A DNA stretch of 64,000 nt from Cellvibrio mixtus subsp. mixtus J3-8. GTDB taxonomy: Bacteria; Pseudomonadota; Gammaproteobacteria; Pseudomonadales; Cellvibrionaceae. Numbering within the stretch: position 1 is the stretch's first letter; every line of letters begins with the position of its first letter. Where the stretch lies: assembly GCF_000766945.1 (NCBI RefSeq), contig NZ_KN266207.1, forward strand, positions 937,898-1,001,897, written 5' to 3'. The position numbers and the translations under genes are program-made. This document shows positions 1-64,000 of this stretch, piece after piece. The notes below the pieces were generated by a model that searched no databases, was not told the DNA's origin, and was given only the letters and a program-made list of their open reading frames with translations.

Positions 1-1601
1 ACATCGTTTAATTGGCGAAAGCGCTGATACTGGGGATGTTGCTGTGAAATAATGGCGTTGGTTTTTGTAAGCGTTTGCAGCACTTTCTCATTCACTGATT
101 TATCAAACTTCAATCTCAATTTATCGATCATTGCCTGCACATAATTCAGACGCAAGCCTATATGGTTAGGTAATTTTTGCAGTGCAGTTTTAAACGCATC
201 GGCGGCGGCAGAAAAATCTTTGGCATTGTATAAAGAGATACCTTTTTTATTGATCTCAGCGACCATAAGCTTGTTTTTTTCGCTCCGTGGTTCGTCCAAT
301 AACACATCCAGTTTTTGCAATTTGTCCTCGCTGCCCGCATAGCGCTGCAGCAGGTCAGTTAATTGCTGCTGTGCTTCATCTGTTTTACCCAGTAGACGCA
401 ATGCGCGTACCATTTCAATTTGCACATCCAATGCTGAATCATCTTTTGTAGCACCCAATGCAGATTGGGCACTGGCAAGAGCTTCTTGCGCACGGCGCTG
501 GTCGCCATTACACACTTGTAACTGGCTTTCCAATAACAGTGATTCCACTTTACGCAAATTGGATTTGCCAAAATTATCCTCAAGGCTATTAATGCAACTA
601 ATAGCATCGCGCACCATCGGTTTGGCAAGTTCTTTATCAATGGAAAATAAATCAATGGTCGATTGTGCAAACAGCGAATGAACAGATGCCTTATCAAAAC
701 AGGAATGCTCGCCCAGTTTCACAGCGCGTTTCAATGCATTGGTCGCTGTTACCAAATCGTTATTTTGCTGGGCTACATCCCCCAGGGCTTGTTGACGCAA
801 AATCGATAACGGCGATAACTCGGTCGCTTTGCTGAGTATATTTTGCAATCCCTCCAGATCATTTTGCTGTTTAAAAACTTCCGCCTGCAAATCATAAGCC
901 TTCATACACAACGGGCTGGATTGCAGAATATTTTCCAACCACTGCTGCGCTCCCAATAAATCATTTTGGGCAAGCTTGGTTCTCACCATCCCAAGCTGCG
1001 CCCACTCCAATTCACGCACATCCAATACACTGCGATAAATTGCTTCTGCTTGCGCGATTTCATTATTGTCCAGATACAACTGTGCCAGAATTTTCTGGCA
1101 GGCATTGGTGTAACGGCTGCCTTTCGCAATCAGGTCTTTACAGGCTGCAATAGCCGCCGCAGGATCGCCGGATTTTTGCGCAGCCAATACCGATTTCAGT
1201 TCGACACGTTGCTCGATCAAACGACTTAACCGTTGGTCAAGTGCTTTAGGCGTTATCGGTTTGGCCAGATAGGCATCAGGCTCATAATCATAAGCCGCCA
1301 TAATAATACTTTTACTACTTTCGGCTGACACCAGAATAAAAAGACTATCTGAACAAGGGTTCACTGTAGAGCGCAATTCTTCCAGAACTTGCTGACCACT
1401 TTTACCCTTGCCCAAATTATTGTCACAGAGGATTAAATCGTAGGAGCGCGCTTTGCAAAAACGCAGGGCCTCTTCACCACTGGCTGCGGAATCCACATTG
1501 CCAATCCCCAGATCCATCAGCATTTTGTTGAGTGTGCCGCGAAAATTTTCGAAGTCATCGATGATCAGTGCGTGCATCTTGTAATAGCCAAGATCAGCCA
1601 T
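1..1601 (-). CDS. Response regulator with C-terminal TPR-like region (partial, runs off left edge)
   Basis: The reading frame is open from the ATG at 1601 to the window edge, giving 533 codons without a stop, so the C-terminus is missing. Residues 1-125 form a CheY-like receiver: acidic pair Asp15-Asp16, phospho-acceptor Asp60 in the context LILCDNN, Ser92 and Lys114 in AKPI. The remainder is helical and rich in alanine and leucine with TPR-like periodicity (for example LAQLYLDNNEIAQAEAIY around residues 170-190), and no DNA-binding or output enzyme domain is visible. Such receiver-TPR proteins are thought to pass a phosphorelay signal to a protein partner rather than to DNA. The start is well supported by AAGGAGG seven bases upstream. 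It lies 96 bp downstream of the EAL-CBS-GGDEF gene on the same strand, so the two may be cotranscribed. The partner is unknown. Confidence 0.85.
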   Translation of the reverse strand, partial: MADLGYYKMHALIIDDFENFRGTLNKMLMDLGIGNVDSAASGEEALRFCKARSYDLILCDNNLGKGKSGQQVLEELRSTVNPCSDSLFILVSAESSKSIIMAAYDYEPDAYLAKPITPKALDQRLSRLIEQRVELKSVLAAQKSGDPAAAIAACKDLIAKGSRYTNACQKILAQLYLDNNEIAQAEAIYRSVLDVRELEWAQLGMVRTKLAQNDLLGAQQWLENILQSSPLCMKAYDLQAEVFKQQNDLEGLQNILSKATELSPLSILRQQALGDVAQQNNDLVTATNALKRAVKLGEHSCFDKASVHSLFAQSTIDLFSIDKELAKPMVRDAISCINSLEDNFGKSNLRKVESLLLESQLQVCNGDQRRAQEALASAQSALGATKDDSALDVQIEMVRALRLLGKTDEAQQQLTDLLQRYAGSEDKLQKLDVLLDEPRSEKNKLMVAEINKKGISLYNAKDFSAAADAFKTALQKLPNHIGLRLNYVQAMIDKLRLKFDKSVNEKVLQTLTKTNAIISQQHPQYQRFRQLND

Positions 1602-1697
1602 TCGTCCGCCTCCTTAGGGGAAATCAGACTAAGGATAGCGCAGGATTGGCAGCTCGCTAGCTTTTACCTGCACGTAAACCGTGTTGTTGCGGGATAT

Positions 1698-3467
1698 TTA
1701 TGAATGAAGAGTACGTCGGCGCGAGTAGAACAATTGGTTGCCCCCCTGCACTTTCGCACTGTGTTTTGCATCAGCAAGTAATTGGGATACCTGATGATGG
1801 GTTTTGCAAGCATCTACATCCGGGCTAACGCAACCAATTGCCAAAGTGAGTGGACCAAATTTCTGGCGATGTCCCTGGCGATCAAAACTCCAGTAATCCA
1901 TTTGTTCCTCCGGTAACAGGGTCGCACTGGTAGCAATAAATTCGTTTAAAACAGTTTCACAGCGTCGCCGCCAATCTTCGCTACGCAACACCAGGATAAA
2001 ATCATCGCCCCCCACATGCCCGATAAAATCCTGCTGTACATCCACGGCGGCGCAAAGAATTTTACTAAGCAGCAAAATGACCTCATCACCGGCACCGTAA
2101 CCAAATGCATCATTGAAAGGCTTGAAATGATTGATATCACAGTAAGCCACTACAAATTCTTTTTTGTGGATTAGTAAATGATCAATCCATTCATACAATG
2201 GAACATTTCCCGGCAGTTGCGATAACGGATTACTATGACGCGCTATACGTAATTTCTCTTCGGTAATTGAACGCAGCAGATCCCTGACTTTACCAACACC
2301 ACGATACTGCCCCTCATCACACACAATAAAATCCACACTTAAATTCTGTTGTGGATCTTCACTGACTAGCTGGCCGACCGATTTTAAATCGGTACCAACA
2401 TCGACAATAATAGATGAAGGGCTAATGAATTCCCTGATAGGTTTTTGTGCATGGAGTTCATGGGAAAAACGGTGCGAAAAAATATTCAGTATTTCAGCGC
2501 GGCTCACCATACCCAAGGGCTTATCGTTGTCTACAACCGGAACACAATTCAAGCGCACATCAGCGCGAAACATCTTAACCAGGTGTTCTGCGGGAACGGT
2601 TGGCGATACATAAACAGAATCCACCACAATTTCTCCAACCGTACGTGCAAAATGGTCCTGGTAACGACGCAAGGTAAGTCCCGCGAGGGTGGCAACATGT
2701 TGCGATAGTCGCATTGGCGGCACGGGTTCAGGGCGGGCAATAAAATAGCCTTGCGCGTAATCAACACCCATCGTTAGCAACGTGCTGAATTCTGCTTCGG
2801 TTTCTATGCCTTCAGCAATTGCTTTATGGCCAATGCGATGGGCGATATCGAGCATGGCTCGCACGAATTCGCGCTTTACCGGGTCCTTATCGATACCGGA
2901 AATAAAATGACGATCAATTTTTACGTAATCCGGGCGCAATTCACTCCATACGCGCAAACCGGCATAACCAGCCCCCAGATCATCCAACGCAACGGCAAAA
3001 CCTTGCCGCTGGAAGTGATCCGATGCAGCACGCAATAAATCCACTTCATCCAGCGGCTGGCTTTCGGTGAGTTCAAATACAACGCGTTCTGCACTCAAGC
3101 CCACACGCTGCAATATTTCCCGGGTTACGCCATCGCGATATTGGCTGTCGGTAAATGCAATGGGACTCATATTCAGGAATAATTTGCCAGGTAAATTCAA
3201 TTCGGCAAATCGTTCGCACGACACTTCGCGACACGCAAATTCGAGGCTCGCCAATAATCGTGATTCGCGTGCAACACCGAATAGCATGTCGGGAAAATGC
3301 AACGGGCTATCTTCCGGTCCACGAATCAATGCTTCGTAACCAATAATGCGCGGGTTTTCCATCGCCATAATGGGCTGGAACACCGGCCTGAGGAGTTTAA
3401 ATTCAATAAGACGACGTAATTCCTTTTGCAGCGTGATTTGGGTAAACACCGTATTCTGCAAAGACAT
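1698..3467 (-). CDS. EAL-CBS-CBS-GGDEF cyclic-di-GMP signalling protein
   Basis: The 589-residue protein starts with an EAL phosphodiesterase domain (about residues 15-260). All recognisable catalytic elements are present: EAL at 45-47, LNMSP, ELTES, DDLGAGYAGL, KIDRHF, AEGIE and QGYF. A CBS-domain pair follows (about 275-395), probably a ligand sensor, and then a GGDEF domain (about 410-589) with the variant signature GGDDF at 486-490. The active-site set suggests a working c-di-GMP phosphodiesterase; the GGDDF module may be regulatory or weakly active. No membrane segment is seen, so it should be cytoplasmic. I chose the ATG at 3467; a TTG three codons upstream (3476) is possible, and neither has a good Shine-Dalgarno. 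The receiver-TPR gene lies downstream on the same strand. Confidence 0.9.
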   Translation of the reverse strand: MSLQNTVFTQITLQKELRRLIEFKLLRPVFQPIMAMENPRIIGYEALIRGPEDSPLHFPDMLFGVARESRLLASLEFACREVSCERFAELNLPGKLFLNMSPIAFTDSQYRDGVTREILQRVGLSAERVVFELTESQPLDEVDLLRAASDHFQRQGFAVALDDLGAGYAGLRVWSELRPDYVKIDRHFISGIDKDPVKREFVRAMLDIAHRIGHKAIAEGIETEAEFSTLLTMGVDYAQGYFIARPEPVPPMRLSQHVATLAGLTLRRYQDHFARTVGEIVVDSVYVSPTVPAEHLVKMFRADVRLNCVPVVDNDKPLGMVSRAEILNIFSHRFSHELHAQKPIREFISPSSIIVDVGTDLKSVGQLVSEDPQQNLSVDFIVCDEGQYRGVGKVRDLLRSITEEKLRIARHSNPLSQLPGNVPLYEWIDHLLIHKKEFVVAYCDINHFKPFNDAFGYGAGDEVILLLSKILCAAVDVQQDFIGHVGGDDFILVLRSEDWRRRCETVLNEFIATSATLLPEEQMDYWSFDRQGHRQKFGPLTLAIGCVSPDVDACKTHHQVSQLLADAKHSAKVQGGNQLFYSRRRTLHS

Positions 3468-3608
3468 AAATGACAACTTTATAACGGTAATGAATCGGGC
3501 TTCTCATTTATCGGGATATTCACCACTGAAACAGGTGACCGCCCCCTATAAATGAACTTGACTGCAGATATTCAGCGGGAAATATGACAGTTTTATGAAA
3601 ACAGGAAT

Positions 3609-3637
3609 TTGTTGTCATTCATTGTGAGAGGTACAAT
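3609..3637 (+). promoter_or_regulatory. Candidate sigma-70 promoter of cmoA
   Basis: A TTGTTG hexamer (3609-3614) is followed after 17 bases by TACAAT (3632-3637). The -10 is good and the -35 is poor. It sits about 50 bases upstream of the cmoA ATG on the plus strand. Confidence 0.35.
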
Positions 3638-3686
3638 GTGTTTCTTATGTTTTTCTTCTCACCAACGCCAAAAACCAGTCAATAGC

Positions 3687-4421
3687 ATGCATAAAAACCA
3701 AGCGGACACCATTTACGCCAACCCACTGTCAGAAGTCAGCCGCTTTGCGTTTGATCAACGAGTTGTGGATGTATTTCCCGATATGATCAAGCGCTCTGTT
3801 CCCGGTTATGCCACCATTATTAACATGATCGGTAATCTCGCAGAACGTTATGCCCAGGCCGATAGCCATTGTTATGACCTCGGCTGTTCCCTTGGCGCCG
3901 CCACCCTGGCGATGCGCCACCGGATTCAAGCGGCGAATTGTAAAATTATCGGCGTCGATAATTCGGCTGCGATGATTGCGCGCTGCCAGCAAGTCATCGC
4001 AGCCGATAGTGGCGAAGTCGCAGTTGAACTGGTTGAATCACCGATTCAAACAGTGAAAATAGAAAATGCTTCAATGGCTGTTTTGAATTTTACACTGCAA
4101 TTTATTGCGACTGCCGAGCGGCTCGATGTATTGCGCAATATTTGCAACGGGTTGAACACCGGTGGAGTTTTAATCCTGTCGGAAAAAGTCGTTTTTGATG
4201 ATGAACCACACCAACAACTGATGACTGAGCTACATCATAATTTTAAACGTGCCAATGGTTACAGCGATTTGGAAATTGCCCAGAAACGTAGCGCAATTGA
4301 AGATTATTTAATTCCCGAGACGCTGGACACTCATCGTCAACGTTTGCGCGATGCGGGTTTCAGCAGTGTGGATGTATGGTTCCAATGTTTTAATTTTGCA
4401 TCAATTATCGCGATTAAGTAA
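3687..4421 (+). CDS. cmoA: Carboxy-S-adenosyl-L-methionine synthase CmoA
   Basis: This 244-residue SAM-dependent enzyme converts S-adenosylmethionine and prephenate to carboxy-SAM, the donor used by CmoB to modify uridine 34 of tRNA. It matches the CmoA family along its length: [20 protein letters not shown] near the N-terminus, the SAM-binding glycine loop [24 protein letters not shown] and LNFTLQFI. The frame is open upstream to a TTG at 3609, but family length and N-terminal alignment favour the ATG at 3687. cmoB follows 31 bases downstream, and the pair probably forms an operon, as in other gammaproteobacteria. The neighbourhood gives no other pathway clue. Confidence 0.95.
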
Positions 4422-4452
4422 TTTCCTTCTGTATAAACAAGGCTATTCATCT

Positions 4453-5430
4453 GTGACACGCATTAATTACGATCACCTGCTGCATGCATTGAAAGACACG
4501 CAACTGGCAGAATGGGCAGAGAAACTGCCAACACAAATTGCTGCAGGGCTTTGCGAAAAGCGCTATGGCGATTTACCGGGATGGAAAGCGTCGCTGGAAA
4601 AATTACCGGCGCTAAATTCGAGTGTTAATGAATTCAACAGTGAAGTACGTATCGGCCAAACAGCTGATTGCGACGAAGAAACCCGCGCGCAGATTAAATC
4701 CGTTTTGCAAGAATTAATTCCCTGGCGCAAAGGCCCATATTTTATTCACGGCATCCATATCGATACCGAATGGCGGTCAGATTGGAAATGGGACCGTGTT
4801 TTGCCCCACCTCGCACCGTTAAAAGATCGCTTGATCCTCGATATTGGTTGCGGCAACGGCTATCACTGCTGGCGTATGCTGGGAGCCGGTGCAAAACGCG
4901 TAATTGGAATTGATCCATCACCGCGTTTTATTGTGCAATTCCATATGATTAAACATTTTGCGGGCAACGATTATCCCATCGATGTTTTGCCTCTGGGCAT
5001 TGAAGATTTGCCCGAAAAACTACAGGCATTTGATACCGTGTTTTCCATGGGAGTTTTTTATCACCGCCGCTCACCGATGGATCATTTGCTGGAATTGAAA
5101 AATACCTTGCGTCCCGGCGGGCAATTGGTATTGGAAACGCTGGTAATCGACGGAGAATTGGGCGATGTACTGGTTCCGGAAGGCCGCTACGGCATGATGA
5201 ATAATGTATGGTTTTTGCCGAGTTGCGATACCATGATTTCCTGGTTGCGCAAAATGGGATTCAACAATGCGCGCGTTGTAGACGTTTGCCCCACAACCAC
5301 CGAAGAACAACGGGCAACAGAATGGATGCGCTTTCATTCACTGCCGGAGTTTTTGCACCCGGAAAACCCCACCCTCACTGCCGAGGGCCATCCCGCCCCC
5401 ATTCGGGCAGTTTTTGTTGCCGAGGCCTGA
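4453..5430 (+). CDS. cmoB: tRNA U34 carboxymethyltransferase CmoB
   Basis: CmoB transfers the carboxymethyl group from carboxy-SAM to 5-hydroxyuridine 34, giving cmo5U in tRNAs that read several synonymous codons. The 325-residue product is close to the E. coli length of 323. Visible family signatures are WRKGPYFIHGIHIDTEWRS, the SAM motif LDIGCGNGYHCWRM, IGIDPSPRF, VFSMGVFYHRRSP and MNNVWFLPS. I chose the GTG at 4453 because upstream in-frame ATGs (such as 4351) fall inside cmoA and would add a tail the family lacks. The Shine-Dalgarno is weak. It lies directly after cmoA. Confidence 0.95.
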   Translation: MTRINYDHLLHALKDTQLAEWAEKLPTQIAAGLCEKRYGDLPGWKASLEKLPALNSSVNEFNSEVRIGQTADCDEETRAQIKSVLQELIPWRKGPYFIHGIHIDTEWRSDWKWDRVLPHLAPLKDRLILDIGCGNGYHCWRMLGAGAKRVIGIDPSPRFIVQFHMIKHFAGNDYPIDVLPLGIEDLPEKLQAFDTVFSMGVFYHRRSPMDHLLELKNTLRPGGQLVLETLVIDGELGDVLVPEGRYGMMNNVWFLPSCDTMISWLRKMGFNNARVVDVCPTTTEEQRATEWMRFHSLPEFLHPENPTLTAEGHPAPIRAVFVAEA

Positions 5431-5486
5431 TTATTCTTATTTCAATTCTTTCGACCAAAAAACAAATGGCACCTGATTAAAAACAA

Positions 5487-5507
5487 AGGGCACCTGATTA
5501 GTGCCCT
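5487..5507. terminator. Stem-loop terminator between convergent cmoB and fldB
   Basis: AGGGCAC and GTGCCCT form a perfect 7-bp stem around CTGATTA. Read on the minus strand it is followed at once by a T-rich stretch, and on the plus strand by TTTTTT about ten bases later. It probably ends fldB and may also end cmoB. Part of the left arm repeats the sequence GGCACCTGATTA found 21 bases upstream at 5468-5479. Confidence 0.6.
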
Positions 5508-5540
5508 CTGTTCTTAAATTTTTTATCAACCTGGATTGAT

Positions 5541-6083
5541 CTAATCATCCAGTAATTCAATCGGTATATCCAAACCGAACTCGCCATGAATTTGCGTGCA
5601 CCAGCGATTCAAACGATCTGCCGACAAATTCTCCTGCTGGTCTTCATCCAATGCCAGGCCAACAAACATTCCAGTACCGGAAATTTCAGCTTTGGATGCT
5701 TCAAATTCATAACCGTCCGTTGGCCAATGGCCGACGATTTCAGGGCCGGTTTGAATGATTACGTCATGCAACATTCCCATCGCATCAAGAAAATAATCAC
5801 CATAACCGAATTGGTCACCCAAACCGAATAGGGCGACCTGCTTGCCCGAGAAATCTACCGCGGCAACGTCATCCCAAAACTCCTCCCAATCAGATTGAAT
5901 CTGGCCGAAATCCCATGTGGGGATACCGAGGATAATTTTGTCGTAGTTAGCAAAATCCAGCTGGGTTACATCAGCGATATCGCGCACATCAACAACATCT
6001 TCACCTAAACGCTTTTGAATACGGTAGGCAACGCGCTCGGTATTACCTTCATCACTGCCAAAAAACAGACCAATCTGGGCCAC
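5541..6083 (-). CDS. fldB: Flavodoxin (FldB-like)
   Basis: This is a 180-residue long-chain flavodoxin, an FMN-binding soluble electron carrier. The N-terminal IGLFFGSDEGNTE is the FMN phosphate loop. It is followed by LGIPTWDFG, GLGDQFGYGDYFLDAMG, GHWPTDGYEF and FVGLALDE, which match FldB more closely than short flavodoxins. The GTG at 6083 is preferred: it places the first beta strand at residue 4 and has GAGG about six bases upstream. An in-frame start at 6200 would add about 39 residues not typical of flavodoxins. It is a single gene between terminators, with cpxP upstream in the same direction. The redox partner is not evident. Confidence 0.9.
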   Translation of the reverse strand: MAQIGLFFGSDEGNTERVAYRIQKRLGEDVVDVRDIADVTQLDFANYDKIILGIPTWDFGQIQSDWEEFWDDVAAVDFSGKQVALFGLGDQFGYGDYFLDAMGMLHDVIIQTGPEIVGHWPTDGYEFEASKAEISGTGMFVGLALDEDQQENLSADRLNRWCTQIHGEFGLDIPIELLDD

Positions 6084-6203
6084 AATAACCTCGGGATCAG
6101 GATAATTAACAACTATGGAAATGGGATGGTTAAAAACGGCGCGGATTTTCCCAAGATTAGGCGTTTGGAGCAAGTAAAAACGCCCAAAAACACGCATCAA
6201 ATA

Positions 6204-6227
6204 AAAACCCCGGCAAGCCGGGGTTTT
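6204..6227 (-). terminator. Rho-independent terminator of the cpxP-like gene
   Basis: A perfect inverted repeat with arms AAAACCCCGGC and GCCGGGGTTTT and a 2-base loop lies 28 bases after the cpxP stop, with T-rich sequence following on the minus strand. Confidence 0.85.
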
Positions 6228-6255
6228 AATCGCAGGGTATTTTTACAAGCGTGAG

Positions 6256-6750
6256 TTATACATCGCCGGGCGAGTTTGAGCGGTTATGGCGATCTTCACG
6301 TGCATTTCGACGCTCTTCACGCTTGGCCTTAAGTTCAGCCAGCTTTTGCTTCTGCTCGTCGGTCAGCACCCCAATAAATGCAGTGCGAGCCTTGGCTCCA
6401 GCCAATACCTGTTCGGCATGCAATTTACCCAGGGTCTCTGCCAACGCGCTCAACTCTGCGTCATTAGCGCCCGCCTCTACTGCCGCCGCCAGAGCATCGT
6501 GCGCCGCCGCAATTTTAGCCTGCCGGGCCTCACGTGTACTTTCCTGCGCGTCACGCTGGGTTTTCAGCGTTGCTTTCTGGGCGTCAGTTAAATCCAGTAA
6601 ATTTTCGATGCGCTTGCCACCATGACCTTCAAAACCTCCATGATGCCGCCACTCACCCTTAGCTCCGCGCTCACCGGCAAACCCCGGAATTGCCAACGCC
6701 ATTGAACCTAAAAAGATCACACTACCCGCTAACAATTTGAACGATTTCAT
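6256..6750 (-). CDS. cpxP: CpxP/Spy-family periplasmic protein (LTxxQ motif)
   Basis: The 164-residue product starts with a signal peptide (MKSFKLLAGSVIFLGSMALA, mature from about residue 26), so it should be periplasmic. The mature part is almost entirely helical and charged, and carries two LTxxQ-type motifs, LTDAQ and LTDEQ, diagnostic of the Spy/CpxP fold. Known members are ATP-independent chaperones, and CpxP also restrains the sensor CpxA. A divergently transcribed CpxR/CpxA-like pair starts 194 bp away, which is the E. coli arrangement, so regulation of and feedback on that pair is likely. Its stem-loop terminator lies at 6204-6227. Assignment as cpxP rather than a generic Spy protein rests mainly on context. 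Confidence 0.8.
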   Translation of the reverse strand: MKSFKLLAGSVIFLGSMALAIPGFAGERGAKGEWRHHGGFEGHGGKRIENLLDLTDAQKATLKTQRDAQESTREARQAKIAAAHDALAAAVEAGANDAELSALAETLGKLHAEQVLAGAKARTAFIGVLTDEQKQKLAELKAKREERRNAREDRHNRSNSPGDV

Positions 6751-6842
6751 ACTTAAATTCCTCTGGTCATCATAAAGTCAGGCCCAATAACCTGATGGAT
6801 ACTCGGGTTCTGCATTTCAGAGCCTGTGAATTCATTATGGGC

Positions 6843-6865
6843 ACTATAATGTTAAGATTGGTTAA
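6843..6865. promoter_or_regulatory. Candidate CpxR operator and promoter between cpxP and cpxRA
   Basis: GTTAA-GATTG-GTTAA (6851-6865) is an exact direct repeat of five bases at a 10-base period, the geometry of the CpxR box (GTAAA-N5-GTAAA) with one changed base per half. It abuts TATAAT on the plus strand (6845-6850) and TATAGT on the minus strand (6843-6848). The operator is therefore placed to act on cpxP and perhaps on cpxR itself. Confidence 0.5.
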
Positions 6866-6944
6866 TGAATTCCAAAGAATCATGACTCTCATCGGGGGCT
6901 GGTGCACACTCAGCGCCTTAATCAACAGGGGTAGAAAAATCACT

Positions 6945-7652
6945 ATGCTCAAGGTTCTCCTTATTGACGACGATAAAGAACTCAGTCAACTGCTTAGCGA
7001 ATATTTGCACACTGAAGGTTTCGCAATTGATACCGCTTTTGATGGCCAAACCGCATTGGAACTAGCCTTGAAAAACAGCTACTCAGCCATCGTTCTGGAT
7101 GTCATGTTGCCGGTTCGCAATGGCTTTGATGTTTTGAAAAACTTGCGTCAACACAATCAAACTCCCGTCATTATGCTGACCGCCAAAGGCGATACTGTTG
7201 ACCGTGTGATTGGTTTGGAAATTGGTGCGGATGATTACTTGTCCAAACCTTGCGACCCTCGCGAACTGGTTGCGCGCATTCGTGCAATATTGCGTCGTGC
7301 CAACCAGAAAGAAACCAACCCGACAAATATTGAACGTTTGAGTTCTGGCAAACTTTCCTTGCATTTGGGAACACGTACAACCACGTGGGAAAATCAGGAA
7401 GTACCTCTTACCGGAACCGAATTCAGCGTACTGGAAATTCTTGTTCGCCGTGCGGGCCAGGTGATAAGTAAAGATGATATGACTGAACAAGCATTGAATC
7501 GCAAATTAACACCTTATGATCGCAGTATTGATGTACACGTGAGTAACATCCGCAAAAAAATTACTGCCGCAGGTTCGTCCAAGGATCTGATTATCAACGT
7601 GCGCGGTGCAGGCTATATGCTGACCATGAACGATGATGACTCTGTGAATTAA
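6945..7652 (+). CDS. cpxR: CpxR-like OmpR-family response regulator
   Basis: The 235-residue protein has a receiver domain (1-120) with Asp8-Asp9, phospho-acceptor Asp52, Thr79 and Lys101, and an OmpR-type winged-helix DNA-binding domain (about 140-230) with LTGTEFSVLEILV and the recognition region DRSIDVHVSNIRKKI. It probably activates envelope-stress genes when phosphorylated by the sensor encoded next. The ATG at 6945 has an AGGGG upstream and gives the family length (E. coli 232). Upstream in-frame ATGs would add an unrelated N-terminal tail. The stop overlaps the cpxA start by one base (TAATG), implying translational coupling. Confidence 0.88.
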   Translation: MLKVLLIDDDKELSQLLSEYLHTEGFAIDTAFDGQTALELALKNSYSAIVLDVMLPVRNGFDVLKNLRQHNQTPVIMLTAKGDTVDRVIGLEIGADDYLSKPCDPRELVARIRAILRRANQKETNPTNIERLSSGKLSLHLGTRTTTWENQEVPLTGTEFSVLEILVRRAGQVISKDDMTEQALNRKLTPYDRSIDVHVSNIRKKITAAGSSKDLIINVRGAGYMLTMNDDDSVN

Positions 7653-9052
7653 TGACTCGTTTTTATTTAAAAATATTTTTTACGTTTTGGCTGATAACTG
7701 CTGCCATTATTGTGGGTACCAACATTGTCGTCCATTGGTTTGATATGACCCCGGACGGCAATTTACAACACAACAGTGAAATCAATGATGATGATCCGGC
7801 CAAACGATTGTTATTTCAAATGGTCGGCAATGCCGTCAACCGCAATACACGCCAACTGGTGCAAGACCTTCGTTCCATGCCCAATTGGTCTACGCGTTTT
7901 GTCTATGTAATCGACAGGGAAAACCGCGATTTATTGGATCGCCCCTTGCCTCCCGGAGTTATGTTTCTTGCTCCACGCCTCACCGCAAAACATCCGTTTG
8001 ATAAAGTCCAGGATCGCAATCGCAAATTGTTTGGCCGTTACATAACCCTGAATGATGGCAACAGTGTGAAATTGATTACTATTTCTTCCGGCCGTGATGA
8101 AGGCCAGGATCGCGATATTATCTGGGAACTATTTCTCGATAACATTTGGCCATTATTGCTGGTCTCTATTCTGGTCAGCGGCTCTGCCTGCTTTTTTCTT
8201 GCACGTCATTTCACTCGTAGTATCAATACATTGCAGAGAGCAACCCAGCAAATTGCGCGTGGGGATTTAAGTGTTCGCATCGGCGATCAATTTCACGGGC
8301 GTAAAGATGAAATTGCGGCCCTGGGGCGCGACTTTGACCACATGACGGAACGATTAGAAAAAGCGATGCAGGAGCAGAAGCGATTAATTAAAGATGTTTC
8401 CCATGAATTACGTACACCGCTGGCTCGTTTGCAAATTGCACTGGCATTAGCGCGGCAACGCAGCCATGGTATCGTTGACCATGAATTGGATAGAATCAAA
8501 CAAGCAGCGGATTACCTGAACGATATCATCACCGATATTTTGACACTCCCGGTTCAAGGGCAAGACAGTTGGGTACTTGATGATGTATTGGATTTGGTAA
8601 GCCTGCTGCAAACCCTGATGGATAATTATCAAGCTGATGCTTACGAAAAAAATATCAACATTCGATTTAAATGCGCCCTTGAAGAGGCGCTGGTTGCGAC
8701 ACATGGAAACATGCTCGTCGGTGTATTTGAAAACACATTACGCAACGCATTGTTATACACACCGGCTAACGCCGAAATATTTATTCAATTATCAGAAACC
8801 GGCGATGGCGAATACTATCGGGTAGAAATTATGGACCAGGGCCCCGGAGTTCCCGCTGATGCCCTTGAAAGTATTTTCCAGCCTTTCTATCGCACTGATG
8901 AAGCCCGTGCCCGCGAGAGTGGCGGTTACGGTTTAGGGCTTGCTATCGCACAGCGCAGCGTTTCACTTCATCAAGGGCGCATTTGGGCAGAGAATCGACC
9001 AACTGGCGGGTTAAACCTCTGCATACTGCTTCCCCACATTAAAAATCCCTAA
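7652..9052 (+). CDS. cpxA: CpxA-like sensor histidine kinase
   Basis: This 466-residue inner-membrane kinase has a first membrane segment near residues 8-28, a periplasmic sensor of about 130 residues, and a second segment near 165-187. A HAMP linker follows, then a HisKA domain with phospho-acceptor His251 in DVSHELRTPLARLQ, and an HATPase domain with MDQGPGVP and GGYGLGLAIA. It should phosphorylate and dephosphorylate the adjacent regulator in response to envelope stress. The divergent cpxP gene supports the Cpx assignment. The periplasmic domain is the least conserved part, so the inducing signal cannot be read from sequence. No clear terminator was found in the 266 bp after it. Confidence 0.88.
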   Translation: MTRFYLKIFFTFWLITAAIIVGTNIVVHWFDMTPDGNLQHNSEINDDDPAKRLLFQMVGNAVNRNTRQLVQDLRSMPNWSTRFVYVIDRENRDLLDRPLPPGVMFLAPRLTAKHPFDKVQDRNRKLFGRYITLNDGNSVKLITISSGRDEGQDRDIIWELFLDNIWPLLLVSILVSGSACFFLARHFTRSINTLQRATQQIARGDLSVRIGDQFHGRKDEIAALGRDFDHMTERLEKAMQEQKRLIKDVSHELRTPLARLQIALALARQRSHGIVDHELDRIKQAADYLNDIITDILTLPVQGQDSWVLDDVLDLVSLLQTLMDNYQADAYEKNINIRFKCALEEALVATHGNMLVGVFENTLRNALLYTPANAEIFIQLSETGDGEYYRVEIMDQGPGVPADALESIFQPFYRTDEARARESGGYGLGLAIAQRSVSLHQGRIWAENRPTGGLNLCILLPHIKNP

Positions 9053-9227
9053 CCTGTTTTGCTGCTTTACGTTTACCACCAAAGCGACAATCTTTTGACT
9101 GGCGGCAAGCTCTTTCCGCAATACATCGAATAACCAATAATTTTTTTGGCGGCTTATTGCCGCTGCCCTATCGGAGAAAAAATTATAATTCGTTGTTTTT
9201 ATTAAAAAAATAAACTTCAAAACGGAA

Positions 9228-9243
9228 TGGCACAGTTTTCGCA
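9228..9243 (+). promoter_or_regulatory. Candidate sigma-54 (RpoN) promoter for the diguanylate cyclase gene
   Basis: TGGCAC-N5-TCGCA has the required GG-N10-GC spacing, with a perfect -24 element (TGGCAC at 9228-9233) and one mismatch in the -12 element. It lies about 75-90 bases upstream of the probable start at 9319. Confidence 0.5.
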
Positions 9244-9318
9244 ATTTGCCTGTTACAGACGCCTGAATCCGTTGAAGCGGCAATGGGCGGATATAAATTC
9301 AACAAACAGGTAATTACT

Positions 9319-10254
9319 ATGCGGGATATGACTATGGTGATCGGAGCCAATGTGGCAAACGGCACAAGCAATCTCCCTTTGACCCCGTTAACGCCCGAGC
9401 AAGAATTGGCGACCAGGGTTCGTCTTGGCCAAGCCCTGCAAATGAGCCTGGAGCCCGCAGAAGTTCTCACTTTGTTTTATAAACATATCCAATCAGCCGT
9501 GAGTATTTCGGGATTGGTATTCAAATTCGCCAACGCCAATCCTGATCAGAAGATTGGCCGCGAATGCCTACACCATTGCGATTATCGTCTGACCACAGAT
9601 GAAGGTTATCTAGGCGAAATTATTTTTAGCCGCAGCAAGCGCTTTGTAGAAACTGAACTGATCACACTTGAGCTTTTACTTGGCTCGCTAATTTATCCAT
9701 TGCGCAACGCCCTTCGCTATCAAAAAGCAATGCGCCTGGCCCTGTTGGACCCACTCACATTAGTAGGAAATCGCGCTGCGCTGGATTCTGCACTGAGCCG
9801 TGAATTGCAGTTGGCTGAGCGTCATGATCATGAGCTATCACTCCTATTAATTGATGCGGATAATTTCAAAAAAATAAACGATGACTATGGCCACCACCGC
9901 GGTGATTTAGTGTTGTGCGAAATCGCTAAAGGCATTCAATCCGTTTGTCGCGGTTCCGATATTACCTTCCGCTATGGCGGTGAAGAGTTCGTCGTATTAC
10001 TTGGTAAAACCAATGCCGATGGTGCAAAAATTATTGCCGAGCGAATTCGCCAGCAAATTGCCCAAACCCGGATTAGTTATCATGGTAAAGCAATCAGCAC
10101 AACAGTCAGCATTGGCATTGCCACACGTAAGCCGGGCAAAGCCAAAGAACACATTAATGATTTATTTGAGCGCGCAGATACAGCGCTTTACCAGGCAAAA
10201 GCCAATGGCAGAAACCGAGTGGTTAGCAGTGATGATGTGCTAACAATCCAATAA
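9319..10254 (+). CDS. Diguanylate cyclase (GGDEF domain protein)
   Basis: The product is 311 residues if translation starts at the ATG at 9319; an in-frame ATG at 9283 would add 12 residues. The N-terminal half (about 1-140) is an unassigned, probably GAF-like sensory region with no membrane segment. The C-terminal half is a GGDEF domain: DPLTLVGNRAAL, LIDADNFKKINDDYGHHRGD and the active-site GGEEF at residues 220-224. RGSD at 211-214, five residues before GGEEF, is a canonical inhibitory I-site, so product feedback is likely. It should make c-di-GMP from two GTP in the cytoplasm. It is a single gene bounded by a possible sigma-54 promoter and a strong terminator. Confidence 0.9.
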   Translation: MRDMTMVIGANVANGTSNLPLTPLTPEQELATRVRLGQALQMSLEPAEVLTLFYKHIQSAVSISGLVFKFANANPDQKIGRECLHHCDYRLTTDEGYLGEIIFSRSKRFVETELITLELLLGSLIYPLRNALRYQKAMRLALLDPLTLVGNRAALDSALSRELQLAERHDHELSLLLIDADNFKKINDDYGHHRGDLVLCEIAKGIQSVCRGSDITFRYGGEEFVVLLGKTNADGAKIIAERIRQQIAQTRISYHGKAISTTVSIGIATRKPGKAKEHINDLFERADTALYQAKANGRNRVVSSDDVLTIQ

Positions 10255-10267
10255 ATTTATCGAGCAT

Positions 10268-10297
10268 AAAAAAGCCGCGTAGTTACGCGGCTTTTTT
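10268..10297. terminator. Bidirectional terminator between the GGDEF gene and rluB
   Basis: The arms AAAAAAGCCGCGTA and TACGCGGCTTTTTT pair perfectly around a 2-base loop. A T-run follows in both directions between the two convergent genes. Confidence 0.9.
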
Positions 10298-10315
10298 ATT
10301 TCGGTTGCATTCAAA

Positions 10316-11455
10316 TTATTCAACAACGGGAGGACGCTTGCGTGGTGGCGCTTTCGGACGACGAGGTGCCGCTGAAGCTGCACGTAACTTTTTATCGTGG
10401 CGCAGCAACTGTATTGCCTCATCGCGAGTAGGCTGCATAATCCGGGTGTAAGTTGAACTATCGAATCCTGCGGTCATGCACAAATCCTGAATCTCACGCT
10501 CAGTCAAATCAATCCACTGCCCCACACGCACATGGGATGGAATGAAAATATTTGCGTAGCGCACGCGTTTCAGGCGGCTCACTTTAACACCTTGCGATTC
10601 CCACAAACGGCGCACTTCACGGTTGCGGCCTTCCATTACTACACAATAAAACCAGCGATTTTTTCCTTCACCTGCACCATCGACGATATCAGTAAATCGG
10701 GCAACACCGTCATCCAATAACACGCCATCCAACAACTGTTCTTTCATCTCATCAGTAACCTCACCTTGAATACGTACAAGGTATTCGCGGTCAATAACTG
10801 AAGACGGGTGCATAAGCTTATTAGCCAACTCACCATCATTTGTGAACAACAATAAACCACTGGTATTAAAATCCAGGCGGCCAACAGAAATCCAGCGCTC
10901 GCCTTTTATTGCTGGCAAACGGTCATAAACTGTTGGGCGGCCCTCAGGGTCGGAACGGGAACAAATTTCACCTTCCGGTTTGTTATACAAAATTACACGG
11001 CGGCGAGTTAATTCGGTGCGCAATACAATGCGCTGGCCATTTATAAAAATTTTATCTTTTGATGTGACCCTGTCACCCAGCTTGGCGATTCGGTCATTCA
11101 CTTTTACCTGGCCCGCCTCAATAAGGCGCTCCATCTCGCGACGAGAACCTATACCAGCGCGAGCCAATACTTTTTGCAGCTTTTCATCACCTGGTACAAC
11201 TTTTTCATCAGCAGTTTTTACTTTTGCTGGCGCTTCTACTTTGGCCGGTGATTTACGCCCGTCAGCCGCCGTTTTTTGGTGCGGACCTGGTGCAGATTTT
11301 TTAACAGTAGATTTCTCTTCTTTCCTAACTGCGGGTTTTTCTCCGCGCACCGGTTTTTCATGGTTACGTTTAGCGCCCGCACCTTTTCCGGCCACTACTG
11401 GCTTCACAGCCCTGGTAGATTTTTCTGGTTTATCCTGGTCGATTTTCTTCACCAT
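10316..11455 (-). CDS. rluB: 23S rRNA pseudouridine synthase RluB with basic N-terminal extension
   Basis: The 379-residue enzyme makes a pseudouridine in 23S rRNA (position 2605 in E. coli). Residues 1-90 are a Lys/Ala/Pro-rich, probably disordered extension. An S4 RNA-binding domain follows ([25 protein letters not shown], split over about 92-150), then the catalytic domain with the active-site Asp in [20 protein letters not shown]. The C-terminus is again basic and proline-rich. The gene follows scpA and scpB on the same strand with a 20-base gap, the common scpA-scpB-rluB operon. No Shine-Dalgarno is obvious, consistent with coupling to scpB. Confidence 0.92.
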
Positions 11456-11475
11456 AGAATTAATAAATACGCAGC

Positions 11476-12375
11476 TTAATGACTGCCTTGATCCTCTTGA
11501 TCTTCATCCGTCGTTGAAGGTTCCGGTGTTACTGGAGCTTCATCTTCTACATCAACAAATGCTTCTTCACCATCAACAAATCCCTCTTCGTACAAAGCAG
11601 CTTCATCGATGTCTTGTCGCTCACTGATAGTGTTGGGTGCCGGTGTTGCATCAGGTATCGGTGGATCTGTATCTTTTTCACCTAGACCTGCCTCACCCAA
11701 ATCCAATACAGGATTTAATTCATCCAGATCACGGATTTCACTCAGTGATGGCAACTCTTCCAAACTCTTTAAATTAAAGTAGTCCAAAAATTGTCGGGTA
11801 GTCGCATAGAGTGAAGGCCGCCCTGGCACATCGCGATGCCCTACCACCTTCACCCAGTCACGTTCCAACAGCGTTTTAATGATATGCGAACTCACTGCTA
11901 CGCCGCGAATTTCCTCAATATCACCACGGGTGATCGGTTGACGATAAGCAATCAACGACAGGGTTTCGAGTAATGCGCGCGAATATTTTTGCGGTTTCTC
12001 TTCCCATAAGCGATTAACCCAGGGTGCGAGATTGTCCCGAACCTGGAAACGCCAACCTGATGCAACTTCTTTTAATTCAAAACCACGATCTTCACAAGCA
12101 GCCTGGATATCAGCGAGCGCAACTGCAATGTCATCTTTAGTTGGCGCCACTTCTTCATCAAATAATTCCAGCAGGCGCGCGATAGTCATTGGCTGGCCAG
12201 CAGCAAGAATTGCCCCTTCGAGAATTTTACGCAGTAGTGCCGCATCAACCGGCAGTTGGGTAACGGGAACGGTAGCGGACTCTTCCTCGATAACCGGTTC
12301 CTCAAACAACTGGGCGCCGCTGTCTTCGGTATCCAGGGAGTCCAATTCTTCGTCGTTATTTGTTTCGTTTGTCAT
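11476..12375 (-). CDS. scpB: Segregation and condensation protein ScpB
   Basis: ScpB is the paired winged-helix subunit of the Smc-ScpAB chromosome condensin. The core (about residues 45-215) shows [59 protein letters not shown] and [12 protein letters not shown], all family hallmarks. Both ends carry long acidic tails, which makes the 299-residue product longer than the minimal family size near 190-200. The start codon overlaps the scpA stop (ATGA), so the two subunits should be translated together. smc itself is not in the window. Confidence 0.93.
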
Positions 12376-13268
12376 TGTGTTCTGGCTTTTACATGAATAG
12401 GAGCAAAAGATTCGCTTTGGACAATTTCAACCAGCGATTCCTTAATCAATTCCATTACCGCTAAAAAGGTAACCACTACACCAAGGCGCCCTTCTTCCAC
12501 CGTAAACAGGCTTACAAAAGGTACAAAGTGCTGGTGCGCCAGGGTATCCAAAACCTGGGCCATTCGCTCACGTGTGGACAATTTCTCTTTAGACACATGG
12601 TGGCTTTCAAACATATCAGCGCGACGCAATACTTCCGACAACGCCAGTAATAATTCTTGCAACTCCACATCCGGCTCAAGTCGCGTCAAATTGCGATCAG
12701 GCCCTGTAGCGGACACAGGAAATACGTTACGGCCAACCCTGGGGACTTTGTCCAGGTCTTCGGCAGCTTGTTTAAACCGCTCATATTCCTGCAAACGGCG
12801 AATAAGCGATGCACGCGGATCTTCTTCCTCTTCCTGCTCTTCAGATGAACGAGGCAGGAGCATTCGCGATTTAATCTCAGCAAGCATGGCTGCCATCACC
12901 AGATACTCTGCCGCCAACTCAAACTGATGGGATTCCATCAACTCAACATACGCCATGTATTGAGACGTAATTTCAGACACATTGATATCAAGGATATCGA
13001 TATTCTGGCGGCGGATCAGGTAGAGCAATAAGTCCAGGGGTCCTTCAAACGCTTCAAGGAATACTTCAAGCGCATCCGGAGGGATATAAAGATCCTGCGG
13101 CAGTTGTGTGTATGCCTTCCCATGTACGACAGCAAAGGGCATTTCCCCCTGCTGGGGGCGATTCTGTCCACCAGCATCGGATGCCACTGAGCCCGCCTCG
13201 GTTACCTCCGCTGGCTCATGCTCAACGGGAGCTTCTGGCGGAACAACGCTATCAGGGGTTTCACTCAC
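12372..13268 (-). CDS. scpA: Segregation and condensation protein ScpA
   Basis: ScpA is the kleisin subunit that links the Smc heads. The 298-residue product has the characteristic VFLEAFEGPLDLLLYLIRRQ followed by DILDINVSEITSQYM and LAAEYLVMAAMLAEIKSRMLLP, and a C-terminal winged helix ending near TFLAVMELIKESLVEI. Residues 1-42 are an acidic low-complexity leader. The start used here is the GTG at 13268. An in-frame ATG at 13142 (MPFAVVHG) is a credible alternative because conserved sequence begins there. It overlaps scpB by four bases. Confidence 0.9.
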   Translation of the reverse strand: MSETPDSVVPPEAPVEHEPAEVTEAGSVASDAGGQNRPQQGEMPFAVVHGKAYTQLPQDLYIPPDALEVFLEAFEGPLDLLLYLIRRQNIDILDINVSEITSQYMAYVELMESHQFELAAEYLVMAAMLAEIKSRMLLPRSSEEQEEEEDPRASLIRRLQEYERFKQAAEDLDKVPRVGRNVFPVSATGPDRNLTRLEPDVELQELLLALSEVLRRADMFESHHVSKEKLSTRERMAQVLDTLAHQHFVPFVSLFTVEEGRLGVVVTFLAVMELIKESLVEIVQSESFAPIHVKARTQ

Positions 13269-13301
13269 TCGGTTAACTCGCAGATTTAAATAAAATGAGT
13301 A

Positions 13302-13318
13302 GAGCCCTTCGCGGGCTC
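13302..13318 (-). other. Stem-loop between yciO and scpA
   Basis: GAGCCC and GGGCTC form a 6-bp GC-rich stem with a TTCGC loop in the 130-bp gap between the yciO stop and the scpA start. The sequence after it on the minus strand is only moderately T-rich, so it may be a weak yciO terminator or part of the scpA leader. Confidence 0.3.
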
Positions 13319-13398
13319 AAGGCAAGGGCGGCATTATAGCCATTAAAAGGGGGATGGGACAGCCGGTGACGGGAACAAATAATATCAATAAAGATCAA

Positions 13399-14025
13399 TC
13401 AGTTAGATTCAAAAGGTGAGAAGTCGCCTTTACCTTGACGTACCAACCTGGGAACATCGCCAGTCAGATCCACCACTGTTGTGGGCTCCAGGCCGCAATA
13501 ACCACCATCAATTACCAAATCTACGAAATGCTCAAGGGTATCGCGAATGTCATAAGGGTCCGTCATCGGTAAATCCTCGCCCGGCATCAGTAGACTACTA
13601 GTCATCAGTGGCTCACCCAATTCTTCCAATAGAGCCAATGCAATAAGGTTGTCCGGGACGCGCAAACCGATAGTTTTGCGTTTTGGGTGAAGTAATCGGC
13701 GCGGGACATCTGCCGTCGCTTCCAGGATAAAGGTATAAGCTCCCGGCGTATGGTTTTTTATCAACCGAAATGCCTGATTATCTACCCTTGCATAGGTCGC
13801 CAACTCCGAGAGATCGCGGCACATCAAGGTGAAGTTGTGGTTCTTATCCAATTTGCGCAACGTACGAATTCGCTCAAGGGCATCTTTATCGCCAATATGG
13901 CATCCCAATGCGTAGGCTGAGTCCGTGGGGTACACCACGACACCTCCTTTACGGATAATATCGGCCGCCTGAGCAATGAGACGGTGTTGCGGATTTTCCG
14001 GATGAATCTGAAAAAACTGGGCCAT
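13399..14025 (-). CDS. yciO: YciO family protein (Sua5/YciO/YrdC fold)
   Basis: The 208-residue product aligns well with E. coli YciO: MAQFFQIHPENPQHRLI at the start, KGGVVVYPTDSAYALGC, HNFTLMCRDLSELATYARV, PGAYTFILEAT, RKTIGLRVPDN and TTVVDLTGDVP. It shares the fold of threonylcarbamoyl-AMP synthases (t6A tRNA modification), but YciO itself is not the main TsaC/Sua5 enzyme and its role is less certain. The ATG at 14025 gives the family length and start; an upstream in-frame start at 14064 would add an unrelated tail. The rnm gene lies 67 bp upstream in the same direction, as in E. coli. Confidence 0.92.
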   Translation of the reverse strand: MAQFFQIHPENPQHRLIAQAADIIRKGGVVVYPTDSAYALGCHIGDKDALERIRTLRKLDKNHNFTLMCRDLSELATYARVDNQAFRLIKNHTPGAYTFILEATADVPRRLLHPKRKTIGLRVPDNLIALALLEELGEPLMTSSLLMPGEDLPMTDPYDIRDTLEHFVDLVIDGGYCGLEPTTVVDLTGDVPRLVRQGKGDFSPFESN

Positions 14026-14092
14026 GATCAACTCTCTACTCGCTTTACAGTGGATTCCGCGCATCGACGCCTCCCACTAAATAATTTGCCTG

Positions 14093-14923
14093 TTAAAACC
14101 CTAGCAAATTCCATACAGGTTTTGCTTCATCAGGCAAAACCCCAAAACTTCCCAGTTCCTGCCAGGGCTGGTCAGGTACATGAAAATCCGATCCGCAAGA
14201 TGAATACAGGGATCGGGTATTCACAATTTTTATTAAATCCCGGGTCACACTCGCTGGCTGCAGACCGCTAATTACCTCGACAGCATCGCCACCCGCGGCC
14301 ACAAAAGAATCCACCAATGCGCACATTTTCGTACGGGTTAACTCGTATTTAGCGGGATGGGCCAATACCGCAACACCACCCGCGGCGTGAATCCAGCCAA
14401 TTACCTGATCCATCAACGGCCACTGGTATTTAACATCGGCAAGCTTGCCAGCCCCCAAATATTTCTTAAAAGCAGCATTAATAGTTTTTACCGCACCAAC
14501 TTTCACCAGATATTGCGCAAAGTGGGGTCGCCCTAGCGTACCAGCACCCGCAATCTCCTTGGCCGCCGCCAAGGCATCAGGAAATCCGGCACGCGACAAA
14601 CGCTCACCAATAGCTAATGAGCGCGCAGCTCTCGCCTGCACCTGAAAATCTATTGCCGCTTGTAGTTCGGGCGAAGCCGGGTTCACACCAAGGCCGACGA
14701 TATGTACGCCACCTTTACCCCATTGACTGGAGAATTCGATACCGCTAATGAGTTGAATACCAGCTTTAACAGCGGCTTTATGTGCAAGATCAACACCGGC
14801 TATGGTATCGTGATCCGTGATCGCCAGCACGGAAACGCCGCGCGCTTTTGCTCGCTCGACCAAAGCCTCCGGACTCAAGGCGCCATCAGAAAAATAAGTA
14901 TGGCTATGCAGATCAAAAATCAC
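14093..14923 (-). CDS. rnm: PHP-domain phosphoesterase, RNase AM (TrpH/YciV)
   Basis: The 276-residue PHP-domain metalloenzyme shows FDLHSHTYFSDG, AITDHDTIAG, a GHF-equivalent GRPHFAQYL, AVLAHPAKY and GSDFHVPDQPW, which together supply the metal ligands. E. coli YciV is a 5'-3' exoribonuclease (RNase AM) that trims 5' ends of rRNAs. The start is the GTG at 14923 with GGAG six bases upstream; another GTG at 14950 has no such support. It is transcribed with yciO and is divergent from the membrane gene at 14962 across only 38 bp. Confidence 0.9.
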   Translation of the reverse strand: MIFDLHSHTYFSDGALSPEALVERAKARGVSVLAITDHDTIAGVDLAHKAAVKAGIQLISGIEFSSQWGKGGVHIVGLGVNPASPELQAAIDFQVQARAARSLAIGERLSRAGFPDALAAAKEIAGAGTLGRPHFAQYLVKVGAVKTINAAFKKYLGAGKLADVKYQWPLMDQVIGWIHAAGGVAVLAHPAKYELTRTKMCALVDSFVAAGGDAVEVISGLQPASVTRDLIKIVNTRSLYSSCGSDFHVPDQPWQELGSFGVLPDEAKPVWNLLGF

Positions 14924-14961
14924 ACTAACTCCACGACTTTGGCAATACACCCGGATTGGTC

Positions 14962-15732
14962 ATGACAGACAAACACACTGAAGAAACTTCGAGCATGGTA
15001 GCCGATAAGGCTAAACAACAAACGGCTAATTCACAGCCTGCGGTTAAAAAAGAAAGTTTTTTAGCCAATTTGCTTATGAATATTGTAATCCCTACATTAA
15101 TTCTGACCAAATTGAGTACCGATGAGTATTTGGGTGCGACCTGGGGGTTAATTGTTGCCCTCGCCTTTCCTATCGGTTATGGCCTGCGCGATTTTGCGAT
15201 CAATAAAAAATTAAATGTGTTTTCTGCGTTAGGTGTGGTTAGTGTGTTGTTAACGGGCGGACTCAGCCTGCTGAAACTGCCGCCCGAATATTTTGCGATT
15301 AAGGAAGCTGCAATTCCCGGCATATTGGGAGTTATCACCCTGGTTTCTATTAAAACGCGCTACCCGTTGGTTAAAGTTTTTATCTATAACGATAAAGTCC
15401 TGAAAATTCAAAAAGTCAATGAAGCTCTCGCCCATTACAATACCCAAAAACAATTTGATCGCACGTTGATCAATGCTTCGTTACTGATTGCCGGCTCATT
15501 TTTTCTGTCCTCAATACTCAATTACGTACTGGCAAAATTAATTCTGGTAAGCCCCGCAGGTACTGCCGAATTTAATGCGGAATTAGGTAAAATGACGGCA
15601 CTCAGCTATCCGGTAATTGCGTTACCCATGATGATCATTATGATGGGCACACTGTTTTATGTATTTCGCAGCATTCGCCTGTTAACCCATTTGACACTTG
15701 AAGAAGTGATTAATGATGGCAGTGCCAATTAA
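14962..15732 (+). CDS. VC0807-family integral membrane protein
   Basis: The 256-residue protein has about six hydrophobic segments, including FLANLLMNIVIPTLIL, WGLIVALAFPIGYGL, VFSALGVVSVLLTGGL and LINASLLIAGSFFLSSILNYVLA, with no known catalytic motif. From memory it matches the VC0807 family of uncharacterised membrane proteins often found beside yciI and the PHP gene in gammaproteobacteria. The function is unknown. The ATG at 14962 is used; a TTG two codons upstream is possible. yciI follows 48 bp downstream in the same direction. Confidence 0.75.
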   Translation: MTDKHTEETSSMVADKAKQQTANSQPAVKKESFLANLLMNIVIPTLILTKLSTDEYLGATWGLIVALAFPIGYGLRDFAINKKLNVFSALGVVSVLLTGGLSLLKLPPEYFAIKEAAIPGILGVITLVSIKTRYPLVKVFIYNDKVLKIQKVNEALAHYNTQKQFDRTLINASLLIAGSFFLSSILNYVLAKLILVSPAGTAEFNAELGKMTALSYPVIALPMMIIMMGTLFYVFRSIRLLTHLTLEEVINDGSAN

Positions 15733-15780
15733 TAGAAAACAGTTCACGATTTACTGAAGAACCAACAAGAGACGAGTGAC

Positions 15781-16080
15781 ATGCTTTACGCCATTATCTG
15801 CCAAGACCATCCAAACAGCCTTGAAAAACGCAAAATCACTCGCCCTGCCCATTTAGCAAGATTGCAGCAACTTAACGATGAAGGTCGTTTATTTGTAGCC
15901 GGACCTCATCCCGCTATCGACAATGGAAATCCGGGCGATGCCGGTTTTACTGGCAGCCTGGTTATCGCAGAGTTTCCCTCATTAGAGGCGGCACAAAAGT
16001 GGGCTGATCAAGATCCTTATTGTACCGCCGGCATTTTCGCCAACGTGGTTGTTAAGCCCTTCAATAAAGTATTGCCATAA
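15781..16080 (+). CDS. yciI: YciI family protein
   Basis: This small cytoplasmic protein of 99 residues has the ferredoxin-like alpha/beta fold of the YciI family. The family's conserved His is in RPAHLARL and a conserved Asp in [14 protein letters not shown], and [17 protein letters not shown] is also typical. The E. coli protein is structurally characterised without a firm reaction; some relatives are dehydrohalogenases or lyases. GAGACGAG precedes the ATG. It sits in a run of same-strand genes (14962-19018). Confidence 0.92.
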
Positions 16081-16118
16081 ATTTTCTCTTTACCTTTTGC
16101 TTAAGGATTGGAATCACT

Positions 16119-16778
16119 GTGAAAAATATTCCCTTACCCGGCTCTACACTCTCGATTCTTGCACTATCGCTCATCAGCTCTTCTGTATTTGCAGTAGACC
16201 GATATGTTTCTGATGTTATTTACGTTCCTGTTCGTAGTGATAAAAACCCACAAGCAAGCGTATTACAACAAGGCGTTGGTAGCGGCACTAAATTAAATTT
16301 TATTCGCGAAGAAACTGGCACTGATAACAATTTGTGGTCATTGGTAGTCACACCGGACGGCACTGAGGGCTGGATACGCAGCCAAAACCTTACTGACAAA
16401 CCTACTGCTGCCATGCAATTGGCAGCGCTTTCCGGCGCCTCAAAAGATGTCGTTGCATTACAAACTGAAAATACACAATTGAAAGCTCAATTAACTAAAA
16501 TCCAACAAGAGCACCAGCAACTCCTCACGGATACTGAAGACATGCGCCAGGCAGCGACGACAGCCCTTAACCTGGAAGATGAACACCAACGCTTGCTGAA
16601 GGAAAATCAATTACTGCAAACCCATGCAGATGTAGTTAAAGCCGATAATGAAAAACTCAAAAACACTGATCGTTTTAATCATTGGGTTTATGGTGGTGGA
16701 TTAGTATTGGGCGGCGTAATTCTTTCATTCGTTTTGCAAGGACTTGGTCGTCGCAAGCGCAAATCTGAATGGCGTTAA
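16119..16778 (+). CDS. Membrane-anchored SH3-domain protein (TIGR04211/YgiM type)
   Basis: The 219-residue product has an N-terminal signal sequence (cleavage near SVFA, residue 25), a bacterial SH3 domain (about 27-92, ending EGWIRSQNL) and a coiled coil (about 105-180, rich in Gln, Leu and Glu). A single C-terminal membrane helix (about 190-210) is followed by a basic tail, RRKRKSEWR. This is the layout of the YgiM/TIGR04211 family, which faces the periplasm. The role is not established; SH3 domains of this type often bind cell-wall peptides. The start is the GTG at 16119, with AAGGA upstream. Confidence 0.82.
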   Translation: MKNIPLPGSTLSILALSLISSSVFAVDRYVSDVIYVPVRSDKNPQASVLQQGVGSGTKLNFIREETGTDNNLWSLVVTPDGTEGWIRSQNLTDKPTAAMQLAALSGASKDVVALQTENTQLKAQLTKIQQEHQQLLTDTEDMRQAATTALNLEDEHQRLLKENQLLQTHADVVKADNEKLKNTDRFNHWVYGGGLVLGGVILSFVLQGLGRRKRKSEWR

Positions 16779-16827
16779 TTATTTGTAGTGGATATTTTTA
16801 GGTAACACTGAATATTTTAGGCTCCTC

Positions 16828-17475
16828 ATGATCAAGTCTTTTTTCTCATCAATCTTACTGGCAAGTTTGTTCATTAACGCAAGCTTGCATGCAGAAGAAG
16901 CCACGCTCGTCGCAGTCAAAACTGATCGCGGCACATTTGTTATTGAGCTCTATCCGGAAAAAGCGCCTATTACTGTGCAGAATTTTTTAACCTATGTGGA
17001 TAGCAAATTCTACGACAATACCGTTTTTCACCGCATAGTTCCCGGCGTAGTAGTTCAAGGTGGAGGGATGAGTGATGATTACAGGGAAAAAAGGACAAAC
17101 AAACCTATTAAAGATGAATCCAGCAATGGCTTGGCGAATAAATACAAAACCGTTGGAATGGCAAGGCAATCAAATCCTGATAGTGCTACCTCTCAGTTTT
17201 TTATTAATTTGAAAAACAACGAAGGATTTGATAGGACCAAAACCGCTCCAGGTTACACCGTATTTGGAAAAGTAGTGGCAGGCATGGACGTGGTAGAAAA
17301 AATTGGCCGGGCCCCACGCGGTGCCAACAGGCCATTCCCTGAAGCTCCGAATGAAGCGATACACATAATCAGTGCTACTCGCACCCATTCGATTGCAGTG
17401 GACAACGCCATGCCAGTGCAAAGAACCTCCCGCTTTAAAGACGCTTTGGTGCCCGCAAATGAAAACAGCCAATAA
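16828..17475 (+). CDS. Periplasmic peptidyl-prolyl cis-trans isomerase (cyclophilin)
   Basis: The 215-residue protein has a signal peptide (about residues 1-22) and a cyclophilin domain (about 25-185). Key elements are VFHRIVPGVVVQGGGM with the catalytic Arg, TVGMARQSNPDSATSQFFINL, GYTVFGKVVAGMDVV and the GFDRT segment. It should speed proline isomerisation during folding of exported proteins, like PpiA. A roughly 30-residue C-terminal tail is unusual. Its last 17 bases overlap the start of pdxJ. Confidence 0.9.
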   Translation: MIKSFFSSILLASLFINASLHAEEATLVAVKTDRGTFVIELYPEKAPITVQNFLTYVDSKFYDNTVFHRIVPGVVVQGGGMSDDYREKRTNKPIKDESSNGLANKYKTVGMARQSNPDSATSQFFINLKNNEGFDRTKTAPGYTVFGKVVAGMDVVEKIGRAPRGANRPFPEAPNEAIHIISATRTHSIAVDNAMPVQRTSRFKDALVPANENSQ

Positions 17476-18229
17476 AACTGCACTTAGCGTTAACCTGAAT
17501 AAAATTGCACTCATTCGCAATTCACGCGCTGGCAATTACCCCAATGTAGTCACCCACGGTGAAATTTGTATAAAAGCCGGTGCAGATGGATTAACAGTAC
17601 ATCCTCGCCCCGATCAACGCCATATTCGTCCACACGACGTTTATGAACTGAGTGAATTGGTCAACGGATACCCCGACATCGAGTTTAATATCGAAGGAAA
17701 TCCTTACGCCGATTCCGTCGGTGACTTTCCTGGTTTCATTAAACTGGTCAAAGATGTGCGTCCACATCAATGTACATTGGTCCCAGACTCAAATGACCAA
17801 TTAACGTCAGATCATGGATTTGATTTAAAAATTGCCGGCGAAAAACTTCGCCCGTTAATTCATGAGCTGCAAGATTTTGGGGTTAGGGTGAGTTTGTTTA
17901 TGGATCCGGATATAGAACAAATCAGCCTGGCAAAAGCTATAGGTGCAGATCGAATAGAGCTGTACACCGGGCCCTACGCCGAACACTTCAAGCTGCAAGG
18001 TGAATACTTTAACCAGCTGTTCGAAACTTATCGCACCGCAGCCATTCATGCGCAAAGCATTGGTATAGGCCTGAATGCCGGGCATGATTTAAATCTGGAT
18101 AATCTTCGATATTTCCGCAAGGTACCCGAATTATTGGAGGTTTCTATCGGTCACGCATTAACAGTTGATGCTATCGCTATGGGCCTGGTACCCGCAGTGC
18201 AAGCTTATAAACAACTCTGCAGTGAATAA
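17459..18229 (+). CDS. pdxJ: Pyridoxine 5'-phosphate synthase PdxJ (divergent type)
   Basis: PdxJ condenses 1-deoxyxylulose 5-phosphate with 1-amino-acetone 3-phosphate to form pyridoxine 5'-phosphate. The 256-residue product shows LSVNLNKIALIRNSR, GADGLTVHPRPDQRHI, NIEGNPY, HQCTLVPD, VSLFMDPDIEQI, ELYTGPYAEHF, LNAGHDLN and EVSIGHAL, covering the TIM-barrel active site. The NLNKIALIRNSR and NIEGNPY variants look more like the alphaproteobacterial/Bacteroidetes-like form than the enterobacterial NIDHIATLRNAR form. The start at 17459 overlaps the cyclophilin gene by 17 bases. The usual recO-pdxJ context is absent, so a second pdxJ may exist elsewhere. Confidence 0.88.
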   Translation: MKTANKTALSVNLNKIALIRNSRAGNYPNVVTHGEICIKAGADGLTVHPRPDQRHIRPHDVYELSELVNGYPDIEFNIEGNPYADSVGDFPGFIKLVKDVRPHQCTLVPDSNDQLTSDHGFDLKIAGEKLRPLIHELQDFGVRVSLFMDPDIEQISLAKAIGADRIELYTGPYAEHFKLQGEYFNQLFETYRTAAIHAQSIGIGLNAGHDLNLDNLRYFRKVPELLEVSIGHALTVDAIAMGLVPAVQAYKQLCSE

Positions 18230-18244
18230 CGATCGGTATCCGCA

Positions 18245-19018
18245 ATGAACAAACCGCGCGAAGATAGCCCCGCCTATCTGGAAAAAAAACGTTTTTTTGA
18301 TTCCTTGATGACAGTTTACGGGCGCAAAACCGTACTTGAAGCACTCCAGGATTCAGCGACCTACATTTACCGCCTGCATCTGGCAAAAAGCAATAAACCG
18401 GCCGGGATTATTGATGAAATAATTGAACTGGCAAAATTAAAAGGTGCAGAAATTATTTTTCATGAGCGCCAGGCGTTATCGCGGATATCTAAAAATGCAG
18501 CGCAAGACCAAGGGGTAGCTGCAGATTTGCAATTGCGCGGTTATCAATTCTACGATGAATTTATTGCTCATAATCGCCAAAAGAAATACACATTGTTAGC
18601 ACTTGATGGAGTTCAAAACCCGCAAAACCTCGGCATGATTATTCGCTCGGCTTGTGCCGGAAACATTGACGGAATTTTGCTCCCCCAGAAAGGCAACGCG
18701 CAAATTGACCCGTTGGTTATCAAAGCAAGTGCGGGCACAGTATTTCGTGCACCACTATTAAGGTGTAGCGATCTAAAAGAAGCACTCAAAGATTTCCAGC
18801 AAGAAGGCACTACTGTTTGCGTATTGTCATCGCACGCAACCGTGGAGCTTAAAAAGTTTTCCCCCGCTGCATCTTGCATTTATGTGCTTGGCAATGAATC
18901 TGAGGGAGTATCAACAGACATTGAAAAACTGAGCGATGAAAAAGTCTGCATTCCTATGAATAACGGTGTCGAATCATTAAATGTTGCTGTTACAGCAGCG
19001 CTCATAGCATTTCGATAA
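18245..19018 (+). CDS. TrmH/SpoU-family RNA 2'-O-methyltransferase (RlmB-like)
   Basis: The 257-residue SPOUT enzyme has an N-terminal substrate-binding domain beginning near YGRKTVLEAL. The catalytic domain shows all three motifs: DGVQNPQNLGMIIRSA, VLGNESEGVS and IPMNNGVESLNVAVTAALIAF. These predict transfer of methyl from SAM to a ribose 2'-OH in rRNA or tRNA. The sequence is RlmB-like (23S rRNA G2251), but differs enough from E. coli RlmB that the exact target is unsure. It lies 15 bp after pdxJ and ends at a strong terminator. Confidence 0.85.
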   Translation: MNKPREDSPAYLEKKRFFDSLMTVYGRKTVLEALQDSATYIYRLHLAKSNKPAGIIDEIIELAKLKGAEIIFHERQALSRISKNAAQDQGVAADLQLRGYQFYDEFIAHNRQKKYTLLALDGVQNPQNLGMIIRSACAGNIDGILLPQKGNAQIDPLVIKASAGTVFRAPLLRCSDLKEALKDFQQEGTTVCVLSSHATVELKKFSPAASCIYVLGNESEGVSTDIEKLSDEKVCIPMNNGVESLNVAVTAALIAFR

Positions 19019-19045
19019 CACCCTATACCAACGACTGACAAAAAC

Positions 19046-19071
19046 AAAAAAGGAGCCGTAGCTCCTTTTTT
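19046..19071. terminator. Bidirectional terminator between the RNA methyltransferase gene and amtB
   Basis: AAAAAAGGAGC and GCTCCTTTTTT pair around CGTA, with a T-run of eight on the plus strand and T-rich sequence on the minus strand. It separates two convergent genes. Confidence 0.9.
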
Positions 19072-19086
19072 TTCTAGCAATTCAAA

Positions 19087-20397
19087 TTAAAGTTTGTAGC
19101 CATCCTCTTCATGCAGGCTCAAATCCAAACCAATGGTTTCCTCCTCTTTAGTGACACGCAAACCAGAAGTTAAAATACCCGTTACTTTAAGCAGCACATA
19201 AGTAACTATTGCGGTGTAAATGAAAGTCACTACAACACCAAGCAATTGAACACCAACTTGTTCACCCATGGAGTTGATGCCCGACGCAAATCCCTGGCCA
19301 CTGAACACACCCAATTCTGTTGAAGCAAAAATTCCCGCGAGAATAGTACCAAGCACACCACCGATACCGTGAACCGGAAACACATCGAGAGAGTCATCAA
19401 TTTTCCAAACTCTTTTTACCAAATGAGTCATGATGAAACAGATAATGCCTGCCGAGAGACCAATAACCAAAGCACCACCGGGGCCAACATAACCGGATGC
19501 CGGCGTAATAGTGCCCAACCCTGCCACCATTCCGGTTACGATACCCAAAACACTGGGTTTACGAAAACGAATCCACTCAATAGCCATCCAGGCTAATGCC
19601 CCCGCTGCTGCGGAAATATGGGTTACCAGCATCGCCATCGCTGCATTTCCATTAGCAGCCAACGCACTGCCTGCATTAAAACCAAACCAACCCACCCATA
19701 GCATTCCTGCGCCAGTCACTGTCATGGTCATATTATGTGGAGGCATTGCTGTTGTGGGAAAGCCATTGCGTTTTCCAATAACTACAGCCGCAACCAATGC
19801 TGCTACACCTGCCGTTATGTGTACTACGGTACCACCAGCAAAATCCAGCAACCCCTTCGCAAACAACCAGCCCGAACTCGACCATACCCAGTGACACACA
19901 GGGATATAAACTGCGAATAACCACAAGGCCGAAAAAATCAGCATGGATGAAAATTTCATTCGCTCTGCAAAAGCACCAACGATAAGTGCAGGAGTAATAA
20001 TCGCAAACGTCATTTGATACATCGCATGCAAACTTAACGGGATGTCACCGGAAAGCGCATCCTCTGTAATGCTCGCCATAAACACCATGCTGAAATCGCC
20101 AATCCATGAGTTGCCAGCGCCGAATGCCAAGCTATAACCAGCAATCAACCACAATAACGATACAATGCATGCGATTGCAAAACATTGCATAAGCACCGAT
20201 AAAATATTTTTAACGCGCACCAAGCCACCATAAAACAGTGCAAGCCCGGGCAACGTCATGAACAAAACCAGCGCGGTGGAGGTTAAAATCCACGCCGTAT
20301 TAGCGCCATTGAGGCTGGGTTCTTGTGCCCACAACGCAGGACTAGCGCTAGCCAGCCCTGCTAACAGAGAACTCGAAATAAGATATATCTTCTTCAT
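19087..20397 (-). CDS. amtB: Ammonium transporter AmtB
   Basis: The 436-residue protein has an N-terminal signal sequence and about 11 membrane helices. Hallmarks are NTAWILTSTALVLFMTLPGLALFYGG, the pore histidines in FAGGTVVHITAGV and FPVHGIGGVLGTI, and WVGWFGFNAGS. It is a homotrimeric inner-membrane ammonium channel used under nitrogen limitation. GGGG lies five bases before the ATG. The expected partner glnK (PII) is not adjacent: upstream is a 394-bp non-coding region and downstream a convergent gene. I saw no clear sigma-54 promoter next to the start. Confidence 0.96.
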   Translation of the reverse strand: MKKIYLISSSLLAGLASASPALWAQEPSLNGANTAWILTSTALVLFMTLPGLALFYGGLVRVKNILSVLMQCFAIACIVSLLWLIAGYSLAFGAGNSWIGDFSMVFMASITEDALSGDIPLSLHAMYQMTFAIITPALIVGAFAERMKFSSMLIFSALWLFAVYIPVCHWVWSSSGWLFAKGLLDFAGGTVVHITAGVAALVAAVVIGKRNGFPTTAMPPHNMTMTVTGAGMLWVGWFGFNAGSALAANGNAAMAMLVTHISAAAGALAWMAIEWIRFRKPSVLGIVTGMVAGLGTITPASGYVGPGGALVIGLSAGIICFIMTHLVKRVWKIDDSLDVFPVHGIGGVLGTILAGIFASTELGVFSGQGFASGINSMGEQVGVQLLGVVVTFIYTAIVTYVLLKVTGILTSGLRVTKEEETIGLDLSLHEEDGYKL

Positions 20398-20791
20398 ATT
20401 TACCCCATGATGGTTATTATCTTGCGTGGCGACTCAAAGCTCCTGCATCATTGCCATGCTTCATATTGAAACAGTAGAACCCGAGAAATGCCTTGAATTT
20501 CATTGCCATTCGTTTTTAAAAACAAAATTTGCACTTATAAAGGGCGAAAAAAAGCATCATCGCTACTTAAATAAAAAATGAATCACCTATAAGCAAACAT
20601 TAATCCAAAAATGTAAATACGTTATTTTTCAGCAAGATATAAATAATTGGATATATGCAATAATGGACAAACGCACCATTTAACGACAAACAATCACAAG
20701 CAAGATCTTTTTTGGTGCAAATCCAAATACAAAAGAATAGCAACGAATAGCGTAAAATGACCAACCATCAACCCACAGCTTTATCAAACCT
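20398..20791. other. Non-coding region between divergent amtB and wbpL
   Basis: This 394-bp AT-rich stretch has no convincing ORF. GCACCA at 20673-20678 and TGGTGC at 20713-20718 are inverted half-sites of the type bound by NtrC, but they are 34 bases apart instead of about five. No sigma-54 promoter and no strong sigma-70 promoter could be placed for either gene. Confidence 0.5.
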
Positions 20792-21781
20792 ATGAATAAC
20801 TGGATTGCGCTCTGCCTACTCTCATTTGCCCTTTCATTTTTTTTATCCAGGATAATTATTCAGCTATTAGGTAAACGGTTAATGGATATCCCGAGTGATC
20901 GCAGCTCCCATAATTTGCCAACTCCACGCGGCGGTGGAATAGCCATTGTTACAGCAATAATTTTGATTAGCGCAGGTGCGGGAGTTTATGGATCAGCCCT
21001 ACCCTGGGCACCACTCATACTATTTACTCTTATCGCAATCCTGGGAGCACTTGATGACTTCATGAGCCTCAGCGTTAGAGTGCGCCTATTAATTCAATTC
21101 TTTTTATCATTAATTGCCGTAATGATTTGTGTGCATGAATTAAATAATCTGGATGTGGGCATGATCGCATTAAGCGGTTTATGCGTAATTGCGCTTGTAT
21201 GGCAATGCAACCTATACAACTTCATGGATGGAATTAATGGAATAGCAACCATCCAGGCTATTTGCGTATGCTTGATGATGGGAATATTTCTGCACCAGAC
21301 AAATAACAATCCAGCTATCGTAAAACTATTAGTGATAACAGGCATGGCCTGTGCAGGATTTCTCTACTGGAATTTCCCGAATGCCAGAATTTTTATGGGC
21401 GATACGGGGAGTTTATTTTTGGGATTTATTTTTGGTTTTGCTGCAATAAAAACCAGCATTGGATCGATTGATATCGCTGCCGCATGGTTAATTTCAATGG
21501 CAGTTTTTATCGTAGATGCAACTTATACACTAAGCATTAGATTATTAACTGGTCAAAAATTTTATTTACCACATCGAAGCCACAGCTACCAAAAACTTGC
21601 ACTGAAGTTAAATTCACATACTAAGGCTACATCCCTCGTTTGCCTTGTAAATATTGGCTGGCTTTTTCCGATTGCACTATTGATGATGAGGGGCATATTA
21701 AATCCCTTTGTCGCACTTATTTTGGCCTACACTCCACTAATGATTATTGCAATCAAGCTAAAAGCAGGTAGACCTAATTGA
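20792..21781 (+). CDS. wbpL: Polyprenyl-phosphate sugar-1-phosphate transferase (WbpL/WecA family)
   Basis: The 329-residue membrane enzyme of the MraY/WecA family has about ten helices. Signatures are PSDRSSHNLPTPRGGGIA, the catalytic LGALDDFMSL, YNFMDGINGIA, the cytoplasmic FPNARIFMGDTGSLFLG and a late basic loop, PHRSHSYQKL. It should transfer a HexNAc- or FucNAc-1-phosphate to undecaprenyl phosphate, the first step of O-antigen-like glycan assembly. The closest recalled match is Pseudomonas WbpL. It is convergent with wbpM, and the two coding regions overlap by eight bases at their 3' ends. No other glycosyltransferase gene is adjacent. The sugar substrate cannot be read from sequence. 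Confidence 0.85.
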   Translation: MNNWIALCLLSFALSFFLSRIIIQLLGKRLMDIPSDRSSHNLPTPRGGGIAIVTAIILISAGAGVYGSALPWAPLILFTLIAILGALDDFMSLSVRVRLLIQFFLSLIAVMICVHELNNLDVGMIALSGLCVIALVWQCNLYNFMDGINGIATIQAICVCLMMGIFLHQTNNNPAIVKLLVITGMACAGFLYWNFPNARIFMGDTGSLFLGFIFGFAAIKTSIGSIDIAAAWLISMAVFIVDATYTLSIRLLTGQKFYLPHRSHSYQKLALKLNSHTKATSLVCLVNIGWLFPIALLMMRGILNPFVALILAYTPLMIIAIKLKAGRPN

Positions 21782-23672
21782 CACCGGTTAATGGCAAAGC
21801 CCTTGGATATTCCTCCAACGCTACCAGCTCGCCACCATACCCCAAAGGCATTTCGTGCAACATTGATTTAATTCTTTTTGCGTCATCATTTTCACATGCA
21901 GTATTCAAATTATTTAGAAAAATTTCCATCTCATGCCATGAAACGGACTGTTCTAACGCCCTAAAAATTCGCGGATGCTCTGTGGCAAAAACATTATCAC
22001 CGATGAGCAGCTCTTCAAATAGCTTTTCCCCAGGACGCAAGCCGGTATATTGAATTTCAATATCACCTTCAGGGTTAGCAACATCACGAACAGATAAGCC
22101 CGATAAATGAATCATACGCAGAGCAAGATCAACTATTTTAACGGGTTCTCCCATATCCAGCACAAAAACATCACCACCTTTGCCCATAGTTCCCGCCTGG
22201 ATTACTAATTGGGATGCTTCCCGTATCGTCATAAAATAACGAATAATTTCAGGATGAGTTACAGTAACTGGCCCACCGGATTTAATTTGCTTGCGAAATA
22301 AAGGCACCACCGAACCAGAGGAACCCAGCACATTCCCAAAACGAACCATAACAAACCGGGTAAGCTGCTGACGCCTGGCAATACTTTGCAATATCAATTC
22401 CGCCAAACGTTTTGAGGCCCCCATTACATTGGTTGGACGAACAGCCTTATCGGTAGAAATAAGTACAAATAATCCAACGCCCGCTTCCGTCGCTGCTTCA
22501 GCACAATTTAGTGTTCCCAATACATTATTTTTTATCCCCTCAACAATATTGGACTCAACTAATGGAACATGTTTATAAGCAGCTGCGTGATACACAGTTT
22601 CTATTCGATAATGCCTGAATACCGAACGCAAAAAGTTAGTGTTTTGAACCGACCCCAATAGCGGTACAACCGGAATTGAATGAACATTACGCGCTTCAAG
22701 CTCTTGCTCTACGGCATATAGGCTATATTCGTTATGATCCAGTAAAATAATTTTTGCAGGCTTAAAATCAATAATTTGTCGACATAACTCGCTACCAATC
22801 GAGCCCCCGGCTCCTGTTACCATCACCACTTTATTGGTTATCGAGCCTTCCATTAAATCGGGCAAAGGCTGAACGGAATCCCTCCCAAGCAAATCATCAA
22901 TATCTACATCACGAATATTTTCAATACGCGCCTTTCCTGACAAAACATCTCCCATATCTGGAATGGTTTGCACATTAATATGCAGCTTCTCCAAGCGCTT
23001 AATAATTTCAAGGCGCACACTGTGGGCGGTCCGACCAAGCGCCAACAAGACCTTGGTTGCAGATGAGGCAGAGATCAAGCGGGGCAGAGCTTTAGGCGAG
23101 AAAATTTTAATATTGGCCAACAAAGTTCCATGCAACGATGAATTATCATCAACAAATGCAACCACCTTATAGCCTGTGTCCTGTAAGGCCAGCATAAGCT
23201 GGTGCCCTGTTCGTCCCGCACCATAAATAATTACTGGAACCATATCGGCAGGAGGTAAGGCCCCCATTTTTAAAATGATATGGCGAATCAGCAGGCGCGG
23301 ACCGCCGATTAACACCAGCATCAAACCGATGTAAATAAAGGGCACTGAGCGAGGAATTTTTGAATAAGTAAGAAAACCTGAAACAGCCAGGGTAACACCA
23401 GACAGGAGTACACAAATGATAATAGTAACAATGGCAGGCTGCGTCATATACCGCAAAATGGCGCGATACATCCCCAAACGGATGAATATTGTAAGACTGG
23501 CAACCAGCGTTATTAATAATGCGGCCAGTTCTTTTTGGGTAATCGCTAAATCAAACGTACCCAACCGCAAACAATTGGAAAGATAAACCCCGATAACAAT
23601 TGCAACGGAGTCATAACACAAAGAAATGATTCGTTTAGCGGTACGCGAAGCCTCAAGCAATTTTATCAACAT
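21774..23672 (-). CDS. wbpM: Membrane-bound UDP-sugar 4,6-dehydratase (WbpM/FlaA1/CapD family)
   Basis: The 632-residue protein has four N-terminal membrane helices (about 10-130), a nucleotide-binding-like middle domain (VVIYGAGRTGHQLM), then the short-chain dehydrogenase-type catalytic domain. That domain carries VMVTGAGGSIGSELCRQI, HAAAYKHVPLVE and STDKAVRPTNVMGASKR. In the last, Met-x-x-x-Lys replaces Tyr-x-x-x-Lys, the Ser-Met-Lys triad known for WbpM. It should act as a UDP-GlcNAc 4,6-dehydratase at the inner membrane, supplying a precursor to WbpL. GGAG lies eight bases before the ATG. Its position just after ihfB mirrors the right end of the Pseudomonas O-antigen locus. Confidence 0.9.
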   Translation of the reverse strand: MLIKLLEASRTAKRIISLCYDSVAIVIGVYLSNCLRLGTFDLAITQKELAALLITLVASLTIFIRLGMYRAILRYMTQPAIVTIIICVLLSGVTLAVSGFLTYSKIPRSVPFIYIGLMLVLIGGPRLLIRHIILKMGALPPADMVPVIIYGAGRTGHQLMLALQDTGYKVVAFVDDNSSLHGTLLANIKIFSPKALPRLISASSATKVLLALGRTAHSVRLEIIKRLEKLHINVQTIPDMGDVLSGKARIENIRDVDIDDLLGRDSVQPLPDLMEGSITNKVVMVTGAGGSIGSELCRQIIDFKPAKIILLDHNEYSLYAVEQELEARNVHSIPVVPLLGSVQNTNFLRSVFRHYRIETVYHAAAYKHVPLVESNIVEGIKNNVLGTLNCAEAATEAGVGLFVLISTDKAVRPTNVMGASKRLAELILQSIARRQQLTRFVMVRFGNVLGSSGSVVPLFRKQIKSGGPVTVTHPEIIRYFMTIREASQLVIQAGTMGKGGDVFVLDMGEPVKIVDLALRMIHLSGLSVRDVANPEGDIEIQYTGLRPGEKLFEELLIGDNVFATEHPRIFRALEQSVSWHEMEIFLNNLNTACENDDAKRIKSMLHEMPLGYGGELVALEEYPRALPLTGVN

Positions 23673-23756
23673 AAGTCAGGCTCCAAAAACAACCGCCGGC
23701 CTAGCATCTTGAGGACAACAAGAACAGGAGGGAAAACACCAGGAAACTAAAAAAAC

Positions 23757-24047
23757 CTACTTACCAATACTCTCATTAACGCGATCACGCATCTCTTTAC
23801 CAGGCTTGAAGTGAGGTACATATTTACCTTCAAGCACCACAGCTTCCCCGGTCTTTGGATTTCGCCCGGTGCGAGGCGCACGATAATGAAGCGAAAAACT
23901 GCCAAAACCACGAATTTCAATTCGTTCGCCAGATGCCAGAATATCAGACATATAATCAAGGAGCAGTTTTACAGACATTTCAACGTCTTTAATAGTTAAT
24001 TGATTTTGCTTTTCAGTAATATATTCAATCAATTCTGATTTGGTCAT
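23757..24047 (-). CDS. ihfB: Integration host factor subunit beta
   Basis: The 96-residue HU/IHF-family protein matches Ihf[43 protein letters not shown] and [14 protein letters not shown], with the intercalating proline in the beta arm. With IhfA it forms the DNA-bending heterodimer used in sigma-54 promoters and recombination. It follows rpsA by 150 bp on the same strand, the conserved rpsA-ihfB order. A stem-loop in the gap may lower read-through from rpsA. Confidence 0.96.
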
Positions 24048-24158
24048 AACCTGCTTCTCTTATTAATGACGGGATTACACAACACAACTTTTCAGAAAAT
24101 ATAGAGTTACGCAGAACAAATAAAATCAATTTACTATGTATAGCACAGACCTGAAAGC

Positions 24159-24188
24159 AACAGCGGCCAGCACTAGCCAACCGCTGTT
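24159..24188 (-). terminator. Stem-loop between rpsA and ihfB
   Basis: AACAGCGG and CCGCTGTT form an 8-bp stem starting nine bases after the rpsA stop. The sequence after it on the minus strand (GCTTTC) is a poor U-tract, so partial termination or an mRNA-processing site is more likely than full termination. Confidence 0.45.
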
Positions 24189-24197
24189 ATTCAAAGA

Positions 24198-25883
24198 TTA
24201 CTCTTTGCTTTGCATTTGAGCTTTGATCAGGTCACCCAAAGTAGTAGGGGCAGCTTGATCTGACTGCTTGCTTGAAAGTTCTTTCAGAGCAGCCTTCTCG
24301 TCTTCTACATCTTTAGATTTCACAGACAAGCTGATGCTACGATTCTTACGGTCAACCGCAATAATTTTAGCTTCAACTTCATCGCCAACCTTCAACAGGT
24401 TGCGCGCGTCTTCTACTTTCTCACGGCTTAACTCAGATGCTTTCAATACTGCTTCAACATCATCAGCCAGGGTGATTACAGCAGCTTTGGCTTCAACTTC
24501 TTTCACGATACCTTTAACAACAGCACCTTTGTCATTCACTGAAACGTATTCAGAGAATGGATCAGCTTCCAGTTGCTTGATACCCAAAGAAATGCGCTCA
24601 CGCTCTGGATCGATGGCCAATACCACAGTCTCCAGCTCGTCACCTTTCTTGTACTTGCGAACAGCTTCTTCGCCTGCTTCGTGCCAGCTGATATCTGACA
24701 AGTGAACCAGACCATCAATACCGCCATCCAGACCAATGAAGATACCGAAGTCGGTGATTGACTTGATCTTACCACTGATCTTGTCGCCTTTCGCACAGGT
24801 GCGAGCAAACGCATCCCATGGATTTTCCTGGCATTGTTTCAGGCCGAGGGAGATACGACGACGCTCTTCATCGATATCCAGAACCATAACTTCAATTTCA
24901 TCGCCCAATTGAACAACTTTTGAAGGATGGATGTTCTTGTTGGTCCAATCCATTTCAGAAACGTGGATCAGGCCTTCAACGCCCTCTTCCAGCTCAGCGA
25001 AACAACCGTAATCAGTCAGGTTGGTCACTTTAGCCTTAACACGGGCACCTTCCGGATAACGCTTGGTGATAGCAACCCACGGATCCTCACCAAGTTGCTT
25101 CAGGCCCAAAGATACACGATTGCGTTCGCGATCAAACTTCAACACCTTAACGTCGATTTCGTCGCCAACATTCACAATCTCACCTGGATGCTTGATACGC
25201 TTCCAAGCCATGTCAGTGATGTGCAACAAGCCGTCAACACCGCCCAGGTCAACGAATGCACCGTAGTCGGTAAGGTTTTTAACAATACCTTTAACTGCCT
25301 GGCCTTCTTGCAAGGTAGCCAGCAATTCATCGCGCTCAACAGAGTTAGCTTGTTCAAGTACAGCACGACGGGAAACAACCACGTTGTTACGCTTTTGATC
25401 CAGCTTGATTACTTTGAATTCCAGCTCTTTACCTTCGAGATGGGTAGTTTCGCGCACAGGGCGAACATCTACCAGTGAACCAGGAAGGAAGGCACGGATA
25501 CCAGCAACGTCAACGGTGAAACCACCTTTAACCTTACCGTTGATAACACCTTTAATAACTTCTTCAGCAACGTGAGCGGCTTCAAGAATTTTCCAGGCTT
25601 CAGCACGCTTGGCTTTTTCACGAGACAGTTTGGTTTCACCGAAACCATCTTCAACGCTTTCCAGAGCTACTTGTACTTCGTCACCGATCTGGAGGTTCAA
25701 CTCACCCAGTTCGTTACGGAATTGTTCTGCGGGAATAACACCTTCAGACTTAAGGCCTGCGTGTACAGTAACCCAATCTTTATCGATATCGATTACTACA
25801 CCAGTAACGATGGTGCCTGGCACCATATCTACAGTCTTTAAACTCTCTTCAAATAACTCTGCAAAACTTTCGTTCATACTCAT
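24198..25883 (-). CDS. rpsA: 30S ribosomal protein S1
   Basis: The 561-residue protein has the full six S1 (OB-fold) repeats. It begins with the [10 protein letters not shown] segment of gammaproteobacterial S1. Typical repeat elements include [26 protein letters not shown] (split over about 195-220) and [25 protein letters not shown]. It binds mRNA on the 30S subunit and helps start translation. The first of two near ATGs (25883) is used because AGGT lies at normal spacing. A good sigma-70 promoter is upstream (26068-26096), leaving a leader of about 180 bases. cmk, usually directly upstream of rpsA, is 5.6 kb away here. Confidence 0.97.
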
Positions 25884-26067
25884 GGTATTACCTATAAATT
25901 AGAGGTACAGGCATGAAAACCACACCCTACCTGCTCCGCACGGTCTGGCACGCGGGTCAATTAATATAAGGCAATAACTCCCTCAGACTGGGTTTTACAG
26001 TTATCACCGCTGCCAATAACACTACTTAAATTTAAAAAAAGAAAGCAGATTATTTAGCAGGCGCGGG

Positions 26068-26096
26068 ATGCTAGCAGAATGGGCTTTATTTTTCAA
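26068..26096 (-). promoter_or_regulatory. Probable sigma-70 promoter of rpsA
   Basis: On the minus strand TTGAAA (26091-26096) and TAGCAT (26068-26073) are separated by exactly 17 bases, with a TG one base before the -10. The 317-bp gap between the ugd stop and rpsA contains this promoter, the ugd terminator and a leader of about 180 bases. Confidence 0.7.
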
Positions 26097-26159
26097 TAGG
26101 TTAGACTGCAAGAACAGCTAGAGGTGACTCACAAGGAGGGATCATATTGCTATCTAAAA

Positions 26160-26189
26160 GACTGATCCTGCATAGGCGCAAGATCAGTC
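26160..26189 (-). terminator. Terminator of the manB-galU-manC-ugd operon
   Basis: GACTGATC and GATCAGTC form an 8-bp stem, with extra pairing inside the loop, eleven bases after the ugd stop. TTTT follows on the minus strand. Confidence 0.65.
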
Positions 26190-26200
26190 AACTTTAATAA

Positions 26201-27541
26201 TTAATTTTGTATAACACTCAAGCCACGACCTACAGCGTAGTACTGGACACCAAGGCCGCTCATTCTTTCTGGCTCATACAAGTTGCGCCCGTCAAATATC
26301 ACAGGCTCACGTAACGCCCCCTTGATTAAATCAAAGTTTGGCGCCCTGAAGTTTTTCCACTCGGTGCATATCACCAAAGCATCGGCCCTTTCCAGTGCCG
26401 CCTCTTTGGTTCCAACAAGTTTCAAATCATCACGCAAGCCATATATGTTTTGCGTCTCTTCCATTGCCACCGGATCATAAGCCTGGACTTTGGCTCCACG
26501 AGCCCACAGCGCCTCCATAAGGGTTCGACTTGGAGCCTCGCGCATATCGTCAGTATTTGGCTTGAACGACAACCCCCACAGCGCAAAAATCTTACCACGC
26601 AAATCCCCTTTAAAATGCCGATCAATATAATCGAACAATTTTGTTTTTTGCTCATTATTTACCTGGTCAACAGCTTCCATCAAACCAGCTTGATAGCCGG
26701 TGTTTTTAGCTATGTTAATTAACGCCTTAACATCCTTCGGAAAACAGGAGCCGCCATAACCACATCCGGGGTAAATAAACTGGTAACCGATACGAGGATC
26801 TGCACCAATACCATTACGCACCTTTTCAATATCAGCCCCCAGACGTTCAGCCAGATTAGCCATCTCATTAATGAAGCTTATTTTGGTTGCGAGCATCGCA
26901 TTTGCAGCATACTTGGTGAGCTCTGCCGAACGAATGTCCATAAAAATCATACGATCATGACTTCTATTAAAAGGCGCATAAAGTTCACGCATCAATGCTT
27001 CAGCCCGTGAGCTTCGACTGCCAACAATGATTCGATCAGGTTTCATAAAATCATTAACAGCAGCGCCCTCTTTAAGAAACTCCGGATTGGAAACAACATC
27101 AAATTCGATGTTTACTCCCCGCTTTTGCAGTTGCTCAGCAAGTGCTTTTTCAACCACCTCGGCAGTACCCACCGGGACAGTAGACTTATTGATAACCACA
27201 CGATAATCCGTAATTCGCTCGCCAATTGTTTTTGCGACGGCAACAACATACTGCAAATCCGCAGATCCATCCTCGCCAGACGGAGTACCAACGGCAATAA
27301 ATTGCAACTCCCCATGCTTAACAGCAGCTTCCATATTTGTCGTAAATGCGAGCAACTTATTTTGCACAGCCTGTTTAACTATTGGCTCCAAGCCAGGCTC
27401 ATAAATGGGAATGATACCTGAGTTCAGGTTATCTACTTTTTGTTGATCAATATCGACACAAAGTACGTCGTGCCCAACATCGGCAAGACACGCTCCGGTC
27501 ACCAATCCAACATAGCCAGTACCAAAAACTGTTACTTTCAT
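26201..27541 (-). CDS. ugd: UDP-glucose 6-dehydrogenase
   Basis: The 446-residue NAD-dependent enzyme oxidises UDP-glucose to UDP-glucuronate. Visible are the Rossmann motif [54 protein letters not shown] and the catalytic cysteine in [16 protein letters not shown]. Full length fits the family. It is the last gene of a four-gene nucleotide-sugar operon (manB, galU, manC, ugd); GalU two genes upstream makes its substrate. A terminator follows. A GDP-mannose dehydrogenase is less likely given the neighbour galU and the motif context. Confidence 0.93.
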
Positions 27542-27559
27542 TTGCTACTCCCGACAAAT

Positions 27560-28978
27560 TTAAGATCGCCCATAACTATCTTCATATCTAATCACATCGT
27601 CATCCTTAAGGTAGGGACCCGACTGAACCTCAACAATTTCGAGGGGAATCTTGCCCGGATTACTCAAGCGATGTTTTGTCCCCACAGGGATATACGTCGA
27701 TTCATTTTCAGAAAGCAGTAAGGTTTCATCACCTTTCTGTACCAATGCAGTGCCCTTTACAACAATCCAATGTTCAGCACGATGATGATGCACCTGCAAG
27801 GACAAACTACCACCAGGCTTAACCCGAATTCGATTAACCTGATAGCGATCCCCATTATCAATTACATCGTAACAACCCCATGGGCGATATATTTCGCGAT
27901 GCTGCAGATGCTCGGAACGCTTTTGCTTTTCTATTTGGGAGATGAGAGATTTAACTTGCTGGGCCTGGGATTGATCAGCAATTAAAACGGCATCCGGAGT
28001 GTTAACAATCATCAGATTGCTAACCCCCAAGGTTGCAACCAATTTGTCCTGGGAAAAAACCAACGTGTTGCTGGAACCAATATCAATACTGTCACCAATC
28101 AAACTATTTCCCGACGCATCTTTATCAGACAGATCCCAAAATGATTTCCAATCTCCAACATCACTCCATCCTGCATTGAACGGAATACAAACAACGTTCT
28201 TACTTTTTTCCATTAATGCATAATCAATAGAAATATTCGGCGCCTGGGCAAAAGATTCGCGATCAACACGGATAAAATCCAAATCCTGGACCGCCCATAC
28301 TTTAGCTTGCTCCGCTGCTACAACCACATCAGGGCTCTGCCCTTGCAACTCATTTAAAAAAACCTCTGTTTGAAAAACAAACATGCCACTATTCCAGTAG
28401 TAGCAACCTTCAGCGAGATATTTTTCAGCCGTTACCAAATCAGGCTTTTCAACGAATTGAACCACCGGATAAAAAATTCCAGTTGCAGCTGCAGAATCCA
28501 TTTTAGTTTTAATATAACCATAACCGGTTTCAGGCCTGGTTGGATTCACACCAAAAGTAGCGAGATGCCCAGCCTTTGCCGCAGTGATGGCATTTTCAAG
28601 AGCAACATGAAATGCACCGACATCCTTGATCATATGATCAGCAGACAACACTAAAAGAATTGGATTCTCTGCCAGGGTCTTTGCGTGTAATGCAGCTAAC
28701 GCCAATGCAGGGGCGGTATTACGCGCAACTGGTTCAAGGATAATAGAGGCTTTCGCTTGAGCAATTTCATGCAATTGCTCAGCAACCATGAATCTATGCT
28801 CCTCATTACAAACAACTATCGGAGGAGCAAGATTTGCCACACCTTCAAGCCGCAATAACGTCTGCTGCAACATTGTTTTATCACCAAACAGTTTTAACAA
28901 CTGTTTAGGGTAATGTTGACGGGACATAGGCCACAGCCTTGTCCCGGATCCACCTGCGAGTATGACGGGAATAATCAA
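27560..28978 (-). CDS. manC: Mannose-1-phosphate guanylyltransferase / mannose-6-phosphate isomerase
   Basis: This is a bifunctional enzyme of 472 residues. The N-terminal nucleotidyltransferase domain has ILAGGSGTRLWPMSRQHYPKQ, and the C-terminal cupin-type isomerase domain has RPWGCYDVID, RIRVKPGGSLSLQVHHHRAEHW and a metal-binding HHHRAEH cluster. It links fructose-6-phosphate to GDP-mannose with the phosphomannomutase encoded upstream, as AlgA/WbpW/CpsB do. It lies 18 bp before ugd and 48 bp after galU. Confidence 0.94.
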   Translation of the reverse strand: MIIPVILAGGSGTRLWPMSRQHYPKQLLKLFGDKTMLQQTLLRLEGVANLAPPIVVCNEEHRFMVAEQLHEIAQAKASIILEPVARNTAPALALAALHAKTLAENPILLVLSADHMIKDVGAFHVALENAITAAKAGHLATFGVNPTRPETGYGYIKTKMDSAAATGIFYPVVQFVEKPDLVTAEKYLAEGCYYWNSGMFVFQTEVFLNELQGQSPDVVVAAEQAKVWAVQDLDFIRVDRESFAQAPNISIDYALMEKSKNVVCIPFNAGWSDVGDWKSFWDLSDKDASGNSLIGDSIDIGSSNTLVFSQDKLVATLGVSNLMIVNTPDAVLIADQSQAQQVKSLISQIEKQKRSEHLQHREIYRPWGCYDVIDNGDRYQVNRIRVKPGGSLSLQVHHHRAEHWIVVKGTALVQKGDETLLLSENESTYIPVGTKHRLSNPGKIPLEIVEVQSGPYLKDDDVIRYEDSYGRS

Positions 28979-29026
28979 TTAGCACTCCTTATCCATCATT
29001 ACATTTCCGGAATAATCCGGTGCCAG

Positions 29027-29920
29027 TTACTTCGTATAACGCTTCTGCAAAAATGTTTTGAAATTATTGCCGACATCGTTATGGCGCTCACCGTAAATAA
29101 CATTCGCCATGAGATAACCCAGCTTGGTTCCACAATCATGGCTACGGCCAATCAACTGATAAGCTTCGACGGTTTCCAAGCCCAACAATGCATCCAATGC
29201 ATCGGTCAATTGAATTTCACCACCTGCACCTGGCTGGGTCTTTGCCAACAAATCCCAAACCGTTTTGGACAAAACATAACGCCCAACAATAGCCATATTC
29301 GAAGGCGCTTCATCTACCGGAGGCTTCTCTACCATTGCTTTAATTGCGGCAGTTTTCCCAGATGGAATTTCCACTCCAGAGCAATCAACAACACCATATT
29401 TATCAACTTGATCGTGAGGAACCTGCTCCACAAGAATCTGGCTATTTCCAGTTTCCTGAAAGCGCCTGGTCATACCTGCCAGGTTATCTTGCCTGAGATT
29501 TGATTCCGCATTATCAACCAGCACATCAGGAAGGAGCACGGCAAAAGGCTCATCACCTACAACAGGTTTTGCACACAAAATTGCATGACCAAGACCTTTT
29601 GCTTCAGCCTGACGCACAGAAATAACTGTCAAACCAGGAGGTGTAATCGAACGAACTTCTGCAAGTAGCGAACGCTTCAAACGCGCCTCAAGTTGAGCCT
29701 CCAATTCAAAGCTGGTATCAAAATGGTTTTCTATCGCATTTTTACTCGCATGCGTGACCAGTACAATTTCCTTGATTCCCGCTGCAGCCGCCTCTTCAAT
29801 TACATATTGAATTAACGGTTTATCAACAACTGGCAGCATTTCCTTGGGGATAGCTTTAGTTGCAGGAAGCATACGAGTTCCCAAACCAGCCACTGGAATC
29901 ACAGCTTTTTTAACTTGCAT
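29027..29920 (-). CDS. galU: UTP-glucose-1-phosphate uridylyltransferase
   Basis: The 297-residue enzyme makes UDP-glucose from UTP and glucose-1-phosphate. Signatures include [24 protein letters not shown] (split over residues 6-29), [37 protein letters not shown] and [11 protein letters not shown]. It sits between manB and manC in the nucleotide-sugar operon and feeds ugd. UDP-glucose is also needed for other glycans, so the gene may have wider use than the local pathway. Confidence 0.95.
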
Positions 29921-29948
29921 AATTGTCGCCCTATTAAATATTTGTTAG

Positions 29949-31301
29949 TTAGCTATTAAGTAAATGAAGGACTTCTGTTGTTTTTCGTTCGACTAACTGC
30001 TTATTGCCCCTGCTCTCTACATTCAGGCGCACCACAGGCTCGGTATTGGACATTCGCAAATTAAATCTCCAATCATCAAATTCCAGACTTATACCGTCTG
30101 TTTTATCGATAAATTTTGCATCCGCTTCGTAGTGCGCAAGCACTTTTTCAATAGCAGCTTTTGCATCGGCTACATGGCTATTAATTTCACCGGGTGAAGG
30201 GAATTTCGCAATACGGTCAGCGAGCATGGAAGATAGGGTTTGTTGTTTGCGACAAAGAAGCTCACAAACCAATAACCAGGGAATCATGCCGCTATCACAA
30301 TAGAAAAAATCGCGGAAATAATGGTGAGCACTCATTTCACCACCATAAACAGCATCCTCTGTGCGCATGCGCTCTTTAATAAACGCATGGCCGGTTTTGG
30401 ATTGAATAGCCTGGCCACCATTAACAGACGCTATATCAAGCGTATTCCAAGTCAATCGCGGATCATGGATAATTTTTGCACCTGGATTCTTCAATAAAAA
30501 TGCTTCCGCAAGCAATCCAACAATGTAATACCCCTCGGTAAACTCGCCTTTCTCATCAAAGAGGAAACAACGATCAAAATCACCGTCCCAGGCTATTCCC
30601 ATATCTGCATGATGCTGGATTACCGCTTCAGAGGTTGAAGCACGGTTCTCAAATAATAAAGGATTGGGAATACCATTAGGAAAAGTGCCGTCAGGCTCGT
30701 GATTGATTTTTATAAATGTGAAGGGTAAATATTTTTCAATTGCGTCTATAACATGGCCCGCCGCACCGTTTCCCGCATTAACAACCAACTTCAACGGTTT
30801 TAGCGCAGAGACATCAACATAAGACAAAAGGTGTTGCACATAAGCATCGAGAATATTTACTTCTGTGAGACTTCCACGCGCCGAAAAGTCGGCCACCTGA
30901 AATTGATTAACCTCTGCCAGGCGCTTTATCTCATTTAAACCAGTATCACCACTGATTGGCTTTGAGCCAGCACGGACAAGCTTCATGCCGTTGTAGTCGA
31001 TTGGATTGTGGCTAGCTGTAATTTCAATCCCACCATCAGTTTTAAGGTGGCTGGTGGCGAAATAAATTTCTTCCGTCCCGGACATACCAATGTCGATTAC
31101 ATCAACACCTTCGTCACGCAAGCCATTACTTAATGCCGTTTTCAAGGCTTTACTCGTAAGCCTGACATCCCCACCCACCACCACATTTTTTGGTTTTATA
31201 TATTGCGCATAAGCACGACCAATACGGTACACAATATCCTCATTGAGCTCTTCACCCAATTTTCCGCGAATATCGTAGGCTTTAAAACAAGTTAAGGTCA
31301 T
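29949..31301 (-). CDS. manB: Phosphomannomutase (CpsG/ManB type)
   Basis: The 450-residue alpha-D-phosphohexomutase interconverts mannose-6-phosphate and mannose-1-phosphate. It matches E. coli Cps[33 protein letters not shown], the phosphoserine loop [15 protein letters not shown], the metal loop [11 protein letters not shown], and [13 protein letters not shown]. It is the first gene of the manB-galU-manC-ugd operon and provides the substrate for ManC. A paralogous AlgC-type dual phosphomannomutase/phosphoglucomutase is less likely given the close CpsG match. The promoter is presumably in the 146-bp gap before cmk, but I could not place it. Confidence 0.93.
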
Positions 31302-31434
31302 ATATGAATCCCATCTGAAAAATAACTATTTCTAAGCCCGCTGCTATATTTAGTTCTACTGGTAGACTCACATAAATCTTTAATTTGTAGCCGATGCAAA
31401 CTAAAGAAATATTTTTACCATTTGTTGACACTGC

Positions 31435-31452
31435 AAAAAATTGATCGTCAAT
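31435..31452 (-). terminator. Possible weak terminator at the cmk 3' end
   Basis: ATTGA and TCAAT pair around CGT at the cmk stop codon, followed on the minus strand by AATTTTTT. The stem is short and AT-rich, so termination may be partial. Confidence 0.3.
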
Positions 31453-32122
31453 TCTGTTTGATTAATGCCAGCATCCTAGCAAAAACATCTGCAATACCAA
31501 TATTGGTGCTATCAATAATTGTGGCATCTGCCGCAGGCACTAAGGGCGATACCGCACGTTTTGAATCACGCTCATCTCGCTCACGAATATCTGCCACCAA
31601 TTTAGCCATATCAATCACTTCGCCTTTTGCCTGCAATTGCTTAAAGCGTCGCTCTGCCCGCGCTTCGGCGCTTGCAGTTAAAAATATTTTTGTGGGCGCT
31701 GAAGGAAATACTGCCGTCCCCATATCACGACCATCAGCGATTAAACCCGGGGCCCGGGCAAATGCGCGCTGACGATCCAATAATGCAGCCCTCACAGCCG
31801 GATGTGCGGCAACCTTGGATGCACCCATGCTTACAACTTCCTGGCGGATAGCATCAGTCACATCCTCACCATCTAACAACACAAGCATTGATTCGCCCTT
31901 CACACTAAATTCAACATTCAAATTTTGCGCAATAGCGGCAACCAACACTTCATTTGTTAAATCAATACTCCGTTTCATCGCGGCCAACGCAACTAAACGA
32001 TACAAGGCACCGCTGTCTAATAAGTGGTAACCAAGATGCTTGGCCAGCATTTGGCTAAGCGTGCCCTTTCCTGAACCACTTGGGCCATCAATGGTTACCA
32101 CCATTGGCTTGTTATTACTCAT
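31448..32122 (-). CDS. cmk: Cytidylate kinase
   Basis: The 224-residue kinase phosphorylates CMP and dCMP. It has the P-loop IDGPSGSGKGTLSQ, the CMP-binding DSGALYRLVALAA, and DGRDMGTAVFP. The ATG at 32122 has GAGGA upstream. In most gammaproteobacteria cmk directly precedes rpsA; here four nucleotide-sugar genes stand between them. pyrF lies 20 bp upstream on the same strand, making a small pyrimidine pair. Confidence 0.95.
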   Translation of the reverse strand: MSNNKPMVVTIDGPSGSGKGTLSQMLAKHLGYHLLDSGALYRLVALAAMKRSIDLTNEVLVAAIAQNLNVEFSVKGESMLVLLDGEDVTDAIRQEVVSMGASKVAAHPAVRAALLDRQRAFARAPGLIADGRDMGTAVFPSAPTKIFLTASAEARAERRFKQLQAKGEVIDMAKLVADIRERDERDSKRAVSPLVPAADATIIDSTNIGIADVFARMLALIKQN

Positions 32123-32142
32123 GAGTAAATTTCCTCAACACA

Positions 32143-32844
32143 TCACACAAGCGACTGGACGATAGATTGGCAAGTCGCGATTGGATCTGCCGATTGAGTA
32201 ATTGGCCTACCAATAACCAGATAACTACTGCCCGCAGCAATAGCGGCAGCGGGAGTAAGCGTTCGACGTTGATCATCAACGGGGGAAGACTCCAGGCGAA
32301 TACCGGGAGTTACCAAACAGAACTGGCCACCAAATTGGGATCGCATTAATTGAGCCTCCTGAGCTGAACACACTACTCCATCCAAGCCGCATTCATGCGT
32401 TAATCGTGCCAACTTTGACACTTGTTCTTCCGGGCTACACTCAATTCCAATAGATTTGAGATCTGAAGCCTCCATGCTGGTCAAAACTGTGACCGCTATC
32501 AACAAAGGCTTATGACCTGATTGCTGTTCCAGAATGTTTCTAGCAGCTTTCATCATTCTCTCACCGCCTGAGGCATGCACATTTACCATCCATACCCCCA
32601 AATCCGCGGCAGCTTTTACAGCTTTGCTTGTCGTATTTGGAATATCATGGAATTTCAGATCCAAAAATATCGAAAAACCGAGGCTCATAAGTTGTTCAAC
32701 TATTTTAGGACCACAGGCGGTAAAAAGTTCTTTTCCAACTTTCAGGCGGCAATATTCCGGTGATAATCGCTTTGCCATTGCAAGGCATTGATCTGCATTA
32801 TCAAAATCCATGGCAACAACAATTCTTGGCCCCAGCTCGGACAT
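32143..32844 (-). CDS. pyrF: Orotidine 5'-phosphate decarboxylase
   Basis: PyrF performs the last step of UMP synthesis. The 233-residue TIM-barrel protein shows [19 protein letters not shown], the catalytic [11 protein letters not shown] with the Lys-Asp array, [10 protein letters not shown] and [11 protein letters not shown]. The start at 32844 has AGAGGT about eight bases upstream; in-frame starts further upstream run through a terminator stem and are rejected. It lies between the comEA terminator and cmk. Confidence 0.95.
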
Positions 32845-32869
32845 TTCTTGACCTCTTAAAAAGAAAAAA

Positions 32870-32891
32870 GCCCGGACGCTTAAGTCCGGGC
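32870..32891 (-). terminator. Rho-independent terminator of comEA
   Basis: GCCCGGAC and GTCCGGGC form a perfect 8-bp stem around a 6-base loop. TTTTTTCTTTTT follows on the minus strand, so it ends comEA just before pyrF. Confidence 0.88.
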
Positions 32892-32954
32892 CTCTATTAA
32901 AGCAAAAAACACCGTAAAATTCATTCATTAACGCCTTGGCATAAGGCAAACACT

Positions 32955-33293
32955 CTAGATGCTTATATTCGCTCGATTGCTTTCCAACGTAGCCTCACCA
33001 ATACCTTTTACTTCCAACAAATCTTCAACCGTTTTGAAATTACCATTTTCTTTACGCCAGGCAATAATGGCTTCCGCTTTCTTTTCACCGATTCCCTTAA
33101 GCCTGGTTAACTCCTGAACATCCGCCGTGTTGATGTTGACTACATTTTTGGGAACTGCAGTTTCAGCCTTAATGGTAGTTTTGGTTTCTGCTTTAGTGGT
33201 TTTTTCTGCTGGTGCTGCTTCAACCGCCCAGACAGTTGAAACACCACAAATCATTAACACCACAAAAGAAATAGCGGATAACAAATTTTTCAT
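32955..33293 (-). CDS. comEA: Secreted helix-hairpin-helix protein (ComEA-like)
   Basis: The 112-residue protein has a signal peptide (about 1-23), a Thr/Lys/Glu-rich linker (about 24-48) and a ComEA-type double helix-hairpin-helix DNA-binding domain (about 50-112): [22 protein letters not shown] and [13 protein letters not shown]. Family members bind incoming DNA in the periplasm during natural transformation. Single-domain versions are common outside competence operons, so a competence role is inferred. The start at 33293 has GGAG six bases upstream; an ATG four codons earlier contains that Shine-Dalgarno and is rejected. Confidence 0.85.
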
Positions 33294-33461
33294 AAAGAAC
33301 TCCATGTATTAAAAAATCAAAATAAATAAACAACAGTTTTGCGCCGGAAGATTTACCGTTGAGCGCGAACATAAGATATGCAGAAAGAAAATGATCAAAT
33401 AGTAGATATCTGCCACTCGTCTTGTGGGATATTGACTACAGTTTTCGCAGAAAAAATGTGA

Positions 33462-33490
33462 AAAAAAACCCGAACATGTCGGGTTTTTTT
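33462..33490 (-). terminator. Terminator of cysDN
   Basis: CCCGA and TCGGG, flanked by eight A and seven T, form an extended stem around a five-base loop, 22 bases after the cysN stop. It is symmetrical enough to act in both directions. Confidence 0.85.
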
Positions 33491-33512
33491 ATTTACAGGA
33501 ACGAAGATTGAA

Positions 33513-34931
33513 TTATTTCAGCAGGCGACCAAGATCAGCGGCACCCCAATGTGGGAAATGCTTGCGAATCAGGGCATTTAATTCCAATTCAAACTCACTG
33601 TAATTTGTTTGTGCAACCGCTTTGGATGCCAGTTGATCAATAACCATGCCAGCCCCTACCGTCAAATTGGTTAAACGATCAATGACAATAAATGCACCAG
33701 TTGCACGATTTTGTTTGTACGCGTCAGCTACGACAGGTTGGGTTAATAGAAGATCAACAATTGCAATGTCATTTAATTGCAATTGGCTAACACTCGTTTG
33801 TTCCTGGGTGTTTACATCGATGCGGCAACTAATAGCTTCGATTTCTCCAGTCACCAATTTACTGGCAAATTTAAACCAGTATTCTGTGCCCGGAACCAAC
33901 GCCTTCTCAGTCATCCACACCAAATGAGCATGTAAATAATTGGATTGAGGAACATCGTCTTTTGCTAACACCAACACATCGCCACGACTAACATCAACTT
34001 CATCGGTCAAGGTCAATGTCACAGCCTGGCCGGTGAAAGCCTCGTCAAGGTTGCCATCATACGTCACGATGGATTTAACGTGGCTGGTTTTTCCTGAGGG
34101 CAGAACGCGAACCTGATCGCCAACTTTTACAACGCCTGAAGCAACGTTGCCACAAAAGCCGCGGAAGTCCAGGTTGGGACGATTAACGTACTGAACCGGA
34201 AAGCGGAAATCAGTAAAGTTTTTATCACCTGCGATAGGAACGCTCTCAAAAATTTCCATCAGCGTTTGACCTTGATACCAAGGCGAGCGCTCCGAGCGAT
34301 TGACGACATTATCACCATCCAACGCCGAGATAGGTACAAACATCACATCTTTCATCGCCAGCTTGCTGGAAAAATCCAGATAATCCTGCTTGATTTTTTC
34401 AAAGGCAGTTTGATCGAAATCCAACAAGTCCATTTTATTGACGGCAACAACAATGTGTTTAATACCTAATAACGATGCAATGTAACTATGGCGACGGGTT
34501 TGGGTAACAACGCCATAACGCGCATCAATCAAAATAATCGCAAGGTCACAGGTGGATGCACCCGTTGCCATGTTGCGCGTGTACTGCTCATGGCCGGGAG
34601 TATCGGCAATAATAAATTTACGTTTTGCGGTAGAAAAATAACGGTAGGCAACGTCAATCGTAATGCCTTGTTCGCGCTCTGCTTGCAGGCCATCCACAAG
34701 CAATGCCAGATCTATTTTTTCGCCGGTAGTGCCATGTTTTACACTGTCGGATTTGATTGCTTCCAATTGATCTTCATAAATCATTTTGGAGTCGTGGAGC
34801 AAGCGGCCAATCAGGGTGCTCTTACCATCATCCACGCTACCGCAGGTTAAAAACCGCAGCAGTTCTTTTTGCTCATGCTGCGCAAGATAAGCATTAATAT
34901 CCTGTGCAATTAATTCTGACTGATGACTCAT
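33513..34931 (-). CDS. cysN: Sulfate adenylyltransferase subunit 1 (GTPase)
   Basis: CysN is the GTPase subunit that drives ATP sulfurylase. The 472-residue protein carries the G motifs [32 protein letters not shown] and NKMD, followed by translation-factor-like beta barrels. Its length equals E. coli CysN, and no CysC (APS kinase) domain is fused at the C-terminus, unlike many Pseudomonas CysNC proteins. It follows cysD by 52 bp. APS made by CysDN enters cysteine synthesis. Confidence 0.95.
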
Positions 34932-34983
34932 AAAATTCTCTATTTACATTCGCAAGACGTAAAAAAACAGGGGCAAAGAAAAA

Positions 34984-35892
34984 CTAGAAATAACCTTCCT
35001 GTTTTTTCTTCTCCATAGATCCGGAACTATCGTGATCAATAACCCTGCCCTGCCGCTCTGACGTAGTCGTCAGCAGCATTTCCTGAATAATTTCGGGCAG
35101 CGTAGTCGCTTCGGATTCAACCGCACCGGTTAACGGGTAACAACCCAGCGTACGGAAACGCACCATTTTTTCCTCGACTTTGTCGTCAGGACCTATGGGC
35201 ATACGGTCGTCATCAACCATAATCATTACCCCATCGCGCTCCACAACGGGGCGTTTGGCGGCAAAATACAGCGGAACAATGGGAATATTTTCCAAATGAA
35301 TGTATTGCCAAATATCCAGCTCGGTCCAGTTGGACAAAGGGAATACGCGAATGCTTTCGCCCTTGTCTACTTTACCGTTATAGATATTCCATAACTCAGG
35401 GCGCTGGTTTTTTGGGTCCCAGCGATGGTTTTTGTCGCGGAACGAATAAACACGCTCTTTCGCACGCGATTTCTCTTCGTCGCGACGCGCGCCACCAAAG
35501 GCCGCATCGAAACCGTATTTGTTTAACGCTTGCTTCAGGGCCTGGGTTTTCATAATGTCGGTATGCTTGGCACTGCCATGGGTGAATGGGCCAACGCCCA
35601 TATCAACACCTTCCTGGTTGATGTGCACAATCAAGTCCCAACCGAGGTCTTTTACACGCTGGTCGCGAAATTGGATCATTTCCCGAAATTTCCAGGTGGT
35701 ATCCACATGCAACAGCGGAAACGGCGGTTTACCGGGGAAGAAAGCTTTCATGGTGAGATGCATCATCACCGCTGAATCTTTACCAATCGAATAAAGCATT
35801 ACAGGATTATCAAATTCAGCCGCGACTTCGCGGATGATATGGATACTTTCAGCTTCGAGCTGCTTGAGGTGAGTCAAGTTGTAGTTTGACAT
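34984..35892 (-). CDS. cysD: Sulfate adenylyltransferase subunit 2
   Basis: The 302-residue PP-loop ATPase subunit forms adenosine 5'-phosphosulfate from sulfate and ATP. The family motif [14 protein letters not shown] is the PP-loop, followed by [32 protein letters not shown] and the terminal GRVIDHD and KKKQEGYF segments. It is first in cysDN. A TATAAT promoter with a poor -35 lies upstream (35955-35983), as expected for an activator-dependent (CysB-type) gene. Confidence 0.96.
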
Positions 35893-35923
35893 TCAATAAA
35901 TACCAATTTGAAAACGGCGTCGG

Positions 35924-36026
35924 ATTTACACAAAGTGTTTAAAAATCAGCAGCAATTATATAGATCTGCGACGTAGGGTTTAATGACTAAATGTTTCTAA
36001 GTTTATTCCGGAAAGTTTGTGTAAAT
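35924..36026. repeat. Exact 11-bp inverted repeat flanking the cysD promoter
   Basis: ATTTACACAAA (35924-35934) and its reverse complement TTTGTGTAAAT (36016-36026) bracket the cysD promoter with 81 bp between them. Possible explanations are a regulator-binding pair or a long stem in the leader or tyrA 3' end. Confidence 0.6.
35955..35983 (-). promoter_or_regulatory. Candidate promoter of cysDN
   Basis: On the minus strand a perfect TATAAT (35955-35960) is preceded after 17 bases by TTAAAC (35978-35983). The weak -35 suggests dependence on an activator, for which CysB is the obvious candidate by pathway. Confidence 0.5.
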
Positions 36027-36038
36027 AGCTATCAGTGA

Positions 36039-36953
36039 TCAATCCTCTTTGGGCGCCGCTTGCCGCCGGGCAAGCATCAACGTGAATTCATCACGGGCTT
36101 CCTTGGCCCGGCTAAATACATCCAGCAAGTAATCGCTATCACCTTGTTCAATCCCGCTGCGCAGGCGGGACAGATTATCGATAAATAAGTCCATCGATTT
36201 TAAAATCGCCAATTTATTCGCGCGCATGATGTCATGCCACATTACCGGGTCGCTGGAGGCAATGCGGGTGAAATCGCGGAAACCACCGGCGGCATAGCGA
36301 AAAATATTGGGATTATTGATATCCCGGGCAAGCGTATCGACAAGTGAATATGCAATAACATGGGGCAAATGGCTGGTGGCTCCCAGGACTTCATCGTGCT
36401 CTTCAACTGACATCGATAACACTTCAGCCCCTACGGCTTGCCACATACGTGTTACCAATTCCACGTGTGTGCCATCCGTGGTCGCGAACGGGGTCAAAAT
36501 AACCCGGTGATGCTCGTACAGGTTGGGATTAGCGGCAGTAACACCACTTTTTTCAGAGCCGGCAATCGGATGCCCCAACACCAATTGCGGAGGAACTGCG
36601 CCAAACACCGCTTCAGCAGCCAATTGCACACTGCCTTTAACACTCGCGCCATCCGTAATAGTTACCTCAGGCGAAATAAATTCTTTGATTTCTTCGAAGA
36701 CGGAATTTACGGAAAGCGTTGGTACCGCGATAAAAATAACATCGCCAGCCCCTAACTCATTCGCAATTTCTTGTAGCGAGGTATAAGCGCGATCAACAAT
36801 GCCGTAATTTACTGCTTCAGCACAGGTTTCCGTTTTGCGTGCGATCCCGATAGCCTCTACACAGGCACCACGCTGCTTTAAACCTTTTGCGAGGCTTCCG
36901 CCAATCAGGCCAATCCCTACGACGACAAATTTATTGAGTAACGGCGCTGACAT
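36039..36953 (-). CDS. tyrA: Prephenate dehydrogenase
   Basis: The 304-residue NAD-dependent enzyme converts prephenate to 4-hydroxyphenylpyruvate in tyrosine synthesis. It has the Rossmann motif VVGIGLIGGSLAKGLK, DGASVKGSVQ, GHPIAGSEKSGV and the substrate-side SHLPHVIAYSL and GGFRDFTRIA. It is a single-domain dehydrogenase: there is no chorismate mutase domain as in enteric TyrA, and no fused or adjacent EPSP synthase (aroA) as in Pseudomonas. It starts five bases after the pheA stop, so the two aromatic genes are translationally close. Confidence 0.94.
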   Translation of the reverse strand: MSAPLLNKFVVVGIGLIGGSLAKGLKQRGACVEAIGIARKTETCAEAVNYGIVDRAYTSLQEIANELGAGDVIFIAVPTLSVNSVFEEIKEFISPEVTITDGASVKGSVQLAAEAVFGAVPPQLVLGHPIAGSEKSGVTAANPNLYEHHRVILTPFATTDGTHVELVTRMWQAVGAEVLSMSVEEHDEVLGATSHLPHVIAYSLVDTLARDINNPNIFRYAAGGFRDFTRIASSDPVMWHDIMRANKLAILKSMDLFIDNLSRLRSGIEQGDSDYLLDVFSRAKEARDEFTLMLARRQAAPKED

Positions 36954-36958
36954 ACAAA

Positions 36959-38068
36959 TTACAACACCGCTTTGGGATAAGAGCCGAGTAATTTCAAATC
37001 GGCACAGCGGGACGCCACTTCTTTCATCACGGCATTAATCAATGGATCATCCACATGACCAACAAAATCGATGAAAAATACATACGTCCAGGCACCGGTA
37101 CGTGATGGGCGGGTTTCCACACGCGTGAGATCAATGTTGTGGCGATGGAATGGCTCGAGCAAATTATGCAGAGCACCCGGCTCATTGCGCATAGCGACAA
37201 CAATTGATGTTTTATCTACGCCGCTTTGCGGGACCGCTTGCTGGCCGATAATCAAAAAACGTGTGGAGTTATCAGGCTGGTCTTCAATTTTTTCGGCAAT
37301 CATTTTCAAGCCGTACAATTCCGCCGCCATGGAACCCGCAATAGCAGCTGCATTCCACTCGCCTTTCAAACGCTTTGCCGCTTCCGCATTACTGCTCACC
37401 GCAATACGTTCAGCTTTTGGATAATGTGCATCCAGCCACTTACGGCATTGAGCCAGCGACTGCGAGTGTGAATAAATGCGGCTGATGCTACTCACATTGG
37501 TCACATCAGATACCATCAAATTGTGATGGATACGCAATTCCACTTCGCCACAGATTTTAAGGTTGGAGCCCATAAAATTATCAAGGGTGTGGTTAACCAC
37601 GCCCTCGGTAGAATTCTCTACCGGCACAACGCCGTAGTTGACACCACCGGCTTCCACTTCACGGAATACTTCGTCAATGGCAGAGAACGGTATGACCACC
37701 GCGGAGTGACCAAAATGCTTTAACGACGCTTGCTGGGTGAATGTCCCCTCAGGGCCGAGGTAAGCGACCTTGATCGGATTTTCCAACGCCAGGCACGCCG
37801 ACATAATTTCGCGAAACAAGCGCGCAACTTCTTCGTTGCTCAATGGGCCAGTATTGTTTTCCATCGCTTTACGCAAAACCTGGGCTTCGCGTTCCGGGCG
37901 ATAAAAAAGAATACTGGCATCGGCGGGAAGATTGGCCTTTTTAACTTCAGCAACTTCCTGGGCGCAAGATGCACGCGCCGAGATCAACCGGCCGATCTCG
38001 TCATCAATTGCGTCAATTTTATTGCGCAACTCCAGTAATTTTTCTGCTTCCGTTTTTTCAGATGACAT
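36959..38068 (-). CDS. pheA: Bifunctional chorismate mutase / prephenate dehydratase (P-protein)
   Basis: The 369-residue protein has an AroQ chorismate mutase domain (about 10-95: LLELRNKIDAIDDEIGRLI), a dehydratase domain (KVAYLGPEGTFTQQAS, PVENSTEGVVNHTLDN, NSTRFLIIG) and a C-terminal ACT domain for phenylalanine feedback (ALHNLLEPF, ETRPSR). It commits chorismate to phenylalanine. The start at 38068 has GCGAGG upstream; an ATG at 38107 would overlap the gyrA end by 20 bases and adds an unrelated leader. The usual serC between gyrA and pheA is absent. Confidence 0.95.
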   Translation of the reverse strand: MSSEKTEAEKLLELRNKIDAIDDEIGRLISARASCAQEVAEVKKANLPADASILFYRPEREAQVLRKAMENNTGPLSNEEVARLFREIMSACLALENPIKVAYLGPEGTFTQQASLKHFGHSAVVIPFSAIDEVFREVEAGGVNYGVVPVENSTEGVVNHTLDNFMGSNLKICGEVELRIHHNLMVSDVTNVSSISRIYSHSQSLAQCRKWLDAHYPKAERIAVSSNAEAAKRLKGEWNAAAIAGSMAAELYGLKMIAEKIEDQPDNSTRFLIIGQQAVPQSGVDKTSIVVAMRNEPGALHNLLEPFHRHNIDLTRVETRPSRTGAWTYVFFIDFVGHVDDPLINAVMKEVASRCADLKLLGSYPKAVL

Positions 38069-38087
38069 GAATAATCGCCTCGCTTGA

Positions 38088-40727
38088 TTACTCGTCTGAA
38101 GAGTCATCGCCAGCAGAATCTTCTGCGGCTACATCATCTGGCAACTCTTCAACGTCGCCGCCTTCGGCATTTGCCAATTCACGCTTGGCATTTTCATCTG
38201 CACTTTCTTCGATACGCTCCAGACCTTGCATGCGCTCGCCATCTTTCAGCTTGATCAAACGCACACCCTGGGTATTACGGCTAAGCACTGATACTTCATC
38301 AACACGGGTGCGAACCATGGTGCCCTGATCAGAAATCAGCATGATTTCTTCGCCATCAAATACTTGTACCGCACCTACTAACTGACCATTACGTTCAGTC
38401 GTTTGCATGCCGATGACGCCTTGTGAACCGCGCCCCTTTGCCGGGAACTCGCCGACTTCAGTGCGCTTGCCGTAACCATTTTCACTCACGGTCAGCACCT
38501 GGCCGCCCGCTAATGGAATTACCATGCTCACGACGCGCTGGCCTTCGGCCAAACGGATACCGCGAACACCGCGCGAAGTACGGCCCATTGCACGAACTTG
38601 TGATTCACGGAAACGCGCCGCTTTACCGGAGCTGGAGAACAGAATTACATCCGATGCACCGTTGGTAATTGCCGTGCCGACCAGGGTATCGCCTTCATCC
38701 AATTCAATCGCGCGCAGACCAACGCTGCGCGGACGCGCAAATTGTGTCAACGCTGTTTTCTTCACGGTACCGTTGGCGGTGGCCATGAAAATAAAATGAT
38801 CATCGTCGTAGGATTTAACCGGCAAAATCGAGGTGATATGTTCGCCCTCTTCCAGCGGCAATAAGTTCACAACCGGGCGACCGCGTGCCTGGCGCCCCGC
38901 TACCGGAATCATGTAAACCTTCAACCAGTAAACCTTACCAGCGTTGGTGAATAACAAAACAGTGTCGTGGGTGCTGGCGATCAACAGATGCTGAACATAA
39001 TCTTCGTCTTTCACTGCAGTTGCCGATTTACCCATGCCACCGCGACGCTGGGCTTGATAGTCAGCCAGTGGTTGGCTCTTCGCATAACCACCGTGGGAAA
39101 TCGTCACTACACGATCTTCTTCGTTGATTAAATCTTCAGTGGTTAAATCGAGCGTAGAAGCAATAATTTCTGTGCGCCGCGCATCGCCATAGTCAGCGAT
39201 AACTTGCGTTAATTCTTCGCGGATAACTTCCATCAAGCGCACTGCATTGCCCAGGATTTCGAGGAACTCGGCGATTTGCGCCAACTTCTCTTCGTACTCG
39301 GCCAGGATTTTGTCGTGCTCCATCCCGGTGAGGCGATGCAAACGCAAATCCAGAATTGCCTGGGCTTGTTCAGCGGACAAATAATATTTGCCATCGCGGA
39401 TTCCAAACTCAGGTCCCAAATCTTCAGGGCGGCAAGCATCTTTTCCAGCGCGCTCCACAAATGGAGTCATGGCGCTTGCATCCCAACCGCGCGCAATCAA
39501 ACCTTCTTTTGCTTCGGCGGGCGACGATGAGCGTTTGATCAAATCAATCACTTCATCAATGCTGGAAATTGCCACCGCCCAACCTTCCAGGATATGGCCG
39601 CGCTCACGTGCCTTGCGCAGCAAATAAACGGTACGGCGGGTAACCACTTCACGGCGGTGCTTGATAAAAGCAACCAGCAACTCTTTCAGATTCAGAATTT
39701 TTGGTTGGCCATCATCCAGCGCGACAATGTTTACGCCAAAGGTTGTTTGCAATTGCGTTTGTGCAAACAAGTTGTTCAGCAGTACATCGCCGGATTCGGT
39801 TTTCTTAACTTCAATAACGATGCGCATACCGTCTTTGTCAGACTCATCGCGCAACTCGCTAATGCCTTCAATTTTCTTTTCTTTAACCAGCTCGGCAATG
39901 CGCTCAATCAACCGGGCCTTGTTAACCTGATATGGAATTTCAGTGACGATAATGGTTTCGCGGCCGGACTTATCATCGCGTTCAATTTCCGCTTTCGCAC
40001 GCATCACCACGCGACCGCGGCCAGTGCGATAAGCTTCAACAATACCTGCGCGACCGTTGATGATTGCGCCTGTTGGGAAATCGGGGCCTGGAATAAATTC
40101 CATCAGTTCATCAATAGTAACGTCCGGGTTATCGACCACCGCCAAACAACCCTGCACGACTTCTTTCAGGTTGTGCGGTGGAATATTGGTCGCCATACCC
40201 ACGGCGATACCAGAAGAACCATTGATCAATAAATTGGGGATACGGGTTGGCAAAACTGCCGGGATTTGTTCGGTGCCGTCATAGTTGGGCACGAAATCGA
40301 CAGTTTCTTTATCCAGATCGGCCAGCAAATCGTGGGCGATCTTGGCCATACGGATTTCGGTATAACGCATGGCTGCCGCGTTATCGCCGTCAATCGAACC
40401 GAAGTTACCTTGACCATCTACCAGCATGTAACGTAACGAGAATGGCTGGGCCATACGAACGATAGTGTCGTACACCGCCGAATCGCCGTGGGGATGGTAT
40501 TTACCGATTACGTCACCCACCACACGGGCAGATTTTTTGTAAGGCTTGTTCCAATCGTTGTTCAGTTCGCTCATCGCGAACAACACACGACGGTGCACAG
40601 GTTTCAAGCCATCGCGCACATCGGGCAAGGCGCGGCCAACGATAACGCTCATGGCGTAATCGAGGTAGGACTGCTTGAGTTCGTCTTCAATACTGACCGG
40701 TGATATTTCTTTGGCGAATTCGACCAT
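38088..40727 (-). CDS. gyrA: DNA gyrase subunit A
   Basis: The 879-residue breakage-reunion subunit has the catalytic Tyr122 in [11 protein letters not shown], in E. coli numbering, because the N-termini align without gaps. The quinolone-determining region is wild type: [13 protein letters not shown] with Ser83 and Asp87. The C-terminal beta-pinwheel carries the GyrA box ([10 protein letters not shown]), followed by an acidic tail. It introduces negative supercoils with GyrB. AAGGA lies upstream of the ATG. It heads the gyrA-pheA-tyrA gene string. Confidence 0.98.
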
Positions 40728-41064
40728 GGGAATACAGCTTTCCTTTTTTATTAAGGCTTCGGCTAGTCTTATGTTGGTTAGTTAAAATTGGCGGTATCGA
40801 TTGGCAGCTATTGCGCAAAAAGCGCCGTAACTGGGCATAAATCGATTAGAGGCAAAAACAGCTACCCCAGTAGCGGGTTGGCTAAAAATGCGTCTGAGGC
40901 ACAATTCAGGGGCGCGATGGTACCATAAAATCCGGTGGTTATGCAGATAGGGAATCAATTCTCATCATCAAAATCACAATCCGTGAAATACCCAAATCGG
41001 GCATGGCCGAAGCCTGTCATTCCAGTATACTGTCCGCCCCTGCTTTTCATCCTGACTGCTCATT
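40728..41064. other. Divergent intergenic region between gyrA and mtaD
   Basis: This 337-bp region has no convincing ORF. TATACT near 41026-41031 on the plus strand is a good -10 for mtaD but lacks a -35. A GGTACC-centred sequence near 40918 could be a gyrA -10 region, also without a clear -35. No terminator is expected or seen. Confidence 0.4.
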
Positions 41065-42393
41065 ATGTCTACTACCCTGCCTGATATTGATTTACTGATA
41101 AAAGCGCGCTGGATAATCCCGGTAATTCCCGAAAACCGGATACTGGAAAATTGTGCCCTGGCAATCCATCAGGGGAAAATACTGGCGATCATTCCCGCCG
41201 AAGGGGCCGAGCAGCGCTACCACGCGCGCGAAATCATTAACCTGGGCAGCCACGCGGTGATCCCCGGATTAGTAAATGCCCACGGCCACGCGGCGATGAG
41301 CTTGCTGCGCGGTTATGCCGATGATCATCCACTGCACACCTGGCTCAACGATCACATCTGGCCCGCCGAAGGCCGCTGGGTAAGCGAGGATTTTGTGCGC
41401 GACGGCACTGACCTGGCCATCGCCGAAATGATCAAGACCGGTACCACCTGTTTTGCCGATATGTATTTTTACCCCGAGCAAGCGGCACAAGCCTGTCTGG
41501 ATGCCAGTATTCGCTGCCAATTGGCCTTCCCGATCCTGGATTTTCCGACCGCCTGGGGCCTGGGTCCGGACGAATACCTGAGCAAGGGATTAAGCCTGCA
41601 CGATACATTTCGCGGCAATCATTTAATCAATATCGCATTTGGCCCGCATGCACCTTACACCGTATCCAATGCGCCCTTGCAAAAGATCGCCGTATTAGCC
41701 CATGAAATGGATATGCCCATCCATATTCACCTGCATGAAACGGCACAGGAAGTTAGCGACTCCATCAAGCAATACGGTTGCAGACCCAGCCAGCGCCTGA
41801 TGGATCTGGGTTTGCTCTCACCGCTTACACAAACCGTACACATGACCCAAATTGATGACAGCGATATACATCTGCTCCAGACTAGCGGTGCGCATGTTAT
41901 CCATTGCCCGGAATCCAATTTAAAACTGGCGAGCGGATTTTGCCCGGTTGATCGCCTGATAAAAGCAGGCGTCAATGTTGCGATAGGCACCGATGGCGCC
42001 GCCAGCAATAACGATCTGGATTTATTCAGCGAAGTTAAAACCGCGGCGCTGCTCGCCAAAGCCGTTGCCGGGGATGCCACAGCGCTGGGCGCCCATACTG
42101 CGTTGCGGATGGCCACCCTTAATGGAGCCAAAGCGCTCGGCCTGGAGGAATATATCGGCAGCCTGGAAATTGGCAAAGCGGCTGATATTACCGCCATCGA
42201 TTTGGGCGAACTCGCGATGCAACCGGTTTACAATCCCGCATCGCAACTCGTTTACACCCATTCAGGGCAAGCGGTAACCCATGTCTGGGTAGAAGGAAAA
42301 TGTTTGCTCAAAAATCGCGAATTACAAACGCTGAATGAGCGCGAAATTTTAGGCAAAGCCAATTGGTGGCGGAAACAAATTGCCACCCATTAA
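41065..42393 (+). CDS. mtaD: 5-methylthioadenosine/S-adenosylhomocysteine deaminase
   Basis: The 442-residue amidohydrolase has the metal-binding [47 protein letters not shown] and the catalytic Asp in [14 protein letters not shown]. It belongs to the TRZ/ATZ group; Pseudomonas PA3170 in the same gene order deaminates methylthioadenosine and S-adenosylhomocysteine. It probably recycles SAM by-products, which fits the adjacent methyltransferase gene ubiG. No Shine-Dalgarno is evident before the ATG. Confidence 0.9.
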
Positions 42394-42413
42394 ATTCAAC
42401 AGAGATACAGATT

Positions 42414-43118
42414 ATGGCCAATGTCGATACCGCCGAAATAGCAAAATTTGAAGCACTCGCCAGCCGCTGGTGGGACAAAAACAGTGAATTCAAACCACTG
42501 CATGACATTAACCCGTTGCGCGCCAATTTTATCGATCAACGCTCACCGGTCGCACAAAAAAAATTAATCGATGTGGGATGCGGCGGTGGCATCCTGGCCG
42601 AATCACTCGCACTGCGCGGTGCAGAGGTTACCGGCATCGATATGGGCGAAGCGCCGCTGTCAGTGGCGCGCTTGCATGCACTGGAAACCGGCGTCGCACT
42701 CACTTACGAGCAAATAACCGCTGAAGATAAAGCCGCACAAATGCCCGGTGCATTTGATGTAGTAACCTGCATGGAAATGCTGGAGCACGTTCCTGATCCC
42801 TCGTCTGTAGTAAAAGCCTGCGCACAATTGGTGAAGGACGGTGGCGATGTGTATTTTTCCACCATCAATCGCAACCCCAAAGCCTATGCGTTTGCCATTC
42901 TCGGTGCTGAATATATTTTAAAACTCTTACCCAAAGGCACGCACGAATACAGCAAATTTATTCGTCCTTCTGAATTAGCCCAATGGTTGCGCGCTGCGGG
43001 ATTGGAACTGCAAGAAATTACCGGTATGACTTACAACCCGCTCACCAAACACTACAAGCTCGATGCCAACGATGTGAGTGTCAATTATTTGATCCACGCT
43101 AAAAAGGTTGTTGAATAA
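42414..43118 (+). CDS. ubiG: Ubiquinone biosynthesis O-methyltransferase UbiG
   Basis: UbiG performs both O-methylations in ubiquinone synthesis at the membrane surface. The 234-residue protein has [29 protein letters not shown] (split over residues 11-39), the SAM loop [26 protein letters not shown] and [19 protein letters not shown]. The ATG at 42414 gives the family length; an upstream in-frame start at 42363 lies inside mtaD. Its last base overlaps mupP. Confidence 0.96.
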
Positions 43119-43786
43119 TGGCAAAACCGATACGCGCAGTGATGTTTGACCTCGATGGAACCCTGCTGGATACCGCACCGGATTTCATCGTTGTCGTAAA
43201 CCAATTACTGGTCGAGCAGAACCGGCCGACATTGCCAGCAGAAACGATTCGTGCCGGCGTTTCCAACGGCTCCAAAGCGCTGATTAAACTGGCGTTTGGC
43301 ATTGAAGAAAATAACGAACAATTTGAACCATTACGCCAACGTTTACTGGAATTGTATTTAGCGCACATTGCGGTATACACCAAACCTTTTCCAGGCATTT
43401 CCGCGTTGCTGGATAAACTGGCTGACAACAATATTTTGTGGGGCATCGCCACGAATAAACCGGCGACTTACACATTGCCGTTAATGGCCGCGTTGAATAT
43501 CCACCCTGCTCCGCTGAGTGTTATTTGCCCGGACCACGTATCGCGCAGCAAACCCGATCCGGAATCGTTATTCCTGGCGGGGAAACAACTCAATTGCAGC
43601 CCGCAGGAAATTATTTATATCGGTGATCACAAACGCGATATTGATTGCGGTAAGGGTGCAGGCAGTATCACGATTGCGGCAACTTATGGTTATGTGGATG
43701 AAAGCGAAGATCCCGCCAGTTGGAATGCCGATTATTACGTAAATCACGCCGATGAAATCTGGCCGATTATTGAAAAATATTTGTGA
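43118..43786 (+). CDS. mupP: N-acetylmuramic acid 6-phosphate phosphatase MupP
   Basis: The 222-residue HAD hydrolase has the nucleophile motif FDLDGTLLDT, GIATNKP, SRSKPDPESL and YIGDHKRDIDCG. In Pseudomonas the gene at this place, between ubiG and yciK, is MupP of the cell-wall recycling pathway that bypasses MurA and affects fosfomycin tolerance. Phosphoglycolate phosphatase is the alternative by homology alone; the context favours MupP. The start overlaps the ubiG stop (TAATG). Confidence 0.87.
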   Translation: MAKPIRAVMFDLDGTLLDTAPDFIVVVNQLLVEQNRPTLPAETIRAGVSNGSKALIKLAFGIEENNEQFEPLRQRLLELYLAHIAVYTKPFPGISALLDKLADNNILWGIATNKPATYTLPLMAALNIHPAPLSVICPDHVSRSKPDPESLFLAGKQLNCSPQEIIYIGDHKRDIDCGKGAGSITIAATYGYVDESEDPASWNADYYVNHADEIWPIIEKYL

Positions 43787-43796
43787 CAGGAAAACC

Positions 43797-44549
43797 ATGA
43801 CGATTCAAATCCCACAAGATTATGTAATCCATCCCGATTCGCTCGCCGATAAAATTATTCTGGTTACCGGCGCCGGTGACGGTATCGGTAAAATTGCGGC
43901 AAAGACATTTGCTGCTTGCGGTGCTACCGTGATCTTATCCGGTCGTACCATGAGCAAACTTGAGCAGGTGTATGACGAAATTGAAGCAGAGGGTTATCCC
44001 CAACCAGCGATATACCCAATCAATTTTGAAAGCGCGCAGGAAAAAGATTATGACGATATGTGTAATGCGCTTGAAGATACCTTCGGTAAATTAGACGGCA
44101 TTTTATTTAACGCCGCCGATTTGGGCGAGCGCACACCCATCTCCAATTATTCCGTTAACGCCTGGCTGCGCTGCATGCAAATTAACGTCAACGCACCTTT
44201 CATGTTAACCCAGGCATTATTGCCACTGCTCGAACGTGCGGATAATGCCAGCATTCTGTTCACGAGCTCCAGCGTTGCGTTTAAAGGCCGTGCATTCTGG
44301 GGCGCCTATGCGGCATCCAAAGCTGCTGCCGAAAATTTTATGCAAACACTTCATGATGAATTGGAAGGCGCAACGCGTATTCGCGCCAACAGCATCAACC
44401 CCGGCGCAACTCGCACGGCGATGCGCGCTGCTGCGTATCCCGCTGAAGATCCGGAAACGGTAAAAACACCGGATAAATTAATGCCGTCCTATGTTTATTT
44501 ATTAAGTGATGATTCGCTGGGTGTGAGCGGCCAATCATTCCACTATTGA
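43797..44549 (+). CDS. yciK: YciK family short-chain dehydrogenase
   Basis: The 250-residue SDR has the cofactor motif LVTGAGDGIGKIAA, the NAA-type NAADLG, and the catalytic Ser and Tyr-x-x-x-Lys in SSSVAFKGRAFWGAYAASKAA. It matches the YciK oxidoreductase family, whose substrate is not known. AGGA lies six bases before the ATG at 43797; an in-frame start at 43752 is inside mupP. It ends the operon at a strong terminator. Confidence 0.92.
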   Translation: MTIQIPQDYVIHPDSLADKIILVTGAGDGIGKIAAKTFAACGATVILSGRTMSKLEQVYDEIEAEGYPQPAIYPINFESAQEKDYDDMCNALEDTFGKLDGILFNAADLGERTPISNYSVNAWLRCMQINVNAPFMLTQALLPLLERADNASILFTSSSVAFKGRAFWGAYAASKAAAENFMQTLHDELEGATRIRANSINPGATRTAMRAAAYPAEDPETVKTPDKLMPSYVYLLSDDSLGVSGQSFHY

Positions 44550-44570
44550 TCAACTGTAAAACCAGCCAAT

Positions 44571-44600
44571 AAAAAAGGAGATCAAATGATCTCCTTTTTT
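44571..44600. terminator. Bidirectional terminator between yciK and the chemotaxis cluster
   Basis: AAAAAAGGAGATCA and TGATCTCCTTTTTT pair perfectly around a 2-base loop between two convergent transcription units. Confidence 0.92.
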
Positions 44601-44623
44601 ATGCAATCACAAACGCAACAATG

Positions 44624-45010
44624 TTATCGACTGGATTTTTGCATCATCTCTAATAAGGACGCTTCTGCACGCGACAAACCACAGCGTCGCGCAACTTCTT
44701 CAGCATCCATTCCCATCTTAAACATTTGTGCCGCTTGCGAATAAGGCTGGAATTCATCGTCATTGTAGTAATCGATTTTTTCCGGTTTTTTATCGCCGGA
44801 TGTTTGCAGGCGTTTTTCCATCGCCAGCAAACGTTGCCCCATTCCAACAGAACCGCTACTGGATGCAGCAACTTCTTTTGTTAAACGCTGGATTAATTTT
44901 TCAGTATCCAGCGCTTGCTGACGCAGGCGTTTAAAAGTAAAAAGCGCGACCGCAAGAGCAATCGCGCTAATCGTCAAACAAACAAGTAAACCAATTTCCA
45001 ACAATGTCAT
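44624..45010 (-). CDS. DUF2802 membrane-anchored protein of the chemotaxis cluster
   Basis: The 128-residue protein has one N-terminal membrane helix (about 4-27), a short coiled region and a C-terminal DUF2802 domain (about 78-125: YNDDEFQPYSQAAQMFKMGM, VARRCGLSRAEASLLEMM) that looks like a small helix-turn-helix. The same gene ends the polar chemotaxis cluster in Pseudomonas (next to cheW). Its function is unknown; the context suggests a link to the array or the flagellar pole. Confidence 0.85.
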   Translation of the reverse strand: MTLLEIGLLVCLTISAIALAVALFTFKRLRQQALDTEKLIQRLTKEVAASSSGSVGMGQRLLAMEKRLQTSGDKKPEKIDYYNDDEFQPYSQAAQMFKMGMDAEEVARRCGLSRAEASLLEMMQKSSR

Positions 45011-45065
45011 CGGGTTATTCCGGTGCTTTTCATATCCGTAAAAATAATTGCACGCAAATCAGCGG

Positions 45066-45551
45066 TTATACATCTTCCAACTCTGACCATTCTTCGCTGG
45101 TCAGCAACTTGTTTAAATCAATGAGAATTAATAATTCATTGTTCTTGTGGCACACACCCTGGATAAATTTCGCGCTTTCTTCGTTACCGACGTTTGGTGC
45201 CATTTCAATTTCTGACTGGCGCAAGTAAACCACTTCGGCAACGCTGTCCACCAAAATGCCAATGACGTGACGATCCGTTTCAATGATGACTATACGGGTA
45301 TTATCGGTAATTTCGCCACTGGATAAATTAAAACGGTGACGGGTATCAATAACAGTCACAACGTTGCCGCGCAAATTAATAATACCCAGCACATAAGATG
45401 GCGCACCTGGTACCGGCGCAATTTCCGAATAACGGAGCACTTCCTGCACCTGCATTACATTGATGCCATAGGTTTCACCGTCCAGGCGAAATGTCACCCA
45501 CTGCAATACCGGATCATCCGTACTCTTGTTTTTTGCTACATCAGTTGCCAT
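45066..45551 (-). CDS. cheW: Chemotaxis coupling protein CheW
   Basis: The 161-residue protein is a single CheW domain: LQWVTFRLDGETYGINVMQVQEVL, PGAPSYVLGIINLRGNVVTVID, IGILVDSVAEVV and FIQGVCHKNNELLILIDLNKLL. It couples chemoreceptors to CheA. Two ATGs lie six bases apart (45557 and 45551); the second has AGGA at a better spacing of eight, so it is preferred. It follows the parP gene in the same direction. Confidence 0.93.
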   Translation of the reverse strand: MATDVAKNKSTDDPVLQWVTFRLDGETYGINVMQVQEVLRYSEIAPVPGAPSYVLGIINLRGNVVTVIDTRHRFNLSSGEITDNTRIVIIETDRHVIGILVDSVAEVVYLRQSEIEMAPNVGNEESAKFIQGVCHKNNELLILIDLNKLLTSEEWSELEDV

Positions 45552-45650
45552 CGTCATATTCCTCTGGAGCCACCTGCTGCGGGCGGCAAATCGATAAATG
45601 TCGTTATAACTATAGCCGAGGACTTTTCCTATGCCACTTTTGCCGAAGCA

Positions 45651-46754
45651 CTAATTAAATACTTGGGCTGGAATAAAATTCTTATCCGCATCGATCAACA
45701 TTTGCCCGATACGAGGAATATCCAGTAATGCGCACATATGCTCTTTAACCGTACCGGCAAGCCATGGGCGCTTGCTGCGATCACCACGCCATTTCACATC
45801 GTCAGGCTGTAGTGTAATTGGTTGGTTTACGGAATCTACCGCCAATCCCCAAGGCACACCATCGATAGAAACGACATATTTTGCGGTCTTCACAAAAGAT
45901 TCATCGTAACGTTCCGGCATCACAAATTTTGCAGTGTTAACCGTACGGATCTTTCCGGCGGGCGTAGGTTGCAATCCCATGAACCAATCGGCCTGGCCAA
46001 ACAATGGCGTTAGCTCATCGGTCAATGGCTGGATTTGCCCGAGGGAAATCAACGGTACCGCCAAAGTTAACCCTGATACCTGGAATAGCAATACATCAAA
46101 GCGCGATTGCGCCCATTGTGGGCGACCATTTTCAAGCCACTCCAAACCTTCCAGCTGAAAATGAGTGGGCTGTAAGTGTTCTGTGGGAGTAAGCTCAATA
46201 ACCGGCGTTATTTCAGGTGCAATAGTAATTTCGGGTGTTTCAATGATCCAATCCTGAATTTCTTCCGGATTGTTGATAAAGCTGGTTTTTGTTTCTATTC
46301 GGGTTGGCACTTCTGCTGGCGTCTCTACCAGCAATTGCGTGCGGGCAGATTGCAGCAGTTTTTCCAGCTTTAGCTTTTGTTCCTGGGTTTGAACAATTTC
46401 AGGGTCAGCAAAAGAAGACTTTGATTGGGTAACTGAGCGCGGCCTGGAAGATGTTTTTGGTGGCGCTTTTGATTGTGTTTCCGCTGAAGCACGATGAGGT
46501 AACTCGGCGCGCAGGCGCGATTTTTCCGACCTTTCTGCTGGTATTTTCTCAACCGGTTTTTCAACCGTTTTTTTCGTCGGCAATGGTACTACCCGCGCCG
46601 AACCTGCGTTGGCAGCAAGCGGTGCTATCTGGGTATCCAGTGCCTCTAATGCAAAACCCAATGGATCTTCACCACCGAGCAGATCATCCAGATAACTGTT
46701 AAGTATGTCATCGGGTGACTCAATCCCGTCGCCCGATGATTGTTTAGAGCTCAC
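45651..46754 (-). CDS. parP: ParP-like CheW-domain protein for polar chemotaxis arrays
   Basis: The 367-residue protein has a long Pro/Lys/Glu-rich N-terminus (about 1-215) and a C-terminal CheW-like domain (about 218-365: FDVLLFQVSGLTLAVPLISL, FMGLQPTPAGKIRTVNTAKFV, WGLAVDSV). This matches ParP, which links the ParA-type ATPase to CheA and keeps arrays at the pole in Vibrio and Pseudomonas; the CheW-like part is its array-integration domain. The GTG start overlaps the upstream ATPase stop by four bases (GTGA). Confidence 0.82.
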   Translation of the reverse strand: MSSKQSSGDGIESPDDILNSYLDDLLGGEDPLGFALEALDTQIAPLAANAGSARVVPLPTKKTVEKPVEKIPAERSEKSRLRAELPHRASAETQSKAPPKTSSRPRSVTQSKSSFADPEIVQTQEQKLKLEKLLQSARTQLLVETPAEVPTRIETKTSFINNPEEIQDWIIETPEITIAPEITPVIELTPTEHLQPTHFQLEGLEWLENGRPQWAQSRFDVLLFQVSGLTLAVPLISLGQIQPLTDELTPLFGQADWFMGLQPTPAGKIRTVNTAKFVMPERYDESFVKTAKYVVSIDGVPWGLAVDSVNQPITLQPDDVKWRGDRSKRPWLAGTVKEHMCALLDIPRIGQMLIDADKNFIPAQVFN

Positions 46755-47587
46755 GACACTGCACCTGCCTTGCTGGCCACCAATGGAATAGTCGATGGCA
46801 CAGTTGATTCACGTTGTTTGAATTTTTTTTCCAACCAGTGCCAGAGTGATGTGTACGCCTCAACACCCCTGCTTGTCGGATCAAACAAATGGGGCGGAAT
46901 ACCTGCCTTGCTCGCGTCGCGAAAACGGGTATCCACCGGGACATGACCCGGCCATGACTGCTCGGGATAAGTATTGCGAATAGTGCGCAAACTGGTCACG
47001 GATGCCTGGGTACGACGGTCAAACATCACTGGTACTACAGTGTAATCAAGCGCCTTTTTACGAGAGCGAGACATCATATTCAGGGTATTTACCATTCGCT
47101 CCAGGCCTTTCAATGCCAGAAACTCGGTTTGTACAGGAATAACCAGATATTGACAGGCGGCCAGGGCGTTAACCATCAAAACGCCTAAAAGCGGTGGCGT
47201 ATCAATCAGAACATAATCGTAATCATCCGCCAATAACCCGAGGGCGCGACTGAGCACCAACCCCATGCCATCCTGGCCGATTGCCTGGCGCTCCAATGTG
47301 GCCAGCGCGGTGGTGGCCGGGATAACCTCAATATTTGCAAATTGTGTAGGCAACACCAACCGTTTTACTGATTGATAACCAAGTTCCTTACGTTCCTGGA
47401 ACAGCGTATAGCTACTCAACGCCTGGTTATCGGGATCGATACCAAACCAGGTTGAGAGCGAACCGTGCGGGTCTATATCCAATAGCAGTACCCGGTAGCC
47501 AGCGCTGGCGATAAGCCCGCCCAACGCCACAGTGGTAGTCGTCTTACCTACCCCGCCTTTTTGATTTGCAATTGCCAAGATCCGCAC
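46751..47587 (-). CDS. parC: ParA-family ATPase for chemotaxis array placement (ParC-like)
   Basis: The 278-residue ATPase has the deviant Walker A AIANQKGGVGKTTTTVALGG, Walker A' LLLDIDPHGSLSTWFG and the switch DYVLIDTPPLLGVL. In this context, with parP, cheW and motCD, it is the polar localisation ATPase of the chemotaxis system, not a plasmid partition protein or topoisomerase IV ParC. The GTG at 47587 with GAGG upstream gives the Pseudomonas-like N-terminus; an ATG at 47623 would add 12 residues. Confidence 0.86.
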   Translation of the reverse strand: MRILAIANQKGGVGKTTTTVALGGLIASAGYRVLLLDIDPHGSLSTWFGIDPDNQALSSYTLFQERKELGYQSVKRLVLPTQFANIEVIPATTALATLERQAIGQDGMGLVLSRALGLLADDYDYVLIDTPPLLGVLMVNALAACQYLVIPVQTEFLALKGLERMVNTLNMMSRSRKKALDYTVVPVMFDRRTQASVTSLRTIRNTYPEQSWPGHVPVDTRFRDASKAGIPPHLFDPTSRGVEAYTSLWHWLEKKFKQRESTVPSTIPLVASKAGAVS

Positions 47588-47970
47588 GGATAGAACCTCG
47601 CTGGCGTCAAATACCAGACACATTAACCATTAATAATCGCACTGATACTGCTTAAAGCAATCTCTATGCCGGACAATAACGACTATCATTGGCACAATTA
47701 TCATCCGCAAAATCCATTATCGCCAGTCGTTGCGATACAGTTTTTTCGCCGCTTATTTTTCAGCCAGCGGATATTTAGTATTGCCCAGCGATAGACAAGT
47801 TCAAGCTCCCTAACCAAGATTAACCATCGCATTATTATTTTGGCTATAGCAGCGCGTTAACACTTCTCAATAGTAAACCGGAATATCGAAGCTAGAATTA
47901 ACTGAAGCCCTGCCTTTTCGCAGCCAAAAACCAGAATGCCGTTTATCGGCAAGCACATTCTGACGTGGTA
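47588..47970. other. Non-coding region between parC and the binding-protein gene
   Basis: This divergent gap of about 380 bp shows no convincing ORF. CAGAATG (47932-47938) and CATTCTG (47956-47962) can form a stem just upstream of the plus-strand start, with TGCCG/CGGCA as an alternative inner pairing. TTATCGGC at 47943-47950 reads GCCGATAA on the minus strand, a sigma-28 -10 element, but no matching -35 lies at the required distance. Confidence 0.4.
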
Positions 47971-48840
47971 ATGATGTCCAGAAATCGTTCTCTATCCATA
48001 AGGCCAACCCTTAATATCGGCCTTCTATTAATTATCTTTACGTCTGGCTTGCTCGCCAAAGAACTGCCATCCAATAAAGTTGCGGTTACACAGGTCACGA
48101 TCTCCTGTGAGCAAAACCTGAAACAGGATCATGATGATTACTACTACAGCAATTTATTGAAACTGGCGTTAACCAAAACAGTGCCCACCCACGGCCACTA
48201 TGAACTTAAATTTATTCCAGTAAGGCCCATAACCAACCGGTTATTGCGCGATATTGAGCGCGGCCAGGTCGACGTCACCTGGATGCCATTCACCAAAGAC
48301 CTTAAATATGATTTGAGCCCGATCAACATTCGCTTGCTCAAAAACCTGAGTGATTATCGAGTGTTTTTAATTCGCGCCCAGGATGCAGAAAAATTTTCAG
48401 CGGTGAAAAACCTTGATGATTTGCGCAAATTTAAAGGCGGTATTGGTTCGCATTGGCCAGATCGACAAGTCATGGAAGAAAATAACTTACCGCTGGTATT
48501 AAGCTTGAGTTATTTCAATTTATTCAAAATGTTGAAATCAAACCGGTTTGATTACTTTTCGCGGGGCGTCTATCAGGTGAAAGCCGAAGCGGATGCTTAC
48601 GCAGACCAGGGTATTGTGCTGGAAAAACACTTATTCTTGCGCTACGACAATCCAGTGTATTTTTATGTACACAAAGATAACCAAAAACTCGCCGAACGAA
48701 TAGCAACCGGATTAAAAATCGCCATTGAAGATGGCAGTTTCAATGAGCTTTTCAATCACATCGATAATTTACGTTGGGGAGAAAAAATATTGGAGGAAAA
48801 ACATCGCACTATTATTCAACTCACTACATCTAGCCAATGA
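47971..48840 (+). CDS. Periplasmic solute-binding-like protein (SBP family 3 type)
   Basis: The product of about 289 residues has a signal sequence (hydrophobic run NIGLLLIIFTSGLLA) and then a fold typical of amino-acid ABC-transporter binding proteins: RDIERGQVDVTWMPFTKDL, LDDLRKFKGGIGSHWPD, YFNLFKMLKSNRFDYFSRG and IAIEDGSFNELF. No permease or ATPase gene is adjacent and the usual lipobox is absent, so it may be a stand-alone sensor or periplasmic partner rather than a transporter part. It is the only plus-strand gene inside the minus-strand flagellar/chemotaxis block. Start choice among GTG 47965, ATG 47971 and ATG 47974 is uncertain. Confidence 0.75.
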   Translation: MMSRNRSLSIRPTLNIGLLLIIFTSGLLAKELPSNKVAVTQVTISCEQNLKQDHDDYYYSNLLKLALTKTVPTHGHYELKFIPVRPITNRLLRDIERGQVDVTWMPFTKDLKYDLSPINIRLLKNLSDYRVFLIRAQDAEKFSAVKNLDDLRKFKGGIGSHWPDRQVMEENNLPLVLSLSYFNLFKMLKSNRFDYFSRGVYQVKAEADAYADQGIVLEKHLFLRYDNPVYFYVHKDNQKLAERIATGLKIAIEDGSFNELFNHIDNLRWGEKILEEKHRTIIQLTTSSQ

Positions 48841-48871
48841 TAATCACTCGTTTGTTATTGGAGAAGCAATA

Positions 48872-49732
48872 TTATTGAGGAGCCACTGCCGGCTGCACAT
48901 TGATTTTGGGGCGATCCATTTTGCGCTTTGCAACCATAATAGCTACACGGCGATTTTGCGACCTCCCCACCTCGGTTGCATTAGAAGCAACTGGCTGATA
49001 TTCGCCATAGCCAACTGCAGACAAACGCTCCGGTGAAACACCTTTGCTTGCCAAATATTTCACAATCGCACTGGCGCGCGCCGACGACAATTCCCAATTC
49101 GTGGGATATTTCGCGCTGTTGATAGGAATGTTATCGGTAAAACCTTCCACCTGTACCGGATTGGAATAATTTTTCAAAATTGCGGCAATTTCATCAAAAA
49201 TTTTCTGTGCTTGTTCACTGGCATCCGCACTGCCGGAACTAAATAAAATACTGTCTTTCAATTCAATTTGCAGCCACAGTTCATTGCTGGAAACCTGGAT
49301 CATTTGATCATTAATCAACTGTGAAAATTTTTCAGTCACCAGATCTGATATTTGCGATAACTCATCCGTTGTTGTTACCGGCTCCGCAGCAGCTGAACTG
49401 GTCGCCTGCGTGTTTTCTCCCTGATCGGCAACCACATTGGGCGCTTCCTGTTCACCTTTGGTAGATTGCGCCGTCTTACCCATATCAATAGGTGTAATTG
49501 CATCATTGGAAGGGTTTAATTGATCACTGGGTTCAGCATTGGTTTGGGAATCAGTTGGCTGATTAAACGCTTCAACAAATGTGTCGGACAAGACGCGATA
49601 CTTGCTATCGTTAACCTGGGAGATGGAATACATCACCACAAAAAAAGCGAACAACAAGGTGATGAAATCCGCGTAGGAAATTAACCAACGTTCATGATTA
49701 ATGTGAATATCTTCTCGCCTGCGACGCACCAT
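48872..49732 (-). CDS. motD: Flagellar stator protein MotD (OmpA-type)
   Basis: The 286-residue MotB homologue has a single membrane helix with the proton-carrying Asp22 in LISYADFITLLFAFFVVMYS. A Gln/Asn/Ser-rich linker follows, then an OmpA/MotB peptidoglycan-binding domain (VEGFTDNIPINSAKYPTNWELS, SARASAIVKYL, GRSQNRRVAIMV). With MotC it makes the second stator known in Pseudomonas. It follows motC by 15 bp. Confidence 0.93.
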   Translation of the reverse strand: MVRRRREDIHINHERWLISYADFITLLFAFFVVMYSISQVNDSKYRVLSDTFVEAFNQPTDSQTNAEPSDQLNPSNDAITPIDMGKTAQSTKGEQEAPNVVADQGENTQATSSAAAEPVTTTDELSQISDLVTEKFSQLINDQMIQVSSNELWLQIELKDSILFSSGSADASEQAQKIFDEIAAILKNYSNPVQVEGFTDNIPINSAKYPTNWELSSARASAIVKYLASKGVSPERLSAVGYGEYQPVASNATEVGRSQNRRVAIMVAKRKMDRPKINVQPAVAPQ

Positions 49733-49747
49733 GGGAGTTAATTTACC

Positions 49748-50494
49748 TTAATGCGGATGCAAATAGCCGTTAAGTTTCATTTCAATCGAGCGCGGGTTCT
49801 CGCCATCAGCGATGGCAATAATGCCTTCAATAATCAACTCGCGATATTGGGAGTTTTCATTGACGCACATACGCAATTTATTGGAGATAGGAATAAACAC
49901 CAGGTTGGCCAACGCCACACCGTAAATAGTCGCCACAAACGCAATTGCAATTCCCGGCCCGAGCGTCGCCGGATCAGCCAGATTATTCATCACGTGGATC
50001 AATCCCATCACCGCACCGATAATACCGATCGTTGGAGCATACCCCCCCATACTTTCGTAAAATTTAATTGCATCAAAATCGCGCTGTTCATCAACAATTA
50101 AATCGGTTTCCAAAATGCGACGAATCACTTCCGGCTCGTTACCATCGACTAATAATTGCAAACCTTTTTTCGCGAATGCATCTTTTTCACGTTCGGAAAT
50201 TGACTCCAGGCCCAACAGTCCATCTTTACGTGCTGCTGCTGCCCAGCGGGCGATATTGGAAATACCTTGTTTAAAAGGAGCATAGGGCGGTTTAAAAACC
50301 CAGCGAATAATTTTTAACGCACGGCGCAAATTGCTTTTGGACGTTTGCAACATGGCAGCCCCCAGTGTTCCCCCTACGACAATAAACGCCGCCGGGCCAT
50401 TTACCAGACTACCAACACCACCCCCTTCTAAAAAACTACCGCCAATGATTGCCGCAAATGCAACGATAACCCCGACAATACTTAGTACATCCAT
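49748..50494 (-). CDS. motC: Flagellar stator protein MotC (MotA family)
   Basis: The 248-residue MotA homologue has four membrane helices: IVGVIVAFAAIIGGSFLEGG, AAFIVVGGTLGAAML, and the pair near residues 150-205 with GGYAPTIGIIGAVMGLIHVMNNL and GIAIAFVATIYGVALANLVF. The cytoplasmic loop carries the charged residues that touch FliG. Its start overlaps the cheB stop by one base, so it is translated with cheB. Confidence 0.94.
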   Translation of the reverse strand: MDVLSIVGVIVAFAAIIGGSFLEGGGVGSLVNGPAAFIVVGGTLGAAMLQTSKSNLRRALKIIRWVFKPPYAPFKQGISNIARWAAAARKDGLLGLESISEREKDAFAKKGLQLLVDGNEPEVIRRILETDLIVDEQRDFDAIKFYESMGGYAPTIGIIGAVMGLIHVMNNLADPATLGPGIAIAFVATIYGVALANLVFIPISNKLRMCVNENSQYRELIIEGIIAIADGENPRSIEMKLNGYLHPH

Positions 50495-51633
50495 TACATT
50501 ACCTCTCGCACCAAACGTGGCCCAATATCTTTCAAACTGAGCACTTTATCTGATAACCCTGCGCGAGCAACCGCCATTGGCATCCCGTAAATTACACAAC
50601 TGGCCTCATCTTGCGACCAGAGCGATGAACCGCATTGCTTTAACAATCCTGCCCCCTTGCAACCATCTGATCCCATACCCGTGAGCACTACGCCCAATAC
50701 TTTATCGGCATAGGTATTTGCAGCGGAACCAAAGGTAATATCCAGCGAAGGTTTGTAAGTAACTCGATCATCATCCGGCAACACGCGCACTGAACCACCG
50801 TTGCGTTTATCGAGCATTAATTGTTTCCCGCCGGGCGCAAGTAACGCCAAACCAGGTTGCAATTGATCGCCATCTGCAGCCTCGCGCACCTGTATTTTGC
50901 ATTGCTTGTTCAAACGCTCAGCAAATGCTTTCGTGAAATTTTCCGGCATATGTTGCACCAACACGATGGGCAACGGAAAATTGGCTGGCAATGCCACTAA
51001 TACTTCGGCAAGCGCAACCGGCCCACCGGTGGAAGCACCAATGACCAAAATTTTAGGTTTGTTTTTTAAACGATAATTATCAGATGCTGCCGATTTATTA
51101 TCGTCCGGGGAAACAGCCGTTTTTGTCGATGCTGGCGGTGCCACCGGAACACTCGTTCGCAAATGGCTGGTTGTTGGGGTAATCGCCGGTTTGGTGTCAA
51201 CAGCGGGCGCTGGTGATATTGGAGACAAACGCGCAGATACACCGGCCAATGTAATTAAACGCTCGTGTAATTTTTTCTTAAGCACTTCGGAGCTGCGGGA
51301 AACTTCGGCAAAATCTTTGGGGATAAAATCCAGTGCGCCCGCTGCGAGGGCATCCAGCGTAATTTTTGCGCCTTCATAAGTGAGCGACGAAAACATCAGG
51401 ATCGGGACTTTGCGATTGGCCATGATATGTTTGATCGCAGTGACACCATCCATCACCGGCATTTCAAAATCCATGGTGATGATATCCGGCTTCAGTTCCG
51501 CCGCTTTTTCGATGGCTTCGCGACCATTGCTGGCAATACCGATAACTTTTAAATCCGGGTGCTCATTAATAATATCTTTCAAGCGATGTTGAAAGAAATT
51601 GGAATCATCGACCACTAATACCCGGACAGGCAT
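50494..51633 (-). CDS. cheB: Chemotaxis response regulator protein-glutamate methylesterase CheB
   Basis: The 379-residue protein has a receiver (Asp9-Asp10, phospho-acceptor Asp55 in IITMDFEMPVMDG), a long linker rich in Ala, Pro and Thr (about 135-190), and a C-terminal methylesterase domain. The catalytic triad regions are VIGASTGGPVALAE (Ser), VQHMPENF (His) and GMGSDG (Asp). It removes methyl groups from receptors for adaptation. GGAG lies eight bases before the ATG. A terminator-like stem stands between cheA and cheB. Confidence 0.95.
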   Translation of the reverse strand: MPVRVLVVDDSNFFQHRLKDIINEHPDLKVIGIASNGREAIEKAAELKPDIITMDFEMPVMDGVTAIKHIMANRKVPILMFSSLTYEGAKITLDALAAGALDFIPKDFAEVSRSSEVLKKKLHERLITLAGVSARLSPISPAPAVDTKPAITPTTSHLRTSVPVAPPASTKTAVSPDDNKSAASDNYRLKNKPKILVIGASTGGPVALAEVLVALPANFPLPIVLVQHMPENFTKAFAERLNKQCKIQVREAADGDQLQPGLALLAPGGKQLMLDKRNGGSVRVLPDDDRVTYKPSLDITFGSAANTYADKVLGVVLTGMGSDGCKGAGLLKQCGSSLWSQDEASCVIYGMPMAVARAGLSDKVLSLKDIGPRLVREVM

Positions 51634-51679
51634 TCAACATACTCCGCAGTAGCAACTGCTTTGGAAAACAGTTCCAATG

Positions 51680-51704
51680 AAAACGCCTGCAATACAGGCG
51701 TTTT
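51680..51704 (-). terminator. Intra-operon terminator-like stem between cheA and cheB
   Basis: AAAACGCCTG and CAGGCGTTTT pair perfectly around CAATA, ten bases after the cheA stop. The U-tract is four long on the minus strand, so partial termination that lowers cheB and stator expression is plausible. Confidence 0.6.
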
Positions 51705-51714
51705 ATTGAATAGA

Positions 51715-54024
51715 TTAATTGTGTCCCCAACTCGTCGATCCTTTTGCGTAGCGACGTAATAGGCTGGGGATATCCAAAATCAATGCGATGGTACCGTCAC
51801 CGGTAATGGTTGCACCGGCCATGCCCGGTGTTCCCTGCAACATTTTCCCAAGCGGTTTTATTACCACTTCTTCCTGGCCAATTAATTGATCTACCACAAA
51901 CCCGACACGACGGGTTCCTACAGTAACAATAACAACATGGGCATTATCCGGGCGATCACCATACGCGCCTTTCACTAACCAGTCCTTCATATAAAACAAT
52001 GGAATGGCTTGATCGCGAATCGCGACACAATCCTGTCCATCTACGATATGACTTTTGGTTAGATCCATGTGGAAAATTTCATTCACACTGACTAACGGGA
52101 ACGCAAATGTTTGCTGCCCCAACATAAACATCAGTGTGGGCATGATCGCTAACGTCAACGGCACTTTAATAATAAAACGAGTGCCTTTGCCCAATTCAGA
52201 TTTAATTTCCACTGTGCCATTTAGCTGGGTGATTTTGGTTTTCACCACATCCATTCCCACACCGCGACCCGACACATCGGAAATTTCTTTTTTGGTTGAA
52301 AAACCCGGGGCAAAAATTAAATTATAGGCTTCTGTATCGGATAAACGATTGGCAGTGTCCTCATCAAACATGCCTTTTTCTACAGCAATACGACGCAATT
52401 TTGCCGGGTCCATCCCCGCACCGTCATCACTAATAGATAATAAAATATGATCGCCTTCCTGCTCAGCGGCAAGCACTACCTGGCCAGTACGTGATTTGCC
52501 ATTTGCTTCACGCACTTCAGGAAACTCAATGCCGTGATCAACGGAATTACGTACTAGATGCACTAATGGATCAGCAAGCGCTTCAACTAGATTTTTATCC
52601 AGATCAGTTTCTTCGCCCACTAATTCCAGATTGATTTCTTTGCGCAAGCTACGCGCCAAATCGCGCACAACGCGCGGGAACCGACCGAATACTTTTTTGA
52701 TCGGTTGCATCCGCGTTTTCATTACCGACGTTTGCAAATCTGCTGTCACCACATCCAGATTCGCAACCGCTTTTACCAACGCTTCATTCGTTGAACTGTT
52801 GCCCAAACGTACCAAACGGTTACGCACCAATACCAATTCACCCACCATATTCATGATGTCGTCAAGGCGCTGGGTATCAACACGCACCGTGGTTTCCACT
52901 TGCGGCGCGTCTTTATCGGCCGCTGGTGCTGGAGCAGCGGCTGCAACAGGAGCAGGTTTTGCCGGCTCAGGCTTTTTAACCGGGGCAACTGCAGGCTTTA
53001 TTTCAGCGGCTGCCGGTTTGGGGGCGGGTTTTGCAGCAGGTGCAGGAGCGACTACCGGCGCAGAAGCACCGGTGGTGCCCGGCCCTTTACCTTTACCATG
53101 CAATTGATCGAGCAACGCATCAAACTCATCATCGGTAATTAAATCACCGCCCGTTGAAACTGGAACCGGTGGCGCAACAGCAGCAGGAGCCGCCGCAGGT
53201 ACTACTGACGCCGATGCGCCAGCAGGCCCTTTACCTTTGCCATGCAATTGATCTAATAACGCTTCAAATTCGTCTTCAGAAATTTCATCGGATGTTGAAC
53301 TCGTTGTTACCGGTGCTGCAGCTACCGGAGCCGCCGCTGGTGTGGATGCAACAACATCACCCGGGCCTTTACCTTTACCGTGTAATTGATCCAGTAACGC
53401 TTCAAATTCATCTTCAGAAATTTCATCGCTCGTTGATGATGCAGCAGACACAGCAGCTGCCGGAGCGGTTGGGGTTGGTGGCTTACCGGCAATGGCATCC
53501 AACAATTGTTCAAATTCAGCATCCGTAATATCGCCGCCAACTGTTGTTGTATTTGTTACCGGTTCTATTACTTCTGTTTCAGGCGCAGGAGCAACTTCAA
53601 TTTCTGCAGGAGCAACAGACGACTCTTGTAAGTCTTCACAAGAAACCAATCGCTCCAACGCATGGATTAATGAAGGATCAACTGGCGGCAATTCTTCGCG
53701 CTGGGAAACCAATTCGAATTGTTGGTTCACCATATCCAATGCTTGCAACACCACGTCCATTAGTTCAGACGTAACAGTGCGTTTGCCATTGCGCAAAATA
53801 TCAAACAGGTTCTCAGTGACGTGGCAACACTCCACCATGGGAGTTAATGATAAAAATCCGGCACCACCTTTTACGGTGTGAAAACCACGAAAAATAGCAT
53901 TCAATAAATCTTTGTCTTCAGGACGCTGCTCCAAATCCACTAATTGCTGGCTGAGGCGTTCGAGGATTTCCCCCGCCTCTACCAGGAAATCCTGGAGAAT
54001 GTCTTCGTCATCACCAAAACTCAT
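51715..54024 (-). CDS. cheA: Chemotaxis histidine kinase CheA, P2 domain not recognised
   Basis: The 769-residue kinase starts with a P1/Hpt domain (phospho-acceptor His49 in FRGFHTVKGGAGF). It ends with the P3 dimerisation domain (from about 377: TTVRVDTQRLDDIMNMVGELV), a P4 HATPase (LVRNSVDHGIE, DDGAGMD, GFSTKKEISDVSGRGVGMDVV) and a P5 CheW-like domain. Between P1 and P3, residues 130-375 are a Pro/Ala-rich linker instead of the globular P2 that binds CheY and CheB. The linker holds four copies of a short acidic-hydrophobic motif (164-182, 199-221, 245-267, 293-315). The start has GAGGA seven bases upstream. It lies between cheZ and cheB. Confidence 0.95.
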   Translation of the reverse strand: MSFGDDEDILQDFLVEAGEILERLSQQLVDLEQRPEDKDLLNAIFRGFHTVKGGAGFLSLTPMVECCHVTENLFDILRNGKRTVTSELMDVVLQALDMVNQQFELVSQREELPPVDPSLIHALERLVSCEDLQESSVAPAEIEVAPAPETEVIEPVTNTTTVGGDITDAEFEQLLDAIAGKPPTPTAPAAAVSAASSTSDEISEDEFEALLDQLHGKGKGPGDVVASTPAAAPVAAAPVTTSSTSDEISEDEFEALLDQLHGKGKGPAGASASVVPAAAPAAVAPPVPVSTGGDLITDDEFDALLDQLHGKGKGPGTTGASAPVVAPAPAAKPAPKPAAAEIKPAVAPVKKPEPAKPAPVAAAAPAPAADKDAPQVETTVRVDTQRLDDIMNMVGELVLVRNRLVRLGNSSTNEALVKAVANLDVVTADLQTSVMKTRMQPIKKVFGRFPRVVRDLARSLRKEINLELVGEETDLDKNLVEALADPLVHLVRNSVDHGIEFPEVREANGKSRTGQVVLAAEQEGDHILLSISDDGAGMDPAKLRRIAVEKGMFDEDTANRLSDTEAYNLIFAPGFSTKKEISDVSGRGVGMDVVKTKITQLNGTVEIKSELGKGTRFIIKVPLTLAIMPTLMFMLGQQTFAFPLVSVNEIFHMDLTKSHIVDGQDCVAIRDQAIPLFYMKDWLVKGAYGDRPDNAHVVIVTVGTRRVGFVVDQLIGQEEVVIKPLGKMLQGTPGMAGATITGDGTIALILDIPSLLRRYAKGSTSWGHN
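53080..53535 (-). repeat. Four coding repeats in the cheA linker
   Basis: Copies encode ITDAEFEQLLDAIAGKP (53535 downward), ISEDEFEALLDQLHGKGKGP (twice: 53430-53362 and 53292-53224) and ITDDEFDALLDQLHGKGKGP (53148-53080). The two middle copies are identical in protein but differ by silent changes in DNA, so selection acts on the peptide. The spacers are Ala/Pro/Thr-rich. Confidence 0.9.
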
Positions 54025-54049
54025 TCAAGATTCCTCAAGTATCCAGCAA

Positions 54050-54853
54050 CTAAAAGCCAAGGCTCGACAAGAGATCGTCAACTTCGTCTTGCCCTGCAAC
54101 TACATCAGGCCGGTCTTTATTAATTTGCGGCCCTTCGGCTTCGGTTTTTCGCTTGTGCATAATTTCCATGTCGTGAGCGATAGTTTCACGATCATCTGCA
54201 AGGCCAGTAATTTCTTCTACCTGACCAGCAATACGCACCAGGCTTACCAAATCCTTTTCCACTTCATTAATTAAACCGATAACACGCTTTAATACTTGCC
54301 CGGTTAAATCCTGAAAGCCTTGTTCCAAAACAATATCTTGCAAATTTTTATTTAATTGCTCAGTGCCTGTCACCATTTGCCCTAAAAAAACATCCATCCG
54401 GTCATAGAGCAAACGAAATTCATCCAGGCTCATTTCACGGCGCTTAAGCCGCGCCCATTCATCGCGCAAACTGGTTGCTTCTTGCCCGAGGTTCATTGCA
54501 ATAGGCGCAGCTTCATCAACCATATCCATGGTTTTTTCCGCCGCTTTTTGCGTAAGTTCAATCACGTAATTCAAACGATTGGAGGCATCGTGAATATCCG
54601 AGTTTTGAATTTTTGGCGGTTCTTTGGAGAGGTCGGCATCGACATTGAAATTGACGATGGCATCGTGCAGCCCACGCGTTAATCGCCCTACGGATTGGAA
54701 AATATGGCGATCACGGGATTGGGTGATGGTGTGTATCAATACGGATGCATCTTCGAACTGGTTGCTTTGCAACTTTTCAGTGAGCAGCTTGGCGCACTCT
54801 TTCAATTCAACGACGAATTCATTATTGACGGATGTTTGGATGTCAGATGCCAT
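54050..54853 (-). CDS. cheZ: Chemotaxis protein phosphatase CheZ
   Basis: CheZ speeds dephosphorylation of CheY-P. The 267-residue, almost all-helical protein shows the catalytic Gln region LQDIVLEQGFQDLTGQVLKRV and the C-terminal CheY-binding tail DEVDDLLSSLGF, joined by a charged flexible segment. AAAGG precedes the ATG. It stands between cheY and cheA in the usual polar-flagellate order. Confidence 0.94.
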   Translation of the reverse strand: MASDIQTSVNNEFVVELKECAKLLTEKLQSNQFEDASVLIHTITQSRDRHIFQSVGRLTRGLHDAIVNFNVDADLSKEPPKIQNSDIHDASNRLNYVIELTQKAAEKTMDMVDEAAPIAMNLGQEATSLRDEWARLKRREMSLDEFRLLYDRMDVFLGQMVTGTEQLNKNLQDIVLEQGFQDLTGQVLKRVIGLINEVEKDLVSLVRIAGQVEEITGLADDRETIAHDMEIMHKRKTEAEGPQINKDRPDVVAGQDEVDDLLSSLGF

Positions 54854-54886
54854 GGCAACGCCTTTTTATTATTTGATCCGAGGCGA

Positions 54887-55258
54887 TTAACCTACTCGAT
54901 CAAAAATTTTCTCGATTTTTTCTTTCAGGGCTTGTGCCGTAAATGGTTTAACAACATAACCATTCACACCGGCCTGGGCCGCTTCAATAATCTGGTCGCG
55001 CTTGGCTTCGGCAGTTACCATCAAGACCGGCAAGGTGCGCAATTTTTCATCGGCACGAACTGCTTTTAATAAATCGATACCGGTCATGCCAGGCATATTC
55101 CAGTCGGTCACTAAAAACTGGAAATCACCACTTTTCAGCATTGGCAATGCGGTGACACCATCATCTGCTTCGTGGGTATTGGAAAAACCCAGGTCGCGCA
55201 GCAAATTTTTTATGATCCGTCGCATTGTTGAAAAGTCGTCAACAATCAGGATTTTCAT
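54887..55258 (-). CDS. cheY: Chemotaxis response regulator CheY
   Basis: The 123-residue single receiver has Asp7-Asp8, phospho-acceptor Asp52 in [11 protein letters not shown], and the Thr and Lys sites in MVTAEAK and YVVKPF. It binds FliM in the motor switch. The ATG at 55258 gives the Pseudomonas-like start [18 protein letters not shown] four codons upstream (55270) has GGAGG at ideal spacing and may be the true start. A candidate sigma-28 promoter lies about 80 bases upstream. Confidence 0.95.
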
Positions 55259-55339
55259 ATTCTTATCCAACGTAACCTCCACTAACCCCGACGGGATTTT
55301 CATTTACTCATAGTCTAGTAGGAGTTAAAGCATCGGCCA

Positions 55340-55366
55340 GTTACGGCACGCAAATCTTCAACTTTT
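55340..55366 (-). promoter_or_regulatory. Candidate sigma-28 (FliA) promoter of the cheY operon
   Basis: On the minus strand AAAAGTTG (55359-55366) and GCCGTAAC (55340-55347) are separated by 11 bases, the spacing of the FliA consensus TAAAGTTT-N11-GCCGATAA. Matches are 6 of 8 and 5 of 8. It sits in the 208-bp gap between fliA and cheY. Confidence 0.45.
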
Positions 55367-55466
55367 AATGCAAATCATAGCTCAATTTCCAGTATGTATA
55401 GATTATTCGAACCTATCTCACCGGCCATCCTGCATTTCTTAATCAATAAGTACGGTATTTAATCAA

Positions 55467-56210
55467 TCAGGCGGGCTGCCAATCACCCAATTTATTGCGC
55501 AAGCGAGCGGCTGCCTGGCTGTGAATCTGGCTTACACGCGACTCACTGACACCCAATACCAAACCGATTTCTTTCAGGTTTAATTCTTGATCGTAGTACA
55601 GGGAAAGTACCATTTGCTCGCGCTCGGGCAGTTGGCGGATCGCATCCACCAGGGCTTTTTTAAGTCCATCGCGCTGCATCCCTTCAAGTGGGCTGGCAAA
55701 CGCGCTGCTGTGCTCTGAGGCATCGATATTGCTATCTTCTTCGCCAAAGGTTTCCTCGTAGCTGTAGAGGCGACTGCTACTGGAGTCTTGCAGCATTACA
55801 AAATACTCGTCGAGCGAAACACCCAATTCTTCCGCAACTTGTGCGTCAGATGCATCGCGACCAGTGCGTGCCTCAACGGCGGCAATCGCTTGCGCTACGC
55901 GCCGTGCATTGCGGTGCACAGAGCGCGGTACCCAATCACCGCGGCGCATTTCATCCACAATTGCACCGCGAATGCGGATGCCGGCATAAGTTTCAAAACT
56001 GGCGCCGCGCGACATGTCATATTTTTGGGAAGCTTCGATCAAGCCGATCATGCCAGCTTGAATAAGATCGTCTACCTGCACACTTGCCGGCATACGCATC
56101 ATCATGTGATAGGCAATACGCTTAACCAAAGGTGCGTAGTCTTCGATATTGATTGGCGGATCGCGTAAGATTTTTTTATCGTACATGGCTAAACCATTGA
56201 CTGCGGCCAT
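55467..56210 (-). CDS. fliA: Flagellar sigma factor FliA (sigma-28)
   Basis: The 247-residue sigma factor has region 2 (APLVKRIAYHMMMRMPASVQVDDLIQAGMIGLIEA, split over about 26-60, and SFETYAGIRIRGAIVDEMR), region 3 (ARRVAQAIAAVEARTGR) and region 4 (LPEREQMVLSLYYDQELNLKEI, LGVSESRVSQIHSQA). It transcribes late flagellar and chemotaxis genes. The ATG at 56210 has AAGG seven bases upstream. It follows fleN and precedes cheY. Confidence 0.96.
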   Translation of the reverse strand: MAAVNGLAMYDKKILRDPPINIEDYAPLVKRIAYHMMMRMPASVQVDDLIQAGMIGLIEASQKYDMSRGASFETYAGIRIRGAIVDEMRRGDWVPRSVHRNARRVAQAIAAVEARTGRDASDAQVAEELGVSLDEYFVMLQDSSSSRLYSYEETFGEEDSNIDASEHSSAFASPLEGMQRDGLKKALVDAIRQLPEREQMVLSLYYDQELNLKEIGLVLGVSESRVSQIHSQAAARLRNKLGDWQPA

Positions 56211-56303
56211 CGAACACCTTCTTTGCTGCAATAATAAGATGTTGATTTATCCATCCCATAACCACGCAACAACTCATTCAGGTTTTCTAAATACAAATTC
56301 AGC

Positions 56304-57128
56304 TTAGCGCGCATTGGCGGCCTGTAATAAACGTTCAACAAAAAATTCCAATCGCCCGGTTGGAGTATTGGGTAAGGGCCATTTATCCACTGCCTGCGCA
56401 AGGGCGCGAATGGCAACTGATGCTTTGGATGATGGTGCAAACTCCAGCAGTGCTTTTTGTTTTTGCACCGCTTTGCGTACGTTTTCGTCAAAGGGAATCT
56501 GACCCACGAATTGCAAACTGACATCCAGGAATTTTTCGCACACAGTATTCAATTTGTTAAACATGTTGAGCCCTTCTTGCGGTGTGCGCGTCATATTGGC
56601 GACAACACGGAAACGGAACATACCGTATTCTTTGTTGAGCAATTTAATGAGCGCATAGGAATCCGTGATTGAAGAAGGTTCATCGCAAACCACAATAATG
56701 ACTTCATTGGCGGCGCGGACAAAACTGACTACCGTATCGGAAATACCTGCGGCGGTATCAATGACTAATATGTCGACCTGATCAGACAGTTCATTAAATG
56801 CGTTAATTAATCCCACATGCTCAGCGGTGCTTAATTCCGCCATGCGCTGCACGCCGGATGACGCCGGAACAATCTTCATGCCACCGGGGCCATTTACCAG
56901 GACTTCGCTCAAACTGTGGGTACCTGCCAATACATCCGCTAGCGTATGGGTTGCACGCACACCAAGCAGCACATCCACGTTGGCAAGACCGAGGTCAGCA
57001 TCCAGCAATACCACGCGACGACGCAACTCAGCCAAAGCAATGCTCAGGTTCACGGAAATATTACTCTTACCTACCCCGCCTTTACCGCCGGATACCGCGA
57101 TCACCTGTACTGGTCGCACTTGGCTCAT
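56304..57128 (-). CDS. fleN: Flagellar number regulator FleN (FlhG)
   Basis: The 274-residue MinD/ParA-type ATPase has AVSGGKGGVGKSNISVNLS, LLDADLGLANVDVLLG and VIDTAAGISDTVVSFVRAA. In Pseudomonas it antagonises FleQ and limits the cell to a single polar flagellum. The ATG at 57128 has GGAG eight bases upstream; an in-frame start at 57206 lies in the leader repeats and is rejected. The 227-bp gap to flhF holds a -10-like TATACT and tandem repeats, so it may have its own promoter. Confidence 0.94.
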   Translation of the reverse strand: MSQVRPVQVIAVSGGKGGVGKSNISVNLSIALAELRRRVVLLDADLGLANVDVLLGVRATHTLADVLAGTHSLSEVLVNGPGGMKIVPASSGVQRMAELSTAEHVGLINAFNELSDQVDILVIDTAAGISDTVVSFVRAANEVIIVVCDEPSSITDSYALIKLLNKEYGMFRFRVVANMTRTPQEGLNMFNKLNTVCEKFLDVSLQFVGQIPFDENVRKAVQKQKALLEFAPSSKASVAIRALAQAVDKWPLPNTPTGRLEFFVERLLQAANAR

Positions 57129-57163
57129 TGACTTGCTCCACACCTGTTTTGTTACGCCAACCG

Positions 57164-57190
57164 TTTGTAACGTAAATTTGAAACGTAAAT
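57164..57190. repeat. Tandem 13-bp repeat in the fleN leader
   Basis: TTTGTAACGTAAA (57164-57176) is followed directly by TTTGAAACGTAAA (57177-57189), differing in one base. They lie 36-62 bases upstream of the fleN start, and could be an operator or an mRNA-binding site. Confidence 0.5.
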
Positions 57191-57355
57191 CTGTTTTTTG
57201 AGGCACTCACCAGAAGATCAGCTAATCCACAAAGGGGGTGCCCTGATAGTGAACTGAGTATAGTTTGGGATTGGAAATTCATCTGACTAATTTCAGTTTC
57301 ACTCGAAAAATCATGTGCTTATGGTTAAATCTCGCTCTTTTACTGTAAAGGTCGA

Positions 57356-58885
57356 TTAAGAAACCGCCGAAGCTGCATTCGCTTTGAGCAACGCGACAGC
57401 TTTGGATACCAATTGATGTGCACGGGCCACATCAATGTTCTTGGGAATGTCCTGTCCATCGGTGGTATAAACGATTGGCAAACGGTTTTGCATTACTACA
57501 CCCAGAGCTTCCCCCATACTCGCCGTCTCATCCAGCTTGGTCAGGATGCAACCTTGCAAACGTGCAGCACCATAAGCATGGATCGATGCTTTCAGCATTT
57601 GCGCCTGGCTGTTGCACGACATCACCAGATAGGTTTTTACCTGCTGCTGCCCGGCAAGCGCTTGCAACTGCGCTTTCAAATGCGGGTCTCCATGGCGGAA
57701 ACCGGCGGTATCAATTAACACCAGACTGCAATGGCGCAGGCTGCGCAATACGGTATCCAGCGGATTCGCTTCATCCACCACCCGTACCGGCACGCGCAAA
57801 ATACGCGCGAGTGAACGCAATTGGTCATGTGCTGCAATGCGATAGGTATCCGTCGTAATCAGCGCAACTTTGTCGGCGCCATGCTGCAACACATAACGCG
57901 CGGCAAGCTTGCCGATGGTCGTGGTTTTACCGACACCGGTGGGGCCAACAAAGGCGAATACACCGCCCTGCTCCACAATATCGCGACCATTAATCGGTAA
58001 TTGATGGGCGAGGTTCGCCAACGCATCCGGCCATGCATCGCTCAGGGTTTTGTTTTTGGTACAGGCTTTAATTACGTTGCCCACAACATCTTTAGGTAGC
58101 CCCAAACGTTCAAGGCGACGACTCACACTCGCCAACACTGGTGAATCGGTTGGGATAGTTTGTTGGCCAGTCAGGCGATCCAATTGTTGTTCGAGCAAGA
58201 AACGCATATCGGCAATTTCCGCTTGCAGCTCGGAAAGTTGTGCATTTTGATCCGCCGAATCTTTCGCTACGTCAGCGTTAAGCGCAGCAGATTCTTTAGT
58301 GCGAGATTCCTGAAATAACGTTTCGCGAAATGACAGCGACTCTTTCGACAACGCCGGTTTTGCCGCTACAGTAATATCGTCCACTAACGGGTATCTTTCC
58401 GCCGCGCTCATACCGGTTTTTGGCCTTGCAGTTGTCGCGGCTGCGTGGCGGGGAATACCGGCATTGACCAGGGTATTTTTGCCCACCAGAAATTCTTTCG
58501 CAGACTCTTCTGCCTTGCGCGCCGCCATCATGCGTTGGCGTGCTTTTTCAATATCATCCGCCAATTGCGCACCGGTTTTACCGGAGTTCGGATGATGCGG
58601 GACTTCGGTAATGACCGGTGCAGTTTTACGCACTGGCTTCGCTCCTACCACACGCGGAGAAATTTCCCCATCACTCAGCAAGGGTTCGCTTGGCGCAAAG
58701 GTCGCTTCGGAAAACGGGCGATTTTGTAATTGCTTGAGTTCGAGGTCCGACCCCATAGTCGTCAGCAACTCCACCCCTTCCGGGATACGATTGCTGGAGA
58801 GAATAATTGCATCTGGCCCCAATTCCTGGCGAACCAATTCCAACGCGCGGCGCATATCAGCAGCTACGAAACGTTTGACTTGCAT
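57356..58885 (-). CDS. flhF: Flagellar placement GTPase FlhF
   Basis: The 509-residue SRP-family GTPase has a B domain (MQVKRFVAADMRRALELVRQ), a long variable linker (about 80-220), an N domain and the G domain (FVGPTGVGKTTTIGKLAARY, ITTDTYRIAAHDQL, VLIDTAGF, ILTKLDETASMGEAL). It recruits the first flagellar parts to the cell pole. The ATG at 58885 has AGGAG seven bases upstream; a TTG two codons earlier overlaps that site. GCCCCTAGGGGC, a 12-bp palindrome, sits just upstream of the Shine-Dalgarno. Confidence 0.95.
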   Translation of the reverse strand: MQVKRFVAADMRRALELVRQELGPDAIILSSNRIPEGVELLTTMGSDLELKQLQNRPFSEATFAPSEPLLSDGEISPRVVGAKPVRKTAPVITEVPHHPNSGKTGAQLADDIEKARQRMMAARKAEESAKEFLVGKNTLVNAGIPRHAAATTARPKTGMSAAERYPLVDDITVAAKPALSKESLSFRETLFQESRTKESAALNADVAKDSADQNAQLSELQAEIADMRFLLEQQLDRLTGQQTIPTDSPVLASVSRRLERLGLPKDVVGNVIKACTKNKTLSDAWPDALANLAHQLPINGRDIVEQGGVFAFVGPTGVGKTTTIGKLAARYVLQHGADKVALITTDTYRIAAHDQLRSLARILRVPVRVVDEANPLDTVLRSLRHCSLVLIDTAGFRHGDPHLKAQLQALAGQQQVKTYLVMSCNSQAQMLKASIHAYGAARLQGCILTKLDETASMGEALGVVMQNRLPIVYTTDGQDIPKNIDVARAHQLVSKAVALLKANAASAVS

Positions 58886-58933
58886 ATTCAACTCCTGCCC
58901 CTAGGGGCGACGTGGATTACTTTGTATCAACAG

Positions 58934-61162
58934 CTACTTTCTGTCAGCACCAACGCTGGCATCAATACTGATTTGTTTGTTGTCCGGCACTTCGGTATAA
59001 GCCAATACCCGCATTTCCGGAACACTGTGGCGAACAAAGCGTGAGAGCATCGGGCGCAAGGGTGCGGCAACTAACAATACCAACGGCTTGCCTGACATTT
59101 CCTGCTTCTGTGCAGCAGAAATTAACGACTGCTGCAAACGATCCGCCAAACCAGGCTCAATAAACGCACTGTCATCAGCGCCAGCTTTTTGTGCCTGTTG
59201 CACGGTATTTAGCAACAACTGTTCCAAACTGGGCTCAAGCGTGATAACAGGCAGGTTTCGCTCGTTTCCAATGATGTTTTGCACGATTTGCCGCGCTAAC
59301 GCCACCCGCGCAAGCGAGGTTAAAGCGGCGGGATCTTGACTCCTGCCTGTCGTCCCCGCCAAGGCTTCGGCGATGGAGCGGATATCGCGAATCGGTACCC
59401 GCTCACGCAACAGGTTCTGCAGCACTTTCAATAAGGTATTAATGCTGATGGTATTCGGTACTAATTCCTCCACCAGTTTGGGGGAAGTTTTGGCCAGCAT
59501 ATCCAGCAGCTTCTGTACATCCTCATGACCGAGCAATTCAAAGGTGTGATGTTGCAAGATTTGGTTGAGATGGGTAGCAACCACGGTGCTCGGGTCTACT
59601 ACGGTATAACCCAATGTTTGGGCCTGCTCCCGTTGGTTGGGGCTGATCCAGATAGCATCCAGGCCAAAGGCAGGGTCCTTGGTTTTGATCCCGTCAATGG
59701 AGCCAAATACCTGACCTGGGTTAATTGCTAACTCGCGATCCGGATAAACATCCGCTTCCGCCATGGATACGCCCATCAGGCTAATGCGATAACCGGTAGG
59801 GTTAAGATCCAGGTTGTCACGGATATGTACCGACGGGATCAGGAAACCCATTTCCTGTGATAACTTTTTACGCACCCCCTTAATACGACCTAACAATTCC
59901 CCACCCTGGTTTTTATCGACCATAGGAATAAGGCGATATCCGACCTCCAGCCCAATCACATCCACAGGTTGAACGTCATCCCAACCCAGTTCCGGAGATT
60001 CAGGCGCACCCGATGGCAATGCCGGAACGGAACGCGGTTGCGGAGCGATGCTGGCGCCACTACCAGAAGGCATTGAAGATGGCCCCTCACTGGCCAAACG
60101 TGCACCAGCTGGGATAAATGAATTGTCTTCCACTGCAGCAGGTTGTTGCTTACGCCAGTGAATGTAATAAGCCAAGCCTGCGCACAACAAACCCAAACTC
60201 AAAAATGCGAGGTGTGGCATGCCCGGTACAGAACCCATAACTACCAACATAATCGCCGCTACTGCCAACGCCTTGGGTGAGGTAAACATTTGCGAAACGA
60301 CTTGTTTACCCATGTCCTGGGCGGTGTTAACACGGGTTACCAGAATCGCTGAGGCAACCGACAGCAATAAGCCGGGAATTTGTGCTACCAGGCCATCACC
60401 AATGGTCAGGATTGTGTAGTGCTCGAATGCCGTATTGAAGTCCAGGTCATGCTGGAGCATTCCGATAGCCAACCCACCGAAAATATTGATAAACATGATC
60501 ATGATGCCCGCGACCGCGTCACCGCGTACGAACTTGCTCGCACCGTCCATCGCACCGTAGAAATCTGCTTCCGCAGCGACTTCCTGGCGACGTGTACGCG
60601 CCTGGTCCTGGTCGATCAAACCCGCGTTCAAATCCGCGTCAATCGCCATTTGTTTACCGGGCATCGCGTCCAATGTAAAACGCGCGCTCACTTCCGAAAT
60701 ACGGCCAGCACCTTTGGTAACCACCACGAAGTTGATGATCATCAAAATGATGAACACCACGATACCCACTGCCAAATTACCGCCAATCACCACATGACCG
60801 AACGCCTCAATCACCTTACCGGCCGCATCGCCACCGTTATGCCCTTCCAGCAAAACAACACGGGTGGACGCCACGTTCAATCCGAGGCGCAATAAGGTGG
60901 CAATTAACAAAATCGTCGGGAAGGCCGCAAAATCCAGCGGCCGCAACGCATAGATACTCACCAGCAACACAACCAGTGAGAGCGCAATATTGAAAGTAAA
61001 GAACACGTCCAACAGCAATGGTGGAATCGGCAAAATAATCATTGCCAACAGCATCATCAGCAAAATGGGAATACCCAGATTGCCGCGTCCAGCCCCTTTG
61101 ATAGAACCAAGGACGGCCCTGCCGTTCACGTTATTGAGTTGGTTAAAAGTCGGTAGCGCCAT
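58934..61162 (-). CDS. flhA: Flagellar export gate protein FlhA
   Basis: The 742-residue inner-membrane protein has eight N-terminal helices (about 30-340), including the FHIPEP-type loop (ISEVSARFTLDAMPGKQMAIDAD, split over about 150-180, and DQDQARTRRQEVAAEADFYGAMDGASKFVRGD). A cytoplasmic ring domain follows (about 380-742). It forms the proton-driven export gate. The start at 61162 is chosen over a GTG two codons upstream. A sigma-54-like promoter lies 44-58 bases before it. Confidence 0.96.
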   Translation of the reverse strand: MALPTFNQLNNVNGRAVLGSIKGAGRGNLGIPILLMMLLAMIILPIPPLLLDVFFTFNIALSLVVLLVSIYALRPLDFAAFPTILLIATLLRLGLNVASTRVVLLEGHNGGDAAGKVIEAFGHVVIGGNLAVGIVVFIILMIINFVVVTKGAGRISEVSARFTLDAMPGKQMAIDADLNAGLIDQDQARTRRQEVAAEADFYGAMDGASKFVRGDAVAGIMIMFINIFGGLAIGMLQHDLDFNTAFEHYTILTIGDGLVAQIPGLLLSVASAILVTRVNTAQDMGKQVVSQMFTSPKALAVAAIMLVVMGSVPGMPHLAFLSLGLLCAGLAYYIHWRKQQPAAVEDNSFIPAGARLASEGPSSMPSGSGASIAPQPRSVPALPSGAPESPELGWDDVQPVDVIGLEVGYRLIPMVDKNQGGELLGRIKGVRKKLSQEMGFLIPSVHIRDNLDLNPTGYRISLMGVSMAEADVYPDRELAINPGQVFGSIDGIKTKDPAFGLDAIWISPNQREQAQTLGYTVVDPSTVVATHLNQILQHHTFELLGHEDVQKLLDMLAKTSPKLVEELVPNTISINTLLKVLQNLLRERVPIRDIRSIAEALAGTTGRSQDPAALTSLARVALARQIVQNIIGNERNLPVITLEPSLEQLLLNTVQQAQKAGADDSAFIEPGLADRLQQSLISAAQKQEMSGKPLVLLVAAPLRPMLSRFVRHSVPEMRVLAYTEVPDNKQISIDASVGADRK

Positions 61163-61205
61163 AGTCACGGATTCTTGACGGTTTAAGTCGGTTTTCCGTG
61201 TTATC

Positions 61206-61220
61206 GCAAGAAGCGTACCT
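61206..61220 (-). promoter_or_regulatory. Candidate sigma-54 promoter of flhA
   Basis: On the minus strand AGGTACG-CTTC-TTGC has the GG-N10-GC spacing of RpoN promoters (consensus TGGCACG-N4-TTGC) and matches 9 of 11 fixed positions. It lies in the 90-bp flhB-flhA gap, as expected for the FleQ/RpoN class of flagellar genes. Confidence 0.55.
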
Positions 61221-61252
61221 ATTTGAATTAATTCATAAACAGCGGGAAAATT

Positions 61253-62407
61253 TTATTCAAGTTTACCTTTAGCGTCATACCGCATCTCACGCGGCACGTT
61301 GATGTTGCGCGGATATTGCGGCCTATCACCTTTACCTTTGCGGTAATTACGCAATTGGAATACGTACGCAAGAACCTGCGCTACCGCAAGATACAAACCG
61401 GCAGGAATTTCTTCGTCGGCATCTGTGGTATAAAAAATCGCACGCGCCAATACAGGCGATTGGATAATTTCAATTTTATGGGCGTTGGCGATTTCGCGGA
61501 TTTTCATCGCCATATGATCGCCGCCTTTTGCGAGCATGATGGGTACATCCATAGTTTCCGGGTCGTATCGTAGCGCAACAGAAAAGTGTTCGGGGTTGGT
61601 AATGACGACGTCGGCTTGCGGGACATTTCCCATCATGCGGCGCTGGGCCATTTCGCGTTGTAATTGGCGGATGCGCCCTTTGACTTCCGGTTTGCCGTCA
61701 GTGTCTTTGGCTTCGTCTTTTAAATCCTGCCGCGACATTTTTAATTTTTTGTTGTACTGGTAAATCTGGATCGGAATATCAATTGCTGCAATCGCTATAG
61801 TCGTCACTGATAACAAGATGGTGGCGAAAATCGAGATATCGAGCGAATGGATAATCGCGTCGCCAACAGGCTCGTCTGACATGCGGAACATATCCTGTGC
61901 ATACATTTGCAAAATCAAAATGGTTGCCCACAAAATTAATGAGACCTTGGCAACTGACTTAATCAGTTCGATTAATGAGTTCAGCGAAAACATACGCTTG
62001 ATGCCGGCGATTGGGTTCATGCGATTTAATTGCGGCGCCATGGCCTTGCCGCTAAAAATAAATCCACCCAGGGCAATTGGGCCGGCAATTGAGGCAATCA
62101 CTAAAACGGCCATTAAAGGAGCAATACTAAATAAGCCATCATAGATTGCAGCGGCCAACAGGGCGATCATGGCATTGGTATCAAAAATAGTTTCGCGGGG
62201 AATCACAAAACTGGCGCGGGTAATGCCGATTATTTTATCGGCCATGAAATCTGCAAAAATATAAAGGCCAATAGTCGCCAGTAATAATACAACAGTGGTA
62301 GTTAAATCACGTGAACGGGGAATCTGGCCTTCTTCGCGCGCTTTTTCAATTTTGCGCGAACTGGCCTCTTCCGTTTTTTCCTGACCGCTGTCGTCTTCTT
62401 CAGCCAT
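61253..62407 (-). CDS. flhB: Flagellar export switch protein FlhB
   Basis: The 384-residue protein has four membrane helices (about 35-215) and a cytoplasmic domain with the self-cleaving sequence NPEH in VVITNPEHFSVAL, in place of the enteric NPTH. It starts with the usual KTEEASSRKIEKAREEGQIPRSRDL. It switches export from rod/hook to filament proteins. AGGTGA precedes the ATG, and fliR lies 12 bp upstream. Confidence 0.96.
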   Translation of the reverse strand: MAEEDDSGQEKTEEASSRKIEKAREEGQIPRSRDLTTTVVLLLATIGLYIFADFMADKIIGITRASFVIPRETIFDTNAMIALLAAAIYDGLFSIAPLMAVLVIASIAGPIALGGFIFSGKAMAPQLNRMNPIAGIKRMFSLNSLIELIKSVAKVSLILWATILILQMYAQDMFRMSDEPVGDAIIHSLDISIFATILLSVTTIAIAAIDIPIQIYQYNKKLKMSRQDLKDEAKDTDGKPEVKGRIRQLQREMAQRRMMGNVPQADVVITNPEHFSVALRYDPETMDVPIMLAKGGDHMAMKIREIANAHKIEIIQSPVLARAIFYTTDADEEIPAGLYLAVAQVLAYVFQLRNYRKGKGDRPQYPRNINVPREMRYDAKGKLE

Positions 62408-62419
62408 AGATCACCTTTG

Positions 62420-63205
62420 TCAGGGGCTCAATGCCAAAGTACGCAGCGTACCAATTCCCTCTTCCATAATGTCGTAATACACAGGAAGGAAATTGGCCAG
62501 GGTAAACCACATCAGGATAAAACCAAAAATCAATGTGATCGGAAAACCAACGGTGAATACGTTTAGTTGCGGTGCGGAACGGCTCATTACACCAAAGGAC
62601 ATATTCACAATCATCAATGATGTAAACAGTGGCAAGGTTACCAATAAACCGGCGCTAAACAACCAGGAACCCATATCCACAATCGTGGAAAAATGTGCAC
62701 TGTTCATACCGTCGCCACCAATAGGAAAGGTAGCAAAGCTATCAATCAATAACTGTAATACCACCAAATGACCATTTGTACTTAAGAACAATAATGTTGA
62801 TAGCAATAAATAAAATTGCGAGAGAATTGTTACGCTTACACCGCTGGAGGGATCATTCATCGCCGCAAATCCCAAACCCATTTTCATCGCCATAAATTGG
62901 CCAGCCAGGATAAAAACATGCATAACGACTTGCATACAAAACCCAAGCGCCAACCCAATTAATACCTCCTGGATTACCATCACAAATCCTTGCATTGATA
63001 ATAAAGAAGTAATTGGTGCAGCAGGCAAAACCGGCGCTATCAACATAGTAGTGAAGAGGGTGAGAATAATCCGCAAGCGCGCCGGCACGGTACGCGCGCC
63101 AATCACAGGAACTGCAAAATAGAATGCACTGATACGCAACATCGGCCAAATATAAGTACCGATAAATTGACTGAGTTGCTCTTCACTGATGATCAGTTCT
63201 TGCAT
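62420..63205 (-). CDS. fliR: Flagellar export protein FliR
   Basis: The 261-residue integral membrane protein of the export gate has about six helices: WPMLRISAFYFAVPVIGARTVPARLRI near the start, GFVMVIQEVLIGLALGFCMQ, GQFMAMKMGLGFAAMNDP and LVTLPLFTSLMIVNMSFGVMSRSAPQLNVF. The ATG at 63205 has AGG nine bases upstream and starts ten bases after the fliQ stop. Confidence 0.95.
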   Translation of the reverse strand: MQELIISEEQLSQFIGTYIWPMLRISAFYFAVPVIGARTVPARLRIILTLFTTMLIAPVLPAAPITSLLSMQGFVMVIQEVLIGLALGFCMQVVMHVFILAGQFMAMKMGLGFAAMNDPSSGVSVTILSQFYLLLSTLLFLSTNGHLVVLQLLIDSFATFPIGGDGMNSAHFSTIVDMGSWLFSAGLLVTLPLFTSLMIVNMSFGVMSRSAPQLNVFTVGFPITLIFGFILMWFTLANFLPVYYDIMEEGIGTLRTLALSP

Positions 63206-63215
63206 CGCGAGCAAC

Positions 63216-63485
63216 CTAGCCGATTAAACTGGGAACGCTGGAGAAAAGTCGATTGAACAAATCCATAAACTTGGTCAGCAACCAGGGGCCAGCAATCATC
63301 AAAGTAATCAGGGTTACAATTAAGCGAGGCAAAAAACTTAACGTTTGTTCGTTAATTTGCGTAGCGGCCTGAAACATACTGACGATCAAACCAACAATCA
63401 GGCCCGGGCCGATAATCACCAGCAGCATTAAAATAGTGAGATAAAAAGCATCTGCAAATAAATCCATAACGACTTCGGGTGTCAT
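63216..63485 (-). CDS. fliQ: Flagellar export protein FliQ
   Basis: The 89-residue protein, the exact family length, has two membrane helices: AFYLTILMLLVIIGPGLIVGLIV and PRLIVTLITLMIAGPWLL, with the conserved QAATQINEQTLSFLP between them. The ATG at 63485 has GGAGG at good spacing. It is a part of the FliPQR export core. Confidence 0.95.
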   Translation of the reverse strand: MTPEVVMDLFADAFYLTILMLLVIIGPGLIVGLIVSMFQAATQINEQTLSFLPRLIVTLITLMIAGPWLLTKFMDLFNRLFSSVPSLIG

Positions 63486-63498
63486 GATATTACCTCCG

Positions 63499-64000
63499 TC
63501 ATATGCCATAACTGGCAGCAAGTGTGCCAACAATCATGGCCCAGCCATCGACCAATACAAACAACATAATTTTAAATGGCAGGGAAATAATAAGTGGTGA
63601 CAGCATCATCATACCCATCGCCATCAGCACACTGGATACCACAATATCAATCACTAAAAAGGGAATGAAAATAATAAAACCAATCTGAAATGCCGTTTTT
63701 AATTCACTGATAATAAATGCCGGAACCAATATGTTGAACGGCGTTTCTTCCGGTGTTGCAATGGGTGGATGCTTGGCAATGCCGACAAAAAGTGCAATAT
63801 CGGATTCACGTGTTTGCGCCAGCATAAAACTATGAAAAGGTGCCGCCGTTTTTGCTAATGCATCCTGAGCAGTGATTTGCTGGTTGAGATAAGGTTGCAG
63901 CGCATCCTGGTTCACCTTATTTAATACCGGCTGCATGATAAATAACGTAAGGAATAACGCGAGGCCGATCAGAATCTGGTTTGATGGTGATTGTTGTAAA
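63499..64000 (-). CDS. fliP: Flagellar export protein FliP (partial, runs off right edge)
   Basis: The C-terminal 166 residues are in the window; the frame is open to the edge and the start is outside. Typical FliP elements are [62 protein letters not shown] and [20 protein letters not shown]. It is an inner-membrane export-gate subunit, 13 bp upstream of fliQ. The next genes outwards are probably fliO, fliN and fliM. Confidence 0.95.

Follow-up and report, generated by a model that had tools for sequence, protein, structure and literature searches.

In CheA kinases of the five-domain type, a globular P2 domain (PF07194, PF09078; models of 81 and 63 positions) docks CheY close to P1, a job that is proposed here for the peptide repeats as well, which share its chain position; no P2 was detected in the CheA that carries them. 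Phosphotransfer in E. coli can proceed without P2 (ref. 53 cited in PMC10782961), so docking may not be a requirement in the first place; passages of Berry et al. 2023 (PMC10782961) state that P2 is missing from more than half of CheAs, explain this by P2 being dispensable, and call the region from Hpt to the dimerisation domain unstructured, as is predicted for our CheA. Two CheY-binding peptides share a core with the repeats. The FliM N-terminal peptide ([ST][QED][DE]E[IVF][DE]xLL, with HG next in most FliMs) is a single copy at the N-terminus of a motor protein, whereas the CheA motif occurs in several copies inside a kinase linker; the CheZ C-terminal tail (PDB 1kmi; common core QDEVDDLLSSLGF) is one terminal copy ending in LGF and belongs to a phosphatase rather than a kinase. 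The same linker region also holds the Vibrio CheA-LID (localisation and inheritance domain), likewise encoded in a cluster with parC and parP, which passages of PMC5706961 and PMC7534058 place between P2 and P3, describe as ParP-binding and report only alongside ParC/ParP; the LID is known here by description rather than sequence, and the CheA motif, unlike the LID as reported, is also present where neither partner was found.

We analysed a 64,000-nucleotide stretch of the Cellvibrio mixtus subsp. mixtus J3-8 genome (the window), in which the CheA gene and its domains are arranged as follows.

51715..54024, minus strand: cheA, 769 aa, with P1, motif linker, P3, P4 and P5, P2 undetected (Pfam and AlphaFold model)
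53722..54003, minus strand: P1 (Hpt), aa 8-101 (Pfam PF01627, E 8e-18)
52894..53664, minus strand: Ala/Pro-rich linker, aa 121-377, A 21%, P 13% (composition; outside the motifs mostly pLDDT <50)
52714..52893, minus strand: P3 dimerisation domain (H-kinase_dim), aa 378-437 (Pfam PF02895, E 2.7e-15)
52153..52575, minus strand: P4 ATPase domain (HATPase_c), aa 484-624 (Pfam PF02518, E 6.3e-20)
51751..52134, minus strand: P5 CheW-like domain, aa 631-758 (Pfam PF01584, E 1.1e-26)

Pfam thus recovered every domain of a CheA histidine kinase (Hpt, dimerisation, HATPase and CheW-like), and the absence of P2 proposed by the sequence-only reading held up: neither PF07194 nor PF09078 matched the whole protein at E up to 1, nor the linker searched by itself at E up to 10. 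Each of the two models also matched 0 of 80 genomes, drawn from the 192 in which CheA had been matched. The Pfam P2 models lack sensitivity, since in another CheA of this genome (L003) the P2-like domain was listed only at E 0.059, and the absence of P2 was for that reason rested on the AlphaFold model and the linker composition. The model, built from a 58-row alignment with a mean pLDDT of 77.5 and used for both secondary structure and pLDDT, is strand-free between aa 108 and 438 and shows no P2 fold; past aa 135 the linker contains four helices only (168-178, 204-215, 250-260 and 298-309), one per motif, separated by stretches mostly below pLDDT 50. A five-domain CheA with P2 was rejected on the strength of the empty domain searches and this model. 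In the PDB, a sequence search at E up to 1 returned no relative of the linker.

The four helices coincide with four copies of one motif.

53476..53529, minus strand: motif copy 1, ITDAEFEQLLDAIAGKPP, aa 166-183, subtype without the LHGKGK tail (AlphaFold helix 168-178)
53368..53421, minus strand: motif copy 2, ISEDEFEALLDQLHGKGK, aa 202-219 (AlphaFold helix 204-215)
53230..53283, minus strand: motif copy 3, ISEDEFEALLDQLHGKGK, aa 248-265, same protein sequence as copy 2 (AlphaFold helix 250-260)
53086..53139, minus strand: motif copy 4, ITDDEFDALLDQLHGKGK, aa 296-313 (AlphaFold helix 298-309)

The pattern (S/T)xDEFExLLDxLxG originally written for all four was right in the number of copies and too strict in its letters, since in copy 1 A replaces D and I replaces L (TDAEFEQLLDAIAG), and copy 4 has EFD where the pattern has EFE. 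The protein sequences of copies 2 and 3 agree over 24 aa, or over 26 if two more upstream are counted, while their DNA over those 24 aa differs in 9 codons and at 11 of 72 nucleotides, every change being silent, which bears out the earlier suggestion of selection on the peptide. A DNA pattern for the motif core matched three times in the genome, always within this CheA (copy 1 lies outside the pattern). Across the 58-row alignment, the residues of linker aa 124-376 that are at least 90% conserved are those of the motif and two lone prolines, P337 and P344.

The motif is not a peculiarity of this genome. Of 189 distinct CheA ORFs, 169 were retained as full length with P1 present, and 168 of these carry one to eight copies in our order and class samples, as judged by a threshold profile built from these same CheAs; the single exception (L186) is a neighbouring P2-like paralogue that entered the set by mistake, and the orthologue that should have been taken, a 752-aa ORF, has two copies. 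All 80 named loci have three or four copies, the motif itself having been one of the six seeds by which loci were found. The CheA of Aeromonas caviae has three and that of P. aeruginosa four, so that a lineage trait common to Pseudomonas, as first surmised, is supported and spreads much wider. For residue statistics, 464 copies were collected by a search pattern in which F was fixed and five further core positions were restricted, and percentages are conditional on that. No natural fusion of the motif to a receiver domain was seen among the ORFs of the sampled loci. Linker length and copy number vary among the 169 CheAs, as would be expected if the linker were a mere spacer, P2 dispensable and the repeats leftovers of tandem duplication, and the frequent lack of P2 and the unstructured region reported by Berry et al. 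agree with this as well; nevertheless, few linker positions are conserved at 90% or more in 58 CheAs and the motif supplies most of them, and copies 2 and 3 differ only silently, which makes such an explanation barely credible.

Another explanation starts from a Pfam hit, SHOCT at 6.4e-9 over four stretches of the linker, and holds that the repeats either bind P1, P4 or P5 of CheA itself or oligomerise as SHOCT-like helices. The best stretch, however, covers only profile positions 14-27 of 28, and a SHOCT domain (PF09851) was rejected as a half-profile match. In the predicted secondary structure the motif helices are separate, flanked by coil mostly below pLDDT 50, and neither version predicts the likeness to FliM and CheZ peptides set out below; we regard this explanation as very improbable.

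The proteins with which the repeats were compared are encoded close by.

54887..55303, minus strand: cheY, the proposed ligand of the repeats (Pfam; surface residues)
54050..54853, minus strand: cheZ (Pfam)
54053..54094, minus strand: C-terminal tail of CheZ, GQDEVDDLLSSLGF, a CheY-binding peptide of known type (aligns to the CheZ tail of PDB 1kmi)
50494..51633, minus strand: cheB (Pfam)

Within this genome the cores read SQDEIDALL in FliM (N-terminal start MQDLLSQDEIDALLHGVDDGD), GQDEVDDLL in CheZ and SEDEFEALL in CheA. The repeats show what is expected of a short linear motif of the FliM/CheZ type, namely a core of acidic-E-[IVF]-[DE]-x-L-L, a predicted helix and a flexible surrounding segment, and profile searches in both directions upheld the proposed likeness. 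A profile of the CheA repeats, built with the window's own CheA left out, found its best 9-mer in the N-terminal CheY-binding peptide in 29 of 29 distinct FliMs and in the C-terminal tail in 101 of 159 CheZs (100 at the same offset), the best 9-mer lying outside the tail in the other 58; four of 163 CheZs lacking a clear tail were omitted. Conversely, the linker motif was the best 9-mer in 166 of 174 CheAs for the FliM-peptide profile and in 129 of 174 for the CheZ-tail profile.

When the FliM-peptide profile was run over 1,382,998 ORF positions (ORFs taken from stop to stop, not genes; FliM matches and the profile's own family removed before ranking), the top 300 comprised 169 CheAs, 5 CheA fragments so labelled by the motif itself rather than by homology, 117 CheZs, 2 ParPs and 7 others, with 291 of the 300 falling in CheA or CheZ, in loci that centre on che operons and hence favour CheA and CheZ. 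The CheZ-tail profile was less specific, its top 300 including 104 others and 14 CheBs. Of 200 column-shuffled CheA-repeat profiles, 15 reached the CheZ count, a control that covers the CheZ result; in the ORF scan, shuffled profiles under a looser match rule reached at best 50 and 41 of 58 CheAs, with means of 9.8 and 9.6. Shuffled profiles at times score as high because the acidic and Leu positions are interchangeable. The N-terminus of ParP was considered as a further motif copy and rejected, since by eye it shows its own pattern, QxALxxYLDxLL.

The presumed binding partner is highly uniform. Among the CheYs of 160 loci, I95, Y106, K109 and K119 are present in all 160, K91 in 152, R92 in 140 (K in 20), Q94 in 156, V103 in 158 and K122 in 149, and this nearly invariant basic surface, judged from sequence, would suit an acidic peptide. 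A passage of PMC7184735 reports that the CheY paired with the P2-bearing CheA-F7 differs from CheY-F6 by the P2-facing changes R92K, Q94N and V103A; the CheYs of the 160 loci are mostly of the R/Q/V type at 92/94/103. Gene order and CheY R92/Q94/V103, taken by themselves, suggest the F6 chemosensory class (Wuichet and Zhulin) for this system.

We propose, at a probability of roughly three in four, that this CheA, lacking P2, docks CheY through an array of putative short linear motifs of the FliM/CheZ type. Four short helix-forming motifs on a long flexible P1-P3 linker would hold CheY as the FliM N-terminus and the CheZ C-terminus do; by analogy, CheY from the neighbouring gene would bind through its alpha4-beta5-alpha5 surface and thereby be concentrated near the phosphorylated histidine of P1, which sits on the same arm as the repeats. 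A dimer would here present eight copies, and such repetition along each chain could form a multivalent capture site, and CheY-P would have to leave the repeats after phosphotransfer because FliM and CheZ need that same surface. Binding by the repeats, its affinity, the preference between CheY and CheY-P and the effect on phosphotransfer are what we infer. The idea of CheY docking through FliM mimics, as first put forward, gains from the profile searches, the conserved basic surface of CheY and the persistence of the motif without ParC and ParP described below; its extension to CheB was not supported.

FliM and CheZ peptides prefer CheY-P, and repeats that resemble them might do likewise, binding CheY-P rather than CheY and, by competing with FliM and CheZ as a sink or buffer, shaping the output instead of feeding the kinase. 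FliM and CheZ have I or V where the CheA motif has F, and the CheA motif has LDxLHGKGK in addition, so that the partner or the binding mode of the CheA motif may differ and its preference with it; in addition, CheZ is already present to remove CheY-P. We consider a sink decidedly unlikely.

The alternative that the repeats are the LID, binding ParP and tying the array to polar ParC with no relation to CheY, to which the sequence-only reading had given no thought, was weighed against the distribution of two further genes of the cluster.

46751..47623, minus strand: parC orthologue, polar anchor of chemotaxis arrays (56% identity over 252 aa to the same-place P. aeruginosa ParA-family protein)
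45651..46754, minus strand: parP orthologue, rival linker partner (CheW-like domain; 57% over 145 aa to the P. aeruginosa protein)

Their presence alongside cheA favours this alternative, and a LID in these CheAs has few other places to be, because the conserved linker residues are those of the motif plus P337 and P344. We therefore examined 30 genomes, 8 with ParC seen beside cheA and 22 with no match or a weak or partial one. A ParC orthologue was found in 20 (44-64% identity, own 100%) and only relatives of 30-36% in the other 10, where searches for ParP gave no match or CheW-level matches only, up to 36.8 bits. All 10 keep the motif (one weak copy in G138), and the mean copy number is not clearly reduced, at 2.38 in 8 CheAs without ParC against 2.89 in 97 with it (p 0.19). 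Absence of ParC requires at least six changes on the CheA tree, a quick tree with 46 of 102 inner branches open that leaves out two of the ten ParC-less genomes, L190 and L179, whose CheA seems to be divided between two frames. Among six control genomes, all with a ParC orthologue, the ParP profile failed to recover ParP in G125 and gave only 45 bits in G474; completeness of the ten ParC-less genomes ranges from 91 to 100%, and some are spread over hundreds of contigs, which means that a divergent or unassembled ParP or ParC could still be present. Nevertheless, a ParP-binding LID cannot fully account for the motif, given its retention in ten genomes without a ParC orthologue or a recognisable ParP, and a role as LID only does not predict the FliM/CheZ likeness; we consider such a role unlikely.

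P2-less CheAs are already known, and the repeat array is seemingly undescribed: no account of a FliM-like repeat array in CheA was found in the literature searched, and the main text of PMC10782961, in contrast to the docking by motifs proposed here, does not use the words "motif", "FliM" or "disordered". The repeats thus point to a mode of messenger capture in such kinases that has gone unnoticed. If so, many P2-less CheAs would still possess a docking site, made of short linear motifs invisible to domain models, and capture of CheY by a P2-less kinase becomes directly testable with synthetic peptides. It would also imply a logic of partner exchange in which one CheY surface meets three competing peptides, and would offer a reason for the changes on the P2 face of CheY that accompanied the takeover of the flagellum by the F7 system, as a passage of PMC7184735 relates. 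More speculatively, the main flagellar CheA of many gammaproteobacteria, among them P. aeruginosa, might dock CheY by a multivalent brush of motor-mimic peptides with no folded domain. Kinase, phosphatase and motor would then each use a variant of a single motif to compete for the same surface of CheY, and the two subtypes, of which copy 1 lacks LHGKGK and the later copies have it, might divide their tasks, one capturing CheY and the other docking ParP, for example, and so link phosphotransfer to the position of the array. The motif is so regular that it could be annotated with a simple pattern.

In Cellvibrio mixtus subsp. mixtus J3-8 the linker between domains P1 and P3 of CheA (aa 121-377; Ala 21%, Pro 13%) was confirmed to contain the four FliM-like motifs that the sequence-only reading had described, namely ITDAEFEQLLDAIAGKPP, ISEDEFEALLDQLHGKGK (twice) and ITDDEFDALLDQLHGKGK. 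The gene and its Pfam domains are as follows.

cheA: 51715-54024, minus strand, 769-aa CheA
P1: CheA aa 8-101 (Pfam)
P3: CheA aa 378-437 (Pfam)
P4: CheA aa 484-624 (Pfam)
P5: CheA aa 631-758 (Pfam)

The two ISEDEFEALLDQLHGKGK copies, which had been claimed to be protein-identical and DNA-divergent, indeed have 24 residues in common (26 counting two upstream), over which 24 residues 9 codons and 11 nucleotides differ, every change being silent. The core DNA pattern, outside which copy 1 falls, has 3 matches genome-wide, all inside this cheA. The gene order of the cluster is cheY, cheZ, cheA, cheB, motC, motD, an opposite-strand ORF, parC, parP and cheW, with motC and motD named from position and parC and parP from relatives. 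The opposite-strand ORF (47965-48840, plus strand), flanked in the che cluster by parC and the motCD-like genes, resembles a solute-binding protein as judged by eye.

No P2 domain was detected by Pfam between P1 and P3 (E up to 1, or up to 10 for the linker by itself), and an AlphaFold model (58-row alignment; mean pLDDT 77.5, pTM 0.58) placed no strand from aa 108 to 438 and no P2 fold, bearing out the proposed lack of this domain. Beyond aa 135 the modeled linker consists of four helices (168-178, 204-215, 250-260 and 298-309), one per motif, with pLDDT of about 65-85 in ten-residue block means at the helices and mostly below 50 between them. This predicted structure supports a reading in which the repeats dock CheY in place of P2, yet does not bear on CheY binding itself. 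The Pfam result agrees weakly with P2 absence, because the P2-like region of another CheA of the same genome (L003, 490-2688, plus strand, contig C8) scores no better than E 0.059. Neither PF07194 (controls positive in B. subtilis, T. maritima, H. volcanii and M. acetivorans) nor PF09078 (control positive in E. coli) matched in any of 80 genomes, drawn from the 192 that gave a CheA match. The most hydrophobic 60-residue linker window reaches 25% in this CheA, 42% in L003 and 38% in L186, a P2-like paralogue from another genome; 35% is reached by one of 169 CheAs besides L186, the eight-copy L102. Passages of Berry et al. (2023; PMC10782961) state that P2 is missing from more than half of CheAs and that AlphaFold gives an unstructured region in its place; P2 absence is therefore ordinary and already known. 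A further CheA of this genome (L001, 508-2580, minus strand, contig C6), also without P2 in Pfam, carries a different short-motif array of five [YF]GFF repeats, such that three of the four CheA homologues (the fourth being L004) have three different linkers.

CheA was matched in 53 of 115 genomes from the order (threshold 1e-120) and in 142 of 369 from the class (threshold 1e-110), which yielded 189 distinct CheA ORFs, 169 of them intact. The motif threshold was reached in 168 of the 169, with one copy in 7, two in 40, three in 80, four in 40 and eight in 1, by a profile derived from the very CheAs counted; as an outside check, a FliM-peptide profile found the linker motif as the best 9-mer in 166 of 174 CheAs. 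The sole motif-less protein, L186 (G385), is a neighboring paralogue with a P2-like block, and the intended orthologue at the same locus is a 752-aa ORF with two motif copies; one locus thus holds two CheA-like genes, motifs in one and the P2-like block in the other. The eight-copy CheA (L102, G146) exceeds 1000 aa. The consensus of 464 copies, collected with a core pattern in which F is fixed, is I-[TS]-[DE]-[DE]-E-F-[ED]-A-L-L-D-[QE]-L-H-G-K-G-K (E 98%, LL 93 and 98%, D 92%, L 78%, H 70%, G 78%). The first copy in the aligned CheAs usually reads DITDxEFExLLDALx and has no LHG, later copies carry LHGKGK, and within aa 124-376 only motif residues plus two isolated prolines are at least 90% conserved. 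A search with six seeds, the motif itself among them, found it in all 80 named loci kept (best 80 of 495; three copies in 79, four in 1) from Alteromonadaceae, Pseudoalteromonas, Rheinheimera and related or unclassified gammaproteobacteria. The sequence-only reading had pointed to similar motifs in Pseudomonas CheA; P. aeruginosa CheA has four copies, and the trait is far wider. Aeromonas caviae CheA has three, and the CheA on a Photobacterium toruni plasmid has one good copy and a second, degenerate one; the records of all three species are labeled plasmids. The small P. toruni cluster (NZ_CP101697, L337, 7080-11652) is annotated cheY-cheZ-cheA-cheW plus one more chemotaxis protein that may be CheV, and no cheB, parC or parP is annotated alongside.

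The repeats had also been likened to the FliM and CheZ peptides, and profile searches in both directions bear this out. FliM begins with MQDLLSQDEIDALLHGVDDGD in this genome and CheZ ends with GQDEVDDLLSSLGF, a tail that aligns to the CheZ tail in PDB 1kmi, the CheY-CheZ complex. We derived a 9-mer profile solely from CheA repeats, this CheA excluded, and applied it to other proteins. Among distinct FliMs it ranked the N-terminal CheY-binding peptide above every other 9-mer of the ORF in 29 of 29 (30 entries, one genome twice), with scores of 12.6-18.5; among 1,208,860 positions in ORFs not annotated CheA or CheZ, 16 scored at least 15, and 11 of the highest resemble unannotated CheA pieces. 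The tail was the best 9-mer in 101 of 159 CheZs, 100 sharing one offset (column-shuffled profiles: mean 22.9, observed value reached by 15 of 200; reversed profile: 0). Conversely, the FliM profile (30 peptides, 5 distinct), run on 1,382,998 positions with FliM matches excluded, returned among its best 300 hits 169 CheA, 5 motif-bearing pieces, 117 CheZ, 2 ParP and 7 other. Under the CheZ-tail profile the linker motif came first in 129 of 174 CheAs, and its best 300 hits included 170 CheA, 14 CheB and 104 other. Shuffled FliM and CheZ-tail profiles averaged about 10 of 58 CheAs under a looser rule (best 50 and 41), some scoring high because permuted acidic and leucine columns yield a similar profile. 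At the level of profiles, then, the three peptides are alike, with one constant difference: CheA has F where FliM has I or V and CheZ mostly V. In family f99 (G304, G408; loci L160, L176) the CheA motif is ITDDEFEALLNQRD or ITDEEFExLLQMRE without the LHG tail and FliM has LLKG or LLRG instead of LLHG, a hint from one family of co-variation; G123 is a counter-case, with FliM LLTG and CheA still LHG/LYG.

In the strongest rival reading, the repeats could be the localisation and inheritance domain (LID), kept by ParP binding. Passages of PMC5706961 and PMC7534058 place the ParP-binding LID of Vibrio CheA between P2 and P3 and describe it as confined to CheAs with ParC and ParP; this genome has both parC and parP, and the linker has few conserved residues besides the motif. 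We therefore compared 30 genomes: in 8, ParC had been found next to cheA, and the other 22 were without or uncertain (17 with no match near cheA in the stretch examined, 5 with a weak or partial match). A ParC orthologue was present in 20 (44-64% identity, own 100%), and 10 had only 30-36% relatives. A ParP profile gave no match in two of these ten (G304, G408) and CheW-level scores, up to 36.8 bits, in the others; it can miss divergent ParP, since controls scored 173-230 bits in four genomes, 45 bits in G474 and nothing in G125. Against the LID, the motif is kept in all ten genomes without a ParC orthologue or recognizable ParP (G123, G115, G304, G267, G408, G284, G135, G282, G138 and G009), although the G284 CheA is apparently split across two frames and G138 has a single weak copy. 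A quick tree built from 105 CheA cores, on which eight of the ten have a row, requires at least 6 changes for ParC absence (shuffled mean 7.8). Copy number without ParC is not clearly lower (mean 2.38 versus 2.89; Mann-Whitney p 0.19), and in families f48 and f200 ParC varies among related genomes while all keep the motif. ParP binding is therefore unlikely to maintain the motif; it may still be a second role, because few other linker positions are conserved. In P. aeruginosa NZ_CP131792 (L336, 13157-14927), a ParA-family gene is 56% identical (252 aa) to the window ParC and a CheW-domain gene 57% identical (145 aa) to ParP, in contrast to a passage of PMC12410967 stating that this species has no related genes.

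Docking of CheY by the repeats is the reading we favor. Most likely, the repeats would catch CheY through its alpha4-beta5-alpha5 face and keep it close to P1, which sits on that flexible arm too; once phosphorylated, CheY would be released and passed to FliM or CheZ, both of which engage the same CheY surface with their own versions of the peptide. We infer the binding, this order of events and any preference for CheY or CheY-P. Several repeats per chain would boost CheY capture without slowing release. Docking of CheB, which had also been suggested, found no support. P2-less CheA, the FliM and CheZ peptides and the LID are already known, and searches of an open-licence library yielded no description of FliM-type docking motifs arrayed in a CheA, a trait of wide reach. 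Aligned with MAFFT and numbered as in E. coli, the 160 CheYs compared from these loci (2 of 162 excluded as weak matches) share I95, Y106, K109, P110 and K119 without exception, with K91 in 152, R92 in 140 (K in 20), Q94 in 156, V103 in 158 and K122 in 149, a basic face compatible with acidic peptides. A passage of Ortega et al. (2020; PMC7184735) lists three P2-facing differences, R92K, Q94N and V103A, between CheY-F6 and the CheY of CheA-F7; the CheYs of these loci have mostly R, Q and V. If the F6 kinase is P2-less, these changes could be what a switch from peptide to domain docking requires.
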